From: Myxococcus dinghuensis
GTDB lineage: Bacteria; Myxococcota; Myxococcia; Myxococcales; Myxococcaceae
Assembly: GCF_024198235.1 (NCBI RefSeq)
Contig: NZ_JAKCFB010000021.1
Span: 62,001-126,000 of the forward strand
Length of the DNA stretch: 64,000 nt
Direction: 5' to 3'
The stretch's first letter is position 1. Each line of letters starts with the position of its first letter. A model generated the notes under the pieces. It saw nothing but the letters and a program-made list of their open reading frames with translations, was not told the origin of the DNA and did no database searches. Shown here one piece after another: positions 1 to 64,000 of this stretch. Position numbers and translations under genes: made by a program.

Positions 1-256
1 GGCCCACCGAGCGCACGGCGCGGCCGATGGTGCGCAAGGGCGCCTGCTTCGTCCCCGCGGCCTGGTCCGAGCCGCTGGGGCTGACGAACCACTCGCGCGT
101 GAAGCGCTTGGGGCGTCCGGGGGCGGGCCGGGTGAGGTCCACCGCCATGAAGCTGGCGCCCGTCTTCCGGGGCGCCGCGCTCCAGGCCGGCGCCTGGGCG
201 CACAGCGTCCACAAGAGAACGATGCCCAGCCGCCCAAGCCGCTCGCCACGCCCCAT
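1..256 (-). CDS. Secreted parallel beta-helix (DUF1565-type) protein, 5' end only
   Basis: The gene reads leftwards and leaves the window at base 1, so only about 85 N-terminal residues are present. The ATG at 256-254 is preceded by GGGAGGGG about 4 nt upstream, a strong ribosome binding site. The first ~27 residues form a signal peptide with a hydrophobic core (LGIVLLWTLCAQAPAWSA). After a short linker comes WFVSPSGSDQAAGTKQAPLRTI, the typical opening of DUF1565/pectate-lyase-like right-handed beta-helix domains, in which a 'VSxxGxDxxxGTxxxPxxTI' element caps the helix. Such proteins are usually exported and bind or cleave polysaccharide. Enzyme activity cannot be judged because the body of the protein is outside the window. 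Confidence 0.75.
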   Translation of the reverse strand, partial: MGRGERLGRLGIVLLWTLCAQAPAWSAAPRKTGASFMAVDLTRPAPGRPKRFTREWFVSPSGSDQAAGTKQAPLRTIGRAVRSVG

Positions 257-344
257 CGCCCCTCCCGCCGCCAGCCACACCACCGGGCCGCAAGGTGCTC
301 ACGCGGGGCGGGCCGTGCATCCCCGGAAGGACGGGCGCGGACGC

Positions 345-1091
345 CTACATCTCGCGGGTGGGGACCAGGGGGATGCCGTTCCACTGCTCGTAGACCTGAC
401 CCAGCGCCAGGGCCAGCGCCTCCTTGTAGAAGACGCGCTTGCCCTTGTGCCGGACCTGGGTGTCCAGGTGGCGCGAGGCGCTCAGCAGGTCGAAGGTGCC
501 GATGAGCCAGGGAGTGACCTCGGCCCGCTGCTCGGCGTCGAGGGCGGACAGCTCCGCGTGGAGGTGGTCGAGGGCGTCCTCGAGCACCATTTCGTCGGGC
601 GTGACGGACTCCAGGAAGGTGAACAGGCGCGGCTGGGGTCCCTTCCGGGCCTCGGTGATGTTCCGGCGCGCCCGCCGGGCCTCCGGTTCGGGCTCGGTGT
701 GGAGGGCGAAGTCGATGCGCTCCTTGATGGCGCGCAGGAAGTCCCCGGAGGTCTGGAGCCTGGCATCGTCGAGGAGGTCGCTCGCGAAGCCCTCCTGCAC
801 CAGCGGGCTGTCGGGCTCGCCCAGGTCCACCAGCTCCCGCGACAACTGGACGTGCGCATCCAGGAACGCGTTCACGCGAGGGCTCTGGAGGTCGAGCTGG
901 TCGAGGGGCGTGCCCCAGGCGAAGTCACAGCCGTCGAACAGGGCACCGTCGTCGTAGACGAGGAGCCTGACGCACAGGTCCCCGTCGTCATCGACGAAGA
1001 ACGAGACCCGAAGGGCCGAGTCGACGCCGAGGGCGTCTGTGTACCGCGCGGCGAGGGAGGTCAGTGTCTGCTCGAGAGCGGAGTCGGGCAT
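345..1091 (-). CDS. Unknown protein, paralogue of the next upstream gene
   Basis: The protein has 248 aa, no signal peptide or membrane segment, and is acidic, so it is probably cytoplasmic. It is a clear paralogue of the gene at 1154-1930. Both share the middle block around TPWLI-TFD and a nearly identical C-terminus: QVRxKGKRVFYK, then LGxxYEQWxGIPLVPTxxM at the very end. The two lie in tandem on the same strand, 62 bp apart, which suggests a local duplication and probably a two-gene transcript. I do not recognise the family. Small tandem paralogues of this kind in myxobacteria are sometimes immunity genes, but no toxin gene is next to them here, so that is only a guess. Confidence 0.75.
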   Translation of the reverse strand: MPDSALEQTLTSLAARYTDALGVDSALRVSFFVDDDGDLCVRLLVYDDGALFDGCDFAWGTPLDQLDLQSPRVNAFLDAHVQLSRELVDLGEPDSPLVQEGFASDLLDDARLQTSGDFLRAIKERIDFALHTEPEPEARRARRNITEARKGPQPRLFTFLESVTPDEMVLEDALDHLHAELSALDAEQRAEVTPWLIGTFDLLSASRHLDTQVRHKGKRVFYKEALALALGQVYEQWNGIPLVPTREM

Positions 1092-1153
1092 GGTGCGGTG
1101 TCACATCGGATGGGAGCTGCAGCGGTCCATCGATTTCGAGGCGGTGGGCGCGC

Positions 1154-1930
1154 CTACATCTGCTTCGTGGGGACGAGGGGGATGCCGGTCCACTGTTCGT
1201 AGAACCGTCCCAGCTCCTGCGCCACCGTGGCCTTGTAGAAGACGCGCTTGCCCTTGTATCGGACCTGGATGTCGTCGGGGCGGGCTCGCGTTCGCGGCAT
1301 CCACCCGAGCAGGTCGTCGAAGGTGACGATGAGCCAGGGGGTGAGGTCGGCCCGCTGCTCGGGCGTCAGGGCGCCCAGCTCCTCCCGGACCCTGTCGAGC
1401 ACGTCATCGAGCGCCGTCTCGGCGGGGGTGGCGGACTCCAGCAGCCTGAACAGGGCGGGCCGCTCCCCGGTCAGGTTCTTCGCGAGGTCCCTCCTCGCGA
1501 CGCGGTGCTCGGGGTCGGGCTCCGACAGGATGTCGAAGTTCGTCAGCTTCTTCATGGCCTTCAGGAAGTCGTCGGTCGACTGGAGCCGGTCGTTCAGCAG
1601 GATCTCGTGCGAGAAGGTCTCCAGCAGGTCGCCGAAGGCGCCGAGCCGCGCGTCCAGGCTCGCGATCCCCATCCTCGCGTGTGCGGAGCAGAAGGCGTCC
1701 AGGCGCGGGCCGCGCGAGGGGAGTTGCTCCAGCGCGAGCGGGGTCCTGCCTTCAGCCAGGTCCTGGATGGCGCCGTTGGCGTCCAGGGTGAAGACCCGGA
1801 TGGCCAGGGCTCCGTCGAAGTCCTCGCCGCCCAGGAAGAATTCGACGCGCAAGCGGGGCTCGTGGGCCAGGTGCTCGGCGTAGCGCGTGTTGAGGAAATC
1901 CAGCGTCGAGGCGGTGTCGAGGTCGGTCAT
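1154..1930 (-). CDS. Unknown protein, paralogue of the downstream gene
   Basis: The protein has 258 aa and lacks a signal peptide or membrane segments. Its closest visible relative is the gene just downstream (345-1091). The conserved features are an ERPALFRLLESATP-like segment, the TPWLIVTFDDL block and the C-terminal KGKRVFYK ... LGRFYEQWTGIPLVPTKQM block. The conserved basic KGKRVFYK followed by an aromatic YEQW suggests one folded C-terminal domain under selection, while the N-terminal 100 residues diverge strongly. The start has no obvious Shine-Dalgarno sequence and lies only about 11 nt downstream of a TATAGT box, so translation might be near-leaderless. Function unknown. Confidence 0.75.
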   Translation of the reverse strand: MTDLDTASTLDFLNTRYAEHLAHEPRLRVEFFLGGEDFDGALAIRVFTLDANGAIQDLAEGRTPLALEQLPSRGPRLDAFCSAHARMGIASLDARLGAFGDLLETFSHEILLNDRLQSTDDFLKAMKKLTNFDILSEPDPEHRVARRDLAKNLTGERPALFRLLESATPAETALDDVLDRVREELGALTPEQRADLTPWLIVTFDDLLGWMPRTRARPDDIQVRYKGKRVFYKATVAQELGRFYEQWTGIPLVPTKQM

Positions 1931-1941
1931 CGACGCCGGAG

Positions 1942-1971
1942 ACTATAGAAATGTGAATGCACAAGTCACAT
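1942..1971 (-). promoter_or_regulatory. Candidate promoter -10 and inverted repeat upstream of the paralogue pair
   Basis: This is a short AT-rich stretch in a 70% GC background. Read on the minus strand it holds TATAGT (1947-1942), five of six matches to a -10 box, which would place the start of transcription only a few bases before the ATG at 1930. Just upstream is a perfect inverted repeat ATGTGA (1951-1956) and TCACAT (1966-1971) with a 9-nt spacer, placed where a regulator could touch the promoter. The half-sites resemble CRP-type TGTGA/TCACA, but the spacer is 9 rather than 6, so I do not call a CRP site. Confidence 0.3.
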
Positions 1972-2006
1972 GGTTGATGCCTGGCGCAACGACCTGTGGC
2001 TCCACC

Positions 2007-3455
2007 TCAGTGGATGGAGAAGAAGACGCGCAGCTCGTAGGTCTCCTTCCGCACGTCCGGGAAGTAGTCGAAGCGGCTGTGGCGCTGAAAGAGGTTCAGC
2101 TCCGTGCCCAGGCCCAACCGGTCGACCACGGGGAAGTCGAGCAGCGCCCTCCCGGTGAGAATCTGGTGCGTGCCTCCGGCGCCGTCCAGAATGACCACGC
2201 GCGCGATGCCCGCCTCGAGCGTGACGATGTCCCAGGAGTCCCGTCCGTAGATGACCCGCCCCTCCAGACCCACGCCCGGGCCGTAGTCGTAGTTGCGCCC
2301 CTCGCCGCTGTGCTCGCTGGAGATGCCCGTGAGGATGTGACCCTCCAGTCCGAGCGAGGACTTCAGCAGGGTGCTCCGGGACAGCCGGTGCTGTTGCATG
2401 AGGACGGCCGACAGGGATTGTCCCCCCACCTCGTAGGCCAGCGTGTCCACGTAGCTGAGCTGCTGGACGAGCGCCAGGCGGAGGCTGTCCTCCTCGGAGC
2501 GCTTCAGGGACTGCGTCACCAGGACGCCCGCCAGACGCGCATGGCTGACGAGGCTGTTCTCGCGCGTGGTGAACTGGACGTGGCCCTCGAACGCGTCGAA
2601 CGGGCGGCGGATGTCCCCGGTGAACGCGTCGCCATAGCGCAGGGAGAGCTGGGCGAAGAACTGGTTCTTGGTCTCTCGCAGGAGCTTGCCGTCGCCCAGG
2701 TTGAGGTAGCCCAGGGTCCCCCAGCCGGCGAAGTCGAGGGGCCACCACTCGGCGGGCGTGGGCTCCTTGCGGAAGGAGTCCCCGCGCAGCAGCCGGTTGA
2801 TGCCGCGCACCGGGCTGATGGCGCCCGCGAGGAACTCGCGCCCGAACCGCTCGCGCCCGGTGGCCTCCGTGTCGAGCACCATGCTGGACAGCCGATACAG
2901 GGCCTCGCCCATGGCCATGCCGCCGATGGAGGTGTTGATGAGGTCGTTGATGGAGGGCGGCTCGTTCTCCGCGAACAGCTCCCACTGCGCGCTGCCCAGC
3001 AGGGTGTAGGGCAGGCACGCCACGAAGGGCAGGCCGTTGTCCCGCGCGGCCGTGTAGTAGAGGCCCCCGTGGTACGGATGCGCGAACTGGTTGGCGGAGA
3101 AGTCGTCCGCGTCCCAGACGAAGCCCGTGCGCAGGTTGTTTCCCCAGTCGTCGAGCGTCACCCGCGCCCATTCCTTCTGGCCAATCGTCCGGTCGTAGAG
3201 CCACACGGCCAGGTTGATGGCGGTGACCTCGCCCAGGGCCAGCCAGGGGTGGACCTCCCGCGACTGCTCACGGTCGGACTCGATGGTGGGGGCGTCCGCG
3301 GGACGGGGGGGCGGCTCCTCCTCCTCCGCCTGGGCGCGCGCGCTGGCGGCCGTGAGCAGGAGCGCCAGCAGGAGCAGCCCTGGGGCGCACGGCGGGCCGC
3401 CATGGCGTGGCTCCTGGGTACAGCGTCCCGTTGCGCGCGACCCCCTCCCTCTCAT
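2007..3455 (-). CDS. DUF3943-type outer-membrane-associated protein
   Basis: The protein has 482 aa. An N-terminal hydrophobic stretch (LLLLALLLTAASARAQA) is a signal peptide, preceded by a long basic region if the ATG at 3455 is used; an upstream ATG at 3503 would add 16 residues. The body carries features I associate with DUF3943: a WxNNLRTGFVWDADDFSANQFAHPYHG-like block, a Tyr/Ala-rich 'YYTAARDNG' and 'INDLINTSIGGMAMGE'. The C-terminal half is made of alternating amphipathic strands ending in an aromatic-rich 'LRVFFSIH', as in a beta-barrel or porin-like protein. I infer an envelope location. Function is not known. It is transcribed away from the HAD phosphatase gene. Confidence 0.7.
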   Translation of the reverse strand: MRGRGSRATGRCTQEPRHGGPPCAPGLLLLALLLTAASARAQAEEEEPPPRPADAPTIESDREQSREVHPWLALGEVTAINLAVWLYDRTIGQKEWARVTLDDWGNNLRTGFVWDADDFSANQFAHPYHGGLYYTAARDNGLPFVACLPYTLLGSAQWELFAENEPPSINDLINTSIGGMAMGEALYRLSSMVLDTEATGRERFGREFLAGAISPVRGINRLLRGDSFRKEPTPAEWWPLDFAGWGTLGYLNLGDGKLLRETKNQFFAQLSLRYGDAFTGDIRRPFDAFEGHVQFTTRENSLVSHARLAGVLVTQSLKRSEEDSLRLALVQQLSYVDTLAYEVGGQSLSAVLMQQHRLSRSTLLKSSLGLEGHILTGISSEHSGEGRNYDYGPGVGLEGRVIYGRDSWDIVTLEAGIARVVILDGAGGTHQILTGRALLDFPVVDRLGLGTELNLFQRHSRFDYFPDVRKETYELRVFFSIH

Positions 3456-3607
3456 CCACCCGCCCCATCGTGGTCTTCCACCACGCTCCACCAAGGTAGG
3501 CATCCAGGCGCCCCCCGCCGCCCCTGGCGAGGAGGGAGGGGCAGGCGAGAGGGGCGGGCCGTCGTGCGGGCCACGCTCCGGCCGTGCATGTGTGGACCGG
3601 ACGACGT

Positions 3608-4267
3608 ATGCACGCGGGCATGCCTCGCAACGACCTCCGCGGAATCCTCTTCGACCTCGACGGCACCCTCGTGGACTCCCTGCCGGACATCATCGACACC
3701 TTCCTGCAGGCGTTCCCGGAGCGGGGCCTGACGGCGCCCACCTACGCGCAGGTGCGGGCCCACATCGGCCATCCGCTGGACGTCATGTATCGGCAGTTCG
3801 CGGCGGAGGAGCACGTGCCGGCGCTCTGCGCCGTGTATCGTGAGCACTACCCGCGCAACTTCCTCAATCGCTCACGTCCCTATCCCGGCGTCCAGGAGGC
3901 GCTGGGCACGCTGCGCGAGCGCGGCTACCTGTTGTCCGTCGCCACCACCAAGCGCAGCGACATGGCTCGGCGCTTCGTGGACGCGGTGGGCCTGGGTGGG
4001 TTGTTGCACCACGTCCAGGGCACGGACGACTTCCCGCACAAACCCGCACCGGACGTGATTCGACGCGCACTTTCTGCGCTGGGCACGCAAGGATTGTGGA
4101 TGGTGGGTGACACGACGCTGGACCTGCGTGCGGGCCGGGCCGCGGGGCTGCGCACCTACGCGGTCACCTGGGGGACCCATCCGGTCGAGGAGCTTCGAGG
4201 AGAGGCGCCCGACGAGCTCCAGCCGGACCTGAGACGCCTGGTGGAGCTGCTCCCTCCCCTGGCATGA
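3608..4267 (+). CDS. HAD-family phosphatase, phosphoglycolate phosphatase-like
   Basis: About 219 aa. The HAD motifs are clear: motif I FDLDGTLVDS near the N-terminus (the first Asp is the nucleophile, the second the acid/base), motif II in SVATTKRSDM, a conserved Lys in the FPHKPAPD segment, and motif IV MVGDTTLDLRAGRAAG, which binds Mg2+. The HKPxPD and GDxxxD arrangement and the length fit the Gph/PGP-like subfamily of small-phosphoester hydrolases. The true substrate cannot be told from sequence. ATGs at 3584, 3608 and 3620 are all possible starts and none has a good ribosome site; 3620 would put motif I about 10 residues in. The gene is followed after 22 bp by the Rieske oxygenase gene and may be co-transcribed with it. 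Confidence 0.8.
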   Translation: MHAGMPRNDLRGILFDLDGTLVDSLPDIIDTFLQAFPERGLTAPTYAQVRAHIGHPLDVMYRQFAAEEHVPALCAVYREHYPRNFLNRSRPYPGVQEALGTLRERGYLLSVATTKRSDMARRFVDAVGLGGLLHHVQGTDDFPHKPAPDVIRRALSALGTQGLWMVGDTTLDLRAGRAAGLRTYAVTWGTHPVEELRGEAPDELQPDLRRLVELLPPLA

Positions 4268-4289
4268 GTCCTGGATATACTCACCAGGT

Positions 4290-5348
4290 ATGGAGCCACC
4301 ATCCGACGTCATCCGGCATTTCCATCCCGTGCTCCCGGCCCGTGCGCTCGGAAAGCAGCCCGTGCGAGTGCAGGTGGCGGGGTTCTCCTATGCCTTGTTC
4401 CGGGATGCCGCGGGGCGGCCCGCCGCGCTCGCGGATGCGTGCCCCCACCGGTTCGCGCCCCTGTCCAAGGGCAAGGTCCGTGGGGATGGTCGGCTCCAGT
4501 GTCCGTATCACGGGTGGCGCTTCGATGCGCAGGGCCACGGCTCCAATCCCAGCCAACCGGACCTGAAACATTGTGACGTGAAGAGCTTCCAGGTGATGGA
4601 GCGCCACGGCTATCTGTGGCTGGCCCACCGGGACACGCCCGCGTCGGCGATGCCCGAGCTGGGGGGCGACGACTACGTCTTCGGCGGCAGCTTCTCCTCC
4701 TTGTTCGAGGCGCCGCTGCACGTCGCGCTCGACAACTTCAGCGAGGACGAGCACACGCCCTACGTCCACACGCGCCTGGGCTGGGACGACCCGCACGCGG
4801 GAGAGGTGGAGTTCGAGGCGCGCAACCTGGATGACCACACGGAGGTGTCGTATCTGGCGCCGCAGCGGCCCGCGCCGCTCATGAAGCTGCTCGGCGTGCG
4901 CGACGGCGACCGGTTCCGCAACGAGTGGGTCGTCCGCTTCGACCCGGTGCATGCGCAGTACACGGTGAGCTGGGAGGCGCCCGACGGGCGGGTGCGGCCC
5001 TTCGTCACCCGCGCCAACATCTTCTTCGTGCCGGAGACGGCGAAGACGACGCGGCTGCACGTCTTCTCCTTCCTGCGCACCCCCGTGGCGCTGATGCGGC
5101 CGTTGCTGCCGGCGTTGGCCCGGGTGGCCATGCTGCTGACGTGGTGGGAGGTGAGTGACGACGCGCGCTTCATCCCCACCGTCGCGGACACGCCGTACAG
5201 CCACAAGGGCATGCGGCTGGACAAGTACGACAAGCCCCTGGTCCACCAGCGCAGGCTGATGGAGCGCATCTACTTCCGGCAGGGCGCGGTCGACGTGGCC
5301 GAGCCGCCCGCCGCCGTGCCCCTCGTGCGCGAGGCGGTGGGAGGCTGA
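4290..5348 (+). CDS. Rieske [2Fe-2S] non-haem iron oxygenase
   Basis: The protein has 352 aa. The N-terminal Rieske domain has the ligands C51-x-H53 and C71-x2-H74 (CPH ... CPYHGW). The catalytic domain has DNFSEDEHTPYVH at about 148-160, in which D148 is the bridging acid and H155 and H160 are iron ligands. This is the single-component alpha-subunit type (VanA/phthalate-oxygenase-like) that hydroxylates or demethylates aromatic or related rings with electrons from a reductase. No reductase or ferredoxin gene is adjacent, so its electron donor is elsewhere. The gene ends 8 nt before a sigma-factor gene, so the two are probably one transcript. Substrate unknown. Confidence 0.9.
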   Translation: MEPPSDVIRHFHPVLPARALGKQPVRVQVAGFSYALFRDAAGRPAALADACPHRFAPLSKGKVRGDGRLQCPYHGWRFDAQGHGSNPSQPDLKHCDVKSFQVMERHGYLWLAHRDTPASAMPELGGDDYVFGGSFSSLFEAPLHVALDNFSEDEHTPYVHTRLGWDDPHAGEVEFEARNLDDHTEVSYLAPQRPAPLMKLLGVRDGDRFRNEWVVRFDPVHAQYTVSWEAPDGRVRPFVTRANIFFVPETAKTTRLHVFSFLRTPVALMRPLLPALARVAMLLTWWEVSDDARFIPTVADTPYSHKGMRLDKYDKPLVHQRRLMERIYFRQGAVDVAEPPAAVPLVREAVGG

Positions 5349-5356
5349 GGGGCGGC

Positions 5357-5932
5357 ATGGGTCTGGAGCCTCGGGTCATCGAGGAGCTGGTGGCGCAGCG
5401 CCGCCGGTTCCTCGCGTTCCTCGCGCCGCGCGTGGGCAGCCCGGAGGAGGCGGAGGAGGTGCTCCAGCTCGCCCTGGTGAAGGGCCTGGAGAAGGGCGGG
5501 GGCCTGCGCGACGAGGAGAGCGCCGTCGCGTGGTTCTATCGCCTGCTGCGCAACGTGCTGGTGGACCGCCACCGCCGCGCGGCGCGCGAGGAGCGCGCCC
5601 TGGAGGTGGAGGGGGCCGACGCGCCTCGCTCCACCGAGGACGTGGAGGCGTGGGAGTCCAGCGTGTGCGCGTGCGTGGCGGGCCTGACGGACACGCTCAA
5701 GCCCGAGTACGCCGCCATCCTCCAGGAGGTGGACCTGAAGGGCACGCCCGTGGCCGCCTATGCCCGCGAGGAGGGGCTCACCGCGAACAACGCGGCGGTG
5801 CGTCTGCACCGGGCACGACAGGCCCTGGGCAAGCGCCTCATCGCGCTGTGCGGCACCTGCTGCACCCACGGCTGTGTCGACTGCACCTGTGGGCCGGACC
5901 TGCCGCGCGTGGGCGACGTCGCGGAGGAGTAG
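5357..5932 (+). CDS. Sigma-70 family (ECF-type) sigma factor with Cys-rich C-terminus
   Basis: The protein has 191 aa. Region 2 begins near residue 10 with 'RRRFLAFLAPRVGSPEEAEEVLQ' and continues through 'AVAWFYRLLRNVLVDRHRR', the -10 recognition helix area. Region 4 is the helix-turn-helix 'VAAYAREEGLTANNAAVRLHRARQALGKRL'. The tail is unusual: C165, C168, C169, H171, C173, C176 and C178 form CGTCC-THGC-VDC-TC, a likely metal-binding or redox module. Myxobacterial CorE-type sigma factors also use a Cys-rich C-terminal domain to sense metal instead of an anti-sigma factor. The spacing here is not one I can equate with CorE. No anti-sigma gene follows. GAGGGGCGGC just before the ATG supports the start. 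Confidence 0.85.
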   Translation: MGLEPRVIEELVAQRRRFLAFLAPRVGSPEEAEEVLQLALVKGLEKGGGLRDEESAVAWFYRLLRNVLVDRHRRAAREERALEVEGADAPRSTEDVEAWESSVCACVAGLTDTLKPEYAAILQEVDLKGTPVAAYAREEGLTANNAAVRLHRARQALGKRLIALCGTCCTHGCVDCTCGPDLPRVGDVAEE

Positions 5933-6063
5933 TCCCCGGGGCGCGGTGCCGGAGTCGACGGCGAAGGTCGGTGTAATGCCCCGCGCGCGGCGGCGTCAGC
6001 CTGGGCGACACCGGACGCGAGGGGCTTTTCCCCCGTCGTCCCATGGACCCGAAGAGGCCTCTC

Positions 6064-6726
6064 ATGGACGCCCACACCTTCCACCGCGTCGCGCTGCCGA
6101 GCGCCACGCTCGCCTTCCTCTTCCTCGCCATGGTGCTGCCCACGCTGCGCCTGCGGCGGCGCGGCGGCGGCTCCGCCTTCGTGCTGCATCAACGCGTCAA
6201 CCCGTTCCAGCGCCTCATCGGCGTGGCCATGGGCGTGTTCGTCCTGGGGATGACGGCCTGGAGCGCGCTGTACGCGGCCACGGGCGGCGCGGGGCTGGGG
6301 CTGTGGGCCGTGCCGCAGGCGGTGCGGTGGGCGGGCTGGACGCTGGTGGCGGCGGGGCTGGGCGTCGTGCTGGTCGCGCAGGTGCAGATGGGGGCCTCGT
6401 GGCGCATCGGCATCGACCGCGAGCCCACGGCGCTGGTGACGCGCGGCCTGTTCACCGTCGTGCGCAACCCCATCTTCGCGGGCATGCTGTGGGTCGTCAC
6501 CGGCGTCGCGCTCGTCACGCCGGGCGCGTGGACGGTGATGGCGTGGGTCGACTACGTGCTGCTCGTCTCCCTCCAGGTGCGATTGGAGGAGGCCCACCTG
6601 CTGCGCCTGCATGGGGAGGACTACGCGGCCTATGCGTCGCGCGTGGGACGCTTCTGGCCCGGCGTGGGGCGGCTGTCGCCGACGTCCCACGCGCAGGAGG
6701 GGATGGCGCCCCGAGTGACCCCTTGA
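6064..6726 (+). CDS. Isoprenylcysteine carboxyl methyltransferase (ICMT/PEMT)-family membrane protein
   Basis: About 220 aa (227 if the ATG at 6043 is used). There are four or five hydrophobic segments: residues ~5-25, ~50-75, ~80-105 and a pair near 150-180. The family signature is near the C-terminus: TRGLFTVVRNPIFAGML (Arg-Asn-Pro, cofactor region) and EEAHLLRLHGEDYAAYASRVGRFWPGVG (Glu-Glu-x-x-Leu ... Tyr-x-x-Tyr ... Arg-Phe-x-Pro), as in membrane S-adenosylmethionine-dependent methyltransferases. In bacteria these methylate lipids or small molecules rather than prenyl-proteins; the substrate here is unknown. It follows the sigma-factor gene by about 130 bp on the same strand and may or may not share its transcript. 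Confidence 0.8.
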   Translation: MDAHTFHRVALPSATLAFLFLAMVLPTLRLRRRGGGSAFVLHQRVNPFQRLIGVAMGVFVLGMTAWSALYAATGGAGLGLWAVPQAVRWAGWTLVAAGLGVVLVAQVQMGASWRIGIDREPTALVTRGLFTVVRNPIFAGMLWVVTGVALVTPGAWTVMAWVDYVLLVSLQVRLEEAHLLRLHGEDYAAYASRVGRFWPGVGRLSPTSHAQEGMAPRVTP

Positions 6727-6763
6727 GCGGATGCCGGGGACGCGGGGCGCGTCGAACCGGGTG

Positions 6764-6976
6764 TCAGTGCGCCGGTTGGGCGGGCTCCTGGTACTGCGCC
6801 GCGCCCGCGCCCGCCCGGGCCTCGAAGGCGTTGCACCCGCTGGCGCCCGACACCTTCAGGTCGAACGCGCGCAGCTCCTGCTGGTTGCAGCGCTGCGTCT
6901 CGTTGTCGCCGGGGTTGGGGTTGTTGCTGCCGAAATAGCGACAACCCTTGCAGTTGCCCCACTGTCCTCCCGCCAT
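6764..6976 (-). CDS. Small Cys-containing protein
   Basis: The protein has 70 aa. The start at 6976 is fixed by a Shine-Dalgarno GGAGGA about 6 nt upstream on the minus strand; longer in-frame starts lack one. The sequence has CKGCRYFGSNN near residue 10, then a Cys after an NETQRC turn and another Cys in SGASGCNAFE. The CxxC ... C ... C set could bind one metal ion or form disulfides. There is no signal peptide, and the C-terminus is Ala/Gln-rich. I do not recognise a named family. The layout of a CxxCxYF motif in a short standalone protein resembles small zinc-binding proteins. The gene stands alone between the ICMT-like gene (opposite strand) and the TolC gene. Confidence 0.65.
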   Translation of the reverse strand: MAGGQWGNCKGCRYFGSNNPNPGDNETQRCNQQELRAFDLKVSGASGCNAFEARAGAGAAQYQEPAQPAH

Positions 6977-7125
6977 GTCGTCCTCCTCGGAAAAAGGGTT
7001 CAGCGGCCTTCCTTCCGAGGGTGGGGCTGGCGACGGGGGCACACAAGCACCCCGGGACACGCGCCCCAAGGGGCGGCTGGCCCGACGCCTGGAGGAAGGG
7101 CGTCGGGCTCGGCCGGGCTCGTGAG

Positions 7126-8538
7126 CTACTGCTGCGGCGCGGGCTGCTGCTGGGGCGCCTGCTCCTGCGCCGGCTGCTGCTGGGTGCCCGTGACGCCCGG
7201 CACCGGCTGGATGGTCGGCGGCGCCACGTTCGGATCCTTCAGGTCGGAGTCCAGCGGACGCGCCTCGAAGGCGCCCACCGCGCGCAGCAGGCGCAGGGCG
7301 GCGACGCTCGCCTGCAGCCGCTCGCTCACCAGGCCGATCTCGGCGTTGGTCAGCGCGGTGTTCGCGTCGGCGACCTCGAGGTAGGTGGCCACGCCCGCCT
7401 TGAAGGAGACGTCCGTGAGGCGGTTCGACTCACGCGCCAGGTCCACCGTCTGCTCCGCCTTGAGGCGGTTGGCCAGGGCGCTCTCCAGGTCCAGCTGCGA
7501 GCGCTTCACTTCCTCGCGCGTCGTCAGCTCCGCCTTGCGGGCGTTGGCCTGGGCCTCGACGATGCGCGCGGACGCCTCCGTGAGGTTGGCCTCGCGCAGG
7601 CCGCCGTCCCAAATCGTCCAACTGGCGCCGAAGGTGATGAGCCACAGGTCCGACTGGCCGGTGAAGCCCGCGGCGTTGGCGGCGCGGTAGGTGCCCGTCA
7701 CGCCCAGCGTGGGCAGGTAGCTGAACCACACGCCGCGCTTGTTCGTCCGGGCCAGCTCCACCGCCTCACGGGTGGCCGCCACGTCCGCGCGGTTCTCCAG
7801 CGAGCGCTGCACCAGCACGTCCGAGTCCGTCTTCACCGGCACCTGCGGCTCCGGCGGGTTGGTGATGTCGAACTCCGGGTTGTCCAGCGCGAGCAGCGTG
7901 GCCAGCACCAGCTTGGCGGAGGCCAGCGCGTTGCGGGCGCGGATGAGGTCCTGCTCGGCGCGCGACAGGTCCTGCTCGGCGCGCAGCAGCGCCACGCGCG
8001 TCACGGTGCCGGCGTCGAAGCGCACCTTGGTGTCCTTGGCGCGAGCGGCGTTGAGGTCCACCAGCCGCTCCTGCACCACCACCGCCTGGGCCTGCGCCGC
8101 CGCGCCGTAGTACGCCTGCGCCACGCCGAAGAGGATCTCCCGCCGCGCCTGCTCCACGTTGTACGCGGCGACCTTCTCGCTCTGGTACGCGCCCTGGATG
8201 GTGGCCCACAGCTGCGGCGCGATGATGGCCTGGCGCGCCTCCACCTGAATCTGCCGCTGGATGAGCGGCTGGATGACCACGTCCACCGGCGCGATGGTGC
8301 CGGCGGGGATGATGGCCGCGTCGGAGTTGCGGATGATGGCGCCGCTGACCGTGAGGCTGGGCAGATAGCCGCTCCAGGCCTTGCGGGAAGCGGTGTCCGC
8401 CTGCTCCAGCCGCGCCTGGGCCGCCTTCAGGTCCAGGTTCTCCTTGCGCGCCCGGACCAGGGCGTCCTCGAGTGTCAGCGTGGGGGGCGGTGCCGCGGCC
8501 AGGGTGGCCGCCAGGGTCAACGCCAGAAGTGAGCTCAT
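7126..8538 (-). CDS. TolC-family outer-membrane efflux protein
   Basis: The protein has 470 aa. A short signal peptide (SSLLALTLAATLAAAPPP) precedes two homologous outer-membrane-efflux (OEP) repeats, each a long amphipathic helical region rich in Ala, Glu, Arg and Gln with short strand segments (LTVSGAIIRNS; LGVTGTYRAAN and LWLITFGASWTIWDGG). This is the pattern of a TolC trimeric channel-tunnel that exports drugs, dyes or proteins with an inner-membrane partner. The C-terminal ~25 residues are a Gln/Pro-rich tail (GTQQQPAQEQAPQQQ). No adaptor or pump gene is adjacent. It is divergent from a MarR-type regulator, a common arrangement for regulated efflux. Confidence 0.9.
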   Translation of the reverse strand: MSSLLALTLAATLAAAPPPTLTLEDALVRARKENLDLKAAQARLEQADTASRKAWSGYLPSLTVSGAIIRNSDAAIIPAGTIAPVDVVIQPLIQRQIQVEARQAIIAPQLWATIQGAYQSEKVAAYNVEQARREILFGVAQAYYGAAAQAQAVVVQERLVDLNAARAKDTKVRFDAGTVTRVALLRAEQDLSRAEQDLIRARNALASAKLVLATLLALDNPEFDITNPPEPQVPVKTDSDVLVQRSLENRADVAATREAVELARTNKRGVWFSYLPTLGVTGTYRAANAAGFTGQSDLWLITFGASWTIWDGGLREANLTEASARIVEAQANARKAELTTREEVKRSQLDLESALANRLKAEQTVDLARESNRLTDVSFKAGVATYLEVADANTALTNAEIGLVSERLQASVAALRLLRAVGAFEARPLDSDLKDPNVAPPTIQPVPGVTGTQQQPAQEQAPQQQPAPQQ

Positions 8539-8848
8539 AACCGCCTCTGCCTCCTCGGAGCTCGCGCCGGCGCGAGCCCTTTGCGTCCGTGATGGACTTG
8601 CTACGGGTTGTGACTCGCGTGTGGTCGGCCGGATTTCTGGTCAGGGTGCGTCATGAGCGGCAGGATTCCCGCGCCATCCGTTGCCTCGGCTCTTATGAAG
8701 GGCATCCACCGCCGCATGGCTTTCCGCTGTCCTGTCGTCCGGTCGGGGCCCCCACATAGGCCATGACGTTCTATTTTGGAAGCTCCGGAATGTAGTAGCC
8801 CTCAATAGTTGATGAAGTCAATTGTTTAGGTGGGCGGGGCGAATTACC
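8539..8848. promoter_or_regulatory. Divergent tolC/marR intergenic region with candidate operator
   Basis: This 310-bp gap contains the promoters of both the TolC gene (leftwards) and the MarR gene (rightwards). Most of it is GC-rich and unremarkable, but the last ~90 bp are AT-rich. Within this lie TCAATAGTTGA (8802-8812), a near-perfect dyad TCAA-N3-TTGA, and CAATTG (8819-8824), overlapping a second TTGA/TCAA pair. MarR proteins bind such short AT-rich palindromes between divergent genes. The position, 25-50 bp before the regulator's start, fits autoregulation. The dyads are seen directly; the binding is inferred. Confidence 0.4.
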
Positions 8849-9340
8849 ATGTGGGTCATGAGCTCGAGCAGCGAGGACGTGGAGCGTCGTGGCAGACCAC
8901 AGCCTTCCGGGGCGGAGGGCGAGCAGGCGGAGCCCCTGTCCAAACAGGCGTGGACGCTCCTGTTCGAGCTGATGCACGCGCACATGCGCAACTTCCCGGC
9001 GCTGGCGGCGGAGTTCGAGCTGTCCCCGGTGCAGGCGCACGTGGTGCGGCAGTTGGGCGAGGGCCCGCTGGCGATGAGTACGCTGGCCAACTACCTGTCG
9101 TGTGACGCGTCGAACGTGACGGGCCTGGTGGACCGCATGGAGGCGCGCGGGCTGGTGGAGCGGCGCGGCAGCGAGCAGGACCGGCGCGTGAAGATGCTGG
9201 TGCTGACGGAGGCGGGCGTGGCCCTGCGGGAGCGGCTCCTGGAGCGGCTGGCGGAGCCGCCGGAGTCCATCGCGTCGCTGTCGGAGCCGGACCTGTGCGC
9301 GCTGCGCGACATCATGCGCCGGGCGCTCAAGTCGCAGTGA
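8849..9340 (+). CDS. MarR-family transcriptional regulator
   Basis: About 163 aa from the ATG at 8849 (160 from the ATG at 8858). The winged helix is clear: recognition region PLAMSTLANYLSCDASNVTGLVDRMEARGLVERR, then the wing SEQDRRVKMLVLTEAG with the conserved D-x-R. Flanking helices (WTLLFELMHAHMR at the N-terminus, LCALRDIMRRAL at the C-terminus) form the dimerisation domain. MarR proteins repress divergent efflux or detoxification genes and let go on binding phenolic or other small ligands. Here the divergent gene encodes a TolC channel. The ligand is unknown; no Cys that would suggest OhrR-type peroxide sensing lies near the N-terminus (the only N-terminal-half Cys is in the helix-turn-helix). 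Confidence 0.88.
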   Translation: MWVMSSSSEDVERRGRPQPSGAEGEQAEPLSKQAWTLLFELMHAHMRNFPALAAEFELSPVQAHVVRQLGEGPLAMSTLANYLSCDASNVTGLVDRMEARGLVERRGSEQDRRVKMLVLTEAGVALRERLLERLAEPPESIASLSEPDLCALRDIMRRALKSQ

Positions 9341-9356
9341 GCGCGCGGGCGCGGCG

Positions 9357-10157
9357 TCAGTCCAGCAGGAACGTGTACGAGTACTTCATCTCCGTGGAGA
9401 CGGGCTCGCCGCCCTTGATGGCGGGCTTGAAGCGGAAGCGCTTGATGGCGTCGCGCGCGGCCTCGTTGAGGCCGTAGCCCGGGCCGGAGAGCACCTTCAC
9501 GGCGACGACGCGGCCCTCGTGGTCGATGGTGATGGACATCGTCACCGTGCCCTCGATGCCGGCGCGCCGCGCCTCCTCCGGGTAGGGAATCTTCACCTCG
9601 GAGGCGACGGAGGGTTCGGAGTCGACCTGGTAGATGGGCGTGTACTTGGGCGCGGAGTACCCCTTCACGTCCTTGGGGTCCTTCGCGGTGCCGTCCACCT
9701 TGCCGTAGGACGTGTTGCCCACGGGCGCGGCGAAGCTGCCGGCGCTGGTGGTGGACGACATCGTCATGCCCACCACCAACGGAGGCGGCTTGGCCTGGGG
9801 CGTGGGCGGCGGCTCGTTGGGCGGCGGCGGGGCCTGCTCGGGCGGGGGCGGCTGGGGCTTGGGGGCCTCGGCCACCTTCACCGGCGGCGGCTTCACCACC
9901 TTGGGCTTGGGCGGAGGCGGCTTGGGCTCCTCCTTCTTCTCTTCAGGAGGAGGCGGCGGGGGCGGCTTCTGCACCTCCACCATGACCAGCTCCACCGGGC
10001 GCTGGGCCGCGGGGCGCGGACGCTCGGCGACGTGGCTCAGGTACCAGAAGCCCACGCCGTGCAGCACGAGCGAGGCGAGCAGGAAGACGCCCACCACCAC
10101 CAGCGAGCGCTCGCGGCGCGGGAGGAGCACCCTGTCGTCGACCACCGCCTGACTCAT
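9357..10157 (-). CDS. tonB: TonB-family energy transducer
   Basis: The protein has 266 aa. A cytoplasmic head is followed by one membrane anchor (SLVVVGVFLLASLVLHGVGFWYL, ~18-40), a long Pro/Lys/Glu-rich periplasmic spacer (~60-130: PPPPPPPEEKKEEPKPPPP and more) and a C-terminal TonB domain (~185-266) with PYPEEARRAGIEGTVTMSITI and a final 'YSYTFLLD' strand. It carries proton-motive energy from an ExbB/ExbD motor to outer-membrane receptors or other envelope machines. It is the last gene of exbB-exbD-tonB, 22 bp after exbD. No TonB-dependent receptor is encoded in the window. In myxobacteria some TonB-like proteins serve motility or other roles, so the partner is open. Confidence 0.9.
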   Translation of the reverse strand: MSQAVVDDRVLLPRRERSLVVVGVFLLASLVLHGVGFWYLSHVAERPRPAAQRPVELVMVEVQKPPPPPPPEEKKEEPKPPPPKPKVVKPPPVKVAEAPKPQPPPPEQAPPPPNEPPPTPQAKPPPLVVGMTMSSTTSAGSFAAPVGNTSYGKVDGTAKDPKDVKGYSAPKYTPIYQVDSEPSVASEVKIPYPEEARRAGIEGTVTMSITIDHEGRVVAVKVLSGPGYGLNEAARDAIKRFRFKPAIKGGEPVSTEMKYSYTFLLD

Positions 10158-10179
10158 GTCCGGAACGCCTCGCGTGCCT

Positions 10180-10617
10180 CTAGGGCGCGGTGGGCGCGGC
10201 CGCGGGGGCCGCGTCCTTCTCGATGTTGAGCGCGAACTTCGCGATGCCCTGGCCCTTCACGGTGTCGATGAGCCGCATCACCTGGCCGTACGCGATGGTC
10301 TGGTCGGCGCTGATGATGGCGCGGGTGTCCTTGTCCTTGGCCACCGCCTCCGCCACCTTCCTCGACAGGTCCGCCTCGCTGACCTCGGCGCCGTCGAAGT
10401 AGAGCTTGCCCTGCTTGTCGAGCACCACGTTGACCAGGCCCTGCACCGTCTCGCCGCCGTTGGCCGCGCGGGGCAGGTCCACCTCCACCGTCTCGCGGAC
10501 GATGAAGTTGGCGGTCACCATGAAGATGATGAGCAGCACCAGCACGATGTCCACCAGCGGCGTGACGTTGATGCCGGTGATTTCCTCGTCGTTGTCCTGC
10601 TGGGCGCCTCCGGCCAT
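10180..10617 (-). CDS. exbD: ExbD/TolR-family proton-channel subunit
   Basis: The protein has 145 aa. A short cytoplasmic N-terminus (MAGGAQQDNDEEITGINVTPLVD) leads to one transmembrane helix (IVLVLLIIFMVTANFIV). The Asp in 'NVTPLVDIVLVLLIIF' is the conserved proton-carrying residue of ExbD/TolR. The C-terminal periplasmic domain contains LYFDGAEVSEADLSRKV and ISADQTIAYGQVMRLIDTVKG, typical of the family. It works with the upstream ExbB, whose stop is 3 bp away, and feeds the downstream TonB. The tight spacing indicates one transcript. Confidence 0.92.
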   Translation of the reverse strand: MAGGAQQDNDEEITGINVTPLVDIVLVLLIIFMVTANFIVRETVEVDLPRAANGGETVQGLVNVVLDKQGKLYFDGAEVSEADLSRKVAEAVAKDKDTRAIISADQTIAYGQVMRLIDTVKGQGIAKFALNIEKDAAPAAAPTAP

Positions 10618-10620
10618 GGG

Positions 10621-11331
10621 CTAGCGGCCCTCCGCGGCGCGCGGCGCGGACTCGGGCGTGCGGCCCTCGGCGCGCAGGCTGCCCACGAGCGCGTACCCCA
10701 GCGCGTTGGCGCGGCTGGTGAGCGTCTTGAGCTGGCGGTTGAAGATGTTGAAGGCCACCACCGCGGGAATCGCCACCGCGAGGCCCACGGCCGTGGCGAC
10801 GAGCGCCTCGGAGATGCCGGCCATGACCGTCTGCTGGATGGCCGCGCCCTTGGCGCTCATCGAGCCCAGGTCGTGGAAGGCCTTGATGATGCCGAGCACC
10901 GTGCCGAACAGGCCGATGAACGGCGCGTTGTTGCCCAGCGTGCCCAGGAACGACAGGAAGCGCTCGTACTGGGGCCGCTCGCGCGCCATGGTGGAGGCAA
11001 TCACCTGCTCCACGGTGTCCGCGCCCTGGGTGGAGGACGCGAGCGCCTCGCGGATGACGGCGGCCTCCATGCCCGTGCGCCCCTCCACCGCCTTGCGGGC
11101 CGCCTCGAAGTCACCCCGCGCCAGCCGCACCGCCAGCGCCTCCGAGTCCGGCAGCCGGTGGCGCGCGAAGTACACCGCGCGCTCCAGCATGATGGCGATG
11201 GAGACGACGGAGAGGACGACCAGAATCCAGAGCACCCACTCGGCGGAGGTGAGCGTCACGCCGAGCAACTTGCTGCTCAACCATCCGAGCTCGGGTTGCC
11301 CTGCCTGGGCCAGGAGAAGGGAAAGCGTCAT
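10621..11331 (-). CDS. exbB: ExbB/TolQ/MotA-family proton channel subunit
   Basis: About 236 aa from the ATG at 11331; the frame is open further upstream but the N-terminal MTLSLLLAQAGQPELG fits the family. There are three membrane helices: residues ~26-48 (VLWILVVLSVVSIAIML), ~125-150 (ERFLSFLGTLGNNAPFIGLFGTVLGI) and ~175-195 (ISEALVATAVGLAVAIPAVVAFN). The conserved GTLGNNAPFIGLFGTVLGIIKAF and TAVGLAVAIPAVVAFN stretches are the ExbB signature. With ExbD it forms the proton-driven motor that energises TonB. It is the first gene of the three-gene operon. The start lacks a good Shine-Dalgarno sequence, so the exact N-terminus is not certain. Confidence 0.9.
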   Translation of the reverse strand: MTLSLLLAQAGQPELGWLSSKLLGVTLTSAEWVLWILVVLSVVSIAIMLERAVYFARHRLPDSEALAVRLARGDFEAARKAVEGRTGMEAAVIREALASSTQGADTVEQVIASTMARERPQYERFLSFLGTLGNNAPFIGLFGTVLGIIKAFHDLGSMSAKGAAIQQTVMAGISEALVATAVGLAVAIPAVVAFNIFNRQLKTLTSRANALGYALVGSLRAEGRTPESAPRAAEGR

Positions 11332-11479
11332 GAAGGGAAGCCTGGGTGGAAGTGGGTGACGGGTTGCGTAACCCGGTGGCCAACTCGCGCGCCCATCTCT
11401 TGTTCCGTCCGCTCTGAAAGTCAAATGGAACGGCCGGCTTGTTGGCTCCCTGGCCACCCGGGGGCCGGGGCTGAAACAG

Positions 11480-11520
11480 AAAAAATCCCCGGCCGTCCGC
11501 TTCCCTTCGGGCCCCCGGGT
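11480..11520 (-). terminator. Candidate rho-independent terminator after the aldo/keto reductase gene
   Basis: On the minus strand, right after the stop codon at 11523, a GC-rich imperfect stem (CCCGGGGGCC paired with GGCCGGGG, with bulges) is followed by ATTTTTT (T run at 11485-11480). The T tract is rare for this genome and is placed as in an intrinsic terminator. It would separate the reductase gene from exbB. An alternative perfect 8-bp stem (11463-11470 with 11487-11494) has the T run in its loop. Confidence 0.5.
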
Positions 11521-11522
11521 GC

Positions 11523-12518
11523 CTAGCGGCCGCGGTCGGGGGTCTCGGTCAGGGCGGGGTTGCGCTCGATGATGGGGCCGAGCGCGTCGTCGATGCGGCG
11601 CAGGAGCTCCGGCGCCAGCTTCACGCCCGCGGCCTTCACCGTGTCACGGACCTGTTCCGGCCGGGACGCGCCGATGATGGCGGAGGAGACGGCCTTGTTC
11701 TGGAGGACCCAGGCCACGGCGAGCTGGGCCATGGTGAGGCCGGCCTCCTGGGCGAGCGGCTTGAGCTGCTGGACGCGGGTGAGGACGTCCTCCTTCATGA
11801 AGCGGGCGATGAAGCGCGAGCCGGTGGGGTCCGTGGCGCGGCTGCCCGCCGGGGGCGGCTGGCCCGGGAGGTACTTCCCGGTGAGCACGCCCATGGCCAT
11901 GGGCGACCAGACGATCTGCCCCAGGCCCTCCTCGACGGAGGCGGGGATGACCTGCGCCTCCGGGACGCGCCAGAGCATGGAGTACTGCGGCTGGCTGGAG
12001 ATGAACGGAACGCGCAGCTCGCGGGCCAGCGCGGCGCCCTGGCGGATCTGGTCCGCCGTCCACTCGGAGACGCCGATGTAGAGCGCCTTGCCCTGGCGGA
12101 CGATGTCCGCGAACGCCAGCATCGTCTCCTCCAGCGGCGTCGCGGTGTCGAAGCGGTGCGCCTGGTAGAGGTCCACGTAGTCCGTCTTCAGGCGCGCGAG
12201 CGAGCCGTCGATGGACTCCAGGATGTGCTTGCGCGACAGGCCCCAGTCGTTGCGGCCCGGGCCGGTGGGCCAGAACACCTTGGTGAACAGCTCATAGCCC
12301 GCGCGGCGCTGCCCCTCGAGCGCGCGGCCGAGCACCGCCTCCGCCTTCGTGCCCGCGTACACGTCCGCGGTGTCGAACGTGGTGATGCCCACGTCCAGCG
12401 CGGCCTTCACGCACGCGAGCGCGGCCTCCTCCTCCACCTGGGAGCCGTGGGTGAGCCAGTTGCCGAAGGAGATCTCGCTGACGACCAGACCGCTGCGACC
12501 GAGATGACGGAAGTGCAT
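11523..12518 (-). CDS. Aldo/keto reductase (voltage-gated-channel beta-subunit-like class)
   Basis: The protein has 331 aa. The TIM-barrel catalytic tetrad is visible: Asp and Tyr in TFDTADVYAG (~47-56), Lys in ELFTKVFWP (~79) and His in DLYQAHRFD (~119). NADPH-binding elements follow near the end: SSAIIGASRPEQV. Length and the signature 'MHFRHLGRSGLVVSEISFGNW' at the N-terminus match the AKR6/12-like branch (YghZ/Kv-beta-type). It reduces aldehydes or ketones using NADPH in the cytoplasm; the real substrate is unknown. It lies downstream of, and on the same strand as, an AraC regulator, with a hairpin between them. Confidence 0.9.
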   Translation of the reverse strand: MHFRHLGRSGLVVSEISFGNWLTHGSQVEEEAALACVKAALDVGITTFDTADVYAGTKAEAVLGRALEGQRRAGYELFTKVFWPTGPGRNDWGLSRKHILESIDGSLARLKTDYVDLYQAHRFDTATPLEETMLAFADIVRQGKALYIGVSEWTADQIRQGAALARELRVPFISSQPQYSMLWRVPEAQVIPASVEEGLGQIVWSPMAMGVLTGKYLPGQPPPAGSRATDPTGSRFIARFMKEDVLTRVQQLKPLAQEAGLTMAQLAVAWVLQNKAVSSAIIGASRPEQVRDTVKAAGVKLAPELLRRIDDALGPIIERNPALTETPDRGR

Positions 12519-12584
12519 GGGGCCGGGAGCCTAATCATGCGGGCCAGGGCTCGCACGCGATTGAACGCCCGGAGGGCCCCGCGG

Positions 12585-12602
12585 CGTCACGCCCCCGTGA
12601 CG
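12585..12602. terminator. Perfect hairpin between the AraC and aldo/keto reductase genes
   Basis: CGTCACG (12585-12591), a CCCC loop and CGTGACG (12596-12602) form a perfect 7-bp stem, 27 nt after the stop of the AraC gene on the minus strand. There is no T run, so it is either a weak or factor-assisted terminator, or a regulatory dyad upstream of the reductase gene. The structure is seen directly; its role is inferred. Confidence 0.35.
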
Positions 12603-12628
12603 TGGGGGGCGGGGCGGGGGGCGGGCCT

Positions 12629-13453
12629 TCAGCGGGGAGGGGCCTGCCGGGCCCGCGCGCCGACGCGGGGGCTGTTGCGCTGGAGGAGCGAGGGCGCGGT
12701 GCCGAACATCCGCCGGAAGGTGCGGGTCAGGTGCGCCGAGTCGGAGAACCCCGCCGCGTGGGCGGCCTCACCCAGCGGACGTCCGGCGGCGATGGCGCCC
12801 GCGGCGCGTTGGAGGCGGAGCCACAGCAGATAGGGCCGGAGGGGCACGCCGGTGGACGCGGTGAAGGCGTGCATCAGTCGACTGGGGGACAGGCCCGCCA
12901 CGTGGGCCAGGGCCTCGAGCGACGTGTCCTCCGGACCCGAGGGCGCGCGCAGGTGCTGGAGGAGCTTGCGCACGCGGGGGTGCATGGGCGGCGGCGCCCC
13001 CGGCGGCCCCGCGAGCGCGTCGAGCGTGGCCTCCATCCAGGGGCCGATGGCGTCGTGGGGCCAGGGCCCCGCGCGAGGCAGCGCGGCGAGCAGCGCGTCC
13101 CGCTCGCGCTCGTCGAACAGCCGGACGGACGCGTCGAGCGCGGCGCGCAGCCGCTCCCCGTCGCGGCTCTCCGGCTCGACGAAGAGCAGGAGGACCTCGC
13201 CTCCCCGCGCGTCGAGCGCGTGCGGGACGTCCGGACCCACGAGGACGCCGGCGGCGCGCGTGTCGGAGCCCATGCCCTGCGCGCGGACACGGAGCGTGCC
13301 CTCGCGGCGCAACACCAGGTGCAGGGCGTGGTGCGCGTGGCGCGAGGACGTGTCGCCCGGCCCCCACAGCGCCAGCGCGGCCGGCCACACCACCAGGGGC
13401 ATGTCCGGCCACGGGGCGCGCGGCGCCAGGTCGGGAGGTCGGGCGAGCAGCAT
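12629..13453 (-). CDS. AraC-family transcriptional regulator
   Basis: The protein has 274 aa. The N-terminal ~150 residues are a cupin-like ligand domain with a His-rich opening (SSRHAHHALHLVLRREG). The C-terminal ~100 residues hold the double helix-turn-helix: first HTH SLEALAHVAGLSPSRLMHAF, second HTH RPLGEAAHAAGFSDSAHLTRTFRRMFG, ending with 'GTAPS' as usual in this family. Such proteins activate nearby or distant operons in response to a small molecule. The aldo/keto reductase gene downstream is a possible target. A GH13 gene ends just upstream (16 bp between coding regions), so the regulator could be read from that promoter too. Confidence 0.88.
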   Translation of the reverse strand: MLLARPPDLAPRAPWPDMPLVVWPAALALWGPGDTSSRHAHHALHLVLRREGTLRVRAQGMGSDTRAAGVLVGPDVPHALDARGGEVLLLFVEPESRDGERLRAALDASVRLFDERERDALLAALPRAGPWPHDAIGPWMEATLDALAGPPGAPPPMHPRVRKLLQHLRAPSGPEDTSLEALAHVAGLSPSRLMHAFTASTGVPLRPYLLWLRLQRAAGAIAAGRPLGEAAHAAGFSDSAHLTRTFRRMFGTAPSLLQRNSPRVGARARQAPPR

Positions 13454-13469
13454 CCTGGCCCGGGTTCTA

Positions 13470-15434
13470 TCAGCGGTCGCGGGACAGGATGACCGCGCTG
13501 TAGGCCCCCAGCGACACGCTCCCTCGTGCGGGCAGGCCGTCCTGGGCGTCCCACTGCCCCCACACGTCGTGGACGGAGGTGTCGCCGAAGTCGGGCGAGT
13601 AGCCGCGCCAGTCGCCGTTGAAGCGCACGCGCCAGCACCCGTCCGAGGGCAGCCCCAGCCCGTAGTCGGTGAACGCGCGGTGGCCCAGGTTGACCACCAC
13701 CACCACGTCGTCCCCCGGGCCGCCGTGCTGCCAGCGGTGGAAGGCCAGCACCTTGTCCTCGTGGTTGAGGTGGAAGACGTGGATGTGCTCGCCGCGCAGG
13801 CCCGCGGTGGTGTCGTGCCAGTTGCGGCGCAGGTGGACGAGGTCGCGGTGGGCCTGGAGGATGCCGGCGAACCACCCGGCCTTCGACCAGTCGAGCGGGT
13901 CGCCGTCGTCGAAGTGGCCGTCCTCGAGGAACTCCTGGCCCATGAAGAGCATGGGGATGCCCGGGGCGGTCAGCGTCAGCACCGCGCCCAGCAGGGCCTT
14001 CTTCTTCGCCAGGAGGTCGCCCGGGTTGTACGGCGACACCTCCGTGGGCAGGCGGCTGCGGCCGTTGGCCACCTCGTCGTGGCTCTCCGTGAAGACGACG
14101 CGCTGGGTGCCCTGGCCGTTGTAGCGGAAGCAGAGCGCGTCACGGACCGCGTTCAGGTCGCGCCACTCGTCGAACGGGGCGATGAGCGCGGCGCGCACCG
14201 GGTGGACGAAGGCCGCGTCCCACTGCGTGTCGAAGCCCGCGCCCCGCGGGTGGGTGAGGGCGGGGTCGGCGGCCATGTCCTCGGCGATGAGCAGCTTCCA
14301 GGGGAACTCGCGCTTCACGGCCTCGGAGATGGAGCGCAGCAGCTCCCAGCCGGACGGGTTGTCCACGCCGCTGGCGGTGCGGATCTCCTTCGTCGCGTCC
14401 AGGCGCAAGCCGTCCATGTGGTACTCGCGCAGCCACATCAGCGCGTTGTCCCGCAGGTAGTCGCGCACCTCGTGGCGGCCGTAGTCCGGGCGCGTGTCAC
14501 CCCAGGGCGTACTCGCGCGCCAGTCCGTGTAGAAGTAGCTGCCGCCCTTGCCGAACGTCTCGCCGTCGAAGTCCCAGTGGGGCAGGTCGCTGGGGCCCAG
14601 GTGGTTGTAGACGACGTCCATGACCACGCCGATGCCGCGCCGGTGCGCCTCGTCCACGAAGCGCTTCAGGTCGTTGGGCGTGCCGTAGGAGCTCTCCGGC
14701 GCGAAGGGGAAGGTGGGGTTGTAGCCCCACGAGAAGTCGCCGGCGAACTCGGCGGAGGGCATCAGCTCCATCACGTTGACGCCCAGGTCCTTCAGGTAGT
14801 CGAGCTTGTCGATGGCGCTCAGCCAGTGGCCGGGGCCCCAGCCCGGCGAGTCGTTGAAGGTGCCCACGTGCAGCTCGTAGAGCACGACCTCCTCGAAGGG
14901 CGGCATGTGGAAGTGGTGGTCGTAGCGCCAGAGGAAGTCCCGGTGGTCGAGGATGACGCTGTTGCCGGTGGAGTGCGTGACGTCCGCGGCGCGCGGGTCG
15001 TTGCGCCAGCGCCAGTCGCCGTAGCGCCCCTGGATGATGAACTGGTACTGCTGGCCGTTGCTGGCGCCGGGGATGTCCCGGGAGAAGTTGCCCGAGGGCT
15101 CGCGCGCCAGCTCCACCGCGTGCCAGTGGCTGAAGTCGCCCACCACCTGCACGCGCTGCGCGTGGGGCGCCCAGACGCGGAAGGTGGCGCCGCCGTCGTA
15201 GGGGACGGCGCCCATGCCGGCGCGCCACGAGGGCTCCGGCACGGGCTCTATCATCGAGAGGGTCGTGAGGAAGTCCGGCGTCTGGAGCTGGTCCGCCGGT
15301 CCGAACAGCTCCGGCGCGGCGCGTGAGCGCGCGGTGCGCTGGACGACCTGGTTGCCGCGGGTCTTGCGGACCGACTCGCTGAAGTCCTTGCGCGCGCGGT
15401 GCAGCTCGTTCGGTCTGCCGTCTCGTGTCGACAT
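13470..15434 (-). CDS. GH13 alpha-amylase-family enzyme, 1,4-alpha-glucan branching-type
   Basis: The protein has 654 aa. The start at 15434 is supported by GGGGGAG 5 nt upstream. A basic N-terminal extension (~1-60) precedes a CBM48 beta-sandwich (~70-155; FRVWAPHAQRVQVVGDFSHW). The TIM barrel has the four conserved GH13 regions: DVVYNH, DGLRLDAT with nucleophile D346, LLIAED with acid/base E385, and ESHDE with H452-D453. The C-terminal beta domain is at ~560-654. The order and motifs match branching enzymes (GlgB) and malto-oligosyltrehalose trehalohydrolases. 'YELHVGTF' and the absence of a clear TreZ-specific feature leave both possible, with branching-type preferred. It would act on glycogen or maltodextrin in the cytoplasm. 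No other glg or tre gene is adjacent. Confidence 0.82.
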   Translation of the reverse strand: MSTRDGRPNELHRARKDFSESVRKTRGNQVVQRTARSRAAPELFGPADQLQTPDFLTTLSMIEPVPEPSWRAGMGAVPYDGGATFRVWAPHAQRVQVVGDFSHWHAVELAREPSGNFSRDIPGASNGQQYQFIIQGRYGDWRWRNDPRAADVTHSTGNSVILDHRDFLWRYDHHFHMPPFEEVVLYELHVGTFNDSPGWGPGHWLSAIDKLDYLKDLGVNVMELMPSAEFAGDFSWGYNPTFPFAPESSYGTPNDLKRFVDEAHRRGIGVVMDVVYNHLGPSDLPHWDFDGETFGKGGSYFYTDWRASTPWGDTRPDYGRHEVRDYLRDNALMWLREYHMDGLRLDATKEIRTASGVDNPSGWELLRSISEAVKREFPWKLLIAEDMAADPALTHPRGAGFDTQWDAAFVHPVRAALIAPFDEWRDLNAVRDALCFRYNGQGTQRVVFTESHDEVANGRSRLPTEVSPYNPGDLLAKKKALLGAVLTLTAPGIPMLFMGQEFLEDGHFDDGDPLDWSKAGWFAGILQAHRDLVHLRRNWHDTTAGLRGEHIHVFHLNHEDKVLAFHRWQHGGPGDDVVVVVNLGHRAFTDYGLGLPSDGCWRVRFNGDWRGYSPDFGDTSVHDVWGQWDAQDGLPARGSVSLGAYSAVILSRDR

Positions 15435-15654
15435 GCGCTCCCCCCGGGGATGACTCGCGTGGCCGCGATGCACGACCTTCCGACGTCGAAGGACACGAGG
15501 GCAACTCCGACCCCGCGCCCGCGCGTTCAGTTCATGGCAGTGAAGCGGAGGGCCGCGCGCGCGGGCAGGGCGGGCGACCGTTCATGAAGGACAGGCGGCC
15601 GTCCGACCCGAGGTGGTGACGGTCCGGCGCCGCGTCGCTTGTGGGGGCGGTCCG

Positions 15655-15667
15655 AGTGTCCGACACT
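15655..15667. promoter_or_regulatory. Perfect 13-bp palindrome before the MoxR-ABC operon
   Basis: AGTGTC-C-GACACT is a perfect dyad ending 11 nt before the ATG at 15679. It is flanked on both sides by GGTCC (15650-15654 region and 15668 onwards). A repressor bound here would block translation or transcription start of the eight-gene operon. It is also on the shared upstream region with the divergent GH13 gene, whose start is about 220 bp away. Role inferred from position only. Confidence 0.35.
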
Positions 15668-15678
15668 GGTCCTTCGAC

Positions 15679-17214
15679 ATGGCTGCCAGCGACGAACGCC
15701 GCCTCCAGGCCCTGGTGCTCGCCCCGGTGCGACGCGTGCAACGGCGCCTCAACGCCGTGGCCTGGGCGCATGCGGGCATCGCCCCCGTGTGGGCCACCGC
15801 CACCGCGTGTGTCCTGGCCCGCCTGCTGTTCCGAGACGCCGCCGTCTGGGGCATTGCCCCGCTGGTGCTGCTGGGGGGCGCCGCGTGGCGCTGGCGGGCC
15901 CGCGGGGTGAGCGTGTCGCTGGAGCACGCCGCCGTGCTCGCGGACCGCTCGGCCAACGCGGGAGGACTGCTGCTCACGCGGCTGGAGCGTCCGGTGGGTG
16001 AGTGGGAGCTGGCCGTCAACCAGCTCGCCGGCACGGTGAAGCCACCGGACGTGGAGTGGCGGCGCCCCGTGGGCGCGGTGGCCGGCGCGCTGGTGTTCCT
16101 GCTCGTCGGCTTCCTCTTGCCGCTGCCCCCCGTGAAGGGGCCCCGGAAGGTCCACGCCGCGGCCGCCGCGAAGGTGGACGCGGTCCAGTCTCAGGCGGAG
16201 GCGCTCGCGCGCGAGGAGCCGCTGGGCGAGGCGCTGGAGGACGAGCTGCGCCGCCTCTCCGAGGAGGTGGCCGCGGGGCGCTTCGACGCCACGGACTGGG
16301 AGGCGGCCGATTCGCTGGAGCGTCGACTCGCCGAGCGCGCCTCGGAGGCCGCCGCGGAGCTGGCCCGGGCCTCGGAGGCCGCGCGCGAGCTGGAGGAGGC
16401 GCTGGGCGCGGCCGGTGGCGCGGAGGCGGCCAACCGCGAGCGCGAATCGCTGGAGCGCGCGCTCATGGCGCTGGACGCGAAGCCCCCGGAGCAGACGGAA
16501 CGCGGGGGCCCGGGGCAGGCGTCCAACGACGCGTCGCGGCCCGGACAGTCGGGGGCGCGGGGCGACGGAGAGGGGGCGGAGGGGCAGGAGGAGGCGCGGC
16601 AGCGGGCGCGCGCGCAGGCCTCGGGCTCCGTGGACCAGGTCGCGGACCTGCGTCGCTCGTTGGAGCGCCGGCAGCAGTCCCTCGAGCGGCGCTTCGGGGA
16701 GCAGGAGGGGCAGTCCCGGTCCGGCGAGCGGAGCGCGTCGGCGCGGCGCCAGGGACAGGGGCAGCAGGGCGCGGAGGGGCGCGAGGGGCAGGGCCAGCAG
16801 GGCGCGGAGGGGCGTGAGGGACAGGGTCAGCAGGGGCGCGAGGGACAGGGGCGCCAGGGCGAGGGTGAGGGGCAGCAGGGGCGTGGCGCGTCGCGGGGAC
16901 ACGCCAGTCGGGGCGCCCGCGAGGGGACGGGGGCGCCCGGGCGCGAGGGTGGGCACGAGTCGCTCGTGTTCGGCGGGGAGGCGGAGATGGACCCGGACCG
17001 CCTCGCGTTCCAGCCGCTGCCGGAGGGACGGGGAGGCGAGGCGGGGGAGCTGTGGGGGCTCGAGGCGGCGGACCCCCAGCGGAGCGCGGGACCCGCGGGC
17101 GCGGCCGGCGCGAAGGGCACGGCGGCCCAGGGCGAGGGGACGGCGGGGCCTGGCGCGCAGCCGCTGCTTCCGCGCAATCGGGACGTCGTGAAGCGGTACT
17201 TTGGTGGTCGGTAG
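15679..17214 (+). CDS. Membrane protein with coiled coil and Gln/Gly/Arg-rich repeats (first gene of MoxR-ABC operon)
   Basis: About 511 aa. Two N-terminal hydrophobic helices (~30-50 and ~57-72; AHAGIAPVWATATACVLARLLF, VWGIAPLVLLGGAAW) and a third near residues 135-155 (AVAGALVFLLVGFLLPLP) anchor it. Residues ~165-290 are a charged Ala/Glu/Arg-rich coiled coil. Residues ~295-420 are low-complexity, with repeated GQGQQGAEGRE/GQGQQGREGQG units. The C-terminus ends in a conserved-looking LLPRNRDVVKRYFGGR. I do not recognise a named family with certainty. Proteins of this layout (DUF4175-like: TM helices, coiled coil, Gln/Gly-rich tail, 'VVxxYF' end) occur beside MoxR genes in other bacteria. 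The MoxR gene follows after 21 bp. Confidence 0.75.
   Translation: MAASDERRLQALVLAPVRRVQRRLNAVAWAHAGIAPVWATATACVLARLLFRDAAVWGIAPLVLLGGAAWRWRARGVSVSLEHAAVLADRSANAGGLLLTRLERPVGEWELAVNQLAGTVKPPDVEWRRPVGAVAGALVFLLVGFLLPLPPVKGPRKVHAAAAAKVDAVQSQAEALAREEPLGEALEDELRRLSEEVAAGRFDATDWEAADSLERRLAERASEAAAELARASEAARELEEALGAAGGAEAANRERESLERALMALDAKPPEQTERGGPGQASNDASRPGQSGARGDGEGAEGQEEARQRARAQASGSVDQVADLRRSLERRQQSLERRFGEQEGQSRSGERSASARRQGQGQQGAEGREGQGQQGAEGREGQGQQGREGQGRQGEGEGQQGRGASRGHASRGAREGTGAPGREGGHESLVFGGEAEMDPDRLAFQPLPEGRGGEAGELWGLEAADPQRSAGPAGAAGAKGTAAQGEGTAGPGAQPLLPRNRDVVKRYFGGR
16751..16880 (+). repeat. In-frame tandem repeats encoding Gly/Gln/Glu/Arg-rich segment
   Basis: The DNA here repeats units built on 'agggacaggggcagcaggg' with a longer 33-bp period giving GQGQQGAEGRE at least twice, then shorter degenerate versions (GQQGREGQGRQGEGEGQQG). 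All changes keep the reading frame. The segment is probably disordered in the protein and prone to length change by slippage, so comparison between strains should show copy-number variation if that is right. Confidence 0.7.
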
Positions 17215-17235
17215 TCCTCGAAGGGGAGAACACAC

Positions 17236-18234
17236 GTGGCAGCGGAGCTTCTGAGTCCCGCCGAGGCACAGGGGGCGGCGCAGACGGCGACCCGTCTCAA
17301 GGATGGCTTGAACGCGGTGCTGCTCGACCAGACCACGGTCGTCGAGCAGGTCGTCGTCGCGGTGCTCGCGCGCGGGCACGTGCTGTTGGAGGGCCTGCCG
17401 GGCCTGGGCAAGACGGAGCTGTGCAAGTCGCTGGCGCGGCTGTTGTCCCTGCCCTTCCGCCGCATCCAGTTCACGCCCGACCTCCTGCCCGGCGACATCA
17501 CCGGCACCTACGTGCTGGAGGGCGAGGCCCGGCGCGACTTCGTCTTCCGGGAGGGCCCGCTCTTCGCGAGCCTGGTGCTGGCGGACGAAATCAACCGCTC
17601 CAGTCCCAAGACGCAGGCCGCGCTGCTGGAGGCCATGCAGGAGCGCAGCGTGACGGTGCTGGGCCAGACGCGCCCGTTGCCGGACCCGTTCTTCGTGCTG
17701 GCGACCCAGAACCCCATCGAGCTGGAGGGCACCTATCCCCTGCCCGAGGCGCAGCTCGACCGCTTCCTGTTCCGCGTCCAGGTGCCTCCGGTGGGCGCGA
17801 AGACGCTGCGCACGCTGCTCACCACGCGCGTGCGCGGCGCGCCGCCGGAGCTGTCCCCGGTGCTGGACGCGGCGGGACTCGCGCGGCTGTTCTCCGCCGC
17901 CGACCGGGTCCACCTGCCCGGGCCGGTGGCGGACTTCATCGGGAGGCTGGTGGAGGCGAGCGACCCGCGTCAGCCCTCCGCGCCGGACGCCGTGCGCCGC
18001 TTCGTCCGCTATGGCGCGAGCCCCCGCGCCGCGCTCGCGCTCGCCGCGGCGGGTCGGGCCCGCGCGCTGCTCAACGCGCGCCCCAACGTGGGCTTCGACG
18101 ACGTGGTGGCCGCCGCGCCCGCGGTGCTCAACCACCGCCTCGTCCTGGCGTACGAGGCCTCGCTGGAGAAGGTGTCCTCGACGGACGTCGTCGCCGCGCT
18201 GCTGGCGGCCGTGCCCGAGGTGCCTCGTGCGTAG
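17236..18234 (+). CDS. MoxR-family AAA+ ATPase
   Basis: The protein has 332 aa, starting at GTG with AAGGGGAG 8 nt upstream. Walker A is GLPGLGKT (53-60), Walker B LVLADE (113-118), and sensor 1 lies in FFVLATQNPIE, with the MoxR-typical 'EGTYPLPEAQLDRF' following. The C-terminal lid contains an Arg finger region and SPRAALALAAAGRARALLN, also typical. MoxR ATPases act as chaperones that insert metal cofactors or assemble complexes together with VWA-domain proteins. Here three VWA-containing or DUF58 proteins are encoded in the same operon. The next gene starts inside this one (8-nt overlap), which ties their translation. Confidence 0.93.
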   Translation: MAAELLSPAEAQGAAQTATRLKDGLNAVLLDQTTVVEQVVVAVLARGHVLLEGLPGLGKTELCKSLARLLSLPFRRIQFTPDLLPGDITGTYVLEGEARRDFVFREGPLFASLVLADEINRSSPKTQAALLEAMQERSVTVLGQTRPLPDPFFVLATQNPIELEGTYPLPEAQLDRFLFRVQVPPVGAKTLRTLLTTRVRGAPPELSPVLDAAGLARLFSAADRVHLPGPVADFIGRLVEASDPRQPSAPDAVRRFVRYGASPRAALALAAAGRARALLNARPNVGFDDVVAAAPAVLNHRLVLAYEASLEKVSSTDVVAALLAAVPEVPRA

Positions 18235-20011
18235 CGCGCTCCTCGTCGCGTTGGGAGTCCTCTTCCTGGGGGCGGCGCCCGCGCTCGCGACCTCGCCCGC
18301 GCCTCCGCGCATGGTGGTGACCCACAAGGCCGCTTCGGTGGCGACGGTGTCCGGAGAGAAGGCCCCCAACGGCTACCGCGTCTCCAGCGCCTCCACGGAG
18401 ACGGCGACCGAGGGCTCCCTGCGCGCCACCTTCACCATGTCGGCGCTGCGTCCGCCGTGGGGCTTCACCTCGTTCCAGGTGGTGGTGAACAACACCGGCG
18501 CGAGGCCGCTGCCGGTCCGGGTGCGCTTCCAGTCCACGTACTCGCAGCCCGAGCGAGGCAGTACTCGCGACGTGGAGGTGGGGCCCCATCAGCGGGTGGT
18601 CGTGTGGCTCCCGGTTCCGGAGGTGTTGAGCTCGGGAGAGCTCTCCGTCGAGTCACCGGGCCTGCCGGCCATCCGTCGCTACGTGTACTCCGACGACCAC
18701 CGCGGTGGCGCGCTGCTGGTGCTGGGCGGGACGGAGGACTTCGAGCGGGCCACCGGGCTGACGAAGGCCGGGGAGGAGGACGAGCCACACTTCGCCGCGC
18801 GCTTCGTCGACGTGAAGGACGCGCCGCGGGAGCTGGCCTCCTATCTGGGCTTCAACGCGGTGGCCGTCACGGTGGCGCCCGAGTCGATTCCGGCGGACCT
18901 CTGGGCCGTGCTGGAGGCCCATGTGCTGACGGGAGGACGGGTGCTGTTCACCCAGCCCCTCGCGCGCACGCGCGAGCATCTCCCGCTGTTGTCGGGGGAG
19001 CTGGGGCCCTCCCCGGCGCTCTACGGCTTCGGCGAGCTCTGGGCGTGCAAGGCCCCGGTCGAGTTCTGTCTGCCCAAGCTCCAGGAGATGCTGGACCGCG
19101 AGGAGCCCTCCCGGGGCGTGGTGAGCCCCCTGAGCGTGGGGCGTGACACGATGCCGGGGGCCTGGATTCCCGCGGGCCAGGATTCCCTGCTGTCCAGCGC
19201 GAGGGCCCCGGTGGGGCGCCTGCTGTTGTTCATCCTCACCTTCGTGGCCGTGGTGGGGCCGGGCGCGTGGATGCTGGCGCGGCGGCGGGGGCCCACGGCC
19301 GTCCTCGTGGTCATCCCGTCCGTGTCGCTCGTCACCTGTCTCCTGCTCATCTCCTGGTCGGTGCTGGTGGATGGCTTCGCCACGCACACGGCGCGCTACA
19401 GCATGACGTGGCTGGATGACGCGCGGTCCCGGGCGGTGACGGTGGGCGTGGGGGCCTGGTACGCGAACCTCTCGCACGACTCGGTGCGGTTGACCGGCAC
19501 CTCGGTCCTGGTGGGCCCGCCCTCCTCCACCGAGGAGACCGCGGAGCTCGATTGGACGAACGGGCAGCACCTGGGCATGGGCTTCCTGCCGGCGCGCACC
19601 TATCGCGAGTGGGGCGAGGTGGCCGTGCGGCCGACGCGGGCCCGGTTGGTGGTGCTCGGCGACGACCGCGTCCAGAACGCCCTGGGCGCGCCCGTGGAGG
19701 AGGGCTATGTGCGGTGGCGCGGCGCCCTGCGCAAGCTGCCCCCGATGAAGGATGGAGAGGAGGGCCGGTTGGGCGCGTCGGAGCCGCCGGGGGATGCCGA
19801 GCCCGCGGCGGCCCTGGTGGCGCAGTCCCTGGAGCCGGACGTCTCCTCCCGGCTGACGCACGACAAGCAGTCCTTCCGGGCGGAGCTCCCCGAGGGCGGG
19901 TTCATCGCGCGGTTGAGCGGTCCCGGTCCCATGCCGACCGCGGACCTCGAGACGACGCTGGAGAAGGGGGTTCATCTGGTGCGGGGAACCGTGAGGGAGG
20001 AGCGGCGATGA
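18227..20011 (+). CDS. Secreted/membrane protein of MoxR-ABC operon, unknown function
   Basis: About 594 aa, from a GTG at 18227 inside the moxR stop region. That start gives an ideal signal peptide (VRSALLVALGVLFLGAAPALA). A periplasmic domain follows (residues ~25-320) with beta-rich segments such as FTSFQVVVNNTGARPLPVRVRF, like an Ig-type fold, and a GGALLVLGG/TGGRVLFT region resembling a GATase-like alpha/beta fold. Two membrane helices lie at about residues 325-380 (LLLFILTFVAVVGPGAWML, LVVIPSVSLVTCLLLISW). The C-terminal ~200 residues are soluble. No catalytic motif is evident. The ATG of the next gene overlaps this stop codon (ATGA). Confidence 0.8.
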   Translation: MRSALLVALGVLFLGAAPALATSPAPPRMVVTHKAASVATVSGEKAPNGYRVSSASTETATEGSLRATFTMSALRPPWGFTSFQVVVNNTGARPLPVRVRFQSTYSQPERGSTRDVEVGPHQRVVVWLPVPEVLSSGELSVESPGLPAIRRYVYSDDHRGGALLVLGGTEDFERATGLTKAGEEDEPHFAARFVDVKDAPRELASYLGFNAVAVTVAPESIPADLWAVLEAHVLTGGRVLFTQPLARTREHLPLLSGELGPSPALYGFGELWACKAPVEFCLPKLQEMLDREEPSRGVVSPLSVGRDTMPGAWIPAGQDSLLSSARAPVGRLLLFILTFVAVVGPGAWMLARRRGPTAVLVVIPSVSLVTCLLLISWSVLVDGFATHTARYSMTWLDDARSRAVTVGVGAWYANLSHDSVRLTGTSVLVGPPSSTEETAELDWTNGQHLGMGFLPARTYREWGEVAVRPTRARLVVLGDDRVQNALGAPVEEGYVRWRGALRKLPPMKDGEEGRLGASEPPGDAEPAAALVAQSLEPDVSSRLTHDKQSFRAELPEGGFIARLSGPGPMPTADLETTLEKGVHLVRGTVREERR

Positions 20012-20988
20012 GCCTGCTGGAGGTGAAGGGGCTGCGGCGCGACTACGGCGCGCTGCGCGCCGTGGACGACGTGTCGTTCGAGCTGGAGGCGGGCAGCATC
20101 CTGGGCTTCATCGGGCCCAACGGCGCGGGCAAGAGCACCACCCTGCGCATCCTCGCCACGCTGGACGTGCCCACCACGGGCACCGTGCTGCTGGACGGCC
20201 ATTCGCTGGTGGACGCCCCAGACCGGGCGAGGCCGCTCATCGGCTACATGCCGGACCGCTACGGCACCTATGACGACGTCACCGTCGCGGAGTTCCTCGA
20301 CTTCTTCGCGCGGGCCTATGGGCTGAAGGGCGCGCTGCGGCGTCAGCGCGTGGCGTCGGTCATGGAGTTCACCGGGCTGGGGCCGCTGGCGGACCGGCTC
20401 GCCACGTCGCTCTCCAAGGGCATGCGGCAGCGGGTGGCGCTGGGCCGCACGTTGCTGCACGACCCCAAGCTGCTGCTGCTGGACGAGCCGGCGGACGGGT
20501 TGGATCCGCGCGCCCGCATCGAGCTGCGCGAGCTGCTGCGCGCGCTGGCGGACCAGGGCAAGGCGGTCATCATCTCCAGCCACATCCTCACGGAGCTGGC
20601 GGAGATCTGCGACACGTGCGCCATCATCGAGCAGGGGCGCCTGCTGGCGACGGGCCGGGTGGACGACATCCTCCGCCAGGGCGCGGGGATCGCGGAGCTG
20701 GAGCTGACGGTGCGGCTGGCGGTGGGCGCGGAGGGCGAGGCGGCGTGGGCGCGCGCGGAGCGGCTCCTGCTGGAGCAGCCCAAGGTGGCGCGCGTCACGC
20801 GGGACGGCAACAGCTTGCGCGTGCGCGTGGAGCTCGCGTCGGGCGCGGGGACGGAGGCGATGGACGCGGCGGCGGCGGCGCTGCTGGCGACGCTGGTCTC
20901 CGCGGGCCTGCCGGTGTGCGCCTTCGGCACGCGGGAGCGCAACCTGGAGGATGCGTTCATGACGGTGACGCAGGGGAGGCTGGCGTGA
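20008..20988 (+). CDS. ABC transporter ATP-binding protein
   Basis: The protein has 326 aa. The ATG at 20008 overlaps the previous stop and has GGGAGGAG 8 nt upstream. Walker A GPNGAGKST (36-44), signature LSKGMRQR (135-142), Walker B LLLLDEP (155-161) and the switch His in ISSHIL are all present. The C-terminal ~100 residues are an extra domain seen in the DrrA/NatA/CcmA class. These ATPases drive exporters with a separate permease. The permease is the next gene, starting within this stop codon (GTGA). Substrate not predictable from sequence. Its position inside a MoxR/VWA operon suggests export coupled to envelope assembly. Confidence 0.95.
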   Translation: MSLLEVKGLRRDYGALRAVDDVSFELEAGSILGFIGPNGAGKSTTLRILATLDVPTTGTVLLDGHSLVDAPDRARPLIGYMPDRYGTYDDVTVAEFLDFFARAYGLKGALRRQRVASVMEFTGLGPLADRLATSLSKGMRQRVALGRTLLHDPKLLLLDEPADGLDPRARIELRELLRALADQGKAVIISSHILTELAEICDTCAIIEQGRLLATGRVDDILRQGAGIAELELTVRLAVGAEGEAAWARAERLLLEQPKVARVTRDGNSLRVRVELASGAGTEAMDAAAAALLATLVSAGLPVCAFGTRERNLEDAFMTVTQGRLA

Positions 20989-22484
20989 GCGCCCCCATGC
21001 AGACCGCCGAGGTGGCCCCGGCGCCCGTGGCGGTGACGTCGTCGCGGTGGGAGCAGTGGTCGGACCGCGTCAATCCCCTGGTCATCAAGGAGATCCGCCA
21101 GGGCCTGCGCACGCGCGTGTTCTGGGTGTGCTTCGGCCTGATGTTGATGGCGTGCACGCTGCTGGCGCTGCTGGCGTACGTGCAGAGCCAGGACGCGCGC
21201 GACTTCTCCCGGGCGGGTCGGGACTTCTTCCTCGCCTTCTTCTGCTGCTTGTCCGTGGTGCACTTCTTCGTCATCCCCTACACCGCGTACCGCTCCCTGG
21301 CGCGCGAGCGCGAGGAGGAGACGTGGGTGTTGCTGGTGCTCACGGGGCTGGGCGCCCGGCGCATCCTCCGGGGCAAGGTGTCGTCCTTCCTCGTCCAGGC
21401 CGCCCTGTACGCGTCGGCGGTGGGGCCCTTCCTCCTCTTCAGCTACTACCTCAACGGCATCTCCCTGCCGTCCGTCCTCGTCGTGTTGGGACTGGGCGGG
21501 GCCTGGCTCGTCTTCCTGACGCTGGTGTCGGTCTGCGCCGCGACGCTGGCGGATGGGCGGATGGGGCGTGCCCTCGTCCACTTCATGCTGCTGGCGGTGC
21601 TGGTGGTCGCGCTGGGGCAGGGCGTGGGCATCTCCTTCATGTTCGGCCACTCGGGCGACCGGGTCCTGCGCGACGATGACTTCGGCTTGGGCCTGGCGAC
21701 GGCGCTGATGGTCATGCTCACCCACGGATGGTTGTTGTTCGAGACCGCCGTCGCGCGGCTGTCGCTCCCCACGGAGAACTATTCGCGGGGCCCGCGTCTC
21801 GCGTGGGGGGCGCAGTGGCTGTTGGGGCTCGTCGGAGGGGGCGCCGTCTGGTGGTTCGCGGGTCGGAGCCATGCGGTCGCCGAGGCCTTCGGCGTCGCGG
21901 GGGCGCTGCAACTGGGCGTCGTGGGCCTCTTCGTGGCGACGGACGTCGACGGACAGGCCCGCCCGCTGCGCGCGGCGACACGCCCCTGGAGCCTGCTCCG
22001 TCCCGGGGCGGTCCGGGGCTTCCGGCTGACGGTGCTGCTGCTGGTGCTCTGGGGCGCGGCCTGGGTGGTGCTGCAGTCCCAGTCGGGGATGGTGACGTAC
22101 AACGCGGAGTCCATGCGCATGGCGATGGCGGCGCTGCCCCTGTACGGCCTCCTCTATCTCTCCGGGGCATTGCTCATGGGGCGACTGCCGCGCTCCAACA
22201 GGGCCGCGTCCCCCGTGGCGGTGCGGGTGTTGTTCGCGCTGGCGGTGGTCCTGGGCTCGGCGCTGCCCCCCTTGCTCGCCCTGCTGGTGGGAGTGGACGC
22301 GGACGACCCGCTCATCAATCTCCTGAATCCGCTCGTGGGGACGGTGAACTTCGGCACGCAGACCTCTGGGGGGCCGAAGATGACCTGGGGGCTGCTCCAG
22401 TTCCTGATGGGCGTGACCTTCCTCGCGGTGTTCGCCGCGGACCGGGTCCTCGTCGAGCGGGAGAGGCAGGCCCACCAGCCGTGA
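20985..22484 (+). CDS. ABC transporter permease, about 12 TM helices
   Basis: About 499 aa from GTG at 20985. An N-terminal amphipathic stretch (WSDRVNPLVIKEIRQGLRTRVFW) with the ABC-2-type 'NPLVIKEIRQ' motif contacts the ATPase. I count twelve hydrophobic segments, at about residues 45-68, 80-100, 125-150, 160-185, 200-225, 238-260, 275-295, 300-320, 345-365, 385-405, 415-440 and 470-490. This is twice the six of a usual ABC-2 half-permease, so it could act as a complete membrane unit. The TGA overlaps the GTG of the next gene. Family assignment as ABC-2/GldF-like permease is by layout. Confidence 0.88.
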   Translation: MSAPMQTAEVAPAPVAVTSSRWEQWSDRVNPLVIKEIRQGLRTRVFWVCFGLMLMACTLLALLAYVQSQDARDFSRAGRDFFLAFFCCLSVVHFFVIPYTAYRSLAREREEETWVLLVLTGLGARRILRGKVSSFLVQAALYASAVGPFLLFSYYLNGISLPSVLVVLGLGGAWLVFLTLVSVCAATLADGRMGRALVHFMLLAVLVVALGQGVGISFMFGHSGDRVLRDDDFGLGLATALMVMLTHGWLLFETAVARLSLPTENYSRGPRLAWGAQWLLGLVGGGAVWWFAGRSHAVAEAFGVAGALQLGVVGLFVATDVDGQARPLRAATRPWSLLRPGAVRGFRLTVLLLVLWGAAWVVLQSQSGMVTYNAESMRMAMAALPLYGLLYLSGALLMGRLPRSNRAASPVAVRVLFALAVVLGSALPPLLALLVGVDADDPLINLLNPLVGTVNFGTQTSGGPKMTWGLLQFLMGVTFLAVFAADRVLVERERQAHQP

Positions 22485-23341
22485 GCCGTCGTCTGGACGA
22501 GGCCGCCGTGGCGCGGTTGGCGCCGGGGTTGTCGCTGGCGCTCCCCCGGGTGCCGCACCGGGGTCGCGTGGGTGAGGTGCGCGCGGCGTCCACGGGCAGC
22601 TCGATGGAGCTGCACGACTTCCGCGCGTACCAGCCTGGAGACGACCTGCGGCAGCTCGACTGGAACGCGGTGGCGCGCACCGACGAGCTCATCCTCCGTG
22701 TGCGGCAGGACGAGGTGTCCCCTCGCGTGGAGGTGGTGGTGGACGCCTCTCGCTCCATGGCGTTGTCGGAGCGCAAGGGCGCGTGCGCGCGGGAGGTCGC
22801 GCTGCTCGTCTGCGAGGTCGCCGCGCGCCAGGGGCTGAGCCCCACGCTGCGGGTGGCGGGCGTGCGCGGCGAGCAGGTCCAGGGCCCGTCGTGCCGCGCG
22901 GCGCTGCGCGCGCTGGAGTTCGAGGCGCGGGACGACCTCGTCGCCGCGCTGGGGCGGATGGCGCCGCCGCGTCCGTGTGGCCTGCGGGTGGTGGTGAGTG
23001 ACTTCCTCTTCGAGGCGGACCTCGCCGCGTTGTGCGCCCGGCTGTCGCGGGGCGCGGCGGGGCTCTTCCTGGCGCAGGTGCTGGACGCGGAGGACCTGTC
23101 GCCCTCGGGAGGAGAGGGCGCCCGGCTGGTGGACTCCGAGAGCGGCGCGGCGCTGGAGGAGCTGCTGACACAGGACGTGCTCGCCGCGTACGCGCGGCGG
23201 TTCACCGAGCACCAGCGGTCCTTGAGGGGCGCGGCGCTGCGGGCCCGGGGGACGTTGCTGACGGCGTCCGCGGAGCACCCGCTGGAGGCGTTGGTGGCGG
23301 GAGCGCTGCGGCCCCTCTTCGTCGCGGGAGGTGGCGCGTGA
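22481..23341 (+). CDS. DUF58 domain protein (MoxR-associated, VWA-like)
   Basis: The protein has 286 aa from a GTG overlapping the permease stop. The DUF58 hallmark HDFRAYQPGDDLRQLDWNA is at 45-63, followed by the MIDAS motif VVDASRSMA (D88-x-S90-x-S92) of a VWA-type fold. There is no transmembrane segment, so it is a cytoplasmic or membrane-peripheral partner. DUF58 proteins co-occur with MoxR ATPases and are thought to help recruit substrates. Its C-terminus has low hydrophobicity and the stop is shared with the next start. Confidence 0.92.
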   Translation: MSRRLDEAAVARLAPGLSLALPRVPHRGRVGEVRAASTGSSMELHDFRAYQPGDDLRQLDWNAVARTDELILRVRQDEVSPRVEVVVDASRSMALSERKGACAREVALLVCEVAARQGLSPTLRVAGVRGEQVQGPSCRAALRALEFEARDDLVAALGRMAPPRPCGLRVVVSDFLFEADLAALCARLSRGAAGLFLAQVLDAEDLSPSGGEGARLVDSESGAALEELLTQDVLAAYARRFTEHQRSLRGAALRARGTLLTASAEHPLEALVAGALRPLFVAGGGA

Positions 23342-25074
23342 GCTTCGGCTTCCCGTGGGGCTTGTTGGCCCTGGGCGCGCTGGTGCCGCTGGTGGCGGCG
23401 TACTTCCTGCGGCGCCGTCAGAAGCCCGTGGTGGTGAGCGCGCTGTTCCTGTGGCGCACGCCACGTCCGCGCGCCGAGGCGGGGCCCCGGTGGGAGCGCT
23501 TCACGCGCGAGTCGTCGCTGTTGCTGGAGGCCCTCGCGGTGGTGGCGGCGGCGCTGTTCCTGGCGGACGTGCGCCTGGCCGAGCCCGCGCGGCGCCATCA
23601 CCTGGTGCTCGTGGTGGACGGCAGCCTGTCCATGTCCGCGCGAGGCCCCGACGGTACGACGGTGCTGGAGCGGGCGCGGCGGGAGGCGGCGAAGCGGGTG
23701 GAGGAGGCAGGGGCCACGCACGTCACCGTGCTCGCGACGGGGCTTTCGCCGCGCCTCCTGGCGGGCCCGGAGGCGGAGCCCTCGAAGGCGCTGGCCTCGC
23801 TGGAGGACTTCCAGGCGCGCGGGGCGGACCACGACCCCATGCCCACGCTCCTGTGGGCGCAGGAGCTGGCCGGGAGCGGCAGGCCGATGGCCTTCTTCAC
23901 GGACGTCGCGCCTCGCGAGGGGCTGGTGTTGCCGCCATCCCTGCGGTGGACGGCGTTGGGCGTGGCGCGCGACAACGTGGGGCTCGTCTCCGCGCGACGC
24001 AGGGACGAAGGGCGGGAGACGACGGTGACGCTCTGGGTGGCGCGCTTCGGCGGCGGTCCCGCGTCGGTCGACCTCCAGGTCCGTGCGTTGCCCGGCGTGG
24101 GCGCGAAGGAAGGCGCGACGCGGGTGGAGCACGTCGCCCTGCCGGAGGAGGGCACCGCGACGGTCCGCCTCACCTTCCAGGGCGCCGGGGACGTGGAGGT
24201 GTCGCTGCCCGACGACGACCTGCCCGAGGACGGACACGTGACGTTGCCCGCGGCCGGGACGCGTCCCCTGGAGGTGCGCCTGGCGCAGGGCCTGGGGGCC
24301 CCCGAGCGCGACGCGCTGGAGCGCTTCCTCCAGTCCACGCCGGAGGTGGCGCCAGGTGCCGCGGGTGAGGAGCGGGAGGTGCTCCTGTTCGGTCCGCAGG
24401 GGACGGATGCCCGCGTGACGGTGGGGACGACGGGCACGCCCCGCAGCTTCGTGGGGCCGTTCTTCGCGGAGAAGGGGCACCCGCTCCTCGACGACGTGCA
24501 GTTGTCGGGCGTGCGGTGGACGGCGGGGACGAACCCGCCGGGTCGACCGCTCGTCACGGCGGGGGAGGCGGTGCTCGTGTCGGAGGAGGAGGACGGTCGG
24601 GTGCACGTGAACGTGGACCTGTCGCGCTCGAACGTGCAGCGCGTGTCCGCGTGGCCGGTGCTGCTGGCGAACGTGGTGCGCCAGGCGCGTCGCACACACG
24701 AGGGCTTCACGCGTCGGCAGTTGTTGTTGGGTGAGCCCCTGGAGGTGGTGACGGAGCCCGGGGCGCGCTACACGTTGGTGGAGCCCTCCGGGCGCAGGCC
24801 CGTGTTCGGCGCGGGGACGGTGGGCCTGCCGCCGCCGGCGGGCCCCGGGCGCTTCGTGTTGGAGCGGGAGGGAGACGCGGTGGACACGGCCGTGGTGCTG
24901 CCCCTGGACGCGCGCGAGTCGGACCTGCGCGGTCGCGGGAGCGTGGACGTCGCGGCGCGCGAGGTGGACTCGGAGGACGCGCGCCCGCATGACTCGGACC
25001 GGGCGTGGTGGCCGCTGGTGCTGTTGCTGTCCGCGCTGCTGGCGGACTTCTACGTCACGAGGAGGGGGGGATGA
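23338..25074 (+). CDS. BatA-like membrane protein with VWA domain
   Basis: The protein has 578 aa. It opens with SFGFPWGLLALGALVPLVAAYFL RRR, the BatA-type N-terminal membrane helix, then a second helix at ~60-78. The VWA domain has MIDAS VVDGSLSMS (D94-x-S96-x-S98). A long soluble region runs from ~180 to 550, containing a PDDDLPEDGHVTLP segment that BatA-like proteins also have. The protein ends with a third helix (WWPLVLLLSALLADFYV). The last helix places the C-terminus back in the cytoplasm. It would interact with MoxR and the other VWA proteins at the membrane. The GTG start overlaps the DUF58 stop; its TGA overlaps the next ATG. Confidence 0.9.
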   Translation: MSFGFPWGLLALGALVPLVAAYFLRRRQKPVVVSALFLWRTPRPRAEAGPRWERFTRESSLLLEALAVVAAALFLADVRLAEPARRHHLVLVVDGSLSMSARGPDGTTVLERARREAAKRVEEAGATHVTVLATGLSPRLLAGPEAEPSKALASLEDFQARGADHDPMPTLLWAQELAGSGRPMAFFTDVAPREGLVLPPSLRWTALGVARDNVGLVSARRRDEGRETTVTLWVARFGGGPASVDLQVRALPGVGAKEGATRVEHVALPEEGTATVRLTFQGAGDVEVSLPDDDLPEDGHVTLPAAGTRPLEVRLAQGLGAPERDALERFLQSTPEVAPGAAGEEREVLLFGPQGTDARVTVGTTGTPRSFVGPFFAEKGHPLLDDVQLSGVRWTAGTNPPGRPLVTAGEAVLVSEEEDGRVHVNVDLSRSNVQRVSAWPVLLANVVRQARRTHEGFTRRQLLLGEPLEVVTEPGARYTLVEPSGRRPVFGAGTVGLPPPAGPGRFVLEREGDAVDTAVVLPLDARESDLRGRGSVDVAAREVDSEDARPHDSDRAWWPLVLLLSALLADFYVTRRGG

Positions 25075-27842
25075 CCTTCTCGCTCCCCCAGGTCTGGGTG
25101 TTGCTGCTGCCGCTGGGCCTCTTCCTCTGGAAGTACGGACGGCGGCCGGGGCCGCCCATGTGGATGCGGGCGGCGCTGCTGGTGCTCGTCGTCGGCGCGC
25201 TCTCCGGGCCACGGCTGAAGCTGGCGGACGCGGGCAGCGACGTGGTGGTGGTGGTGGACCGCTCCGCGTCGATGCCGACGGACGTGGACCGCACGGCGCA
25301 GGAGCTCGTCGCCCTGGTGGAGTCGCAGCGGGGCCCGGAGGACCGGGTGGGCGTCGTCACCTTCGGCCGCGAGGCGCGCGTGGAGCGCCCGCCGTCCGCG
25401 ACGGGGGGCTTCGGCGGCTTCACGCGCCCGGTGGACGTGGAGGCGTCCGATTTGTCCTCGGCGCTCGACGCCGCGAACGCGCTCATCCCGCGCGAGCGCC
25501 TGGGGCGCGTGCTCGTGTTGTCCGACGGGAAGGCCACGGGCTCGGACGCGCGCGGCGCGGCCCGACGGCTGGCCGCGCGAGGCATCGCCGTGGACTGGCG
25601 GCAACTGGCCCGGCCGGAGCCCGCGCTGGACGTGGCGGTGGTCTCCGTGGACGTGCCCGCCGCGGTGAGCGTGCGCGAGCCCTTCCAGTTCTCCGCCACG
25701 GTGCGCGCGTCGAAGGCCGTCACGGGCACCGTGCGCCTGGAGCGCAATGGCCGTGTGCTGGTGAAGGGGCCGTTCGACTTCCAGCCCGGGACGAACGTGC
25801 TGCCGCTGCGCGACCTCGTCGAGGAGCAGGGCCTCGCGAGCTACCGGCTCACGGTCGAGGCGCCGGGGGATGGCGTCCGGGAGAACGACCAGGGGCTCGC
25901 GGTGCTGCGCGTCGAGGGGCCTCGGCGCGTGCTGCTGTTGACGCACCAGCCGCAGGGCACGCTCGCCAAGGTGCTCGGGGACACGGGGATGCAGGTGGTG
26001 GTCCGCGCGCCCTTCCGCGTCTCCCTGGACGACCTGGAGGGCGTGGGCGCCGTGGTGCTGGAGAACGTGGACGCGAACCTCCTGGGCGAGCCGGGCCTCG
26101 ACGCGCTCGCGTCCTACGTGGAGCAGGCGGGAGGCGGGTTGGTGATGACGGGCGGGCGCGAGAGCTTCGGCGAGGGCGGCTATCGGCGCTCGCCCCTGGA
26201 GCCGGTGCTGCCGGTGTCCCTGGAGATGCGCGAGGAGCAGCGCCGCGCGGCGGTGGCCATCAGCGTGCTGATGGACTGCTCGTGCTCGATGGGCGCCACG
26301 GTGCCGGACGGGCGGACGAAGATGGAGCTGGCCGCCGAAGGCGTGGTGTCCGCGCTCACGCTCCTCAACCCCAGGGACGAGGCCTCCGTCCACATGGTGG
26401 ACACGGCGCCGCACGAAATCTTCCCACTCAGCCCCGTCGAGGACGGCCTGCCCCTGGGCAAGGTGGCGCGGGGCTTCAGCGGAGGCGGCGGCATCTACGT
26501 GGGCGAGGCGCTGCGCACCGGCAAGGAGCAGATCCTCCGCAGCCAGAAGGCCACCCGGCACGTGCTCCTCTTCTCCGACGCGGCGGACTCCGAGGAGCCG
26601 GACGACTACCTGCGCACGCTCGCGGCGCTGGCCGACGCGTCGGTGACGGTGTCCGTCATCGGGCTGGGGTCGCCGAAGGACTCGGACGCGGACCTGCTGC
26701 GCGAGGTGGCGCGGCGCGGGAAGGGCCGCATCTACTTCGCGGAGGATGCGACGAGCCTGCCGCGCATCTTCAGCCAGGAAGCCCTCACCGTGGCGCGCGC
26801 CACCTTCGTGGACGAGCCCGCGTCGCTGGAGGCGGCGCCGGACCTGTCGCTGCTCGGGCGGCTGCCGACGGAGGGGCTGCCGCAGGTGGGCGGCTACAAC
26901 CTGACGTACCTCAAGCCGCGCGCGAGCGTGGGCCTGCGCACGCTCGACGGGAACACGGCCCCGGTGCTCGCGCTGTGGCCGCATGGCGCCGGGCGCGCCG
27001 TGGCCTTCACCGCCGAGGTGGACGGGCCCTACACCGGCGAGCTGCGCGAGTGGCGGGCGCTGCGCTCGACGCTGGAGGCGATGGTGCGCTGGGCCGCGGC
27101 GGGGGCCTCGCCGCTGGGGGACGCGGTGGTGCGCTCGGAGCGCCGGGGCCACCTGCTGCGCGTGACGCTGGACCTGCCGCCGGGCGAGCCGCTGCCGGGG
27201 ACGCTGCCGACGCTGGTGCTGCTGCCTGGCGACGGCGGGCCCGCGCGCGCGGAGCTGCCCATGCGCTGGGAGGACGAGGACCGGCTGGTCGCCGAGGTGC
27301 CACTGGAGGGCAGCGGCACCTGGCACCCGGTGGTGCGCGTGGGCCCGCGCGCGCTGAGGGCGCCGCCCGTCGCGCTGCCCTACGCGCCGGAGTTCGAGCC
27401 CGGAGGACCGAAGGAGGGCGAGCAGTTGCTGCGCGCGCTCGCGGGGGTGAGCGGGGGCGTGGAGCGACTGTCGATGACGGGCCTGTTCGACGACGCGCCG
27501 CAGTCCGAGGGCTCCCGGCAACTGGCTCCCTGGCTGGTGGCCCTGGCCCTGGCCCTCTTCCTCGCCGAGGTCGCGGTGCGCCGCTTCCTCTCCGGCCCCC
27601 GGCTGCGCAAGCCCGCGACGGCGAGCACGCCCGGGATGGCGTCCCCCGCCCTGGCGCCGGCGCCGCCCCGGGTTCGCGAGGGCGCTGGCGCCACCCCGGG
27701 TTCGGACACCGAGGCGCCCACCGCCACCACCCCCGGGGCCACGTCGCCTGCTGCGTCGGAGGAGACGCGTCCGGCGCAGGGAGGCGTGGACTCCGCGCTG
27801 GACGCGGCCCGGGCCCGTTCCCGCAAGCGGATGGATCGCTGA
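25071..27842 (+). CDS. Large membrane protein with two VWA domains and GATase-like domain
   Basis: The protein has 923 aa. Two N-terminal helices (~5-20, ~32-46) precede VWA domain 1 (MIDAS VVVDRSASM, D63-S65-S67; GRVLVLSDGKATG). An Ig-like region follows, then a glutamine-amidotransferase-like alpha/beta domain near ~290-370 (GGGLVMTGGRESFGEGGY). VWA domain 2 has MIDAS MDCSCSMG (D402). A single membrane helix (~825-845) and a Pro/Thr/Ala-rich cytoplasmic tail close the protein. Having two complete MIDAS sites in one chain is unusual. It is the last of the operon; the coding order matches the membrane components of Bat-type loci. An imperfect hairpin follows about 50 nt after the stop. Confidence 0.88.
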   Translation: MTFSLPQVWVLLLPLGLFLWKYGRRPGPPMWMRAALLVLVVGALSGPRLKLADAGSDVVVVVDRSASMPTDVDRTAQELVALVESQRGPEDRVGVVTFGREARVERPPSATGGFGGFTRPVDVEASDLSSALDAANALIPRERLGRVLVLSDGKATGSDARGAARRLAARGIAVDWRQLARPEPALDVAVVSVDVPAAVSVREPFQFSATVRASKAVTGTVRLERNGRVLVKGPFDFQPGTNVLPLRDLVEEQGLASYRLTVEAPGDGVRENDQGLAVLRVEGPRRVLLLTHQPQGTLAKVLGDTGMQVVVRAPFRVSLDDLEGVGAVVLENVDANLLGEPGLDALASYVEQAGGGLVMTGGRESFGEGGYRRSPLEPVLPVSLEMREEQRRAAVAISVLMDCSCSMGATVPDGRTKMELAAEGVVSALTLLNPRDEASVHMVDTAPHEIFPLSPVEDGLPLGKVARGFSGGGGIYVGEALRTGKEQILRSQKATRHVLLFSDAADSEEPDDYLRTLAALADASVTVSVIGLGSPKDSDADLLREVARRGKGRIYFAEDATSLPRIFSQEALTVARATFVDEPASLEAAPDLSLLGRLPTEGLPQVGGYNLTYLKPRASVGLRTLDGNTAPVLALWPHGAGRAVAFTAEVDGPYTGELREWRALRSTLEAMVRWAAAGASPLGDAVVRSERRGHLLRVTLDLPPGEPLPGTLPTLVLLPGDGGPARAELPMRWEDEDRLVAEVPLEGSGTWHPVVRVGPRALRAPPVALPYAPEFEPGGPKEGEQLLRALAGVSGGVERLSMTGLFDDAPQSEGSRQLAPWLVALALALFLAEVAVRRFLSGPRLRKPATASTPGMASPALAPAPPRVREGAGATPGSDTEAPTATTPGATSPAASEETRPAQGGVDSALDAARARSRKRMDR

Positions 27843-27889
27843 GACGGTTCGCACGGGAGGGGTACGCACCCCACTCACCTGTGCGTAAC

Positions 27890-27937
27890 GGGCCGCCCCC
27901 AACTTGGAGGAGTCATCGAAGATGAGGGGGGCGGCCC
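27890..27937. terminator. Long-loop inverted repeat after the MoxR-ABC operon
   Basis: GGGCCGCCCCC (27890-27900) pairs with GGGGGGCGGCCC (27926-27937) across a 25-nt loop, 48 nt after the last stop of the operon. There is no T run after it. It is a candidate transcription end signal for the operon or an attenuator for the downstream glycosyltransferase gene. Seen directly as a repeat; function inferred. Confidence 0.4.
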
Positions 27938-27949
27938 GCTCCCCATGTG

Positions 27950-28093
27950 TCCACAGGGTAAAGAAAGAGATATCCGAAAACCTTGAAAGGCACAATAGGG
28001 TCGAAAGAATTCTCTTTTATCAAAATTCGCGGCAGGGTGATTCAGACCCCACCCAGGTCGTGACGAGGGCGGAGGCGGCGAGGCGTTCGCGGT
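27950..28093 (+). promoter_or_regulatory. AT-rich upstream region of the glycosyltransferase gene
   Basis: Bases from about 27958 to 28035 drop to roughly 40% G+C in a ~70% GC region, with AAAGAAAGAGATATCC, GAATTCTCTTTTATCAAAATTC and a palindromic AGAATTCT (28009-28016 area). This is the only such patch within several kilobases. It is a likely promoter and regulator landing site for the gene at 28094, but I cannot assign clear -35 and -10 boxes. Confidence 0.35.
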
Positions 28094-29806
28094 ATGAGGG
28101 CGCCGATGACGGACGGATGGAGAGGCCGCGTCCTGCGGTGGGGGCTGGGTGCGAGCCTCCTCGGGTTCGCGTTCCAGGCGGTGCGGCTGGCGCTGCACAA
28201 GGCCTTCAGCATCGACGAGTTCCAGTACGCCCACGCCGCGTGGCTCGTGGCCCGGGGGCAGGTGCCGTACCGGGACTTCTTCGAGGTCCACTTCCCGTTC
28301 GTCTACCAGGTGCTCGCGCCGCTGTTCTGGGGGGTCGGGGACGCGCCGGTCGCGGTGCTCGCGTTGCGCGCGGCGATGCTCGTCCCCCTGGCGGGGGCGT
28401 GTGGCGCGGTGGCCCTGCTCAACCGGCGCGAGGGGCGCCCCGCCGCGTGGTTGGCGCCGCTGCTGTTGCTCGCCCTGACGCCCTTCACGCGCTTCGCCAC
28501 GGAGATTCGTCCGGACGCGCTGGCCGCCGCGTTGTTCCTGGGCGCGCTGGCGGCCCTGTCGATGCGGCCGTCCACGAGGGCGCGTGGCTTCGCCGGGGGG
28601 CTGCTCCTCGTCGGTGCCGTCTGGGCCTCGCAGAAGGTGCTGTTCTTCGGTGGGCTCGTGGGGGTCGTGCTCGCGGTGGACATCGCGCTGCGGCGGGGGC
28701 GGGTGCCCGCGCTCGTGGGCCATCCCCTGGGCTTCCTGTCGGGCCTGGGCCTGGGGCTCGCGAGCGTGGCGGCCTATCTCACCGCGACGGCGTCATGGGG
28801 CGCGTGGTGGCAGTGGTGCTTCGTCTGGGCCGCGGAGCACCAGCAGCGCTACCCGGGCTTCCCGGCATCCGAGTACCTGGGCCCGGTGGCGGAGGAGCAG
28901 TCCTGGCTCCTCCTGCTCGCCGCGCTGGGCTTCGCCGTGTCGTTGCGCGCGTGGTGGCGTTCGGGGCCCTCGCGGTGGGCGGACGCGGACCTCCCGCTGT
29001 TGCTCGCGGTGCCGGCGACGTTCGGCTCGTTCGCGCTGCAGCGCGCGCCGTTCCCGTACAGCCTGCTGCCCTTCCTGGGTGTGCTCGCGCCCTTCATGGC
29101 GCGGGGCGCCCTGTGGCTCGTGGCCGCGCCTCGCGTGTCCTGGGCTCGCGCGGCCTGCGCCACGGCGTTGGTGGTGCTCGTGGGGATGCAGGCGTGGCGC
29201 CTGGAGCAGCTGCTGGCGGGTGATGGCAACGCGCGCCAGCGCGAGGTGTTCGCGCGCATCGCGACGCTCACCGGACCGGAGGACGTGGTCTACGACAACT
29301 CGGGCGGCTACGTGAGCCGCCCGCACGCGCACTTCTACTTCTACACGGACGCCTACCTGCGCGGCGCCATCCCCGACGTGCTCTCCCGCGAGGTGCCCGA
29401 GGCGCTCGTTTCGAGTGGCTGCGTGCTGCGCGTGGACGACCTGCGGACCTCCGGGTTGCCACCCGCGCTGCGGCGGTTCCTGGACAGGCACTACCAGCCG
29501 CTCGACGGCGACCTCCACCTGTGGGGGCAGCGATACGACGTCCCCGGGACGGGCGTGCTCGAGGACCGCTTCCTCGCGGTGCGAGAGGCCCGCTACTTCG
29601 TCGAGCCCGCCGACGCCCTCGACCAGGGCGCGCTGTTCATCGACGGCGCGCGAGTGACACGGGCCGAGGTGCGCCTGGCCCGCGGCGAGCATGGGGTGCG
29701 CTACGAGGGGCGGGCGGCCCGCTTCCACCTGCTCTGGCTGCCCCGCGATGGGCAGCGGTGGACGCCGCGCCCCCAGGCACGGCCCTCGTTCTCCCGGCTG
29801 TTCTGA
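28094..29806 (+). CDS. GT39/ArnT-like membrane glycosyltransferase
   Basis: The protein has 570 aa. At least nine hydrophobic helices fill residues ~15-400. The first periplasmic loop carries FSIDEFQYAHAAWLVARGQ with the conserved Asp-Glu pair and VPYRDFFEVHFPF, the catalytic-loop motif of GT39/GT83-type (PMT/ArnT) enzymes, which move sugars from polyprenyl-phosphate carriers onto lipids, proteins or polysaccharides. A C-terminal soluble domain (~430-570) faces the periplasm. Acceptor unknown. It stands alone after an AT-rich intergenic region and converges on a lipoprotein gene 20 bp downstream. An alternative ATG lies 12 nt in. Confidence 0.82.
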   Translation: MRAPMTDGWRGRVLRWGLGASLLGFAFQAVRLALHKAFSIDEFQYAHAAWLVARGQVPYRDFFEVHFPFVYQVLAPLFWGVGDAPVAVLALRAAMLVPLAGACGAVALLNRREGRPAAWLAPLLLLALTPFTRFATEIRPDALAAALFLGALAALSMRPSTRARGFAGGLLLVGAVWASQKVLFFGGLVGVVLAVDIALRRGRVPALVGHPLGFLSGLGLGLASVAAYLTATASWGAWWQWCFVWAAEHQQRYPGFPASEYLGPVAEEQSWLLLLAALGFAVSLRAWWRSGPSRWADADLPLLLAVPATFGSFALQRAPFPYSLLPFLGVLAPFMARGALWLVAAPRVSWARAACATALVVLVGMQAWRLEQLLAGDGNARQREVFARIATLTGPEDVVYDNSGGYVSRPHAHFYFYTDAYLRGAIPDVLSREVPEALVSSGCVLRVDDLRTSGLPPALRRFLDRHYQPLDGDLHLWGQRYDVPGTGVLEDRFLAVREARYFVEPADALDQGALFIDGARVTRAEVRLARGEHGVRYEGRAARFHLLWLPRDGQRWTPRPQARPSFSRLF

Positions 29807-29825
29807 GCGGCGGGGCGCGCGACGC

Positions 29826-31151
29826 CTACGGTGTGCAGACGCCCTGTCCGCCGGTCTCGTCGTAGAGGCGCACGCGGCGCACGAGGTTGCCGTTGTCCGT
29901 CTCCGGCGACGTCTGCTGTCCCTCGCCGGCGCCGAACGAGAAGCCCACCGCGTGCGCGGCGGCGACCTCGTCCGCGTGCGCGAAGAAGTAGTCCACGCGG
30001 TTGTCGCGCCAGCGCTGGTTCGTGTTCGGAAGGCTCATGTTGCCCACGGGGAGCTGCCACCAGAAGTTCGGCTTCTGCATCCGCTCGGAGAGGGCGCGGG
30101 CCCAGGTGAAGGCCTGACGGAAGTTGGGCAGGGAGGTGTTGTTGGCGTCCCACCACGTGGCCTCGCCGATGCTGTCGTAGTAGCCCGCGTCGCGGTCGGA
30201 GGCCTCCACCACCACGAAGTCGGTGTCGGCGGCGCCCAGGGCCAACAGGAAGTCGGCGACCTTGCGGGCCTCGCCCTCGACGTCGAAGGACGTGTTCTCG
30301 TTGAGGTACACGTCCTGCTTCGTGGCCCAGGGGCTGGCGTGCAGGCCCACCTTCGCGTTGGGCGCGTACTTGCGCGCCATGGCCACCATGCAGCGCGCCA
30401 TGCCCGCCGCGTTGTTCTCGAACGCGCCACAGTCGGTGCTGTTGGCGGTGGCCACCTGCGCGGGCACCGAGCGCGGGTCTCCATTGGAGAAGAACTGGAG
30501 GTAGCCCCAGAGGTCCGGCTCGATGTGCAGCAACGCGCGCGTGGTGCCCACCTGCTTCAGCGTGAAGCGCCAGTCCGCGAGGTAGCGGCGCATGAAGCCC
30601 AGGTTGTTGAGCGCGCCCACCTGCTGCTGCCCTTCGCCGACGCCGCTGCCCAGCAGGTGCTGGTAGTAGGTGATGAACGGGAGCTGTCCACGCCCCGTGG
30701 CGCGCGACGAGAAGCCGCGCACGTAGTCACCCGGTGCCTGCGACACGTCCTGCCAGCACCCCCACCACGCGCAGCCACCCTGCGCGCAGGTGGTGCCGCT
30801 GCTGGTGCAGTTGCTGCGACACGAGTTGCACGCGTCGTTCGAATCGAACAGGCCACCGGCGATGTACAGGTAGTGCACGTCGAAGGGCGCGCTCGCCGCC
30901 GTGCTGTCCTCCATCTGCGCGCCCACCAGCAGGTGGTTCCGCTGGAGCGACGTCAGGAAGGGCCCGTTCAGGCAGCCCGACGGCCCTGGTCCAGGCCCTC
31001 CATCCGGCGAGCCTCCATCCGGAACGCCGCCACCATCGGGGCCTCCCGTGGGCGGCTTCTCGCCGCCGCCGCCGCAGCTCGCGAGCACGACCAGGGCCAG
31101 GGAGAGAGTCGCAACGCACTGCGGCCACGGGGAGGAGGAGGGATGGCGCAT
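29826..31151 (-). CDS. Lipoprotein with Cys-rich insert, TIM-barrel-like, unknown function
   Basis: The protein has 441 aa. The signal peptide ends at a lipobox LASC, followed by a Gly/Pro/Asp tether (GGPDGGGVPDGGSPDGGPG). The mature body contains a Cys-rich segment (~110-140: DACNSCRSNCTSSGTTCAQGGC), then alternating strands and helices with PFITYYQHLLG, LLHIEPDLWGYLQFF, KVGLHASPWA and DFVVVEASDRDAGYYD. The acidic strand ends E-P-D and E-A-S-D-R-D are placed like catalytic acids of a TIM-barrel glycoside hydrolase. I do not recognise an exact family. It probably sits in the outer membrane facing a polysaccharide. It is divergent from another lipoprotein gene. Confidence 0.7.
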   Translation of the reverse strand: MRHPSSSPWPQCVATLSLALVVLASCGGGGEKPPTGGPDGGGVPDGGSPDGGPGPGPSGCLNGPFLTSLQRNHLLVGAQMEDSTAASAPFDVHYLYIAGGLFDSNDACNSCRSNCTSSGTTCAQGGCAWWGCWQDVSQAPGDYVRGFSSRATGRGQLPFITYYQHLLGSGVGEGQQQVGALNNLGFMRRYLADWRFTLKQVGTTRALLHIEPDLWGYLQFFSNGDPRSVPAQVATANSTDCGAFENNAAGMARCMVAMARKYAPNAKVGLHASPWATKQDVYLNENTSFDVEGEARKVADFLLALGAADTDFVVVEASDRDAGYYDSIGEATWWDANNTSLPNFRQAFTWARALSERMQKPNFWWQLPVGNMSLPNTNQRWRDNRVDYFFAHADEVAAAHAVGFSFGAGEGQQTSPETDNGNLVRRVRLYDETGGQGVCTP

Positions 31152-31227
31152 GGGGACGAAGAGGGTACTCCTTCCAGCTCACGCACGTGCTCGCGCTCGG
31201 CCCGCGGGGGGCCTCATCCAGGTATGC

Positions 31228-31256
31228 GATAAATGTATGTTAGTCTTTCATGTCAA
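31228..31256 (-). promoter_or_regulatory. Candidate promoter of the lipoprotein gene at 29826-31151
   Basis: On the minus strand a perfect -35 TTGACA (31256-31251) is followed after 17 bp by TTTATC (31233-31228), three of six matches to a -10. It lies in an AT-rich patch (about 31222-31280) between the two divergent lipoprotein genes, roughly 80 nt before the ATG at 31151. The -35 is strong, the -10 weak. Confidence 0.4.
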
Positions 31257-31373
31257 GAATTGCTTGAGTCATTCCTGCCGCCCTGACTAGACGATGCGGC
31301 TCCCCCCAAGCCGCGCCCGCTGGGTGGTTCGGTCCGCTCCTCGGTCGCGGCGAATCCCCCTCGAGGACGTTGC

Positions 31374-32426
31374 ATGAAGACGCGACTGTGGTGGCTGGCC
31401 GTGCCCCTGCTGCTGGCGGTGGGTTGTGGTCCGGTGGAGGAGTCGGATGGTGTGGTCATCGACGAGCTGACCGGTGAGGTGCTCCAGGCGGCCACGACGA
31501 AGTACGACATGCACCGGCTGTTGGAGGACTCGCACCTGCTGGGGCACCAGTGGGTGACGGCGGCGAAGGTGCAGGCGTTCCTGGAGCAGCAGGGCTCGTA
31601 TCTGGCGACGTACAAGGACCCGGCCTTCGCCAACAAGTCCGCGGCGACGCTCATCGTCGAGCGCTCCACGGCGTATGGCATCAGCCCGGTGTACATGCTG
31701 GCGCGCATCCAGGTGGAGTCGAGCCTGGTGCAGAGCGGCACCTCCACCAACCTGGCCAAGGCCACCGGCTGTGGTTGTCCGGACGGCAGCGGGTGCGACG
31801 CGCAATACACCGGCTTCGGCAAGCAGGTCGAATGCTCGGCGAAGAAGCTGCGAGGCTACTTCACGGACCTGGACGCGGGGCGCGCCACGGTGTCCGGGTG
31901 GAAGGTGGGCACGGCGAAGGCGACGCTGGACCCGTGCACGGCGACGCCGACGAACAAGGCCACGGCGGCGCTCTACACCTACACCCCCTGGGTGGGCGCG
32001 TACGCGACGCAGTGTGGCCGCGCCACGGTGGGCGGCTCGTCGCTGGTGGCGGTCGTCTACCACCGCTACGCGGACAGCGGCTTCGACTGGGGCAGCGCGT
32101 CGGCGGGCTGCGTGTCGGAGACGGCGGGCACGACGGTGCCCGACCTGGGCTGCGTGCAGAGCTCGTCGGACGCGATGTGGCGGCAGTGTGTCTCCGGCGT
32201 GTTCACCGCGGGCAGCACCACGAAGCCCGGCAACTGCACCCAGTCCTGGCCGTGGTGTTCGTCCGTGACGCTGGGGCGCTCGGTGCCCGCGCGCACCTGC
32301 GTGCAGTCCGCCTCCAACCAGTCCTGGCAGCAGTGCGGCGTGGAGGGCGGCTGGGTGAGCGCGCCCGCGGCACCTCAGGGCGGCGCGGGCCCGGTGGGCG
32401 CGTGCTTCGAGATGTACGCGCTGTAG
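31374..32426 (+). CDS. Lipoprotein with lysozyme-like domain
   Basis: The protein has 350 aa. The signal peptide ends at a lipobox AVGC (Cys18). Residues ~85-240 form a lysozyme-like helical domain: the candidate acid is E115 in YMLARIQVESSLVQ, placed as in transglycosylase or lysozyme domains ('xxExS'), with a final VVYHRYADSGFDWG. The C-terminal ~110 residues have a pair of similar units with 'C-x-QSSSDAMWRQC' and 'CVQSASNQSWQQC', each holding paired Cys and Trp. I infer a peptidoglycan- or glycan-cleaving envelope protein with a small Cys-paired binding tail. It is divergent from the lipoprotein at 29826. Confidence 0.7.
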   Translation: MKTRLWWLAVPLLLAVGCGPVEESDGVVIDELTGEVLQAATTKYDMHRLLEDSHLLGHQWVTAAKVQAFLEQQGSYLATYKDPAFANKSAATLIVERSTAYGISPVYMLARIQVESSLVQSGTSTNLAKATGCGCPDGSGCDAQYTGFGKQVECSAKKLRGYFTDLDAGRATVSGWKVGTAKATLDPCTATPTNKATAALYTYTPWVGAYATQCGRATVGGSSLVAVVYHRYADSGFDWGSASAGCVSETAGTTVPDLGCVQSSSDAMWRQCVSGVFTAGSTTKPGNCTQSWPWCSSVTLGRSVPARTCVQSASNQSWQQCGVEGGWVSAPAAPQGGAGPVGACFEMYAL

Positions 32427-32455
32427 TCCCCACCCGGGGATGACCGCGGGCGGCC

Positions 32456-35400
32456 TCAGTACTCGTTGCTCCAGATGAGGTCGAGGCCGCCCGAGCGCGC
32501 GTCGCCATACTGGCCTTCCAGGCTCCAGCGCGGGCTGAACTGGTACTCGAAGCGGACCGCGTTGGAGTTCTCCCCCTGCTGGATGTTGGCGCCCACGCGG
32601 CCGGTGTAGCCGACGTAGATCTTGTCCGTCACGTAGGTGCCCACCTCCAGCTTGGTGCCGGCGAAGCCCGCGCCGCCCGCCTCGATGGAGAGCACGTCCA
32701 GCGGCAGCTTCGCGGCCAGGGCCTTGCGGGCCTCGTTGGCGACGAGCGAGCCCACCACGGAGGCCGCCTGGGCGCTGGCCGTCATGGACGCGCCGGAGCC
32801 GCGCTCGAGGGTGCGGCGGCCGGTGGCCAGCAGCGTGTAGATTTCGGACTCCGGCAGTGGCGGCTCGCTCGTGGGCTTGAGGGTGATGTCGCGCCCCTGG
32901 CCACGGATGGTGACGAACACCGTGACGTTGGCGCTCTCGTTGCGGTGCTCGGCGGTGACGTTGATGTACGGGACGGCGGCGGGGCCGGTGAAGCTCACCA
33001 TGCTGTCGCGCTGCACGTCGAAGCGGCGGCCCAGCACGTCCACCCGGCCGCGCAGCACGCGGACCTGCCCGAACAAGCGCGCCGTGTCCGTGTACTCGAC
33101 GCGGAAGTCCTCGGACAGCCCCAGCTCCACGTTGAGGTCGGAGCCCTTCACCCACAGGTTGCGGGGCGCGTTCACGTTGATCCAATAGCTGCGCGGACGC
33201 GCGTTCCCCTCGCCCTCGTCCGTGTCCTCCTCGCCGCTGCCGCCGGTGGCGACGACCGCGGGGGGAGGCGTGGCCTCCGCGGAGGGGGGCTGCGCTTGCG
33301 GCGTGGGCTCTCCCGGTGACGGGAGCTGCTGTTGCCGGCGCCTGCGCCGCTCGATGGGCACGCCCTTGCGCACGAGCACGATGTCGTCGGGCCGCTCCAA
33401 CGCCTGGAGGTCCTTGCGCTTGACCTCCGGCAGCTCGATGGTGGCCTCGGGGATGGAGACGTTGCGCAGGTTGACGAGCTGGTTGGTGAGGGTGCCCTCC
33501 ACCTTGGCGCGCATGCTGAGCAGCGCCATCAACTGGTCGTCGTAGATGATGGGGAAGTTGCGGGCGACCAGCGGGTAGGGCCTCGCCTTGTCGGAGGTCA
33601 GCTCGAACTCGCCCGCGCCGTTGCGCGTCGCCGTCAGGGGCGCCTCCAGCGTCAGCGTTCCGGCGCCGGCCTTCGCCGACAGCGTCTTCACCGCGAGCTT
33701 CTCGCGGCTGGCCTCGAGGTCCAGTTGGATTTCGCGGTACTCGCCCAGCCCCATCAATCCCAGCCGTCCGTCCCGCCACGTCAGCCGGCCCTGGAAGCCG
33801 GGCGCTCCGAGCGTGCCGTCCAGCTTCGCGTCCGCGCGAATCATCCCGCCGATGCTGCGCAGCATCTCCACCGAGCCGGAGAGGAAGGTGGGGTCGAAGT
33901 CGCGCGCCTCCAGCTTCACCTCCACGGGGGCCTTCGCGGTCTCCAGGCCTCGCTGGATGGCCGGCAGCGACACGTCCATCCGCAGGCCGCCGTCCACCAG
34001 CAGCGTGCCGCCCGACGGGGAGGTGAGCAGGAGGTCGAACGCGGATCGCGCCTCCGCGTAGCCGTAGTGCAGCCGCGCCTGTCCCAGCGCGAGGTCGCCC
34101 ATGCCCAGCTTCTGCACGCCCGCGGTGAGCTCCACCCGGGGCGTGTCCAGCGTCCCGCGCGCGCCCATCTCCACGGAGAGCACGCCCTGGATGCCGCGCG
34201 CCGCCTTGCCCCGGGGCGTGCCCACGCCCTGCACGCGCGCCTTCGCCACGCCGGGCAGGTGCTGCAGGTCCACCGGCCCCAGGCGCCCCTTGAGCTGGAA
34301 GGGGATGTGGCCGTAGACCTCGCGGTCCTGCAGCGCGCCCAGGGGCGCGTCCAGCGTGGCGTCCAACTGCGCCAGCGGCCCGTCGTCTCGCTGCGAGGCG
34401 AGCGTCACCTTCACGTTCTTGTCGGTGCCCACGACGCCCAGTTGGGTGTCCACCGGCGGCAGGCCGTAGGCGGTGAGCGCCTGGCCCGTCACGTTCAGGC
34501 GGGCCTGGGGCACCAGCGCGGAGCCGGTGAAGTTCAACTGCGCGGACACCGTGCCGCCCGCCTGCTCCAGCCCACCCACGCCCTCGAACGAGGCCAGGGG
34601 CAGGTCCGCCACGCGCGCCTCCAGGTCCAGCACGGTCGTCAGGAGCGTCTCCAGCGTGGGGGGATTCGCCAACAGGCCGGAGGGCGTGAAGGGCGTGCGC
34701 AGCGACACATACGTCTGCGAGCCCAGGCCCTGGATGTCCAGCCGCGCGTCCAGCGTGTCGTCCTCGCGGTCCGACGCCGCGCGCAGCTCCAGGTCCAGCG
34801 GGTCCTTCAGCGAGAAGCCCGGCGGCGGCGCCGTATAGGTGAGCTGCCGGCCGCGCATCACGAAGGACACCTTCGGCTCGCGCGCGGGGCCGGAGACCTC
34901 CAGCTGCGCGGACACGCTGCCGCCCACCGGGTCCTCGCGGCCGACGAGCTTCACCGTCCCGGCCACGTCCACGTCCTCCAGCTTCACGTTCAGGGACATG
35001 GGGTCGCGGCGCCGGCGCAGGAGCCCCTGCACCGGCACGTCGAAGTCCGCGCCGAGCCGCGCCACCGGCAGGCTGGCCTCCAGCCGGCCCGAGGCGCGGT
35101 CCTTCACGTAGCGCGCGTCGACCAGGACCTGGAGCTGCTCGTAGCCCTTCGCCCGGCCATCCCGCCACTGGAGCCGCGCTTGCGCGTCGGGCCTCGGCAG
35201 CCGGCCCGTCGCCGCGGCGAAGCCCGTCACCGTGCCGCCCAGCCCCAACGACTCCGGCACGGCCACGCGCGGCAGGAGCCCCAGGTCCACGCCGTCCAGC
35301 TCCACGCGCGCGGTGAGCTGCTCGCCCGCCAGGGCCCCCACCACGGAGAGCGACTGGGACCCCGCGGAGAGCACCAGCGCGGGCTCCACCGCCACGCGGC

Positions 35401-37177
35401 CCCCGCCGAAGCCCACGTGCGTGGGGCGCTGGAGCTTCCACGTCGCCTCCGGCCACGACAGCGTCAGCGTCCGCACGGCCAGGCCCTGGCCGTCCTCGTC
35501 CACCACGCCGCCCAGCATGAGGCCCAGCGGCGCGTCATGCATCGCGCGCACGGTGGCCTCCAGGTTCCGGTCGTCCGTGGCGATGGTGGCGGACAGGTCG
35601 CGGAAGTCGCGCCCGCCCGCGTGCAGCGAGCCCACCAGCAGCGTGGCGTCCGTGGTGAAGGGCCGCGTCACGTCCGGCACCTTCGCGTCGAGGGTGAGGT
35701 TGCGCACCGCGATGTCGCCGTAGACCAGCGAGGTGAACATGCCCTCCGCGCTGACGGCCGGCGCCCGCGGCGGCCCCTCCGCCCGCAGCTCCAGCGTGCC
35801 GCTGCCCGCCAGCGGCGGCACCGCGCCGGGGAGCAGCTTCGTCAGCGCGTTGGACAGCAGCGCCAGGTTGCCCGCCGAGAGGCTCGCGTCCACGCGCAGC
35901 GCGTCCAGGTTGCCCACGCCCCTGGCCTGGAGCGACGCGCCCGGCACCAGCACCAGCAACCGCTCCAGCGTGTACTGGCCGTCCTTCGCGCGCGCGTGCA
36001 GCTCCACGGGCCCCAGCGGCTGGCCCAGCAAGCGCGACGGGGACACGGTGAGGTCCACCTCGCCGTCCAGCGTCTCCAGCCGCGTGCCACCTCCGCGCGC
36101 CTTCAGGTCCGCGGACAGGTTCGTCTTCGGGCCCTCGTCCAGCAGCGCGGAGAGGTCCACGTCGCGCGCCTTCACCGTCACGCCGCGCGTGCGCAGGTGC
36201 TCCAGGTCGAGGTCCCCGTCCACGTCCAGCCTCGCGTCGGCGGCGCGCGCCTGGGCGGTGACACGCGCCACGTCGCCGGCCAGGCCCGCCTTGCCCTCGA
36301 GCGACACGGGGACGCGCAGCGGGTACTCCGGCGCGAAGCCGCGCACCAGCTCCGGCGGGACCGACAGCCGCCGCAGGTCCAGCTCCGCCGTCAGCGCGGC
36401 GGTGGGCGGCTGGCCCGGAGGCGGCTCGGGCGGCAGCTTCACCGCGCCGCTCGCGTCGAGCACCAGCCCCGCGGCCTCCAGGTCCAGCGTGGCGCGCAGG
36501 TCGCCCTCCTCGCCGCCGCCCTCCACGCGCAGCCGCACCGGCCCCTTCGTGGGCAGCTCGAGCGCGGCGGTGGCCTCCAGCTTCGCGCCCACGCCCTGGG
36601 TCGCCGCCGCGAAGTGGCCGGAGGCGCGCGCCTCGAGCGCCGACAGCCGCGCCCTGCGCTCACCGCCGTCCTCCAGCTCCTGCCGGAAGTCGACGTAGCC
36701 CTGTGTCAGCACCACGTCGCGCGCCTCCACGCGCAGCTTGCCGCGAGGGGAGGGCGGCTCCTCGGGCTTGGGCACCCGGGGCGCGAGGGCCCGCGACAGG
36801 TTGAGGCCCCGCTCGTCCTGGGCGAGGTACAGCCGGGGCGCGTCCACGCGCACCTCGGTCAGGTCCACCCGCTGGCTCAAGAGGCCGCCCAGCCGCACGC
36901 GCGCCTCCACGCGGGCAATCTCCGCCACCAGCTCGCCCTCCGGGTCGTACAGCTTCACCCCCGTGAGGACGGCGCCCGGCGGCGTCAGGTCCAGCGCGCC
37001 CACCTCCAGCCGGCCGGAGAACTGCTCGTTCGCCAGCTCGAGCCCCTTGCTCACGAGGAACGCCTCCCCGGGCGAGGAGGTCAACCAGGTGAGCGCGCCC
37101 AGCACGACGAGCACGACCAGGGCCACGAGCCCGAGCGCCCCCCACCGCAGCCGTCGCCCCCAGCGTCGCGCGCTCAA
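32456..37177 (-). CDS. tamB: TamB-like translocation and assembly protein
   Basis: About 1573 aa if started at the TTG at 37177, which sits inside the tamA stop (TTGA) with GGAGAGG 4 nt upstream; no ATG gives a better start. A single N-terminal signal anchor (LGLVALVVLVVLGALTWL) is followed by more than 1100 residues of repeated beta-strands forming the long groove of the TamB/AsmA-like family. The C-terminal ~400 residues match the TamB (DUF490) domain: NLWVKGSDLNVELG, LRGRVDVLGRRFDVQ, GTKLEVGTYVTDKIYVGYTGRVG and a last strand 'IWSNEY'. TamB spans the periplasm and helps insert outer-membrane proteins or move phospholipid between membranes with TamA. Confidence 0.9.
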   Translation of the reverse strand: MSARRWGRRLRWGALGLVALVVLVVLGALTWLTSSPGEAFLVSKGLELANEQFSGRLEVGALDLTPPGAVLTGVKLYDPEGELVAEIARVEARVRLGGLLSQRVDLTEVRVDAPRLYLAQDERGLNLSRALAPRVPKPEEPPSPRGKLRVEARDVVLTQGYVDFRQELEDGGERRARLSALEARASGHFAAATQGVGAKLEATAALELPTKGPVRLRVEGGGEEGDLRATLDLEAAGLVLDASGAVKLPPEPPPGQPPTAALTAELDLRRLSVPPELVRGFAPEYPLRVPVSLEGKAGLAGDVARVTAQARAADARLDVDGDLDLEHLRTRGVTVKARDVDLSALLDEGPKTNLSADLKARGGGTRLETLDGEVDLTVSPSRLLGQPLGPVELHARAKDGQYTLERLLVLVPGASLQARGVGNLDALRVDASLSAGNLALLSNALTKLLPGAVPPLAGSGTLELRAEGPPRAPAVSAEGMFTSLVYGDIAVRNLTLDAKVPDVTRPFTTDATLLVGSLHAGGRDFRDLSATIATDDRNLEATVRAMHDAPLGLMLGGVVDEDGQGLAVRTLTLSWPEATWKLQRPTHVGFGGGRVAVEPALVLSAGSQSLSVVGALAGEQLTARVELDGVDLGLLPRVAVPESLGLGGTVTGFAAATGRLPRPDAQARLQWRDGRAKGYEQLQVLVDARYVKDRASGRLEASLPVARLGADFDVPVQGLLRRRRDPMSLNVKLEDVDVAGTVKLVGREDPVGGSVSAQLEVSGPAREPKVSFVMRGRQLTYTAPPPGFSLKDPLDLELRAASDREDDTLDARLDIQGLGSQTYVSLRTPFTPSGLLANPPTLETLLTTVLDLEARVADLPLASFEGVGGLEQAGGTVSAQLNFTGSALVPQARLNVTGQALTAYGLPPVDTQLGVVGTDKNVKVTLASQRDDGPLAQLDATLDAPLGALQDREVYGHIPFQLKGRLGPVDLQHLPGVAKARVQGVGTPRGKAARGIQGVLSVEMGARGTLDTPRVELTAGVQKLGMGDLALGQARLHYGYAEARSAFDLLLTSPSGGTLLVDGGLRMDVSLPAIQRGLETAKAPVEVKLEARDFDPTFLSGSVEMLRSIGGMIRADAKLDGTLGAPGFQGRLTWRDGRLGLMGLGEYREIQLDLEASREKLAVKTLSAKAGAGTLTLEAPLTATRNGAGEFELTSDKARPYPLVARNFPIIYDDQLMALLSMRAKVEGTLTNQLVNLRNVSIPEATIELPEVKRKDLQALERPDDIVLVRKGVPIERRRRRQQQLPSPGEPTPQAQPPSAEATPPPAVVATGGSGEEDTDEGEGNARPRSYWINVNAPRNLWVKGSDLNVELGLSEDFRVEYTDTARLFGQVRVLRGRVDVLGRRFDVQRDSMVSFTGPAAVPYINVTAEHRNESANVTVFVTIRGQGRDITLKPTSEPPLPESEIYTLLATGRRTLERGSGASMTASAQAASVVGSLVANEARKALAAKLPLDVLSIEAGGAGFAGTKLEVGTYVTDKIYVGYTGRVGANIQQGENSNAVRFEYQFSPRWSLEGQYGDARSGGLDLIWSNEY

Positions 37178-39291
37178 AACGCCTCTCCAATGGACAGGTG
37201 CAGCGCGCACTGTCCGTCTGGCGCTCCCGCGAACGTGTCCGAGCGGGAGGTGGGGCCATCCTGCTTCCACTTGCTGCCGATGCCGAAGCAGCCACCGGCA
37301 GTGGGATAGATGTACCCCGGCGTGGCGACGGGCAATCCCCGGCCGATGTTCAACCGGCGCGCGAGGTCCAGCCGCACCGGGCCCACCACCGTGAGGTAGC
37401 GCAGCCCCAGGCCCACCGCGTGGTAGTGGTCGGGACCGAACAGCGTGGGCGCTCCCCGGTGCTCGAAGCCCTCCACGCCCACCAGGCCCGAGTCCCAGAA
37501 GGCCGCTACCATGATGCTGCTGGACAGCTGGTAGCGCAGCTCCACCGACGACTCGAAGAGGCTGTTGCCGCCCACCGGCACCGTGTCCCACTCCGAGGTC
37601 TGCGTCGTCTCCGGCACGCCGTCCCCGTCCAGGTCCTCCGTCCTGGGCAGCGCGACCATGGGCGACAGGCGCTGGCCGTTGAAGCCGCGCATGGACGTGG
37701 CGCCGCCGGAGAAGAAGCGCGTGACGATGGAGCTCTGCGTGTCGTTCGCGGGGTTGAGCGTGCCCAGGCGCAGCTTGGCGGCCAGCACCACCTGCCGGTC
37801 CTGTCCGAACGAGCGGTAGAAGCGCAGGTCCGGCAACACGCGCACGTAGGTGAAGTCACCCTGGAGGATGCCGCCGCCCTTCTGGACGGACAGGCTCAGG
37901 TAGAAGCCGTCCCGGGGCTCGATGGGGTCGTCGCGCCGGTCCCACGCGAAGGCCACCTCGAGGAAGCTCAGCGCCACGTTGCACTGCGTCTGGTCCGCGG
38001 GGCAGCCGAGCACCACCGGCGGCACGCGCGAGTCCGCGCTCACGCGCCCCGACAGCCGGTAGATCTGGAGGTTGTAGGACGGGAAGACGGAGAAGCTGCG
38101 GTGCGGCTGCCAGATGACGCCCGTCTGGAGCCGGCCCCCGTAGTAGTCGTACGCCTGCTCCAGGCCCTTCTCCAGGGTGATGGACGACTGCTGCCGCAGG
38201 TCCCGCAGCAGGAAGCGGGGCTGCTCGTATTCGCCCGTCACCTCGAAGACGGGGCCGTGCTTCGTGGAGGACAGGATGTTGGGGATGTACGCGTAGCCCA
38301 CGCGCCCCCGCACCGTCACGCGGCGCAGGCCGCCCAGGAAGTTGCGGTGGGTCCACTCCCCCAGCAGGCGTCCCTCCTGCCGGGCCGCGTCCACGCCGAC
38401 ACCGCCGCCCAGCCGCACGGACCGGAAGGGCGCCTCGCGCACGTCCACCACCACCGGCACGGACGCGGACTCGCGGTCCGGCGCGCCCCGGTTCACCTTC
38501 ACCGCGCCGAACACGCCCATCCGGAACACGCGCGCCTGGGCGTCCGCCAGCGCCGTCTCGCTGTACCAGTCTCCCTTCTTCAGCGAGCCCTGCACCTGCT
38601 CGATGATGCGGCGCGGTGGCACCTGGGGGTTGGCGTCCGTGGCGACGAACGTGTTGCCGAAGCGGTAGCGCAGCCCCGGCTTCGCGTCGAGCCGCACGTT
38701 CGCCAGCCGCGTCTCCACGTCCACCTGCACCTCGCCCGTCACCTCCGCCTCCGCGTAGCCCAGGTCCTTGAGCCGGTCCTGGATGAGCCCCTTCACCTCT
38801 TCCCAGGGGCCCTCGCGGAACACGTCGCCCTTCTCGAGGGGCAGCTTGGCCTCCACCCGCTCGCGGTGCTCCGGCGTCAGGGCCTCCAGGCCGGTGACGG
38901 TGATGTCCCCGATGCGCGTGGGCTCGCCCTCGCTCACCTGGACGGACAGCGCCACCTCGTTGCCGTCCTCCTGCTTCACGTCGCTGTTCACGACCTCGGC
39001 CTGGTAGAAGCCCTGGGCCTGGTAGTAGCGCTCGATGCGGCGCAGGTCCGCCTGCCACGCGTTGGGGTCGAAGTAGTGGGGCCCTCCGAAGGGCCAGAAC
39101 GCCCACCACGGCGTCTCCGAGGTGAGGATGCGGTCCTTGATGGCCCCTTTCTTCACCTGCTTCGTGCCCTCGATGTCCAGGCTGACGACCTTGGGACCCG
39201 GGGGCGGAGTGGACGTGGTGGCACACGCCGTGAGCCACAGGGGCACGGCGAGCGTGGCGAGGCGGAGGATTCGGAGAAGGTCGACGGCCAC
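37174..39291 (-). CDS. tamA: TamA/BamA-family (Omp85) outer-membrane protein with lipobox
   Basis: About 705 aa from a GTG at 39291. A signal peptide ends in LTAC, a good lipobox (first Cys ~20), so the mature protein may be lipidated. POTRA-like domains follow (~30-340: VVSLDIEGTKQVKKGAIKDR; ITVTGLEALTPEHRE; VKVNRGAPD). The barrel covers ~350-705 with the Omp85 loop-6 motif SMRGF (near 560) and a last strand before SIGEAF. A lipidated TamA is the TamL arrangement described in Bacteroidetes and Chlorobi. It is directly followed by tamB with a 4-nt overlap. The long open frame upstream to 42090 runs antisense to malQ and is not real. Confidence 0.88.
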   Translation of the reverse strand: MAVDLLRILRLATLAVPLWLTACATTSTPPPGPKVVSLDIEGTKQVKKGAIKDRILTSETPWWAFWPFGGPHYFDPNAWQADLRRIERYYQAQGFYQAEVVNSDVKQEDGNEVALSVQVSEGEPTRIGDITVTGLEALTPEHRERVEAKLPLEKGDVFREGPWEEVKGLIQDRLKDLGYAEAEVTGEVQVDVETRLANVRLDAKPGLRYRFGNTFVATDANPQVPPRRIIEQVQGSLKKGDWYSETALADAQARVFRMGVFGAVKVNRGAPDRESASVPVVVDVREAPFRSVRLGGGVGVDAARQEGRLLGEWTHRNFLGGLRRVTVRGRVGYAYIPNILSSTKHGPVFEVTGEYEQPRFLLRDLRQQSSITLEKGLEQAYDYYGGRLQTGVIWQPHRSFSVFPSYNLQIYRLSGRVSADSRVPPVVLGCPADQTQCNVALSFLEVAFAWDRRDDPIEPRDGFYLSLSVQKGGGILQGDFTYVRVLPDLRFYRSFGQDRQVVLAAKLRLGTLNPANDTQSSIVTRFFSGGATSMRGFNGQRLSPMVALPRTEDLDGDGVPETTQTSEWDTVPVGGNSLFESSVELRYQLSSSIMVAAFWDSGLVGVEGFEHRGAPTLFGPDHYHAVGLGLRYLTVVGPVRLDLARRLNIGRGLPVATPGYIYPTAGGCFGIGSKWKQDGPTSRSDTFAGAPDGQCALHLSIGEAF

Positions 39292-39456
39292 GGGGTGTTC
39301 ATACCCGGAAGGCAAGCGTCTGACGCGTCTCCAGGTGGACGTTCGTCCGCCATTGTCGCATTCCAACGTCCCGGCGCCGGCGCGTGTGTCCGCTGGTCCT
39401 TGCCCTCCGGGGAGAGTCGCGTGCAAGCCGGGCCGAGGTGCGCCAGATTGGGCCCC

Positions 39457-39765
39457 ATGGTCCAGTCCCGGCGAATGCGGCTCCTGGTTTTCGGTGTGCT
39501 CTCGGCGCTCGGCTCCGCCTGCGGCGTGGACGAGGACGAGGTCGTGCGGCTCAAGGAAGGCGAGAGCCTGGCGGACGCCCCGTACTGCAGCTCCGTGGGC
39601 TGCACCGGTGCCTACGAGTTCTGCGCGGAGTTGTTCTTCGATTTCGGTCGCTCCCCGCCGCTGTGCATCACCGACGACATCTGCGAGCGGCTGGAGTGCG
39701 CGAACTCCAACCGCCGCTGCGCCATCTTCGACGGCTTCCCCGGCCAGGTGAAGTGCATCGACTGA
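39457..39765 (+). CDS. Small secreted Cys-containing protein
   Basis: The protein has 102 aa, starting at the ATG at 39457 (another at 39475). The N-terminus has a signal peptide (LLVFGVLSALGSACG), with a weak lipobox ending in Cys. The mature part is acidic (VDEDEVVRLKEGE) and then has YCSSVGCTGAYEFCAEL, LCITDDICERLECANSNRRC and VKCID: nine or so Cys that could form disulfides. No family recognised. It is encoded divergently from tamA and converges on malQ. It may be a surface-exposed or periplasmic protein. Confidence 0.65.
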   Translation: MVQSRRMRLLVFGVLSALGSACGVDEDEVVRLKEGESLADAPYCSSVGCTGAYEFCAELFFDFGRSPPLCITDDICERLECANSNRRCAIFDGFPGQVKCID

Positions 39766-39813
39766 TGAAGTGGAGGGGCTCCGGACCGGGGTGACGCCCC
39801 GCGGGGCCCCCGG

Positions 39814-39836
39814 GGCCGGGAGGTCCGCTCCCGGCC
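39814..39836. terminator. Hairpin between convergent small-protein and malQ genes
   Basis: GGCCGGGAG (39814-39822), a 5-nt loop and CTCCCGGCC (39828-39836) form a perfect 9-bp stem, lying 49 nt after one stop and 28 nt after the other. Placed between convergent genes, it could serve both as a terminator, though neither side has a T run. Confidence 0.5.
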
Positions 39837-39863
39837 GGGGCCTTCGCCGTGTCGGGCGCCCGC

Positions 39864-41414
39864 TCAGCGCCGCGCGGACGCGGTGAGCCAGGCCAGCCGC
39901 TCCGCGGCCTCGCGCGTCCGCGGCTCCGTCAGCAGCGACGACGTGTCCTGGGCGATGCGATAGGCCCAGTTCGAGTCGCTCATGGAGCCCGGCAGGTTGA
40001 TGCGGTCGCGCGTGCCGAGGATGTCCTGCCAGGGCAGCACGCACAGCTCGCTCGACGCGTTGAGCGCCGCGGCGAGCAGCGCGCGGAGCAGGTCCGGCGT
40101 CACCTCGCGCGTCACCGTCACCCCGTGCAGCTCCGGCCACGCGCGGGCGGCGGCGGCGCGCTCGTCGTCGCGCGCGCCCTCCCACCACTCCACCATCGTG
40201 TCCGTGTCGTGGGTGCCCGTCGTGACCAGGGAGATGGCGGGGAAGTGGTGCGGGTCGCGGTAGACGTGGTCGTCGCGCTCCCAGCGCATGACGCGGTAGC
40301 CGGGCAGCTTCAGGTCCGCGAGGATGTGGCGCACGAAGGGCGGGATGACGCCCAGGTCCTCGGCGACGATGCCGGCGCCCTCGGACAGCAGCTCGAAGTG
40401 CCTGCGGCCCTGCCGCTGGTGGCTCTGCTCGTCCGGGGGGATGAAGCGCCCGGTGGGCGTCTGCTCGTCGCGGATCCACTGGCGGAAGTAGCCCACCGCG
40501 TGGTCCACGCGCCGCAGGTCGTAGTAGCTGGCCGCCTTCTTCGCGCGCGCCTTGAGCCACGCGTAGTCGTCCTTCTGCATGGCGGCGAAGTCGAAGTAGG
40601 GCAGGCCCCAGTCCTGGCCGGTGGCGGAGAAGTCGTCCGGCGGCACGCCCAGCCGCGCGTCGCGGCGCAGGATGGTGGGGTAGGCCCAGCAGTCCGCGCT
40701 GTCCTGGCCGATGATGAAGGGCTCGTCTCCGCACAGCAGCACCTGGTGCTCGGCGGCGCGGGCGCGCGCGGCGTCCCACTGCTGCTCCGCCACCCACTGC
40801 AGCCACGCGTGGTAGCGCACGCGGCGCTCCAGCTCGGACGCCTTGGCGGCGAGCGCCTCCGGCTCGCGCGTGCGCAGGGGCTCCGGCCACTCCCACCAGG
40901 CGCGGCGCTGCTCCTGCTCGCTGATGGCGGTGAACAGGGCGTAGTTCTCCAGCCACTCGCCCTGGGCGGCGCGCCACTGGCGGAAGGCGCGGGCGCGCTC
41001 GGACTGGCTGGCCCAGTGGTGCTCCTCGAAGTGGTCGAACGCGCGGGCGAAGGCCGCGTCCTTCAGGGGGAACACCAGGTCGTAGCGCACGCGCGGCGCG
41101 GCGCGGGCCTCGGCCAGTTGCTGGCGCTGCGCGTCGGACAGCGCGCCCTCGCCGCCGGAGGCGATGAACTCCGGCAACTGGTGCAGGTCGATGAAGAGCG
41201 GGTTGAGACCGAAGGCCGAGCGCGTCGCGTACGGGCTCGAGTCCCCGGGCGCGGTGGGCAGCAGCGGCAGCAGCATCAGCATCCGCTGGCGGGCGGCCTT
41301 CATCCAGGCGAACAGCCCGTCGAGCGCGCCGAAGTCGCCGATGCCGAAGTCCGTCCGGGAGCGGAGCGAGAACAGGGGGAGCAGGAGACCGGAGAGCCGG
41401 CCGTGGTTGGACAT
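39864..41414 (-). CDS. malQ: 4-alpha-glucanotransferase (amylomaltase)
   Basis: About 516 aa from the ATG at 41414 (upstream frame open to 41540). The GH77 features are present: 'GLLLPLFSLRSRTDFGIGDFG' at the N-terminus, SPYATRSAFGLNPLFIDL, the nucleophile/acid regions RVDHAVGYFRQW and GAGIVAEDLGVIPPFVR (catalytic Asp and Glu), and STGTHDTDTMVEWW-like GTHDTDT. It moves maltodextrin segments between glucans in the cytoplasm, in glycogen and maltose metabolism. It converges on the small secreted protein gene and diverges from the DNA glycosylase gene. The other alpha-glucan enzyme of the window (GH13) lies 25 kb away. Confidence 0.92.
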   Translation of the reverse strand: MSNHGRLSGLLLPLFSLRSRTDFGIGDFGALDGLFAWMKAARQRMLMLLPLLPTAPGDSSPYATRSAFGLNPLFIDLHQLPEFIASGGEGALSDAQRQQLAEARAAPRVRYDLVFPLKDAAFARAFDHFEEHHWASQSERARAFRQWRAAQGEWLENYALFTAISEQEQRRAWWEWPEPLRTREPEALAAKASELERRVRYHAWLQWVAEQQWDAARARAAEHQVLLCGDEPFIIGQDSADCWAYPTILRRDARLGVPPDDFSATGQDWGLPYFDFAAMQKDDYAWLKARAKKAASYYDLRRVDHAVGYFRQWIRDEQTPTGRFIPPDEQSHQRQGRRHFELLSEGAGIVAEDLGVIPPFVRHILADLKLPGYRVMRWERDDHVYRDPHHFPAISLVTTGTHDTDTMVEWWEGARDDERAAAARAWPELHGVTVTREVTPDLLRALLAAALNASSELCVLPWQDILGTRDRINLPGSMSDSNWAYRIAQDTSSLLTEPRTREAAERLAWLTASARR

Positions 41415-41547
41415 GGTGCGGCGCAATCTGCCCCAGCCCTGCCCCGGAGTGAACTGCCGCGATGCCGCGATGTGCCGTGGTGCTTTCCGCTGGCGGACGA
41501 TGTCCCCGGCCTGGGCGCCGCCGACTGTTGGCCGGTACAATCCGACC

Positions 41548-42132
41548 GTGAGTCCGCTGCCCGTCTCCTTCTACGCCCGCCCCGCCCTGGAGGTAGCCCG
41601 TGACCTCCTGGGGACCCACCTCGTGGTCGTCCAGGACGGCCTGCGCCGGGTGGGGCGCATCGTCGAGACGGAGGCCTACATCGGCGAGCACGACCTGGCC
41701 TGCCACGCGTCCAAGGGCCTCACCCCGCGCACGGAGGTCATGTTCGGCCCGGCGGGGCGCGCGTACGTCTACCTCATCTACGGGATGCACCGGTGCTTCA
41801 ACGTCGTCACGGACGCGCCCGGGGTGGGGGCCGCGGTGCTGGTGCGCGCGGTGGAGCCGGTGGAGGGGCTGGAGGTGGACGCGCGCACGGATGGCCCCGG
41901 CCGGCTGTGCAAGGCGCTGGGGCTGACGCTCGGCCACAACCGCGAGGACCTCCAGTCGCCCGGGCTGCACCTGCTGCCCGGCATCCCCGTGTCGTCGTCC
42001 CGGGTGGAGCGCGGGCCGCGCATCGGCGTGGACTACGCGGGGGCGTGGGCCGCCGAACCCTTCCGACTGTGGGTTCGGGACAGTCAACACGTCAGCAAGC
42101 GGCCTGCGCCGAGGGCTCGCAACCGGCCTTGA
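41548..42132 (+). CDS. mpg: Alkyladenine (3-methyladenine) DNA glycosylase, AAG/MPG family
   Basis: The protein has 194 aa from a GTG at 41548. The family core is clear: RIVETEAYIGEHDLACHAS with the catalytic Glu, TPRTEVMFGPAGRAYVYLIYGMHRCFNVV with the intercalating Tyr-containing segment, and GPGRLCKALG. It removes 3-methyladenine and other alkylated purines by flipping them out of DNA. Length is normal for bacterial members. It starts the cluster mpg-sigma-antisigma-rlmN; the gap to the sigma gene is 35 bp, so co-expression is likely. Confidence 0.93.
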   Translation: MSPLPVSFYARPALEVARDLLGTHLVVVQDGLRRVGRIVETEAYIGEHDLACHASKGLTPRTEVMFGPAGRAYVYLIYGMHRCFNVVTDAPGVGAAVLVRAVEPVEGLEVDARTDGPGRLCKALGLTLGHNREDLQSPGLHLLPGIPVSSSRVERGPRIGVDYAGAWAAEPFRLWVRDSQHVSKRPAPRARNRP

Positions 42133-42167
42133 CGAAGGCGCTTCCGGCTGGTTGGGTGCGCCCCGCC

Positions 42168-42782
42168 ATGTCCGACGAGGTCGCCACGGAAGATGATCGC
42201 CAGCTCCTCGCCCGGGCCCAGGTCGGGGACATGTCCGCCTTCGAGGCCCTGGTGGAGGCGCACCAGGACAAGGTCTACGGCCTGGCCCTGCGGATGACGC
42301 GCTCGGAGGCGGACGCCGCCGAAATCACCCAGGACACCTTCCTGTCCGCCTACCAACATCTCAAGGATTTCCGCGGGGATGCGGCCTTCGGGTCCTGGGT
42401 CCACCGCATCGCGGCCAACCACGCGCTCATGCGCCTGCGCCACCGCCGGGTGGCCCAGGCCGCGGAGGCGGAGCTGCAGGGGCCGGAATTCACGCCCCGT
42501 GGTACACTCGCCGACTATCCCGTCACCGACTGGAGCCGGGACGCCGAGGAGAAGGCGCTGGACGCGGAGCTGGGGCAGGCCATCCGCCAGGCGGCCGACC
42601 GGCTCCCCGAGGGCTATCGTGAGGTCTTCCTCTTGAAAGACGTGGACGGGCTCAGTTACGAACAGATTGCAGAGGTGACGGGGGACTCCATTCCCGCCAT
42701 CAAGAGCCGTCTGCACAGGGCCCGACTCGCGCTTCGGGAAGCCATCGACACCTTCTACAACCGCGACAATCGCGGCCCGTGA
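42168..42782 (+). CDS. RNA polymerase sigma factor, RpoE/ECF family
   Basis: The protein has 204 aa. Region 2 starts in AFEALVEAHQDKVYGLALRMTR and passes through DAAEITQDTFLSAYQHL with the -10 recognition helix SWVHRIAANHALMRLR. Region 4 includes RLPEGYREVFLLKDVDGLSYEQIAEVTGDSIPAIKSRLHRARLALRE, a standard helix-turn-helix. An extended acidic linker (~105-140) lies between. The next gene encodes a zinc-finger anti-sigma protein that overlaps the stop, as in most ECF pairs. Targets are not known, and it is placed between a DNA repair gene and an rRNA methyltransferase gene. Confidence 0.95.
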   Translation: MSDEVATEDDRQLLARAQVGDMSAFEALVEAHQDKVYGLALRMTRSEADAAEITQDTFLSAYQHLKDFRGDAAFGSWVHRIAANHALMRLRHRRVAQAAEAELQGPEFTPRGTLADYPVTDWSRDAEEKALDAELGQAIRQAADRLPEGYREVFLLKDVDGLSYEQIAEVTGDSIPAIKSRLHRARLALREAIDTFYNRDNRGP

Positions 42783-42853
42783 AACGCGAACGGGGGGCTC
42801 CGCATCTTCCGATGGGAGCACGAGAAGGCGCGCCGCAGCCAGCCGAGGTTCGG

Positions 42854-43093
42854 ATGTACACCTGTAAAGACTCGATCAACCTCCTGCTGGAATACCTCGA
42901 AGGGGAGATGGCACCCGAGGAGGCGAAGCACCTCCAGGAGCACCTGACCGGGTGCAGCCCCTGCGAGGAGTTCCTGGCCACCTACCGCGCGACGCCGGGC
43001 CTGTGTAAGCGCGCGCTGGCGGCGCGGATGCCCAAGGAGGTCTCGTCGAAGCTGACGGAGTTCCTGCGCGCCAAGATCAAGTCCGCCTCGTGA
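42854..43093 (+). CDS. Zinc-finger anti-sigma factor (ZAS domain)
   Basis: About 79 aa if the start is the ATG at 42854, which has GAGG 5 nt upstream; the frame is open back to a GTG at 42779 that overlaps the sigma stop, giving 104 aa. The Zn-binding motif is HLTGCSPC (H-x3-C-x2-C), with an upstream Cys in MYTCKDS completing four ligands. The first helix (INLLLEYLEGEMAPEEAKHL) is typical of ZAS anti-sigma factors. It lacks a membrane segment, so it is a soluble, perhaps redox- or zinc-responsive, inhibitor of the adjacent sigma factor. Confidence 0.87.
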   Translation: MYTCKDSINLLLEYLEGEMAPEEAKHLQEHLTGCSPCEEFLATYRATPGLCKRALAARMPKEVSSKLTEFLRAKIKSAS

Positions 43094-44166
43094 ACCTGAA
43101 GCAACTGTCGCTCCCGGAGCTGGAGGAGGCGCTCGCGCCCCTCTCCCCCTCGCCCACCGCCGTGCGCAAGGTGTTCGCGGCCGTCTTCGCCCACGGGCGG
43201 GGTACGGTGGACGCGGTGGCCAATTCACCCCAGGTGCCTCGCCGCGTCGCGGACCACCTGCGGGCCCACGCGGAGATGCCGAGCCTCCAGGTGGTGGAGC
43301 GCCGGCGCGCGGACGACGGGTTCGTGAAGTACCTCTTCGACTCGCCCCTGGGCGGGCGCATCGAGGCCGTCCGCATCCCCATCTTCGACGAGAAGTACGT
43401 CATCTGCGTCTCCAGCCAGGTGGGCTGTGCGCTGGCGTGCGACTTCTGCATGACGGGGAAGTTGGGCTTCAAACGGAACCTCCAGACCTGGGAGATATTG
43501 GACCAGGTGCTGCAGGTGCGGGCGGAGGCGGACCGGCCGGTGCGGGGCGTGGTGTTCATGGGGATGGGGGAGCCGCTGCTCAACTACAAGGAGACGCTGC
43601 GCGCGGCGGGCATCCTGTCGAACCCGGCGGGGTTCTCCATCGCCGGGACGGCCATCACCTTCTCCACCGCGGGGCACGTGCCGGCGATCCGCCGCTACAC
43701 GCGCGAGGGGCACCCGTACCGGCTGGCGTTCTCGGTGACGAGCGCCATCGCCGCCAAGCGCGCGCAGGTGCTGCCCATCGAGAAGACGCATCCGTTGCCG
43801 GAGCTCATCGAGGCCATCCGCGAGTACAGCCAGGTGCGGCGCGAGCGGGCGATGATCGCGTATGTCGCCATCCAAGGCTTCAACCTGGAGCGCGAGGACG
43901 CGGAGGCGCTGAAGGCGGCGTTCGAGGGCATCCCCATCAAGGTGGACCTCATCGACGTGACGGACCCGACAGGCAAGTACCTGCCGCCCACGCCGGAGGA
44001 GCTGAGCGCGTTCCGGGACCACCTGCAGATCCTCAAGGCGCCGGTGGCGCGGAGGTACTCCGGTGGCAAGGAGATTGGCGCGGCGTGCGGCACGCTGGCG
44101 GCCACGCAGTACGGCGGCACGGTGATGCCGGTTCCGGGTCCGTCGGTGTCCGCGCCCACCTCGTGA
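43090..44166 (+). CDS. rlmN: 23S rRNA (adenine-C2)-methyltransferase, radical SAM
   Basis: The protein has 358 aa from a GTG overlapping the anti-sigma stop by 4 nt. The radical-SAM cluster motif is C113-x3-C117-x2-C120 in VGCALACDFC. C106 (VICVSSQ) and C333 (GAACGTLA) are the two catalytic Cys that carry and resolve the methyl group, spaced as in E. coli RlmN. The family core (MGMGEPLLNY, ITFSTAGHVPAIRR, DVTDPTGKYLPP) is intact. It methylates A2503 of 23S rRNA and some tRNAs. Overlap with the anti-sigma gene indicates translational coupling, an unusual partnership. Confidence 0.95.
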   Translation: MNLKQLSLPELEEALAPLSPSPTAVRKVFAAVFAHGRGTVDAVANSPQVPRRVADHLRAHAEMPSLQVVERRRADDGFVKYLFDSPLGGRIEAVRIPIFDEKYVICVSSQVGCALACDFCMTGKLGFKRNLQTWEILDQVLQVRAEADRPVRGVVFMGMGEPLLNYKETLRAAGILSNPAGFSIAGTAITFSTAGHVPAIRRYTREGHPYRLAFSVTSAIAAKRAQVLPIEKTHPLPELIEAIREYSQVRRERAMIAYVAIQGFNLEREDAEALKAAFEGIPIKVDLIDVTDPTGKYLPPTPEELSAFRDHLQILKAPVARRYSGGKEIGAACGTLAATQYGGTVMPVPGPSVSAPTS

Positions 44167-44342
44167 CTCCGCGGCCCGGGTGGGCCGTGTCGAGGACGGG
44201 GAGGCTGCTCCCGCAGCGCGCGTGAGGCGCGGCCGAGTCCCGTGTCGCGCAGGCGCAAGCGCTTGTCAGGCTCGCGCAAGGGCGCGGCGACGCGGGTTGT
44301 CTAGCCTGGGGATGTTCGCGCTTCACCCAGGGGGACCTCACG

Positions 44343-45644
44343 ATGACGCAGATTCGCAAGCCGGCTGTGTTCCTTCCGCCGCCCGTGCTCAAGTCGTCGC
44401 AGTCGCAGGCAGGGGCGGTCCGGTCTGGTGCCGTCACCACCGCGGCGTCGCCCGCGAGGCTGGACAGCTTCGGAGGCGGTGCTCGGACCGCCGGGCCGAA
44501 GTTGGACGAGGGAGCGCTGCGGCGGGGGCCGGAGCGTGACGCGCGGCTGGGCGGCGGGGAGGCGGTGCCGGTGCACCAGTTGCTGCGCTCGGGTGGGTTG
44601 GGGCGGATGGCGTTGGGGGGAGGGCGCGACGTCCGCCAAGCCACGACGCCGACGCCGGTGGCGACGCCGACACAGGTGGGCACGCCGACGCCGTCGGATG
44701 ATCCGCGGAAGCAGCCGCTCGACGTGGGCGCGCTCATCGCGAACCCGGCGCAGGCCCAGGCGACCATCGACGCGCTGAAGCAGAGTGGAGACCCGCAGCT
44801 CGTGCGGTACGGGGAGACGCTGGCGCGGGCGGTGAACAACCCGACGTATCAGGCGTGGATGAAGCGGGCGGACCCGCCGCGCATCGTGCTCACGACGAGC
44901 GCGGGCAACGGCAACGAGCCCGTGTTGGTGTTGGTGCCGCCGGACTTCGCGGCGAACCCCACGAAGGACCGGCCGGTGCAGACGCACTACCACGGGCTGG
45001 GCTCGCCGGTGGGAGGGCATCCGGACGCGGCGGGGACGACGGCGGCCATCGACCGCATCTGGGCGTCGACGGACCCGGACCCCATCTTCGTGTTGCCGGA
45101 GACGGTGACGAACCCGCAGGACGAGCACCCGGAGAGCACGGGGAGTCATGGCGGGTGGCGGCTGAGCGGCCCCATCGACGTGGCACGGACGACGAACGAC
45201 GCGCTGGCGGTGGCGTATCCGGGGACGCGGCCCGGGGACATGCCGATTGGCGAGCGGGTGGTGTCGGCGCACTCCCGCGGCGGCGCGGCGCTGGCGTTGT
45301 CGGTGCTCAACGACCCGGACTCGCTCCAGGCGGACCGGCTGGTGCTGCTGGACTGCCTCTACAACGTCAACGTCGCGCTCGACCCTTCCGGAGACACCCG
45401 GCGGGACGTGGACGCCGTGCTGGGCGACTGGGTGCGCGCGCAGCAGCGGCAGGGCCATCCGGTGCCGGCGATGGTGTTCTTCCAGAACGGCACCACGGAC
45501 GACCCGCTGGAGCAGGCGGTGCGCGATGCGGGAGGGAGCTACCAGGAGTTCCGGCGGGAGAGCCACATGGCCCTCAACGAGGAGGGCATGGGGTTCGGCT
45601 ATCCGGCGAACGAACCCGCCGCGACGCCGACGCCCGCGCGCTGA
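44343..45644 (+). CDS. Alpha/beta-hydrolase-like protein with Pro/Ser/Ala leader
   Basis: The protein has 433 aa, with GGGGGA upstream of the ATG. Residues ~1-130 are a low-complexity leader with no signal peptide (AVTTAASPARLDSFGGGART; TPTPVATPTQVGTPTPSDD). Residues ~170-425 are an alpha/beta hydrolase core: HYHGLGSPVGGHPD, nucleophile elbow SAHSRGGAAL with S311, and H408 in ESHMALNEEG as the likely triad His. It could be an esterase, thioesterase or lipase; the substrate is unknown. The leader resembles that of the endonuclease-type gene at 60911, suggesting a shared non-classical export or targeting route. Confidence 0.72.
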   Translation: MTQIRKPAVFLPPPVLKSSQSQAGAVRSGAVTTAASPARLDSFGGGARTAGPKLDEGALRRGPERDARLGGGEAVPVHQLLRSGGLGRMALGGGRDVRQATTPTPVATPTQVGTPTPSDDPRKQPLDVGALIANPAQAQATIDALKQSGDPQLVRYGETLARAVNNPTYQAWMKRADPPRIVLTTSAGNGNEPVLVLVPPDFAANPTKDRPVQTHYHGLGSPVGGHPDAAGTTAAIDRIWASTDPDPIFVLPETVTNPQDEHPESTGSHGGWRLSGPIDVARTTNDALAVAYPGTRPGDMPIGERVVSAHSRGGAALALSVLNDPDSLQADRLVLLDCLYNVNVALDPSGDTRRDVDAVLGDWVRAQQRQGHPVPAMVFFQNGTTDDPLEQAVRDAGGSYQEFRRESHMALNEEGMGFGYPANEPAATPTPAR

Positions 45645-45761
45645 CGGCTGCGCTCCTGGCCCGCTTCGTCAGGAGGGGATATGGGGCCGCGTGGGAGCGC
45701 TGGGCCGTCCCGAGCATGGCCCTACCGTCCACTCCCGGGCGGTCCACCCCGGAGGTCCATG

Positions 45762-46334
45762 ATGTCGACACACCAGGACGAGGCATTCCACGAGCGCAAC
45801 CGTCGCCTCGAACAGCAGGCGATGGCGGCGCTCGAGTCCCCGCAGGACGTGGCGCCAGCACTTCCCCGGGGAACGCCATGGCTGCGCATCTGGGAGTACC
45901 GGAGCCTGGGGCAGTACCGCTCCTGGCTCCTCTGGAAGGACGCCTCGAAGCTCGCTTCGGGGTTCCTCGTTCGTCGAGTCACCTGGACCCGGCACGGGGA
46001 AGTCGAACGGTCCATGAGTCCGGGGGGCGTCATCCAACACAGGGTCGCGAAGGAGCCGCGCCTGCTCACGGCCGACGCCCCCGTCGCTTCGGAGCGCTGG
46101 TGGGAACTCGAGGCCGAGGGCCGGGAACTCCCGGTCCCCAACATGTCGTTCGGGCCCCTGGGGATCTCCCTCGACGGAGTCCGGTTCGGCCTGGAGCAGC
46201 GCGCCGCCTTCCATTCGCTCCGCCTGGAGTGGTGGAGCCGCCCCCCGGCGGACTGGCGGCCCGTGGTGAAGTGGTTCGACCGCGTCCATGAACTCTTCGA
46301 GGACTGTCTCCCACCCTCGGAGCAGGAGCCCTGA
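45762..46334 (+). CDS. Unknown protein
   Basis: About 190 aa; GGAGG 6 nt upstream favours the second ATG of ATGATG (45762) over the first (45759). There is no signal peptide or membrane segment. The sequence is rich in Trp, Arg and Glu, with WEYRSLGQYRSWLLW, VRRVTWTRHGEVERS and EWWSRPPADWRPVVKWFDRVHELFEDCL. The C-terminal part is an amphipathic helix. No family recognised. The adjacent gene at 46443 is also unknown, on the same strand 108 bp downstream, so a small unknown-function pair is possible. Confidence 0.65.
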   Translation: MSTHQDEAFHERNRRLEQQAMAALESPQDVAPALPRGTPWLRIWEYRSLGQYRSWLLWKDASKLASGFLVRRVTWTRHGEVERSMSPGGVIQHRVAKEPRLLTADAPVASERWWELEAEGRELPVPNMSFGPLGISLDGVRFGLEQRAAFHSLRLEWWSRPPADWRPVVKWFDRVHELFEDCLPPSEQEP

Positions 46335-46442
46335 GTCACCCACCGCCAACCAACGCCTCGCGGCACCCATGTCCCACGTGCCTCAGGAGGTCGTGTAAAC
46401 CCGCTATTCCAGCACTGACCGCATTGTCTGTAGGCTGTCGCC

Positions 46443-47630
46443 ATGGGTTCGACGGTGAGCGCTCTCTTCGAGGAAGTCGCCTCCGGCGTCGATGTTCAGG
46501 ACGCACGGAACAAGGTCGAGGAACGGGCGGAACGGGGTGACTTCTCCACCCTCGTCGCGCTCGCCGGAGAGGTGGAGGCGCGGCTGCCCGCGACGTCCGC
46601 CGAGGCGCGAGGCCGACTCCATGCGCTCTCCGACCACATCGAGGAGACGCTCGCCCGGCGCGCGAGCGTCGAGAGCGCGCGGGCCCTGCTCGACATCGCG
46701 CGCCAGCCACGGGACGCGCGCTTCCAGGGCACCCACTCGGCCGCGCGCCGGGAGCGGGACCTCGCGGGGCTGCTCGCGCGTTGGAACCCGACGCCCGTCC
46801 TCCGCGCGCTGCTCCCACTCCGGAGCGGTCCGCGGGACCTGACCGAGCTGTTCGCCTGCTACGTGCAGGAGCTCGTCCTGCGCGGCGAGTCGCTGGAGGC
46901 GGAGCCCGCCGTCCGCGAGCTGTGGGCCCGACTGGTGGAGGGCGGCCATCCCCTGGCGCTCCTGCCGCTGCGCCGGGGGCGCTGGGAGTCGTCCCTGGGC
47001 CGCCTGCTGGGCGTCGAGGACGTGGAGGACGCGCTGCGGGACCTCCAGGCGCACCTCGCCTCGGCCCGCGCCGGGGACGCGGACGAGGAGGACACGCTCC
47101 CCCTGGGGCCGAGGACCCGGAGGTCGCCCGAGGAGGTCCCGCTCCCCGCGTCCGCGGGGGCCATCATCGACGCCTGGGCGGAGGACGTCGCTCCGGCGCG
47201 GGACTTCCGCCGCGCGTTCTCCCTGCGCCCCCCTCAGCCCGGGATGGGCGCGGACCTGCTCGCCGCCTTCCTCGAGGACGCGGACCTGGGGGGCCTCGTC
47301 CCGACGGATGACCCCGGCTGCGAACGCCAGGGGCCCGAGGATGTCGTGGCCACGCTCTTCACGCGCGCCGCCTTCGGCGCGGAGGGGTGGGTCGGCGCCC
47401 AGGGGGCCGCGTACGGTCGCCTCGCGACGTGGCGCACGCTGGCCGGGCTGATGGGCGTCGCGGGAGAGCCCCGCGACTGGCGCGTGCTCGAGCAGCAGGC
47501 CGGCGCGTGCCGCTGGTTCCGCTTCACCGTCACCACGTCGCGTCCCTCTTCGTCCTCACGCCTGGGACTGGCGTGCCTGCGCCCCGGGGGCACGACGCTG
47601 GCGCTCCTCGCCGCGAGCCTCCGGGCCTGA
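46443..47630 (+). CDS. Unknown protein, mostly helical
   Basis: The protein has 395 aa without signal peptide or membrane segment. The sequence is mostly Ala/Arg/Glu/Leu-rich amphipathic helices (e.g. TLVALAGEVEARLPATSAEARGRL), suggesting a solenoid-like or helical-repeat protein. Near the C-terminus are EGWVGAQGAAYGRLATWRTLAGLMGVAG and a final beta-like region FRFTVTTSRPSSSSRLGLACL. Similar proteins in actinobacteria and myxobacteria are grouped under an uncharacterised DUF; I am not sure which. No catalytic motif is seen. Confidence 0.65.
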   Translation: MGSTVSALFEEVASGVDVQDARNKVEERAERGDFSTLVALAGEVEARLPATSAEARGRLHALSDHIEETLARRASVESARALLDIARQPRDARFQGTHSAARRERDLAGLLARWNPTPVLRALLPLRSGPRDLTELFACYVQELVLRGESLEAEPAVRELWARLVEGGHPLALLPLRRGRWESSLGRLLGVEDVEDALRDLQAHLASARAGDADEEDTLPLGPRTRRSPEEVPLPASAGAIIDAWAEDVAPARDFRRAFSLRPPQPGMGADLLAAFLEDADLGGLVPTDDPGCERQGPEDVVATLFTRAAFGAEGWVGAQGAAYGRLATWRTLAGLMGVAGEPRDWRVLEQQAGACRWFRFTVTTSRPSSSSRLGLACLRPGGTTLALLAASLRA

Positions 47631-47662
47631 GCACGACGTGACGGGCCGCGCGCTCGTCACGC

Positions 47663-47992
47663 TCACGCCGCGCGGGGAGTCGCGGACGTGTTCCTGCGCT
47701 GCCACAAACGCCAGAGCCTCCGCGAGACGTGTCCCTCCGGGTCCGCGGGATGACGCGTGTCCTGTCCCCGCTCGTGGGCCATCCGGCGGAGCAGGGGCCC
47801 CACGGCGCCGACGGGCGACTCCTGCTCCGACAGGCTCTCGTTCACCACGTCCATGAACCGCCGCGCGCCCTCCGGGGTGTCCACGGCGAAGCCCCGGTAG
47901 ACGAGGAACCGCCAGGCCTCCTCGGGACTCCCCTCGAGGTCCACGACGTTCAGCGTGGCGGCCAGCGCATCCCAATGGCGCGGAAGAATCAT
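47663..47992 (-). CDS. Small unknown protein
   Basis: About 109 aa from the ATG at 47992 (another in-frame ATG at 48007); neither has a good ribosome site. The sequence is a soluble, mostly helical MILPRHWDALAATLNVVDLEGSPEEAWRFL ... RFMDVVNESLSEQESP ... HVSRRLWRLWQRRN, ending with a basic region. No family recognised. The gene is convergent with the one at 46443 and divergent from the DedA gene. Confidence 0.5.
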   Translation of the reverse strand: MILPRHWDALAATLNVVDLEGSPEEAWRFLVYRGFAVDTPEGARRFMDVVNESLSEQESPVGAVGPLLRRMAHERGQDTRHPADPEGHVSRRLWRLWQRRNTSATPRAA

Positions 47993-48127
47993 GGTGGAGC
48001 GGAGCATGGCCGACGCGGCAGAGGCGCCTCGGGCGTCCCCTCTGTTGACCATCGGAGACGGGTGCTTTCGCTCGCGCCAGGGGTGCCTTATGACTGTGGC
48101 TCGGCTCTCGGGAGGACGTGCGCGCGG

Positions 48128-48748
48128 ATGGTGGAGTACATCGACCAGATCATCGGCGCGCTGGGGCCCCTGGGCCTGCTGGTGCTCGGGCTCGCGGCGG
48201 CGCTGGAGTACGTCGTCCCCCCGTTCCCCGGGGACTCCATCACCCTGTTGGGGGGCGTGTACGCGGTGCGTGGCACGCAGCCCTGGTTCCTCGTGTTCCT
48301 CGTCGTCATCGCGGGCAGCGTGGCGGGCGCGGCCATCAACTACGCGGTGGGCCGCTGGCTGGTGAAGCGCTTCGAGGCCCAGCCCGAGCGCAGCTTCCTC
48401 GGCATCACCCACGCGCGGTTGGCGGAGGTCCAGGCGCGCATGCGGCGCAACGGGCCCTGGCTGCTGCTGGTCAACCGCTTCCTCCCCGGCATCCGCGGCC
48501 TCATCTTCGTCGCCGCGGGGGCCTCGCACATGCCGCGCGTCAACGTGCTCGGCCTGGGCGCGGTGTCCGCCATGGCGCACACCGCGCTGGTGCTGGCGCT
48601 GGGCTCGGCGGTGGGTGGCAACCTGGAGAAGTTGACGCTGCTCGTCAGTCGCTACCAGTACGCGGTCATCGGCCTGGTGGCGGTGGGCGTGGTGGCGGCG
48701 CTGGTGCGCATGTTCGCTCGGCGACGCGCGCCGGCCCCCGAGCCTTGA
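48128..48748 (+). CDS. DedA-family membrane protein
   Basis: The protein has 206 aa. At least four hydrophobic stretches: ~10-30 (LGPLGLLVLGLAAALEYVVPPFPGD), ~45-75 (FLVFLVVIAGSVAGAAINYAVGRW), ~135-160 and ~175-195. The DedA/SNARE-associated signature is visible: EYVVPPFPGDSITLLGG, AGSVAGAAINYAVGRWL and RFLPGIRGLIFVAAGASHM with the conserved 'F-x-R-x-x-P-G-x-R'. DedA proteins act as flippases for undecaprenyl-phosphate or phospholipids, and are linked to membrane potential and drug resistance. Upstream GGAGG is about 13 nt away, rather far. Confidence 0.88.
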   Translation: MVEYIDQIIGALGPLGLLVLGLAAALEYVVPPFPGDSITLLGGVYAVRGTQPWFLVFLVVIAGSVAGAAINYAVGRWLVKRFEAQPERSFLGITHARLAEVQARMRRNGPWLLLVNRFLPGIRGLIFVAAGASHMPRVNVLGLGAVSAMAHTALVLALGSAVGGNLEKLTLLVSRYQYAVIGLVAVGVVAALVRMFARRRAPAPEP

Positions 48749-48816
48749 GTCACCGGGACGACGCCGTCTCAGGTGAGCGTTGCGTGTCCTGGCCTCGGCG
48801 CGCTTGAGTCTCGCCC

Positions 48817-51003
48817 ATGGCTCAGCGCGCTCGTTCCTGGAGTCCTCTGCTCGTCGTGCTCGTGCTGTCCGTGGCGGGGTGTCGCTGTGGTGACGAGCCG
48901 GGGCTGGGCAACGCCCGGTTGGGCTTCCGGCCCCAGGAGGAGGAGGTCGACTTCGGCCGCGTGCTGGAGGGCGAGCGGGGCACGCGGCAGGTGACGCTGG
49001 TGGCCACCGGCCGCGCCACCACGGAGGTCCAGGCGTCCGCGGAGTCTCCCTTCGCCGCGACGACGCCGGAGGTGAGCGTCCCCGGCAGCGGCTCCACGGT
49101 GGTGGAGGTGACGTTCCTCGCGGGCCATGGCGCGGCCGAGGGCGAGCTCGTGCTCCGGGGCGCCGGCAGCAGCGTGAGCGTGCGACTGAAGGGGCAGGGC
49201 GTCCGCCCGCTGAAGTGTGACCCGTCCGGGCCGTGCTTCGCGTCCCGCTTCGACCTCGAATCGGGGACGTGTGTCGAGACGCCGCTCACCGAGGGCGCCA
49301 CCTGCATCCCGGAGAGCCGGTGCCAGGTGGACGGGCGCTGCGAGTCCGGCGCGTGCGTGGGCTCGCCGCGCTCCTGCGACGACGACAACCCGTGCACGGT
49401 GGACGCGTGCTCGCCGCAGTTCGGCTGCGTGCGCACGGACGTCGTCTGCCCCGACCCGAACAACCCCTGCAAGGTGGGCCTGTGCGACCGCGACGACGGG
49501 TGCCAGGAGGTGGACGTGGCGGACTTCGTCCGCTGTGGCGCCATGGACTGCGAGCAGTCCCTCCTCTGCTTCGGGGGCTCGTGCAAGGCGTTCGACACGC
49601 CGGAGGGCACCGTGTGCGCGCCCGCCACGGCGTGTCAGGAGGTGGGCAAGTGTCAGGGCGGCGCTTGCACGAGGCCCCCTCCCGGGGACTTCGAGGCGGA
49701 CTTCTCCCAGGACCTGGGCGGCATCCCCTCGGGCGGCGGGGACGCGCCCATGCTGCTGGTCGACGAAGGCACCCTCTTCACCTCGGTGTGTGGCGGGGAC
49801 GCGGGCTGCCGGCTCGTCTCCTTCACGGAGGGGGGCCTGCTGCGCTACGCGGCGCCCTATCCCGAGGACGCGCCGCGCGCGCTGCTGGCGGTGTCCGACG
49901 CGGGCGTGGTCGTCCGGGGACCGAAGGGGCTGGAGGCCTACGCCGCGCGCGCGCCGGGCGCGCGGAAGTGGGAGGCCTCGTGGACGGCGCTGGGCGCGCC
50001 CGAGGGCGCGGGAGCGTGGCGGGGCGTGGTGGGCGCCGGACAGGTCGCGCTGACGTCGACCGGTGACGTGGTGGCGAGCGTGGCCTGGAGCCAGGCCGCC
50101 GACGCGGGCGAGGACGGCGGCGCGTCGCCTCCACCTCCGGAGGGCCAGCGCTGGGTCTGGCTCGATGGCCACGGGGATGCGGGCACCGTGCTCTACGCGG
50201 GCCCGGTCGAGCCCTGGCACGGCGAGACGCGGCTCGGCCTGGACCCGGCGGATGTCGCCTACCGCTACACGGTGGATGGCCTCCTGGAGCGCGCGGAGGT
50301 GGTGACGGCGGGCGCGGACGGCGGCCCGGGGCTGCGGGTGGTCACGCTCGAGGACGCCGGGCCGCTCGCGGGCCTCGCGTCGCTGTCGGTGTCGGACGAC
50401 CAGCTCCTGGTGGGGGCGCGGACCTCCGTGTTCCTCGATGGCGGGGTCGTGACGAAGGCGGAGGTGGACTGGGATGGAGGCACGCGGACGCTCGCGCCCA
50501 TGGCGGAGCCCGTGCTGCTCGCGGCGGAGGAGCAGGGCGCCGCGCGCGCCCTTCTGCTCGCTCGCGCGTGCGCGCGGACGGATGGCGTGCCGTGCCAGCC
50601 CGAGGAGGAGCGCCTGGTCCTGCGCGGGGTGGCGGCGGACACGGGCCGTGGGGTGTGGGAGGCGGACGTGCTGCCCTTCGAGTCGCTGGAGGGGACGCCG
50701 CGGGAGGCGACCCTCCTCCAGCGGGGCCAGGTGGGCTTGCTCGTGGACGTGCTCCGGCGGGACGGGCGGCAGGTGTGGTTCGAGGTCTATTCGGAGGGGA
50801 AGAAGGTGAGCGCGTGCCCGTTGCCGGGCCGGCCCACGTTCGGTGGCGCGACGTTCTTCGCGGGCAAGCTGCTCGTGGTGGTGGAGCGCGAGGGCGTGTG
50901 GCGACTGGAGTCCTACGCCATGGGGCCGGGCGTCCTCGCGGAGACGCGCGGCTGGCCCCAGCGCCACGCCACCGGCGCGGGGACGCGGCGCGGGGCGCCG
51001 TGA
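48817..51003 (+). CDS. Large lipoprotein: ASH-like domain, Cys-rich repeats, propeller-like body
   Basis: The protein has 728 aa. The signal peptide ends at a lipobox VAGC. Residues ~30-130 are an Ig/ASH-type domain (EEEVDFGRVLEGERGTRQVTL ... VEVTFLAG), of the kind in 'choice-of-anchor' proteins. A Cys-rich region (~130-290) has ten or more pairs of Cys (CDPSGPC, CIPESRCQVDGRCESGAC, CDDDNPCTVDACSPQFGC, CKVGLCDRDDGC), each like small EGF or dickkopf-type knots. From ~300 to 728 comes a beta-propeller-like run with repeated V-x-x-G-x-D and LVD-like strands. I infer a surface-displayed binding protein. It ends 1 nt before the convergent chemoreceptor fusion gene. Confidence 0.72.
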   Translation: MAQRARSWSPLLVVLVLSVAGCRCGDEPGLGNARLGFRPQEEEVDFGRVLEGERGTRQVTLVATGRATTEVQASAESPFAATTPEVSVPGSGSTVVEVTFLAGHGAAEGELVLRGAGSSVSVRLKGQGVRPLKCDPSGPCFASRFDLESGTCVETPLTEGATCIPESRCQVDGRCESGACVGSPRSCDDDNPCTVDACSPQFGCVRTDVVCPDPNNPCKVGLCDRDDGCQEVDVADFVRCGAMDCEQSLLCFGGSCKAFDTPEGTVCAPATACQEVGKCQGGACTRPPPGDFEADFSQDLGGIPSGGGDAPMLLVDEGTLFTSVCGGDAGCRLVSFTEGGLLRYAAPYPEDAPRALLAVSDAGVVVRGPKGLEAYAARAPGARKWEASWTALGAPEGAGAWRGVVGAGQVALTSTGDVVASVAWSQAADAGEDGGASPPPPEGQRWVWLDGHGDAGTVLYAGPVEPWHGETRLGLDPADVAYRYTVDGLLERAEVVTAGADGGPGLRVVTLEDAGPLAGLASLSVSDDQLLVGARTSVFLDGGVVTKAEVDWDGGTRTLAPMAEPVLLAAEEQGAARALLLARACARTDGVPCQPEEERLVLRGVAADTGRGVWEADVLPFESLEGTPREATLLQRGQVGLLVDVLRRDGRQVWFEVYSEGKKVSACPLPGRPTFGGATFFAGKLLVVVEREGVWRLESYAMGPGVLAETRGWPQRHATGAGTRRGAP

Positions 51004-51004
51004 G

Positions 51005-54000
51005 TCACGCCGTCGCGTTCGGGTCCACCCACAGGTCCTCGAAGCGCACCTGCGGCGGCGCCTGGTGCAGCCGCAGGCCCTGCACGGACGTGGTGGCCGC
51101 GGCGTGGATGCGGTCGTGGTACAGCGGGATGAGCGGACAGTCGGCGCGGAAGAGGTGCTCGGCGCGGATGTAGAGCTGCTGGCGCAGCTCCGGGTCGATG
51201 GACACGCGCGCCTCGGAGGTGATGCGGTCCAGCTCCGTGTTGCGGTAGCCCAGCGGGTACACCGTCTGCGCGCTCGAGTTCAGCAGGAAGTGCAGGAAGG
51301 TGTCCGGGTCCGGGAAGTCCGCGAGCCACAGCGTGCGGAACGCCGGAATCTTCCCCTCGCGCAGCCGGGCCGAGTACTCCTCCGGCGGCATCACCACGTG
51401 CCGCAGCTCCAGCAGGCCCGCCTGGATGAGGGGGCGGAAGAGGACGGCGTCCTCCGCGGAGGTGTCGCGGCCGGTGGGGTGGTGCAGGGTGAGGCGCAGC
51501 CGGCGCAGGCCCACGTCGCGCAGGAGCTGCTCGGCGAGCGCCAGGTCCGGCGCGGGCTGCGGGTTCACCTCCGCGCCGCCCAGCAGCTCCGGCGGCGTCA
51601 GGGTCCGCGCCACCCGGGCGCCCGGATGGAACTGCTCCACCAGGCCCGCGATGTCCATGCCCGCGCGCAGCGCGCGCCGCACGCGCACGTCGTCATACGG
51701 CGACTCGCGCGAGTTGAGCGCCACGAACGCGGTGGAGGGCGTGGTGCTGGCCACCACCTGGAAGGACTCCAGCCCCGGCACCTCGACGTGCTCGGCGGAG
51801 AGGAACGAGACCAGGTCCGCGGCGCCGCGCTGCAGCCGCCCCACCGCCTCCTCGCGCGAGTCCACCAACTGGAACTCCAGCCGGTCGAGCATCGGCGCGC
51901 CGGTGCGCCAGTACGCGGGGTTGCGCTCCATCACCACGCGCTCGGGCTCCAGCGCCATCACCCGGAAGGGGCCGGTGCCCACCAGCCGCCCGCCCGCGTC
52001 CACGCGCGCCACCGCCGTGGGCGTCAGCGCCATCAGGTGCAGGAAGAAGGCCTTGGGCTCGCGCAGGCGGATCTCCAACGTCGCGTCGTCCAGCGCCTCG
52101 ATGCCCGTCACCTCGCGGGCCATGCCGGAGGCGTACTCGGTCGCGCCCTCCACGTCCTCCAGCAGGCTGCGGTCGGGCGAGCGCACCGCCGGGTCCAACA
52201 GGCGCTCCAGGTGGCGCTTCACGTCCTGCGCCGTCAGGGGCGCGCCGTCGTGGAAGGTGACGCCCCGGCGCAGGTAGAAGCGGTAGCGACGGGCGGACGG
52301 GTCCGCGTCCCAGCGCTCGGCGAGGTCCGGCTCCAGGCCGCCGTCCGCCAGCCGCACCAGCCCGGAGAAGGCGCACGCGGTCAGCTCCGACAACTGGTTC
52401 TCCACGCTGAACAGCGGGTCCACCGCCTGGCGGTTGCGCAGCGAGGCCGCCTGGTGGAGCACCACGCGCAGCGTGCCGCCCACGCGCGGCTGCGGCAGGC
52501 GGAAGCGGAACACCTCCGTCTCCAGCCCGAGCGCCTCGTGGCCCAGCTGGTCCACCGTGCGCGTCAGCCCGTCGCCGATGCGGATGACCCGGCGCGCGTC
52601 CTCGCGCACCTGCGCGACCTCCTCGCGGATGGACGCGTCCGCCCTGGTGAGCACCTGGTTGGCGCTGCGCAGCTCGTCGATGGAGGCGCTCAGCCGCACC
52701 ACGCTGTCGGACAGCTCGCGGCCCGCGCGCGCCTGGTCCTCCGCCTTCTGCGACGCGGTGTGGCCCACGCGCGCCATCTCGTGCGTCTGGCGCACCAGCT
52801 CGCGCGCGTGCCCGGCCTGCTCGATGGCCATGCGCGTGACGTCCTCCACGCGCCGGGCCACCCGGCGGCTCGCCTCCACCACCGTCGCGCCCTGGGCCTC
52901 CAGCCGCTGCGTCTCCGCCACCGTGGCCTCCACGGCGCTGAAGGTGCGCTGGGTGATGGTGCGGATCTCCACCAGCGCCTCGGTGGCGCGGTCGCCCATG
53001 GCCACGCCCGTGCCGGCCTGCTCGCGGCCCTCCTTCACCAGCGCCACCGTGGTCTGCACGGCGTCTCGCACGCCGGACACCATGGCGCCAATCTCGCGCG
53101 TGGAGCGCGTGGTGCGCTCGGCCAGGTTGCGAATCTCGTTGGCCACCACGCCGAAGGGGCGGCCGTGCTCGCCGGCCTGCGCGGCGATGATGGCGGCGTT
53201 GAGGGCCAGGAGGTTCGTCTGGTCGGCGATCTCCTGGATGACGTCGACGATGCGGCCAATCTCCGTGGAGCGCGCGCCCAGGGTGCCCATCAGCTCCGCG
53301 GCCTTCCGGATGGTCTCCTCCACCTGGTACATGCCCTTGACGCTGTCGGCGACGAGCACCTCGCCGCGCTCCGCCGTCGCCGTCACCGCCATGGCCAGCT
53401 GGTTCGTCTCGTTGGCGCGGCGGCGCACGGAGTCGATGCCGCCCTCCACCAGCGACACGAAGTCCTCCGCTTCGCTGGCGAAGCGCGCCAGCTCGTCACC
53501 GGAGGAGGCGATGTTGGCCAGCCGCTCGCTCATCGCCTGCATCAGCGCCGTGGTGCGGCTGGCGAAGTCGTTCACCTGCGACAGGCCGTCCACCACCTGC
53601 TCCAGCCGCTCCGTCATCTCCAGCAGCGAGCCCGTGGTGTCCACGGCGAAGGCCTCCAACTGGTGGACGCGCTTGCCCACCACCTGGAGGCTGGTGCCCA
53701 TGCCGCTGACGGACTCGAGCGTGCGCTCCACCGCGCCACCCTGCCGGCGCGCGGCCTCGAGCAGGGCGTCCGCCTGCTCGCTCACCTCGTTGCTCGTGCG
53801 GTGCAGGTTGGCCGTCACCCGCTGCACCTGGGACAGCGCGCGGCGCAGGGACAGGACGAGGCGCCGCACGTCCTCGTGTCCCTCGTAGCGGGGGCCGCCC
53901 GTGGTGGTGAGGTCGCCCTCCGCCAGCCGCGCCATGACGCGCCGCCGCGTCAGCCGCCGTATCGCGGCCCAGCGGAACCACGCCAGGTAGCCGCCGACGA

Positions 54001-54151
54001 GGTACAGCGTGGGCGTGGCGACCAGCAGCGCCGTCCACGAGGACGTCGTCAGTCGCTGCCCACCCGCCAACTGGAGCACCCCCCCCAGGACGAGCGCTGA
54101 AAGCACACCGGCCGCCAGGCCGAACGCGAAGAGGTACCGTTTGGCGCCCAT
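51005..54151 (-). CDS. Fusion of chemoreceptor (MCP) signalling domain with family-5 solute-binding protein domain
   Basis: The protein has 1048 aa. Two N-terminal membrane helices (~8-28 and ~40-60) enclose only a short loop, so there is no periplasmic ligand domain. A HAMP-like segment follows (~60-110), then a long MCP coiled coil (~115-540) with the hairpin tip at 307-347 (EIADQTNLLALNAA, GVVANEIRNLAERT). The canonical Glu after NAAI is replaced by Ile (NAAIIAAQAGEHG). From ~555 to 1048 is a complete SBP_bac_5 (DppA/OppA-like) domain: VGGTLRVVLHQ, FSGLVRLADG, YRFYLRRGVTFHDGAPLTAQDV, GTGPFRV. By topology that domain is on the cytoplasmic side. Such a fusion would join peptide or nickel-type ligand sensing to a Che/Frz-like pathway. 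Confidence 0.92.
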   Translation of the reverse strand: MGAKRYLFAFGLAAGVLSALVLGGVLQLAGGQRLTTSSWTALLVATPTLYLVGGYLAWFRWAAIRRLTRRRVMARLAEGDLTTTGGPRYEGHEDVRRLVLSLRRALSQVQRVTANLHRTSNEVSEQADALLEAARRQGGAVERTLESVSGMGTSLQVVGKRVHQLEAFAVDTTGSLLEMTERLEQVVDGLSQVNDFASRTTALMQAMSERLANIASSGDELARFASEAEDFVSLVEGGIDSVRRRANETNQLAMAVTATAERGEVLVADSVKGMYQVEETIRKAAELMGTLGARSTEIGRIVDVIQEIADQTNLLALNAAIIAAQAGEHGRPFGVVANEIRNLAERTTRSTREIGAMVSGVRDAVQTTVALVKEGREQAGTGVAMGDRATEALVEIRTITQRTFSAVEATVAETQRLEAQGATVVEASRRVARRVEDVTRMAIEQAGHARELVRQTHEMARVGHTASQKAEDQARAGRELSDSVVRLSASIDELRSANQVLTRADASIREEVAQVREDARRVIRIGDGLTRTVDQLGHEALGLETEVFRFRLPQPRVGGTLRVVLHQAASLRNRQAVDPLFSVENQLSELTACAFSGLVRLADGGLEPDLAERWDADPSARRYRFYLRRGVTFHDGAPLTAQDVKRHLERLLDPAVRSPDRSLLEDVEGATEYASGMAREVTGIEALDDATLEIRLREPKAFFLHLMALTPTAVARVDAGGRLVGTGPFRVMALEPERVVMERNPAYWRTGAPMLDRLEFQLVDSREEAVGRLQRGAADLVSFLSAEHVEVPGLESFQVVASTTPSTAFVALNSRESPYDDVRVRRALRAGMDIAGLVEQFHPGARVARTLTPPELLGGAEVNPQPAPDLALAEQLLRDVGLRRLRLTLHHPTGRDTSAEDAVLFRPLIQAGLLELRHVVMPPEEYSARLREGKIPAFRTLWLADFPDPDTFLHFLLNSSAQTVYPLGYRNTELDRITSEARVSIDPELRQQLYIRAEHLFRADCPLIPLYHDRIHAAATTSVQGLRLHQAPPQVRFEDLWVDPNATA

Positions 54152-54216
54152 GGACGACGGGGAGGCTACTCCGCCTTCTCGCGCCGGTCCTCAAAACGCC
54201 GCACACTGGGGGCCTC

Positions 54217-55236
54217 GTGTCATCCCTGCTCGCCCTCCTGGCCGTCCTCGCGCTCCCGGTGAAGTCCACCCCCCAGGGCCCTCCGGCCCCGGCGCCCGTC
54301 GAGGAGGCGCGCTTCGTCTTCTCCTGGCGGGGCATCCCCGTGGGCACGGTGACGCTGACGCGGGGCCCCGGCCGCTTCACCTACGCCAGCCGGCACCTGC
54401 ACACGCGCGCGGGCACCCACGGCGAGCGCCGGCGCGAGGCCTCCCTGGACGTGGACGACGCGGGGCGGGTGAAGGGCGGCGGCGCGTGGCCCCAGGCGCT
54501 GTGGCTGTGGCGGGGGCCTCCTCCCCCGGGCTGCGTGACGGCGCGCGAGGAGCTGTCCGGCCGCGAGGGCGCGCACTGTGTCACCGGGGGCACGGCGCCC
54601 TGGGTGGAGGGCACGCTGATGGGGGCCCCGTTCCGCGCGCGCTATGACGCCCGCGGGCGCATGGAGGTGCTGGAGCTGGGCGAGTCGCGCTTCACCGTGG
54701 CCGCGCCCGGGGAGCGGCTGCGCGCGCCCCCGGACTTCTTCGCGCAGGGGCTCCCGGTGGAGGGGGACGCGGGGCCGCTGGCGCTGGAGCCGCCGCTGCC
54801 GGTGGCGTCGCGGCGGGAGGGGATGACGGCGTGGGAGGCGGGCGCGGCGCGGGCGCTGGCGGCCAGGGTCCACGCGGCGTTCCCGGAGAAGGGCCCGGGC
54901 GAGGCGGACTTCCGCGAGGGCGGGGAGGGCGAGGCGGGCGGGTGTCTGGCGCATGCGCTGCGCTTCGCGGCGCTCGCGCGGGAGCGGGGCGTGACGGTGG
55001 CGCTCGTCCATGGGCTGCTGGTGGTGGACGGCGGTCCGGCGCGGCCCCATGCGTGGGTGCGCGTGGCGCTCCAGGGGGGCGGCACGCTGGACCTGGACCC
55101 CACGTCCCTGGACCCCGTCCTGCCGGACACGCACCTGCCCCTGGCGCTGGAGGACGCGCGAGGGCCGGCGCTGGAGGCGGGGGCGCGGTGGCTGGCGCTG
55201 CTGCGGGGGGCGCACCGCGTGGTGCGCCGGCCGTGA
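54217..55236 (+). CDS. Transglutaminase-like envelope protein
   Basis: The protein has 339 aa from GTG at 54217. The N-terminus is a signal peptide or short anchor (SSLLALLAVLALPVKS). Residues ~30-190 are beta-rich (FVFSWRGIPVGTVTLTRGPGRFTYASRH), like DUF3108-type domains. A transglutaminase-like core follows: C243 in GGCLAHALRFAALARERGV, H278 in RPHAWVRV and D292 in LDLDPTS, arranged as the Cys-His-Asp triad. It may be a protease or amide-forming enzyme of the cell envelope, or an inactive homologue. It is divergent from the chemoreceptor fusion with only about 65 bp between starts. Confidence 0.72.
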   Translation: MSSLLALLAVLALPVKSTPQGPPAPAPVEEARFVFSWRGIPVGTVTLTRGPGRFTYASRHLHTRAGTHGERRREASLDVDDAGRVKGGGAWPQALWLWRGPPPPGCVTAREELSGREGAHCVTGGTAPWVEGTLMGAPFRARYDARGRMEVLELGESRFTVAAPGERLRAPPDFFAQGLPVEGDAGPLALEPPLPVASRREGMTAWEAGAARALAARVHAAFPEKGPGEADFREGGEGEAGGCLAHALRFAALARERGVTVALVHGLLVVDGGPARPHAWVRVALQGGGTLDLDPTSLDPVLPDTHLPLALEDARGPALEAGARWLALLRGAHRVVRRP

Positions 55237-55242
55237 GCGCGC

Positions 55243-56268
<1,026 letters not shown>

Positions 56269-56516
56269 GGTTGCACCCGGGACGCACCGGGATGGCGCGC
56301 CGGAAGGGGTGGGGACCATACACCACACCCCCCTCCATGCGCCCATCCACCTGCCCTCTTGATTCCTTTATGACGCACTGAGTCGGAGTGTCGCTCCCCG
56401 GCACGGCCGGAGGGTGCGAGTCGCCTCGCTGCGTCGTGAAACATTTCTCAAATAGGCGAGCCCCTGCCCGGGCGTCCGCTGTGTTGTCAGACGGGCGGGA
56501 AGCTCCTGGCGGGGGA

Positions 56517-57752
56517 ATGAAGCGCGGAATGCCTTGCGGTACGGTGTGTCAAACGTTGGCTGTCAAACCTTCGCAAGGACACGACCCATTGAGAAGACTG
56601 TTTCCTGGCTTGCTTGCGATGTGGCTGCTCCCGTCCCTCGCCTCCGCCAGCATCGTGTGGCGGGGGGACTTCGAGACGGGGAACCGCTCGCAATACACCG
56701 GTGAGCAGATGGTGAGCTCCGACCGGCTCCTGGTGGTGACGAACCCGGTGGCCGAGGGGAAGTATGCGCTGAAGGTCACGGTGAAGCAGGGAGATGACCC
56801 CATCAACGCGAGCGGCAACCGCAACGAGCTCGTGTATCAGAGTGGTGAGAAGGAAGGGTCCGAGTACTACTACCGCTGGAAGGTGATGTTCGCGTCGGAC
56901 TTCCCGAGCGTGGACACCTGGCAGTTGTTCACGCAGTGGCACCACGATGGGTGCTGCGGCTCGCCTCCGCTGGAGTTCTACGTGCGCGGCGAGGAGATCC
57001 GCATGGCGTTGAACTCCAACTCCACCATCCCCTGGCGCACCGCGCTCAAGCGGGGCGTGTGGCAGGAGTTCATCCTGCACGTGAAGTGGTCCTCCAACGC
57101 CAGCACCGGCTTCGTGGAGCTGTGGCACAACCAGAAGAAGGTGCTCTCGAAGACGTACGCCGCGACGATGTACGCGGGCAACAAGAACTACCTGAAGCTG
57201 GGCCTGTACCGCAGCGACACGGTGAAGCCGGTGGGCATCCTGTTCCACGACGGCTTCGTCCAGGCCACCGCGCTCTCGGACGTGCTCGACACCACGACCC
57301 CGTCGACCGACGCGGGCACCCCCGTGGACGCGGGCACGCCGGTGGACGCGGGCACCCCTGTCGACGCCGGCACGCCGGTGGACGCGGGTACCCCCGTGGA
57401 CGCGGGCACGCCGGTGGACGCGGGTACCCCCGTGGATGCGGGCACGCCGGTGGACGCGGGTACCCCCGTGGACGCGGGCACGCCGGTGGATGCCGGCACC
57501 CCCGGGGACGAGGGCACGCCCGGCGCCGGGGAGGACGCGGGGACGTCGCCAGGACCGCAGGTGGACGCGGGCACGGGGCCCACCGACGAATCACCTGGGA
57601 CGGGGACGGGCGTCATCCCTCCGACGTCCGGTGTCTCGCCGGATGACCTGGGCGCCGAGCCCGCGGGCTGCAACAGCGCGGGCGGTTCGGCCGCGGCGGT
57701 GTCGCTGCTCGCCCTGCTCGGGCTCGCGCGTGGGTGGCGACGCCGACGTTGA
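56517..57752 (+). CDS. Heparin-lyase-I-like secreted protein with DAGTP repeats and MYXO-CTERM signal
   Basis: About 411 aa from the ATG at 56517 (GGCGGGGGA just upstream); a TTG at 56589 would give a more standard signal peptide (LRRLFPGLLAMWLLPSLASA). Residues ~45-255 match the polysaccharide lyase/heparin lyase I fold: DFETGNRSQYTGEQ, GNRNELVYQSG, YYYRWKVMFASDF, WQLFTQWH. A tandem (D-A-G-T-P-V)n spacer follows (265-330), then a Pro/Thr-rich linker and the C-terminal AGCNSAGGSAA-hydrophobic-RRRR. The last element is a MYXO-CTERM sorting signal: Gly-Cys, a hydrophobic span (SLLALLGLA) and basic end. Such proteins are lipidated or anchored at the Cys after myxosortase cleavage, giving surface display. 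Confidence 0.85.
   Translation: MKRGMPCGTVCQTLAVKPSQGHDPLRRLFPGLLAMWLLPSLASASIVWRGDFETGNRSQYTGEQMVSSDRLLVVTNPVAEGKYALKVTVKQGDDPINASGNRNELVYQSGEKEGSEYYYRWKVMFASDFPSVDTWQLFTQWHHDGCCGSPPLEFYVRGEEIRMALNSNSTIPWRTALKRGVWQEFILHVKWSSNASTGFVELWHNQKKVLSKTYAATMYAGNKNYLKLGLYRSDTVKPVGILFHDGFVQATALSDVLDTTTPSTDAGTPVDAGTPVDAGTPVDAGTPVDAGTPVDAGTPVDAGTPVDAGTPVDAGTPVDAGTPVDAGTPGDEGTPGAGEDAGTSPGPQVDAGTGPTDESPGTGTGVIPPTSGVSPDDLGAEPAGCNSAGGSAAAVSLLALLGLARGWRRRR
57309..57506 (+). repeat. Eleven 18-bp tandem repeats encoding DAGTPV
   Basis: Eleven copies of an 18-bp unit (consensus GACGCGGGCACSCCSGTG) run without gap. Units alternate between ACCCCCGTG and ACGCCGGTG endings, so a 36-bp higher-order unit repeats about four to five times. 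The protein gets DAGTPV eleven times, a stiff Pro/Gly-rich spacer between the lyase domain and the surface anchor. Repeat number is likely to differ between strains. Confidence 0.92.
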
Positions 57753-57881
57753 GTGACTCGGCCGGGGCCTCGTCTCGCGGGGGCCCCGGCCTTCCCTCGC
57801 TCCAGGCTGGCGTGACTTGACCCGGAGTGTGGAGTGGAAAGACGCTTTCCGTGAAGTCTTCACTCAACGGGAGCGTGGCAG

Positions 57882-58262
57882 ATGAAGCGGAATGTACTCG
57901 GAGTGTTGGCGGGGATGCTGGTGGCGCTGGTGGGGTGTGGTGACGTGGACCCCGCGGGGGCGACGGCGCCGGAGGAGGCCCTGGCGGAGAGCGAGTCGGC
58001 CCTCTATCCGGAGTGCTGCTCGGCGATTCCGGGCTCCGGCTACACGGAGGCGTTCTGTGACTCCGTCTCGTACTCGCCCGGGCGCTGCAACGCGGTGTGG
58101 AGCGGGACGGCGTGTTCGTGGAACACGACCAACTGCCCGGTGACGTGTTGCCAGCCGAAGAGCGGCAGCACCGTGCCCTGGAACTACTGCAACACGTACA
58201 ACATCTCCGAAGGCCGCTGCAACGCGGTCAACAGCGGCACGACCTGCGCCTGGGCCTGCTGA
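57882..58262 (+). CDS. Small lipoprotein with duplicated Cys-rich domain
   Basis: The protein has 126 aa. Signal peptide and lipobox LVGC (Cys near 19). The mature region after a short acidic linker contains two homologous ~38-residue units. The first is CCSAIPGSG-x7-C-x7-PGRCNAVWSGTACSW; the second is CCQPKSGST-x5-C-x7-EGRCNAVNSGTTCAW. Each has 'CC', two lone Cys and a shared GRCNAV-x-SGT-x-C-x-W end, so a fold with several disulfides is likely. Family unknown; a carbohydrate- or surface-binding module is a reasonable guess. A strong 12-bp hairpin follows the stop. Confidence 0.72.
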   Translation: MKRNVLGVLAGMLVALVGCGDVDPAGATAPEEALAESESALYPECCSAIPGSGYTEAFCDSVSYSPGRCNAVWSGTACSWNTTNCPVTCCQPKSGSTVPWNYCNTYNISEGRCNAVNSGTTCAWAC

Positions 58263-58275
58263 GCCTCGCCGCTCA

Positions 58276-58318
58276 CGAGGACTCGCGCGCCCCGGTGCGT
58301 GGAGGCCGCGAGTCCTCG
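58276..58318. terminator. Strong hairpin after the Cys-rich lipoprotein gene
   Basis: CGAGGACTCGCG (58276-58287) and CGCGAGTCCTCG (58307-58318) form a perfect 12-bp stem with a 19-nt loop, 14 nt after the stop codon. No T run follows. It is the longest perfect stem I found in the window and very probably stops or protects the transcript. Confidence 0.6.
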
Positions 58319-58455
58319 AGTCATCCTGTCGCCGGGCCCCAGGGCGCGCCGTGGTCGTGACCGGGGACTCCTCCGCGGAGGTGGACCGCGACGTGTCGAC
58401 GACGCGCCCAGCCTGGGCCGGGGGTTCCCCGCGTCGTCCGAAGTTGGGGAGCCGG

Positions 58456-58470
58456 CTGTCAATGTGACAG
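58456..58470. promoter_or_regulatory. Perfect palindrome CTGTCA-ATG-TGACAG, probable MarR operator
   Basis: A perfect 6-3-6 dyad lies 10 nt before the ATG of the MarR-type gene at 58481. The size and placement are what MarR dimers bind to repress their own gene. A related half site (CTGTC) follows at 58474-58479. Confidence 0.6.
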
Positions 58471-58480
58471 TCTGCTGTCC

Positions 58481-58948
58481 ATGGCGAGATACACGACGGG
58501 CGGGGCGGCCTTCACGGACCTGGTGCTGGAGGTCTTCCGGGGCAACGGCCTGATGCTGGCGGCGGGGGAGCGGCTCGCGCTGCCGTCGGGGCTGACCAGC
58601 GCGCGGTGGCAGGTGCTGGGCGTGGTGGACCACGAGCCCGCGCCGGTGGCGAACGTGGCGCGCGCCATCGGGCTGACGCGGCAGAGCGTGCAGCAGACGG
58701 CGGACGCGTTGGCGGAGGAGGGGCTGGTCGAGTACCAGGAGAACCCGCACCACCGCCGCGCCAAGCTCATCACGCTGACGCCCACGGGGCGGGAGCGGCT
58801 GCGCGAGGTGGAGGCCCGGCAGATGTCCTGGGCGAACAAGCTGGGCGGGCGGGTGTCCCCGGAGTCCCTGAAGACGGCGCTGCGCGCGCTCCAGGAGGTC
58901 CGCGCCGTGTTGGAGCAGGAGGCCGCGGCGGCGGAGGACGCCCCGTAG
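58481..58948 (+). CDS. MarR-family transcriptional regulator
   Basis: The protein has 155 aa. Winged helix: SARWQVLGVVDHEPAPVANVARAIGLTRQSVQQTADALAEEGLVEY, wing ENPHHRRAKLITLTPTGRERL. Flanking helices at both ends (TDLVLEVFRGNGLML; LKTALRALQEVRAVLEQEAA) form the dimer interface. Because the only clear target is its own start region with a perfect palindrome, it probably autoregulates. There is no adjacent efflux or enzyme gene on the same strand; the downstream neighbour is convergent. Confidence 0.9.
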   Translation: MARYTTGGAAFTDLVLEVFRGNGLMLAAGERLALPSGLTSARWQVLGVVDHEPAPVANVARAIGLTRQSVQQTADALAEEGLVEYQENPHHRRAKLITLTPTGRERLREVEARQMSWANKLGGRVSPESLKTALRALQEVRAVLEQEAAAAEDAP

Positions 58949-58961
58949 CCCACGTGGACGC

Positions 58962-59000
58962 GGCCCCGGCCACGCCCCCGGAGGAGCGTGGCGCGGGGCC
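58962..59000. terminator. Bidirectional hairpin between the MarR gene and a convergent lipoprotein gene
   Basis: GGCCCC-g-GCCACGC (58962-58975) pairs with GCGTGGC-gc-GGGGCC (58986-59000): 13 base pairs with one small internal loop and a 10-nt apical loop. It sits 13 nt after one stop and 17 nt before the other gene's stop on the opposite strand, so it can end both transcripts. No T run. Confidence 0.6.
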
Positions 59001-59017
59001 CGCTCACGGACGTGACG

Positions 59018-59308
59018 TCAGAAGCAGGCGCCGCAGGACCGCTGGCCGGTGGCGCCGGCGTTGTAGCTGTCGCTCGGGTTCGTGGTGGAGGTGCACCACA
59101 GATAGGCGACGTTCACCGTCCAGGTGCAGCCCTGCTCGCACTCCCAGATGATGAAGGGGGTGTAGCCCGCCGGACAGCTCACCAGGGACTGCTCCGCCTC
59201 CATCGTCATCTCCGGCGCGACCTCCTGGACCGCGTCCGCGCCACCACAGCCCAGGGCCAACCCGCTGACCGCGCACAGCACTCCACCCACGAGCATTCCC
59301 AACTTCAT
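59018..59308 (-). CDS. Small lipoprotein, Cys-containing
   Basis: The protein has 96 aa with a signal peptide ending at lipobox ALGC (Cys ~21). After a Glu-rich linker (VQEVAPEMTMEAEQS) come SCPAGYTPFIIWECEQGCTW and LWCTSTTNPSDSYNAG, with a Cys pair near the end (SCGACF). At least six Cys are in the mature protein, and they probably form disulfides on the cell surface. No family recognised. It is one of at least three short Cys-rich lipoproteins in this part of the window. Confidence 0.68.
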   Translation of the reverse strand: MKLGMLVGGVLCAVSGLALGCGGADAVQEVAPEMTMEAEQSLVSCPAGYTPFIIWECEQGCTWTVNVAYLWCTSTTNPSDSYNAGATGQRSCGACF

Positions 59309-59466
59309 GCGTGTCTCCTGTCAGGACCTGCGAGGAATCGAGGCCCGCGCGAGTCTAGGATTGACGATGTCAGGGTTTGCCTCGGCGGGCGGGTTGACTG
59401 TTCACCCGCGGGCATTCGGTGGGGCGACGGGAGGGCCGTGACGGGCCCTCCCGCCGGGGGAGCGCC

Positions 59467-60405
59467 TCAGCGCACGTGGCCGGTGCTGTCGGTGATGCCG
59501 CCGAGCTTGAGCGCGTTGGCCTGGGAGGAGTTGGGCTCCGCCTGGACCACGGGGACGCGCTGGTTGCCGACGGGGACCGTGCCCAGGCCCTGGATGCCGT
59601 TGCCGGCGCTCGGCGGGCGCAGCCCGCTCGGCTGCGCGCCGGGGATCTGCATCATCTGGTTGAACGTCTGCGGGGAGGTGGTGAGGATGCCCCGGAGGTT
59701 GCCGTTGTTGAGCGGGATGCTCTGCCAGTGGACCTGCTCGTTCTGCTGGTGGGGCTGGGTCCCCGCGACGGTGTTGTTGAAGTTCTGGTTGCGGCCATTC
59801 TCGGTCTGCTGGGCCCACATGGGCCGCGTGCGCTGGAGCGGGTTGCCCGGAGGCAGGGCCGCCTGGTTCGCCGCGGTGGAGCCGGGGACGCGTCCCATGT
59901 TGTCCGTGGTGGACGCCCGCCAGTTGGGGTTGTTCTGGAGCAGGTTGGGGTTGAGCACCAACTGCGCGTTGTTGGGGTTGCTGCCCACGCCGTGGCCCTG
60001 CGCCCTCCAGGTGTCCTGCCCCACGCCCTGGGCGCGCGTGTAGACGCCGAGCGCGCCACCGCCGTTGCGGTCCGCGGGCCGGTGGTAGTTCCCGTTGGGC
60101 CCCAGGCGCTCGTAGGCGGAGCTCAGGCGCCCGTTCTCGAGGGCGGGGCGCACGAAGTTCGGGTTCATCCCGTGGGTGAGGGTCGCGGCGTTGTTCATGT
60201 CGAGCGCGGGGGCCTGCTGGTTGCTCGGCCGCATCGCCGGGGCCTGGCCCTGGTTGTGCTGCGGGGGCACTCCGGGGTTGAGGTTGCCCGGCGTCCGGGG
60301 CGGCCCCTGCACGGGAGGGCGGTTGGGGTTGGCGGGCCGGTTGGTGTTGGGGGGACGGTAGTTGGCGGACTGCGGAGGGTTGCTCAGTCGGGGGATGCGG
60401 CTCAT
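59467..60405 (-). CDS. Asn/Pro/Gln-rich protein of unknown function
   Basis: The protein has 312 aa from the ATG at 60405. There is no signal peptide or membrane segment. The first ~80 residues are Pro/Asn-rich (LSNPPQSANYRPPNTNRPANPNRPP), followed by a region with aromatic and polar residues (YERLGPNGNYHRPADRNGG, LNPNLLQNNPNWRASTTDNMG, WAQQTENGRNQNFNN, VHWQSIPLNNGNL). Amino-acid use is unlike the neighbours: Asn is very high for a 70% GC genome, which requires AAC codons and suggests a selected structure. The protein may be secreted by a non-classical path or be a structural surface component. Confidence 0.6.
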   Translation of the reverse strand: MSRIPRLSNPPQSANYRPPNTNRPANPNRPPVQGPPRTPGNLNPGVPPQHNQGQAPAMRPSNQQAPALDMNNAATLTHGMNPNFVRPALENGRLSSAYERLGPNGNYHRPADRNGGGALGVYTRAQGVGQDTWRAQGHGVGSNPNNAQLVLNPNLLQNNPNWRASTTDNMGRVPGSTAANQAALPPGNPLQRTRPMWAQQTENGRNQNFNNTVAGTQPHQQNEQVHWQSIPLNNGNLRGILTTSPQTFNQMMQIPGAQPSGLRPPSAGNGIQGLGTVPVGNQRVPVVQAEPNSSQANALKLGGITDSTGHVR

Positions 60406-60910
60406 GGGGGATGACCTCGTGTTCCCGCCTTGCGGGCGGGAGTTGAAGCGGACAGCCTGAATCAATGTGTGGCATTCCGTCCCGCCCGCGAGGGTTTGGG
60501 ACGGTTGCTGTCCTTGCGCTGTGTTCTCCGGCTTCATGCGCCAGGAATTGCGTGCCCTCCAGTCGGAGCACAATGCCTGTCGGATTGTGGATGGAATTGG
60601 ACGTGGGCGCGCGCGGCCCGCACGCGAGCGGCCCTCCGGAGCCCCGGTCCCGCACGGCGGCCTCGAATTCCAACGCCACCGGAACTGGCCCGGCACCGCG
60701 CGGGACGCCGCGTCGGTGAAACCTTTCGAAATATTCAGCGGGGCTCCGCTCCCGGTGACGCCCGGGCGTGCCCCGAGTACGTGCCGGGGCTCCCGCACCG
60801 TCCTCCGGGGCGGAAAATCAGCCCGGAAACCGGATTCCCACGTTTTCGGGTCGTGTGAAAAATCTGCGACACGACACAACCCGCACCCCCGGGTGATCGA
60901 TAATTCGCGC
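60406..60910. other. 505-bp divergent intergenic region
   Basis: This gap separates the leftward Asn-rich gene from the rightward nuclease gene. I find no convincing gene; open frames across it are shadows on both strands. AT-rich patches occur at ~60718-60742 (GAAACCTTTCGAAATATTC) and ~60835-60870. A 7-bp inverted repeat GTCGTGT / ACACGAC (60850-60856 and 60869-60875) with 12-nt spacer lies 36-61 nt before the nuclease start, suitable for an operator. Promoter boxes cannot be named with confidence. Confidence 0.4.
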
Positions 60911-62164
60911 ATGACCAGCGTTGTCGGCCCCCGTCGCTCGCCCCTCTCCGCTCGCCCCTCCGACACTGCCCGTGAGACGACCCCCGCGTCCGCGAAGGCT
61001 TCCACGTCGGCTCGCAACGACTTCCAGCCCTCGCGGGCGGGACAGGGGCTCAGCGCCTCCGTCCTCACGAAGCTCGGTGCCGTCTACGTCCCGGTGACGC
61101 CCACCGTGCAGCAGGCGGTCCCGGCGAAGCAGGCCGCCGCCGCCCAGCAGGCGGGCGCCCCGCTCGTCTACAGCACGAGCCCCAACGCGGCCATCAAGGA
61201 CAACTCCACCGTCACCAGCACGCTGGATGTCGCCGAGGACACCACGGTCGACTCCCTCAAGCTGGACCTGGACATCGCCCACACGTACCGCGGCGACCTG
61301 ACCGTGAAGCTGACGTCGCCTTCCGGCAAGACGGCGGTGGTGTCGAACCGCGCGGGCGGCTCCGCGGACGACCTCAAGGGCGCGTTCGACCTGAAGGACT
61401 TCGCCGGCGAGCCCACGAAGGGCAAGTGGACGCTGGAGGTGCAGGACTCCGCCAAGGGCGACGTCGGCACCCTGAAGCAGTGGGGCCTGAACATCGTCTC
61501 CCAGACGAAGGCCCCCGAGGAGCCGCAGCCGGAGCCCTCCGACGACCCGTTCGACGGCCTGCGCGACGACGCGCTGCTGCGCGCCGTGCGTGACTCGTCC
61601 AACGGCAAGAAGGTCGTCAGCTACAACGAGGCCCGCAAGCTCATCTTCTCCAGCCTGGACGTGAACCAGGACGGCAACGTCGAGTGCGTCTACACGGACG
61701 CCGAAATCAAGGGCGGGAAGATTCCCAGCAGCTCCGTGATGAACGTGGAGCACACGTGGCCGCAGTCCAAGGGCGCCACGGGCGTGGCCAAGAGCGACCT
61801 GCACCACCTGTTCCCCACGGACAGCAAGGCCAACTCGCGCCGCAGCAGCTTCCCGTTCGGCGTGGTGGTGAACGTGAAGTGGAGCCAGGACGGCGCCAAG
61901 CTCGGCACGGATGCGAGCGGGAAGACCGTCTTCGAGCCGCCAGATTCCCACAAGGGCAACGTGGCGCGCGCGATGTTCTACTTCTCCGCCACCTACAACA
62001 AGGGCATCCCCAACGACGAGGAGGCGGTCCTCAAGCAGTGGAACAAGCTGGACGCGGTCGACTCGGCTGAAATCGAGCGCAATCGCCGCGTCGCCAACAT
62101 CCAGGGCAACGTGAACCAGTTCGTCGAGCACTCCGAGCTGGCCGACCGCATCAAGGACTTCTGA
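60911..62164 (+). CDS. P-domain/endonuclease I fusion
   Basis: The protein has 417 aa. A Ser/Thr/Ala-rich leader (~1-80) carries SARNDFQPSRAG but no signal peptide. Residues ~88-197 form a proprotein-convertase P domain (beta-sandwich: YSTSPNAAIKDNS, LDLDIAHTYRGDLTVKLTSPSGK, GKWTLEVQDSAKGDVGTLKQWGLNI). Residues ~213-417 match endonuclease I (NucM/EndA-like) of the His-Me finger group: MNVEHTWPQS with H281 as general base, DLHHLFPTDSKANSRRSSFPFG with Asn308 and His298/299 as metal or structural ligands. P domains normally follow proteases; joined in front of a nuclease it may aid secretion, folding or surface binding. Likely an extracellular DNA-degrading enzyme. Confidence 0.9.
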   Translation: MTSVVGPRRSPLSARPSDTARETTPASAKASTSARNDFQPSRAGQGLSASVLTKLGAVYVPVTPTVQQAVPAKQAAAAQQAGAPLVYSTSPNAAIKDNSTVTSTLDVAEDTTVDSLKLDLDIAHTYRGDLTVKLTSPSGKTAVVSNRAGGSADDLKGAFDLKDFAGEPTKGKWTLEVQDSAKGDVGTLKQWGLNIVSQTKAPEEPQPEPSDDPFDGLRDDALLRAVRDSSNGKKVVSYNEARKLIFSSLDVNQDGNVECVYTDAEIKGGKIPSSSVMNVEHTWPQSKGATGVAKSDLHHLFPTDSKANSRRSSFPFGVVVNVKWSQDGAKLGTDASGKTVFEPPDSHKGNVARAMFYFSATYNKGIPNDEEAVLKQWNKLDAVDSAEIERNRRVANIQGNVNQFVEHSELADRIKDF

Positions 62165-62190
62165 CGCGAGTCCGACCGTCGGGGGACCGG

Positions 62191-62222
62191 GCCCGGGTGG
62201 CGCAAGCGCCCCAGGCCCGGGC
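62191..62222 (+). terminator. Hairpin after the nuclease gene
   Basis: GCCCGGG (62191-62197) and CCCGGGC (62216-62222) enclose an inner TGGCGC / GCGCC stem, giving an almost continuous hairpin 27 nt after the stop. No T run, but the stability is high. Confidence 0.5.
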
Positions 62223-62435
62223 TCCGGCGGCGCTGTTCCGTCTCACCGATGCGCGGCATGGCTCCCGGGATGCCCCGGTCGAGCGAAGGCCCGCGTCGAG
62301 CGGACGCTCGGGAACGGATGTCCCGTGGAGCGCGAGGGGCGCCTGCCTCCGCTTCCTTGTCTGGATTCTCGCCAGGAACCCGGAAAACCCGTGAGATGTC
62401 CCATCCCGACCCGAAGTCGATGATGGGAGAGCGCG

Positions 62436-63482
62436 ATGGTCCAGCGATGGTGGCGTCTCGCGGTGTGGTGCGTCCTCGTGGGTGGGCTCCTTCACGGTGG
62501 CCCCGCCGCCGCGCAGGCCGTTGGGACGACGGGCGCACCGAAGGCTCCGCCCGCCTTCCAGGTCGTGGCGCGCAAACCTCCTCCCGCGTCTGGCGAGGGG
62601 CGCTTCTCCGCGAAGGTGAAACAGGGCGGCGCTGATCCAAGCGGCTATGAGGTGCGGCTCGATGGACGGACCTTCTTCCTCCCCGGGCTGAGCGCGCTCA
62701 TCCACGACCCCGGACGCAATCGACTCATCACCTATGGGCAGTCACTCGACAGCCACGTCGGGGGGGCCTCCTTCGAATACCGGGCCTATTCGGCCGAGGG
62801 ACAGCCCCTGGTGTCCACGGGGCAGCTCGCCCAGTTTCCCCATGTGGCCTCGGTCGAGCCGGACGGCGCCTTCATCCTCGCGGGACAGGCGGCGGAGGCG
62901 ACCCCGACGCGCTGGTTCGTCGCGACGTACGACCGCGACGCGAAGCTGAAGTGGCGCTCGCCCCTCCCCGAACCCATGGCGCCGTCGGAGATTGCCCGGT
63001 CTCCGGATGGCGACGCGGTGGGCATCCTGTTGACGTCCGTGGGCAGGCGGTCGTCGTTCCGGTTGCTCGTCTACGACGGGGCGGGGAACCTGGTGTATTC
63101 GCGGCCGCGTTCGTCACACCAGGCGTTGGCCTTCACCCGGAACCGGAACCTCATCCTCTGCGGGACGCAGGACTGGGAGGTGCTCGACACGCGGCGGGGG
63201 CTGAAGCCGGTGGCGTCGGGGCGGCTGGCGGGACTGCGGTTGGACTCCCCCGCCATCCGGGTCCACCCGACGCGGGACGTCTTCATCCTGACGAGCATGC
63301 TCGACCAGACGGTCGTGCTCCAGGCCTTCCGGGGCTCGGACGGGGCGCTCGTGGCGGAGTCCCGGCTTCCTTCCCCGAAGCCGCTGTACTTCGACACCGA
63401 CCGCCTGCGCGTCGCGGAGGATGGGACGCTCCAGTTGAAGCTCGGCGATGACCTCCTCACCCTGAAGCTCCCGGCGGAGTGA
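62436..63482 (+). CDS. Secreted beta-propeller-like protein, unknown function
   Basis: The protein has 348 aa. A signal peptide (LAVWCVLVGGLLHGGPAAAQA) is followed by a short Pro linker and a body of about 290 residues made of repeated strands: FLPGLSALIHDPGRNRLITYG, FEYRAYSAEGQPLVS, VEPDGAFILAG, YDRDAKLKWRSPL, ARSPDGDAVGILL, LVYDGAGNLVYS, VHPTRDVFILTSM. The spacing, with 'x-PDG-x' and 'x-D-x-x-G-x-L' turns, suggests a six- or seven-bladed propeller. There are no catalytic motifs, so it probably binds a partner in the periplasm or outside. Confidence 0.7.
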   Translation: MVQRWWRLAVWCVLVGGLLHGGPAAAQAVGTTGAPKAPPAFQVVARKPPPASGEGRFSAKVKQGGADPSGYEVRLDGRTFFLPGLSALIHDPGRNRLITYGQSLDSHVGGASFEYRAYSAEGQPLVSTGQLAQFPHVASVEPDGAFILAGQAAEATPTRWFVATYDRDAKLKWRSPLPEPMAPSEIARSPDGDAVGILLTSVGRRSSFRLLVYDGAGNLVYSRPRSSHQALAFTRNRNLILCGTQDWEVLDTRRGLKPVASGRLAGLRLDSPAIRVHPTRDVFILTSMLDQTVVLQAFRGSDGALVAESRLPSPKPLYFDTDRLRVAEDGTLQLKLGDDLLTLKLPAE

Positions 63483-63554
63483 CGCCGCCGCATCCCTGGA
63501 GCGAGGGGCCTCCCCGGCGTCGTGGCGGACCGCGACGCCGGGAGGCGGGGGGAC

Positions 63555-64000
63555 TCAGGGCAGCGTCACCGGGATGGGGTCCGTGTAGGACCAGCGGTCG
63601 ATGACGGCGTCGGGACCGAGCGACCCGTTGAGGTTCCAGCCCCAGGCGAACACCGAGCCGTCCTTGCGCACGGCGATGACGTGCGTGGCGCCCATGCCCA
63701 TGGAGGACAGCGGCGCCACCTGCGCCGACGAGGCGGTGGGCTCCGGGTGCGTCTGCTCGGAGACGCCCAGGCCGAGCTGGCCGTTGAAGTTCTGGCCCCA
63801 GGCCATCAGCGAGCCGTCCGCCAGCCGCGCGAAGCTGTAGTTGCCGTTGGCGAAGACGGCGCGCGCCTGGGTGACGTTCTTCACCTTCACCGGCGTGGCG
63901 CTCTCGGTGCCCGGGCTGATGAAGCCGAGCCCGAGCTGGCCGCTGACGTCCAGGCCCCACGCGGACACCGTGCCGTCCGTGTGCACCGCGAGGAGGTGGT
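63555..64000 (-). CDS. RCC1-repeat protein, 3' part; 5' end beyond window
   Basis: The frame is open to the right edge at 64000, and the visible ~148 residues are the C-terminus. The repeats follow the RCC1/BLIP-II pattern: HLLAVHTDGTVSAWGLDVSGQLGLG, FARLADGSLMAWGQNFNGQLGLG and VIAVRKDGSVFAWGWNLNGSLG, spaced about 50 residues apart. Each repeat is one propeller blade. In myxobacteria such proteins are often large secreted or lipid-anchored surface proteins. Domain count and N-terminus cannot be seen. Confidence 0.85.
   Translation of the reverse strand, partial: HLLAVHTDGTVSAWGLDVSGQLGLGFISPGTESATPVKVKNVTQARAVFANGNYSFARLADGSLMAWGQNFNGQLGLGVSEQTHPEPTASSAQVAPLSSMGMGATHVIAVRKDGSVFAWGWNLNGSLGPDAVIDRWSYTDPIPVTLP

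Follow-up and report, generated by a model that had tools for sequence, protein, structure and literature searches.

A McpK-type chemoreceptor of Myxococcus dinghuensis with a peptide-class solute-binding domain on its probable cytoplasmic side and a McpJ-like rod

Binding proteins of the SBP_bac_5 family usually deliver external nutrients to a receptor or a transporter. The locus described here raises the question of what such a domain does when it follows the signalling domain of a chemoreceptor in a single protein, on which side of the membrane it would lie, and with which other receptor it would work. The gene lies in a 64,000-nucleotide stretch of M. dinghuensis DNA (the window), and its features are:

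51005..54151, minus strand: mcpK-like gene for a 1048-aa MCP-SBP_bac_5 fusion, stop codon counted in (single ORF, Pfam, orthologues)
54065..54133, minus strand: transmembrane helix 1, residues 7-29 (hydrophobic 7-25; model helix 2-30)
53975..54046, minus strand: transmembrane helix 2, residues 36-59 (hydrophobic 41-59; model helix 36-77)
53798..53974, minus strand: HAMP-like region, residues 60-118, with an Arg-rich start (alignment)
52496..53797, minus strand: MCP rod, two long helical arms and a hairpin, residues 119-552 (Pfam MCPsignal 252-427, arm lengths, low-confidence model helices)
53117..53230, minus strand: hairpin tip, residues 308-345, with Ile322/Gln325 replacing the usual Glu/Arg (alignment)
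52472..52510, minus strand: linker, residues 548-560, where McpJ-type receptors stop (sequence alignment, codon analysis)
51023..52486, minus strand: SBP_bac_5 domain (peptide/nickel class), residues 556-1043, without a signal peptide before it (Pfam, alignment, model, fold match)
51335..51337, minus strand: Arg939, aligned with OppA Arg413 (alignment; 31/36 orthologues)
51317..51319, minus strand: Asp945, aligned with OppA Asp419 (alignment; 36/36 orthologues)

The single 1048-aa frame given in a preliminary description of this DNA is borne out by the ORF and by Pfam, which places MCPsignal (PF00015) at residues 252-427 (E 4.8e-33), with a conserved hairpin tip, and SBP_bac_5 at residues 606-961, covering profile positions 2-365 of 368 (E 9.9e-64). 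Two membrane helices forming a hairpin are followed by a HAMP-like stretch, the MCP rod, a linker of about ten residues and a complete SBP_bac_5 domain. The combination was already in print, which the preliminary description overlooked: M. xanthus McpK (MXAN_6456), the 1048-aa product of an orphan gene, was listed in 2014 as carrying, besides an MCP signal domain (residues 246-463), a domain of the bacterial extracellular solute-binding type (PMC3945109). Because length and domains match by published description, the window protein is very probably a McpK orthologue. It differs in having two membrane segments and a rod of about McpJ length, whereas the M. xanthus protein was published with three segments and in the 44H class (PMC3945109). 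The parts of that paper available to us do not discuss the membrane side of the McpK binding domain or place the third segment, and our literature search returned no paper combining SBP_bac_5 with MCPsignal, or a chemoreceptor with SBP_bac_5 and Myxococcus. What our comparisons appear to add is that the binding domain, which has no signal peptide, follows immediately on the point at which McpJ-type receptors stop, the periplasmic sensor being reduced to a short loop; that the tip substitution, Glu to Ile with Arg to Gln, is a trait of the McpJ receptor class; and that the rod is McpJ-like in length, which would argue against the published pairing of McpK with Dif. We consider the best explanation, with a probability of roughly 0.6, to be that McpK is an orphan membrane-anchored receptor whose cytoplasm-facing binding domain serves an intracellular peptide- or amine-like ligand and which clusters with McpJ; this reading builds on the observed fusion and its conservation, rod length, tip class and a confident, complete model of the binding domain.

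The search for the same fusion in other genomes, which had been recommended, found a near-full-length, single-frame copy in 85/195 genomes of the phylum, in four families, and the fusion in 88/96 genomes of the window's own family (f1), six split or partial copies included, in both cases among the matches listed. The 92 genomes with evidence of McpK are these 88 together with G037, G044, G163 and G164; the counts 85, 88, 92 and 96 were tallied by hand from the tabulated matches. We collected 37 orthologous proteins, the split copy of G003 and the fragment of G028 lying outside this set, and aligned 36 of them, omitting L026, the copy of G021, which shifts frame close to its start. The orthologues form a group of single-frame MCP-SBP_bac_5 proteins of about 1045 aa; identity in their MCP halves and in their SBP halves is correlated with r = 0.97 (630 pairs, 36 orthologues), so the two halves have been inherited together. 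A wider scan of genome contigs, meant to reach beyond the phylum, gave two MCP-SBP loci among its best 80 matches (L066, L067), both myxobacterial; L066 agrees in length and coordinates with the contig of G035. An apparent second McpK-like fusion in G047 (match 377-1026) was rejected, since by eye it is a separate binding protein after a lipobox-like stretch.

The predicted structure of the binding domain is complete and confident (pLDDT 80-98 in ten-residue blocks). In VIA-align, whose rows span mainly residues 553-1045, the best PDB match to residues 556-1043 is YliB (Z 38.1, 464 aligned, 2.8 A), and DppA, OppA and MppA chains match at Z 36-38. These four proteins, which share their whole fold with the McpK domain, are exported partners of transporters; the McpK domain, unlike them, is fused to a receptor and has no signal peptide or lipobox, no hydrophobic segment standing immediately before it. 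Asp945 aligns with the OppA residue that we take to be Asp419, which presumably holds the amino end of the peptide, and Arg939 with the one that we take to be Arg413; the residue aligned with OppA Trp416 is kept in 36/36 orthologues. Asp945 and Arg939 would fit peptide binding and are not diagnostic of it: Asp945 and the W-x-x-D motif are widespread across SBP_bac_5 (consensus of 56 rows), so they leave peptide binding unproven. For a specifically metal ligand, as once suggested, we found no evidence. SgrR and DsvR, which join an HTH to SBP_bac_5, have to our knowledge no membrane anchor, and their output is DNA binding, whereas McpK has an MCP rod. DsvR does hold SBP_bac_5 inside an intracellular regulator, as McpK would (preprint PMC13060122), and SBP Pfam profiles also match sensor domains of cytosolic signalling proteins (PMC9602780), in an account that, in the parts available to us, does not include Myxococcus.

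The gene neighbourhood, for which part of the flanking frames could be identified, includes no che or frz gene among those identified, which lends no support to the suggested proximity to such clusters. One neighbour at L037 has a Peripla_BP_6 domain. AstA (arginine N-succinyltransferase) lies near mcpK in 6/12 wider regions, in the majority of g1 loci whose flanks are long enough, and also in G044; we rejected it as a clue to the ligand, as the block resembles a gene order kept by descent and demonstrates no link.

It is unlikely, in our judgement, that the binding domain has given up ligand binding and now has a structural or protein-binding role. In favour of this reading, it is located where a transporter partner would be unexpected, and no transporter gene is among the flanking genes identified, the Peripla_BP_6 neighbour notwithstanding. 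Yet the equivalents of OppA Asp419 and Trp416 are kept in all 36 orthologues, which come from several families, and modelling of the domain from the window protein gives a complete fold. Its dN/dS is 0.145 against L002 and 0.23-0.31 against four more orthologues of the genus (L003, L006, L011, L019), and in these close relatives purifying selection on it is much like that on the rod arms.

The choice of partner turns on the rod. The replacement of Glu by Ile in the tip (NAAIIAAQ), pointed out in the preliminary description, is identical in 36/36 aligned orthologues and is accompanied by Arg to Gln three residues later; it is no oddity of the fusion, both changes being common to the fusion-free McpJ class. 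By the alignment made here Ile322/Gln325 correspond to Tsr E385/R388, an ionic lock between dimers within the trimer (PMC8144572), and the change would on this ground point to trimer pairing and not directly to the altered CheA/CheW contact that had been envisaged. From HAMP to tip, 8/23 MCPs of this genome measure 148 residues, DifA 162, McpJ 232 and McpK 225; from tip to rod end, McpJ and McpK alike measure 234. With the 40H label for the 148-residue receptors borrowed from published M. xanthus MCP classes (PMC3945109), and 64H taken as 12 heptads per arm more than these receptors have, McpK gains 84 residues (12 heptads) in its C-arm and 77 (11 heptads) in its N-arm, one heptad less than McpJ. 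Its rod length appears to place it with McpJ, in a class of about 64 heptads, and not with DifA, in that of 44. The window protein has no methylation motif, strict or loose, and a strict one lies near residue 488 in 24/25 other scanned orthologues of the genus; this scarcity is weak evidence, because 11/22 other MCPs of the genome also lack a strict motif.

McpJ-type receptors (M. xanthus McpJ, 723 aa; L041 here) have the same tip class, C-arm length and rod end as McpK, and in the alignment the McpJ-like protein stops at VRRFRV where McpK runs on with VFRFRLP. McpK differs from L041, whose membrane helices, 47-65 and 199-217, stand about 130 residues apart where McpK has a loop of 5-15, and which matches Pfam HAMP, has more methylation motifs and carries no binding domain. 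In the tree McpK clusters with McpJ (support 94/85), and DifA follows McpJ and Mcp7 as the next branch (81/64), although the positions of McpK and DifA are unsure because both are on long branches (1.69 and 1.64). The McpK hairpin has an identity of 0.61 with that of McpJ, 0.59 with that of L056, another receptor and the second closest, and 0.51 with that of DifA. McpJ occurs in 90/92 and DifA in 91/92 McpK-bearing genomes (E 1e-60 or better, among the matches listed), so co-occurrence cannot choose the partner.

That McpK works through the Dif system with DifA, tuning its exopolysaccharide output from an internal cue, seems to us improbable. This link was proposed from the assignment of M. 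xanthus McpK to 44H and its grouping with DifA in the Group 1 phylogeny (PMC3945109, section 8), and both the nearly universal presence of DifA in McpK-bearing genomes and its branch next to McpJ and Mcp7 are in its favour. By one ruler, however, the N-arms of the window genome's proteins are 162 residues in DifA and 225 in McpK, so 44H suits DifA and not McpK; the tip is Glu/Arg in DifA as against Ile/Gln in McpK, and the McpK hairpin is closer to that of McpJ. Since the rod length of McpK appears to match that of McpJ and not that of DifA, it argues against a McpK-Dif pairing. The result is a testable correction: McpK would be expected to pair with McpJ rather than with DifA.

On membrane topology, two N-terminal helices, as previously claimed, are present in 35/36 orthologues, and at a hydrophobicity cut-off of 1.3 the window protein has no further stretch beyond residue 75. 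The accompanying claim of a HAMP region needs qualifying, as the Pfam HAMP model does not match the window protein (E up to 1) and the label HAMP-like rests on where the stretch lies and on how it compares with the McpJ-like paralogue, itself HAMP-positive. Because there is no clear transmembrane segment between them, rod and binding domain should both be cytoplasmic; the binding domain is thus most likely on the inside, as had been proposed. The inverted topology offered as an alternative has little in its favour, as arginines are concentrated behind the second helix and an MCP rod makes sense only in the cytoplasm. A periplasmic binding domain, reached through a third membrane segment past the hairpin tip, is very unlikely. 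TMHMM does count three segments in M. xanthus McpK (PMC3945109, Table 1), and residues ~353-371 exceed the cut-off in 20/36 orthologues, up to 2.13 in L017. But this stretch belongs to the C-arm of the MCP hairpin, scores just 1.16 in the window protein, aligns with a non-hydrophobic part of McpJ and has Arg-Asp in 17 of the 20 orthologues that pass (the usual Arg is missing in L014, L016 and L017), and a crossing there would split the signalling domain in two, so that sequence features appear to rule it out. Marginal hydrophobic stretches also occur within the binding domain of a few orthologues (L007-L010, L014, L028, L033). There is next to no chance that a frameshift or assembly error at residues ~550-560 joined two genes, for although G003 has mcpK split in the linker into two overlapping frames by a short deletion, the frame is unbroken in the 85/195 genomes among the matches listed, third-position GC is 0.95-1.0 across residues 41-1040 (0.85 in 1-40) without a shift at the rod/SBP junction, and M. 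xanthus McpK was likewise published as 1048 aa (PMC3945109); the fusion is real.

If McpK is, as we prefer, a membrane-anchored partner of McpJ with its binding domain inside the cell, it may have arisen when a McpJ-type receptor lost its periplasmic sensor, was left with a two-helix hairpin, and had a peptide-class binding domain without a signal peptide added to its rod end. Beside the rod base close to the membrane, the clamshell of this domain would shut around a peptide- or amine-like ligand from inside the cell and, once closed, would move the C-terminal arm. McpK would share mixed trimers or arrays with McpJ, and its output would pass to whichever CheA serves McpJ. More tentatively, the cytoplasmic domain on the free C-terminus of the rod could be the sole sensor, its signal entering via the arm opposite the membrane-HAMP route, with methylation sites largely missing, and the McpJ array might then read outside and inside together.

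Here a solute-binding domain has been built into what is presumably the inside of a receptor and retained across most of a myxobacterial family. Myxobacteria are known for starvation-driven development. If the domain binds intracellular peptides or amino-acid derivatives, McpK would link the internal nutrient state to motility or development via a chemosensory array.

The fusion of a chemoreceptor signalling domain to an SBP_bac_5 binding domain, which we take to be the orthologue of Myxococcus xanthus McpK, is real and conserved. The features concerned are the following:

51005-54151, minus strand: mcpK, the MCP-SBP_bac_5 fusion frame of 1048 aa
Residues 7-25 and 41-59 of its product: hydrophobic helices with a short loop between them
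55243-56346, minus strand: AstA (arginine N-succinyltransferase)

Pfam places MCPsignal at residues 252-427 and almost the entire SBP_bac_5 profile at 606-961, and a PDB sequence search returned chemoreceptors over about 173-460 and OppA/DppA-type proteins over about 576-1030. The preliminary description had read the two domains as a single frame, and this is borne out by a codon bias that is that of one coding frame and does not change across the junction. The same fusion, which it had proposed seeking in other genomes, was found near-full-length and in one frame in 85 of the 195 genomes of the phylum, among the matches listed and as counted by hand from per-genome match tables; 82 of these belong to the window's family (f1, 96 genomes), and families f2, f9 and f10 contribute one each. 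Six further f1 genomes carry it split by frame (G003) or partial or on two contigs (G107, G109, G114, G156, G162), giving 88 of 96; it was not found among the matches listed in the other eight (G028, G111, G150, G152-G155, G160), of which G028 has no more than a fragment, at the end of a contig. In G164 (f10) both halves are present on different contigs, and SBP-less receptors matching the MCP half are spread more widely than the fusion. The halves are co-inherited (r = 0.97, 630 pairs), and the SBP part is under purifying selection, as estimated with distant-pair values (near or at saturation, up to about 1) left out. A short linker deletion in G003 (L031, about 6340-6360), real or an assembly error, gives two overlapping frames, and four genomes of genus g8 have two McpK-like matches apiece (G104, G105, G107, G108; both partial in G107).

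Opposite mcpK, the plus strand is open over 1085 aa (50843-54100), most likely as a side effect of high GC. AstA lies near mcpK in six of 12 wider regions, in G044 and in most of the g1 loci that have sufficient flanking sequence; at locus L035 it is directly upstream on the same strand. In the predicted product of 56388-57752 (plus strand), the C-terminal half contains a run of GTPVDA repeats.

Names of receptors in this genome (McpJ, DifA, FrzCD, Mcp7) were assigned by length and context, and DifA by its MCP match and neighbours on contig C13 (a match to CheW and a frame that, by eye, resembles CheA). The tree groups McpK with McpJ (94/85), then Mcp7 (95/90), then DifA (81/64), with long branches for McpK and DifA; in the hairpin, McpK has an identity of 0.61 with McpJ, 0.59 with another receptor (L056), 0.54 with Mcp7 and 0.51 with DifA. 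Among the 23 MCP matches in this genome, the tip NAAIIAAQAG occurs only in McpK and the McpJ-like receptor (L041/L043), and 9 of 11 McpJ-type receptors from other genomes (two of the 11 from f1) share it, the others having near variants (L244, L247). Six of the 11 end the rod in a sequence like RRFRV (L240, L244, L245, L248, L250, L251) and five end otherwise; L041 and L039 have a similar end exactly where McpK continues into the SBP. Because the McpJ-like rod ends where McpK enters the SBP and the tip is common to both, McpK looks from its sequence like a McpJ-type receptor whose periplasmic sensor was exchanged for a C-terminal SBP without a signal peptide.

Measured from the HAMP acidic motif to the tip Asn, the rod is 148 residues in eight of the 23 MCPs, 162 in DifA, 232 in McpJ and 225 in McpK; from tip to rod end, McpJ and McpK have 234 residues versus about 150. 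DifA thus has two heptads more per arm than the 148-residue MCPs, which fits the 44H published for it, provided that 148 residues stands for 40H. PMC3945109 classes M. xanthus McpK as 44H and McpJ as 40H, and class 64H has been published for other bacteria (PMC8235581). Assuming that orthologues share length, the measured rods contradict the published 44H of McpK and 40H of McpJ.

The helices are followed by an arginine-rich stretch, and this by the HAMP-like region, the rod and finally the SBP. Of the 36 aligned orthologues, 35 have both N-terminal hydrophobic segments, and L030 exceeds the cut-off for the first only. A stretch near 353-371, in the C-arm of the hairpin, exceeds it in 20 of the 36, among which L014, L016 and L017 lack the usual Arg; this stretch may explain why a third membrane segment was predicted in M. 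xanthus McpK. Marginal hydrophobic stretches also occur within the SBP of a few orthologues (up to 1.55, L033), one overlapping helix 585-594 of the SBP model. AlphaFold gives the SBP pLDDT 80-98 (blocks of ten), its first strand beginning at residue 560, and determines the rod poorly (many residues at 50-70, the tip below 50). VIA-align matched the SBP to YliB, DppA, OppA and MppA at Z 36-38.

This genome has only four SBP_bac_5 matches, including that in McpK. The equivalent of OppA Asp419 is kept in all 36 orthologues and that of Arg413 in 31; given the roles of these residues in OppA, this makes a peptide- or amine-like ligand probable, although neither equivalent is diagnostic. Such a ligand would close the SBP clamshell next to the membrane-proximal base of the rod, and the closed SBP could then act on the C-terminal arm. 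SgrR/DsvR offer a precedent for intracellular use of SBP_bac_5 (PMC13060122, preprint). Two Anaerolineae proteins of about 1300 aa (L088, 703-4608; L095, 2556-6443), which join the domain to Guanylate_cyc/AAA and to BTAD/AAA/TPR modules, are likely another cytosolic use.

Ile322 and Gln325 of McpK occupy, by our assignment, the positions of Tsr E385 and R388, described in PMC8144572 as an ionic lock that links the dimers of a trimer. Of the three CheW-domain matches on contig C33 (60.9-62.4 kb, L177), one is in a frame resembling CheA; the contig has none of the 23 MCP matches, and this locus is a candidate partner for orphan receptors.

In the model species the protein seems to be on record already, as McpK. 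As described in the available part of PMC3945109, all M. xanthus receptor genes except mcpC could be deleted and every receptor was GFP-tagged at its C-terminus; McpK is outside both the five mutants reported without defect and the ten tagged receptors with clear foci, and McpJ and Mcp7 form one or two subpolar clusters. The probably inside-facing sensor, the likely McpJ-type origin and the rod class of McpK are worth a test.
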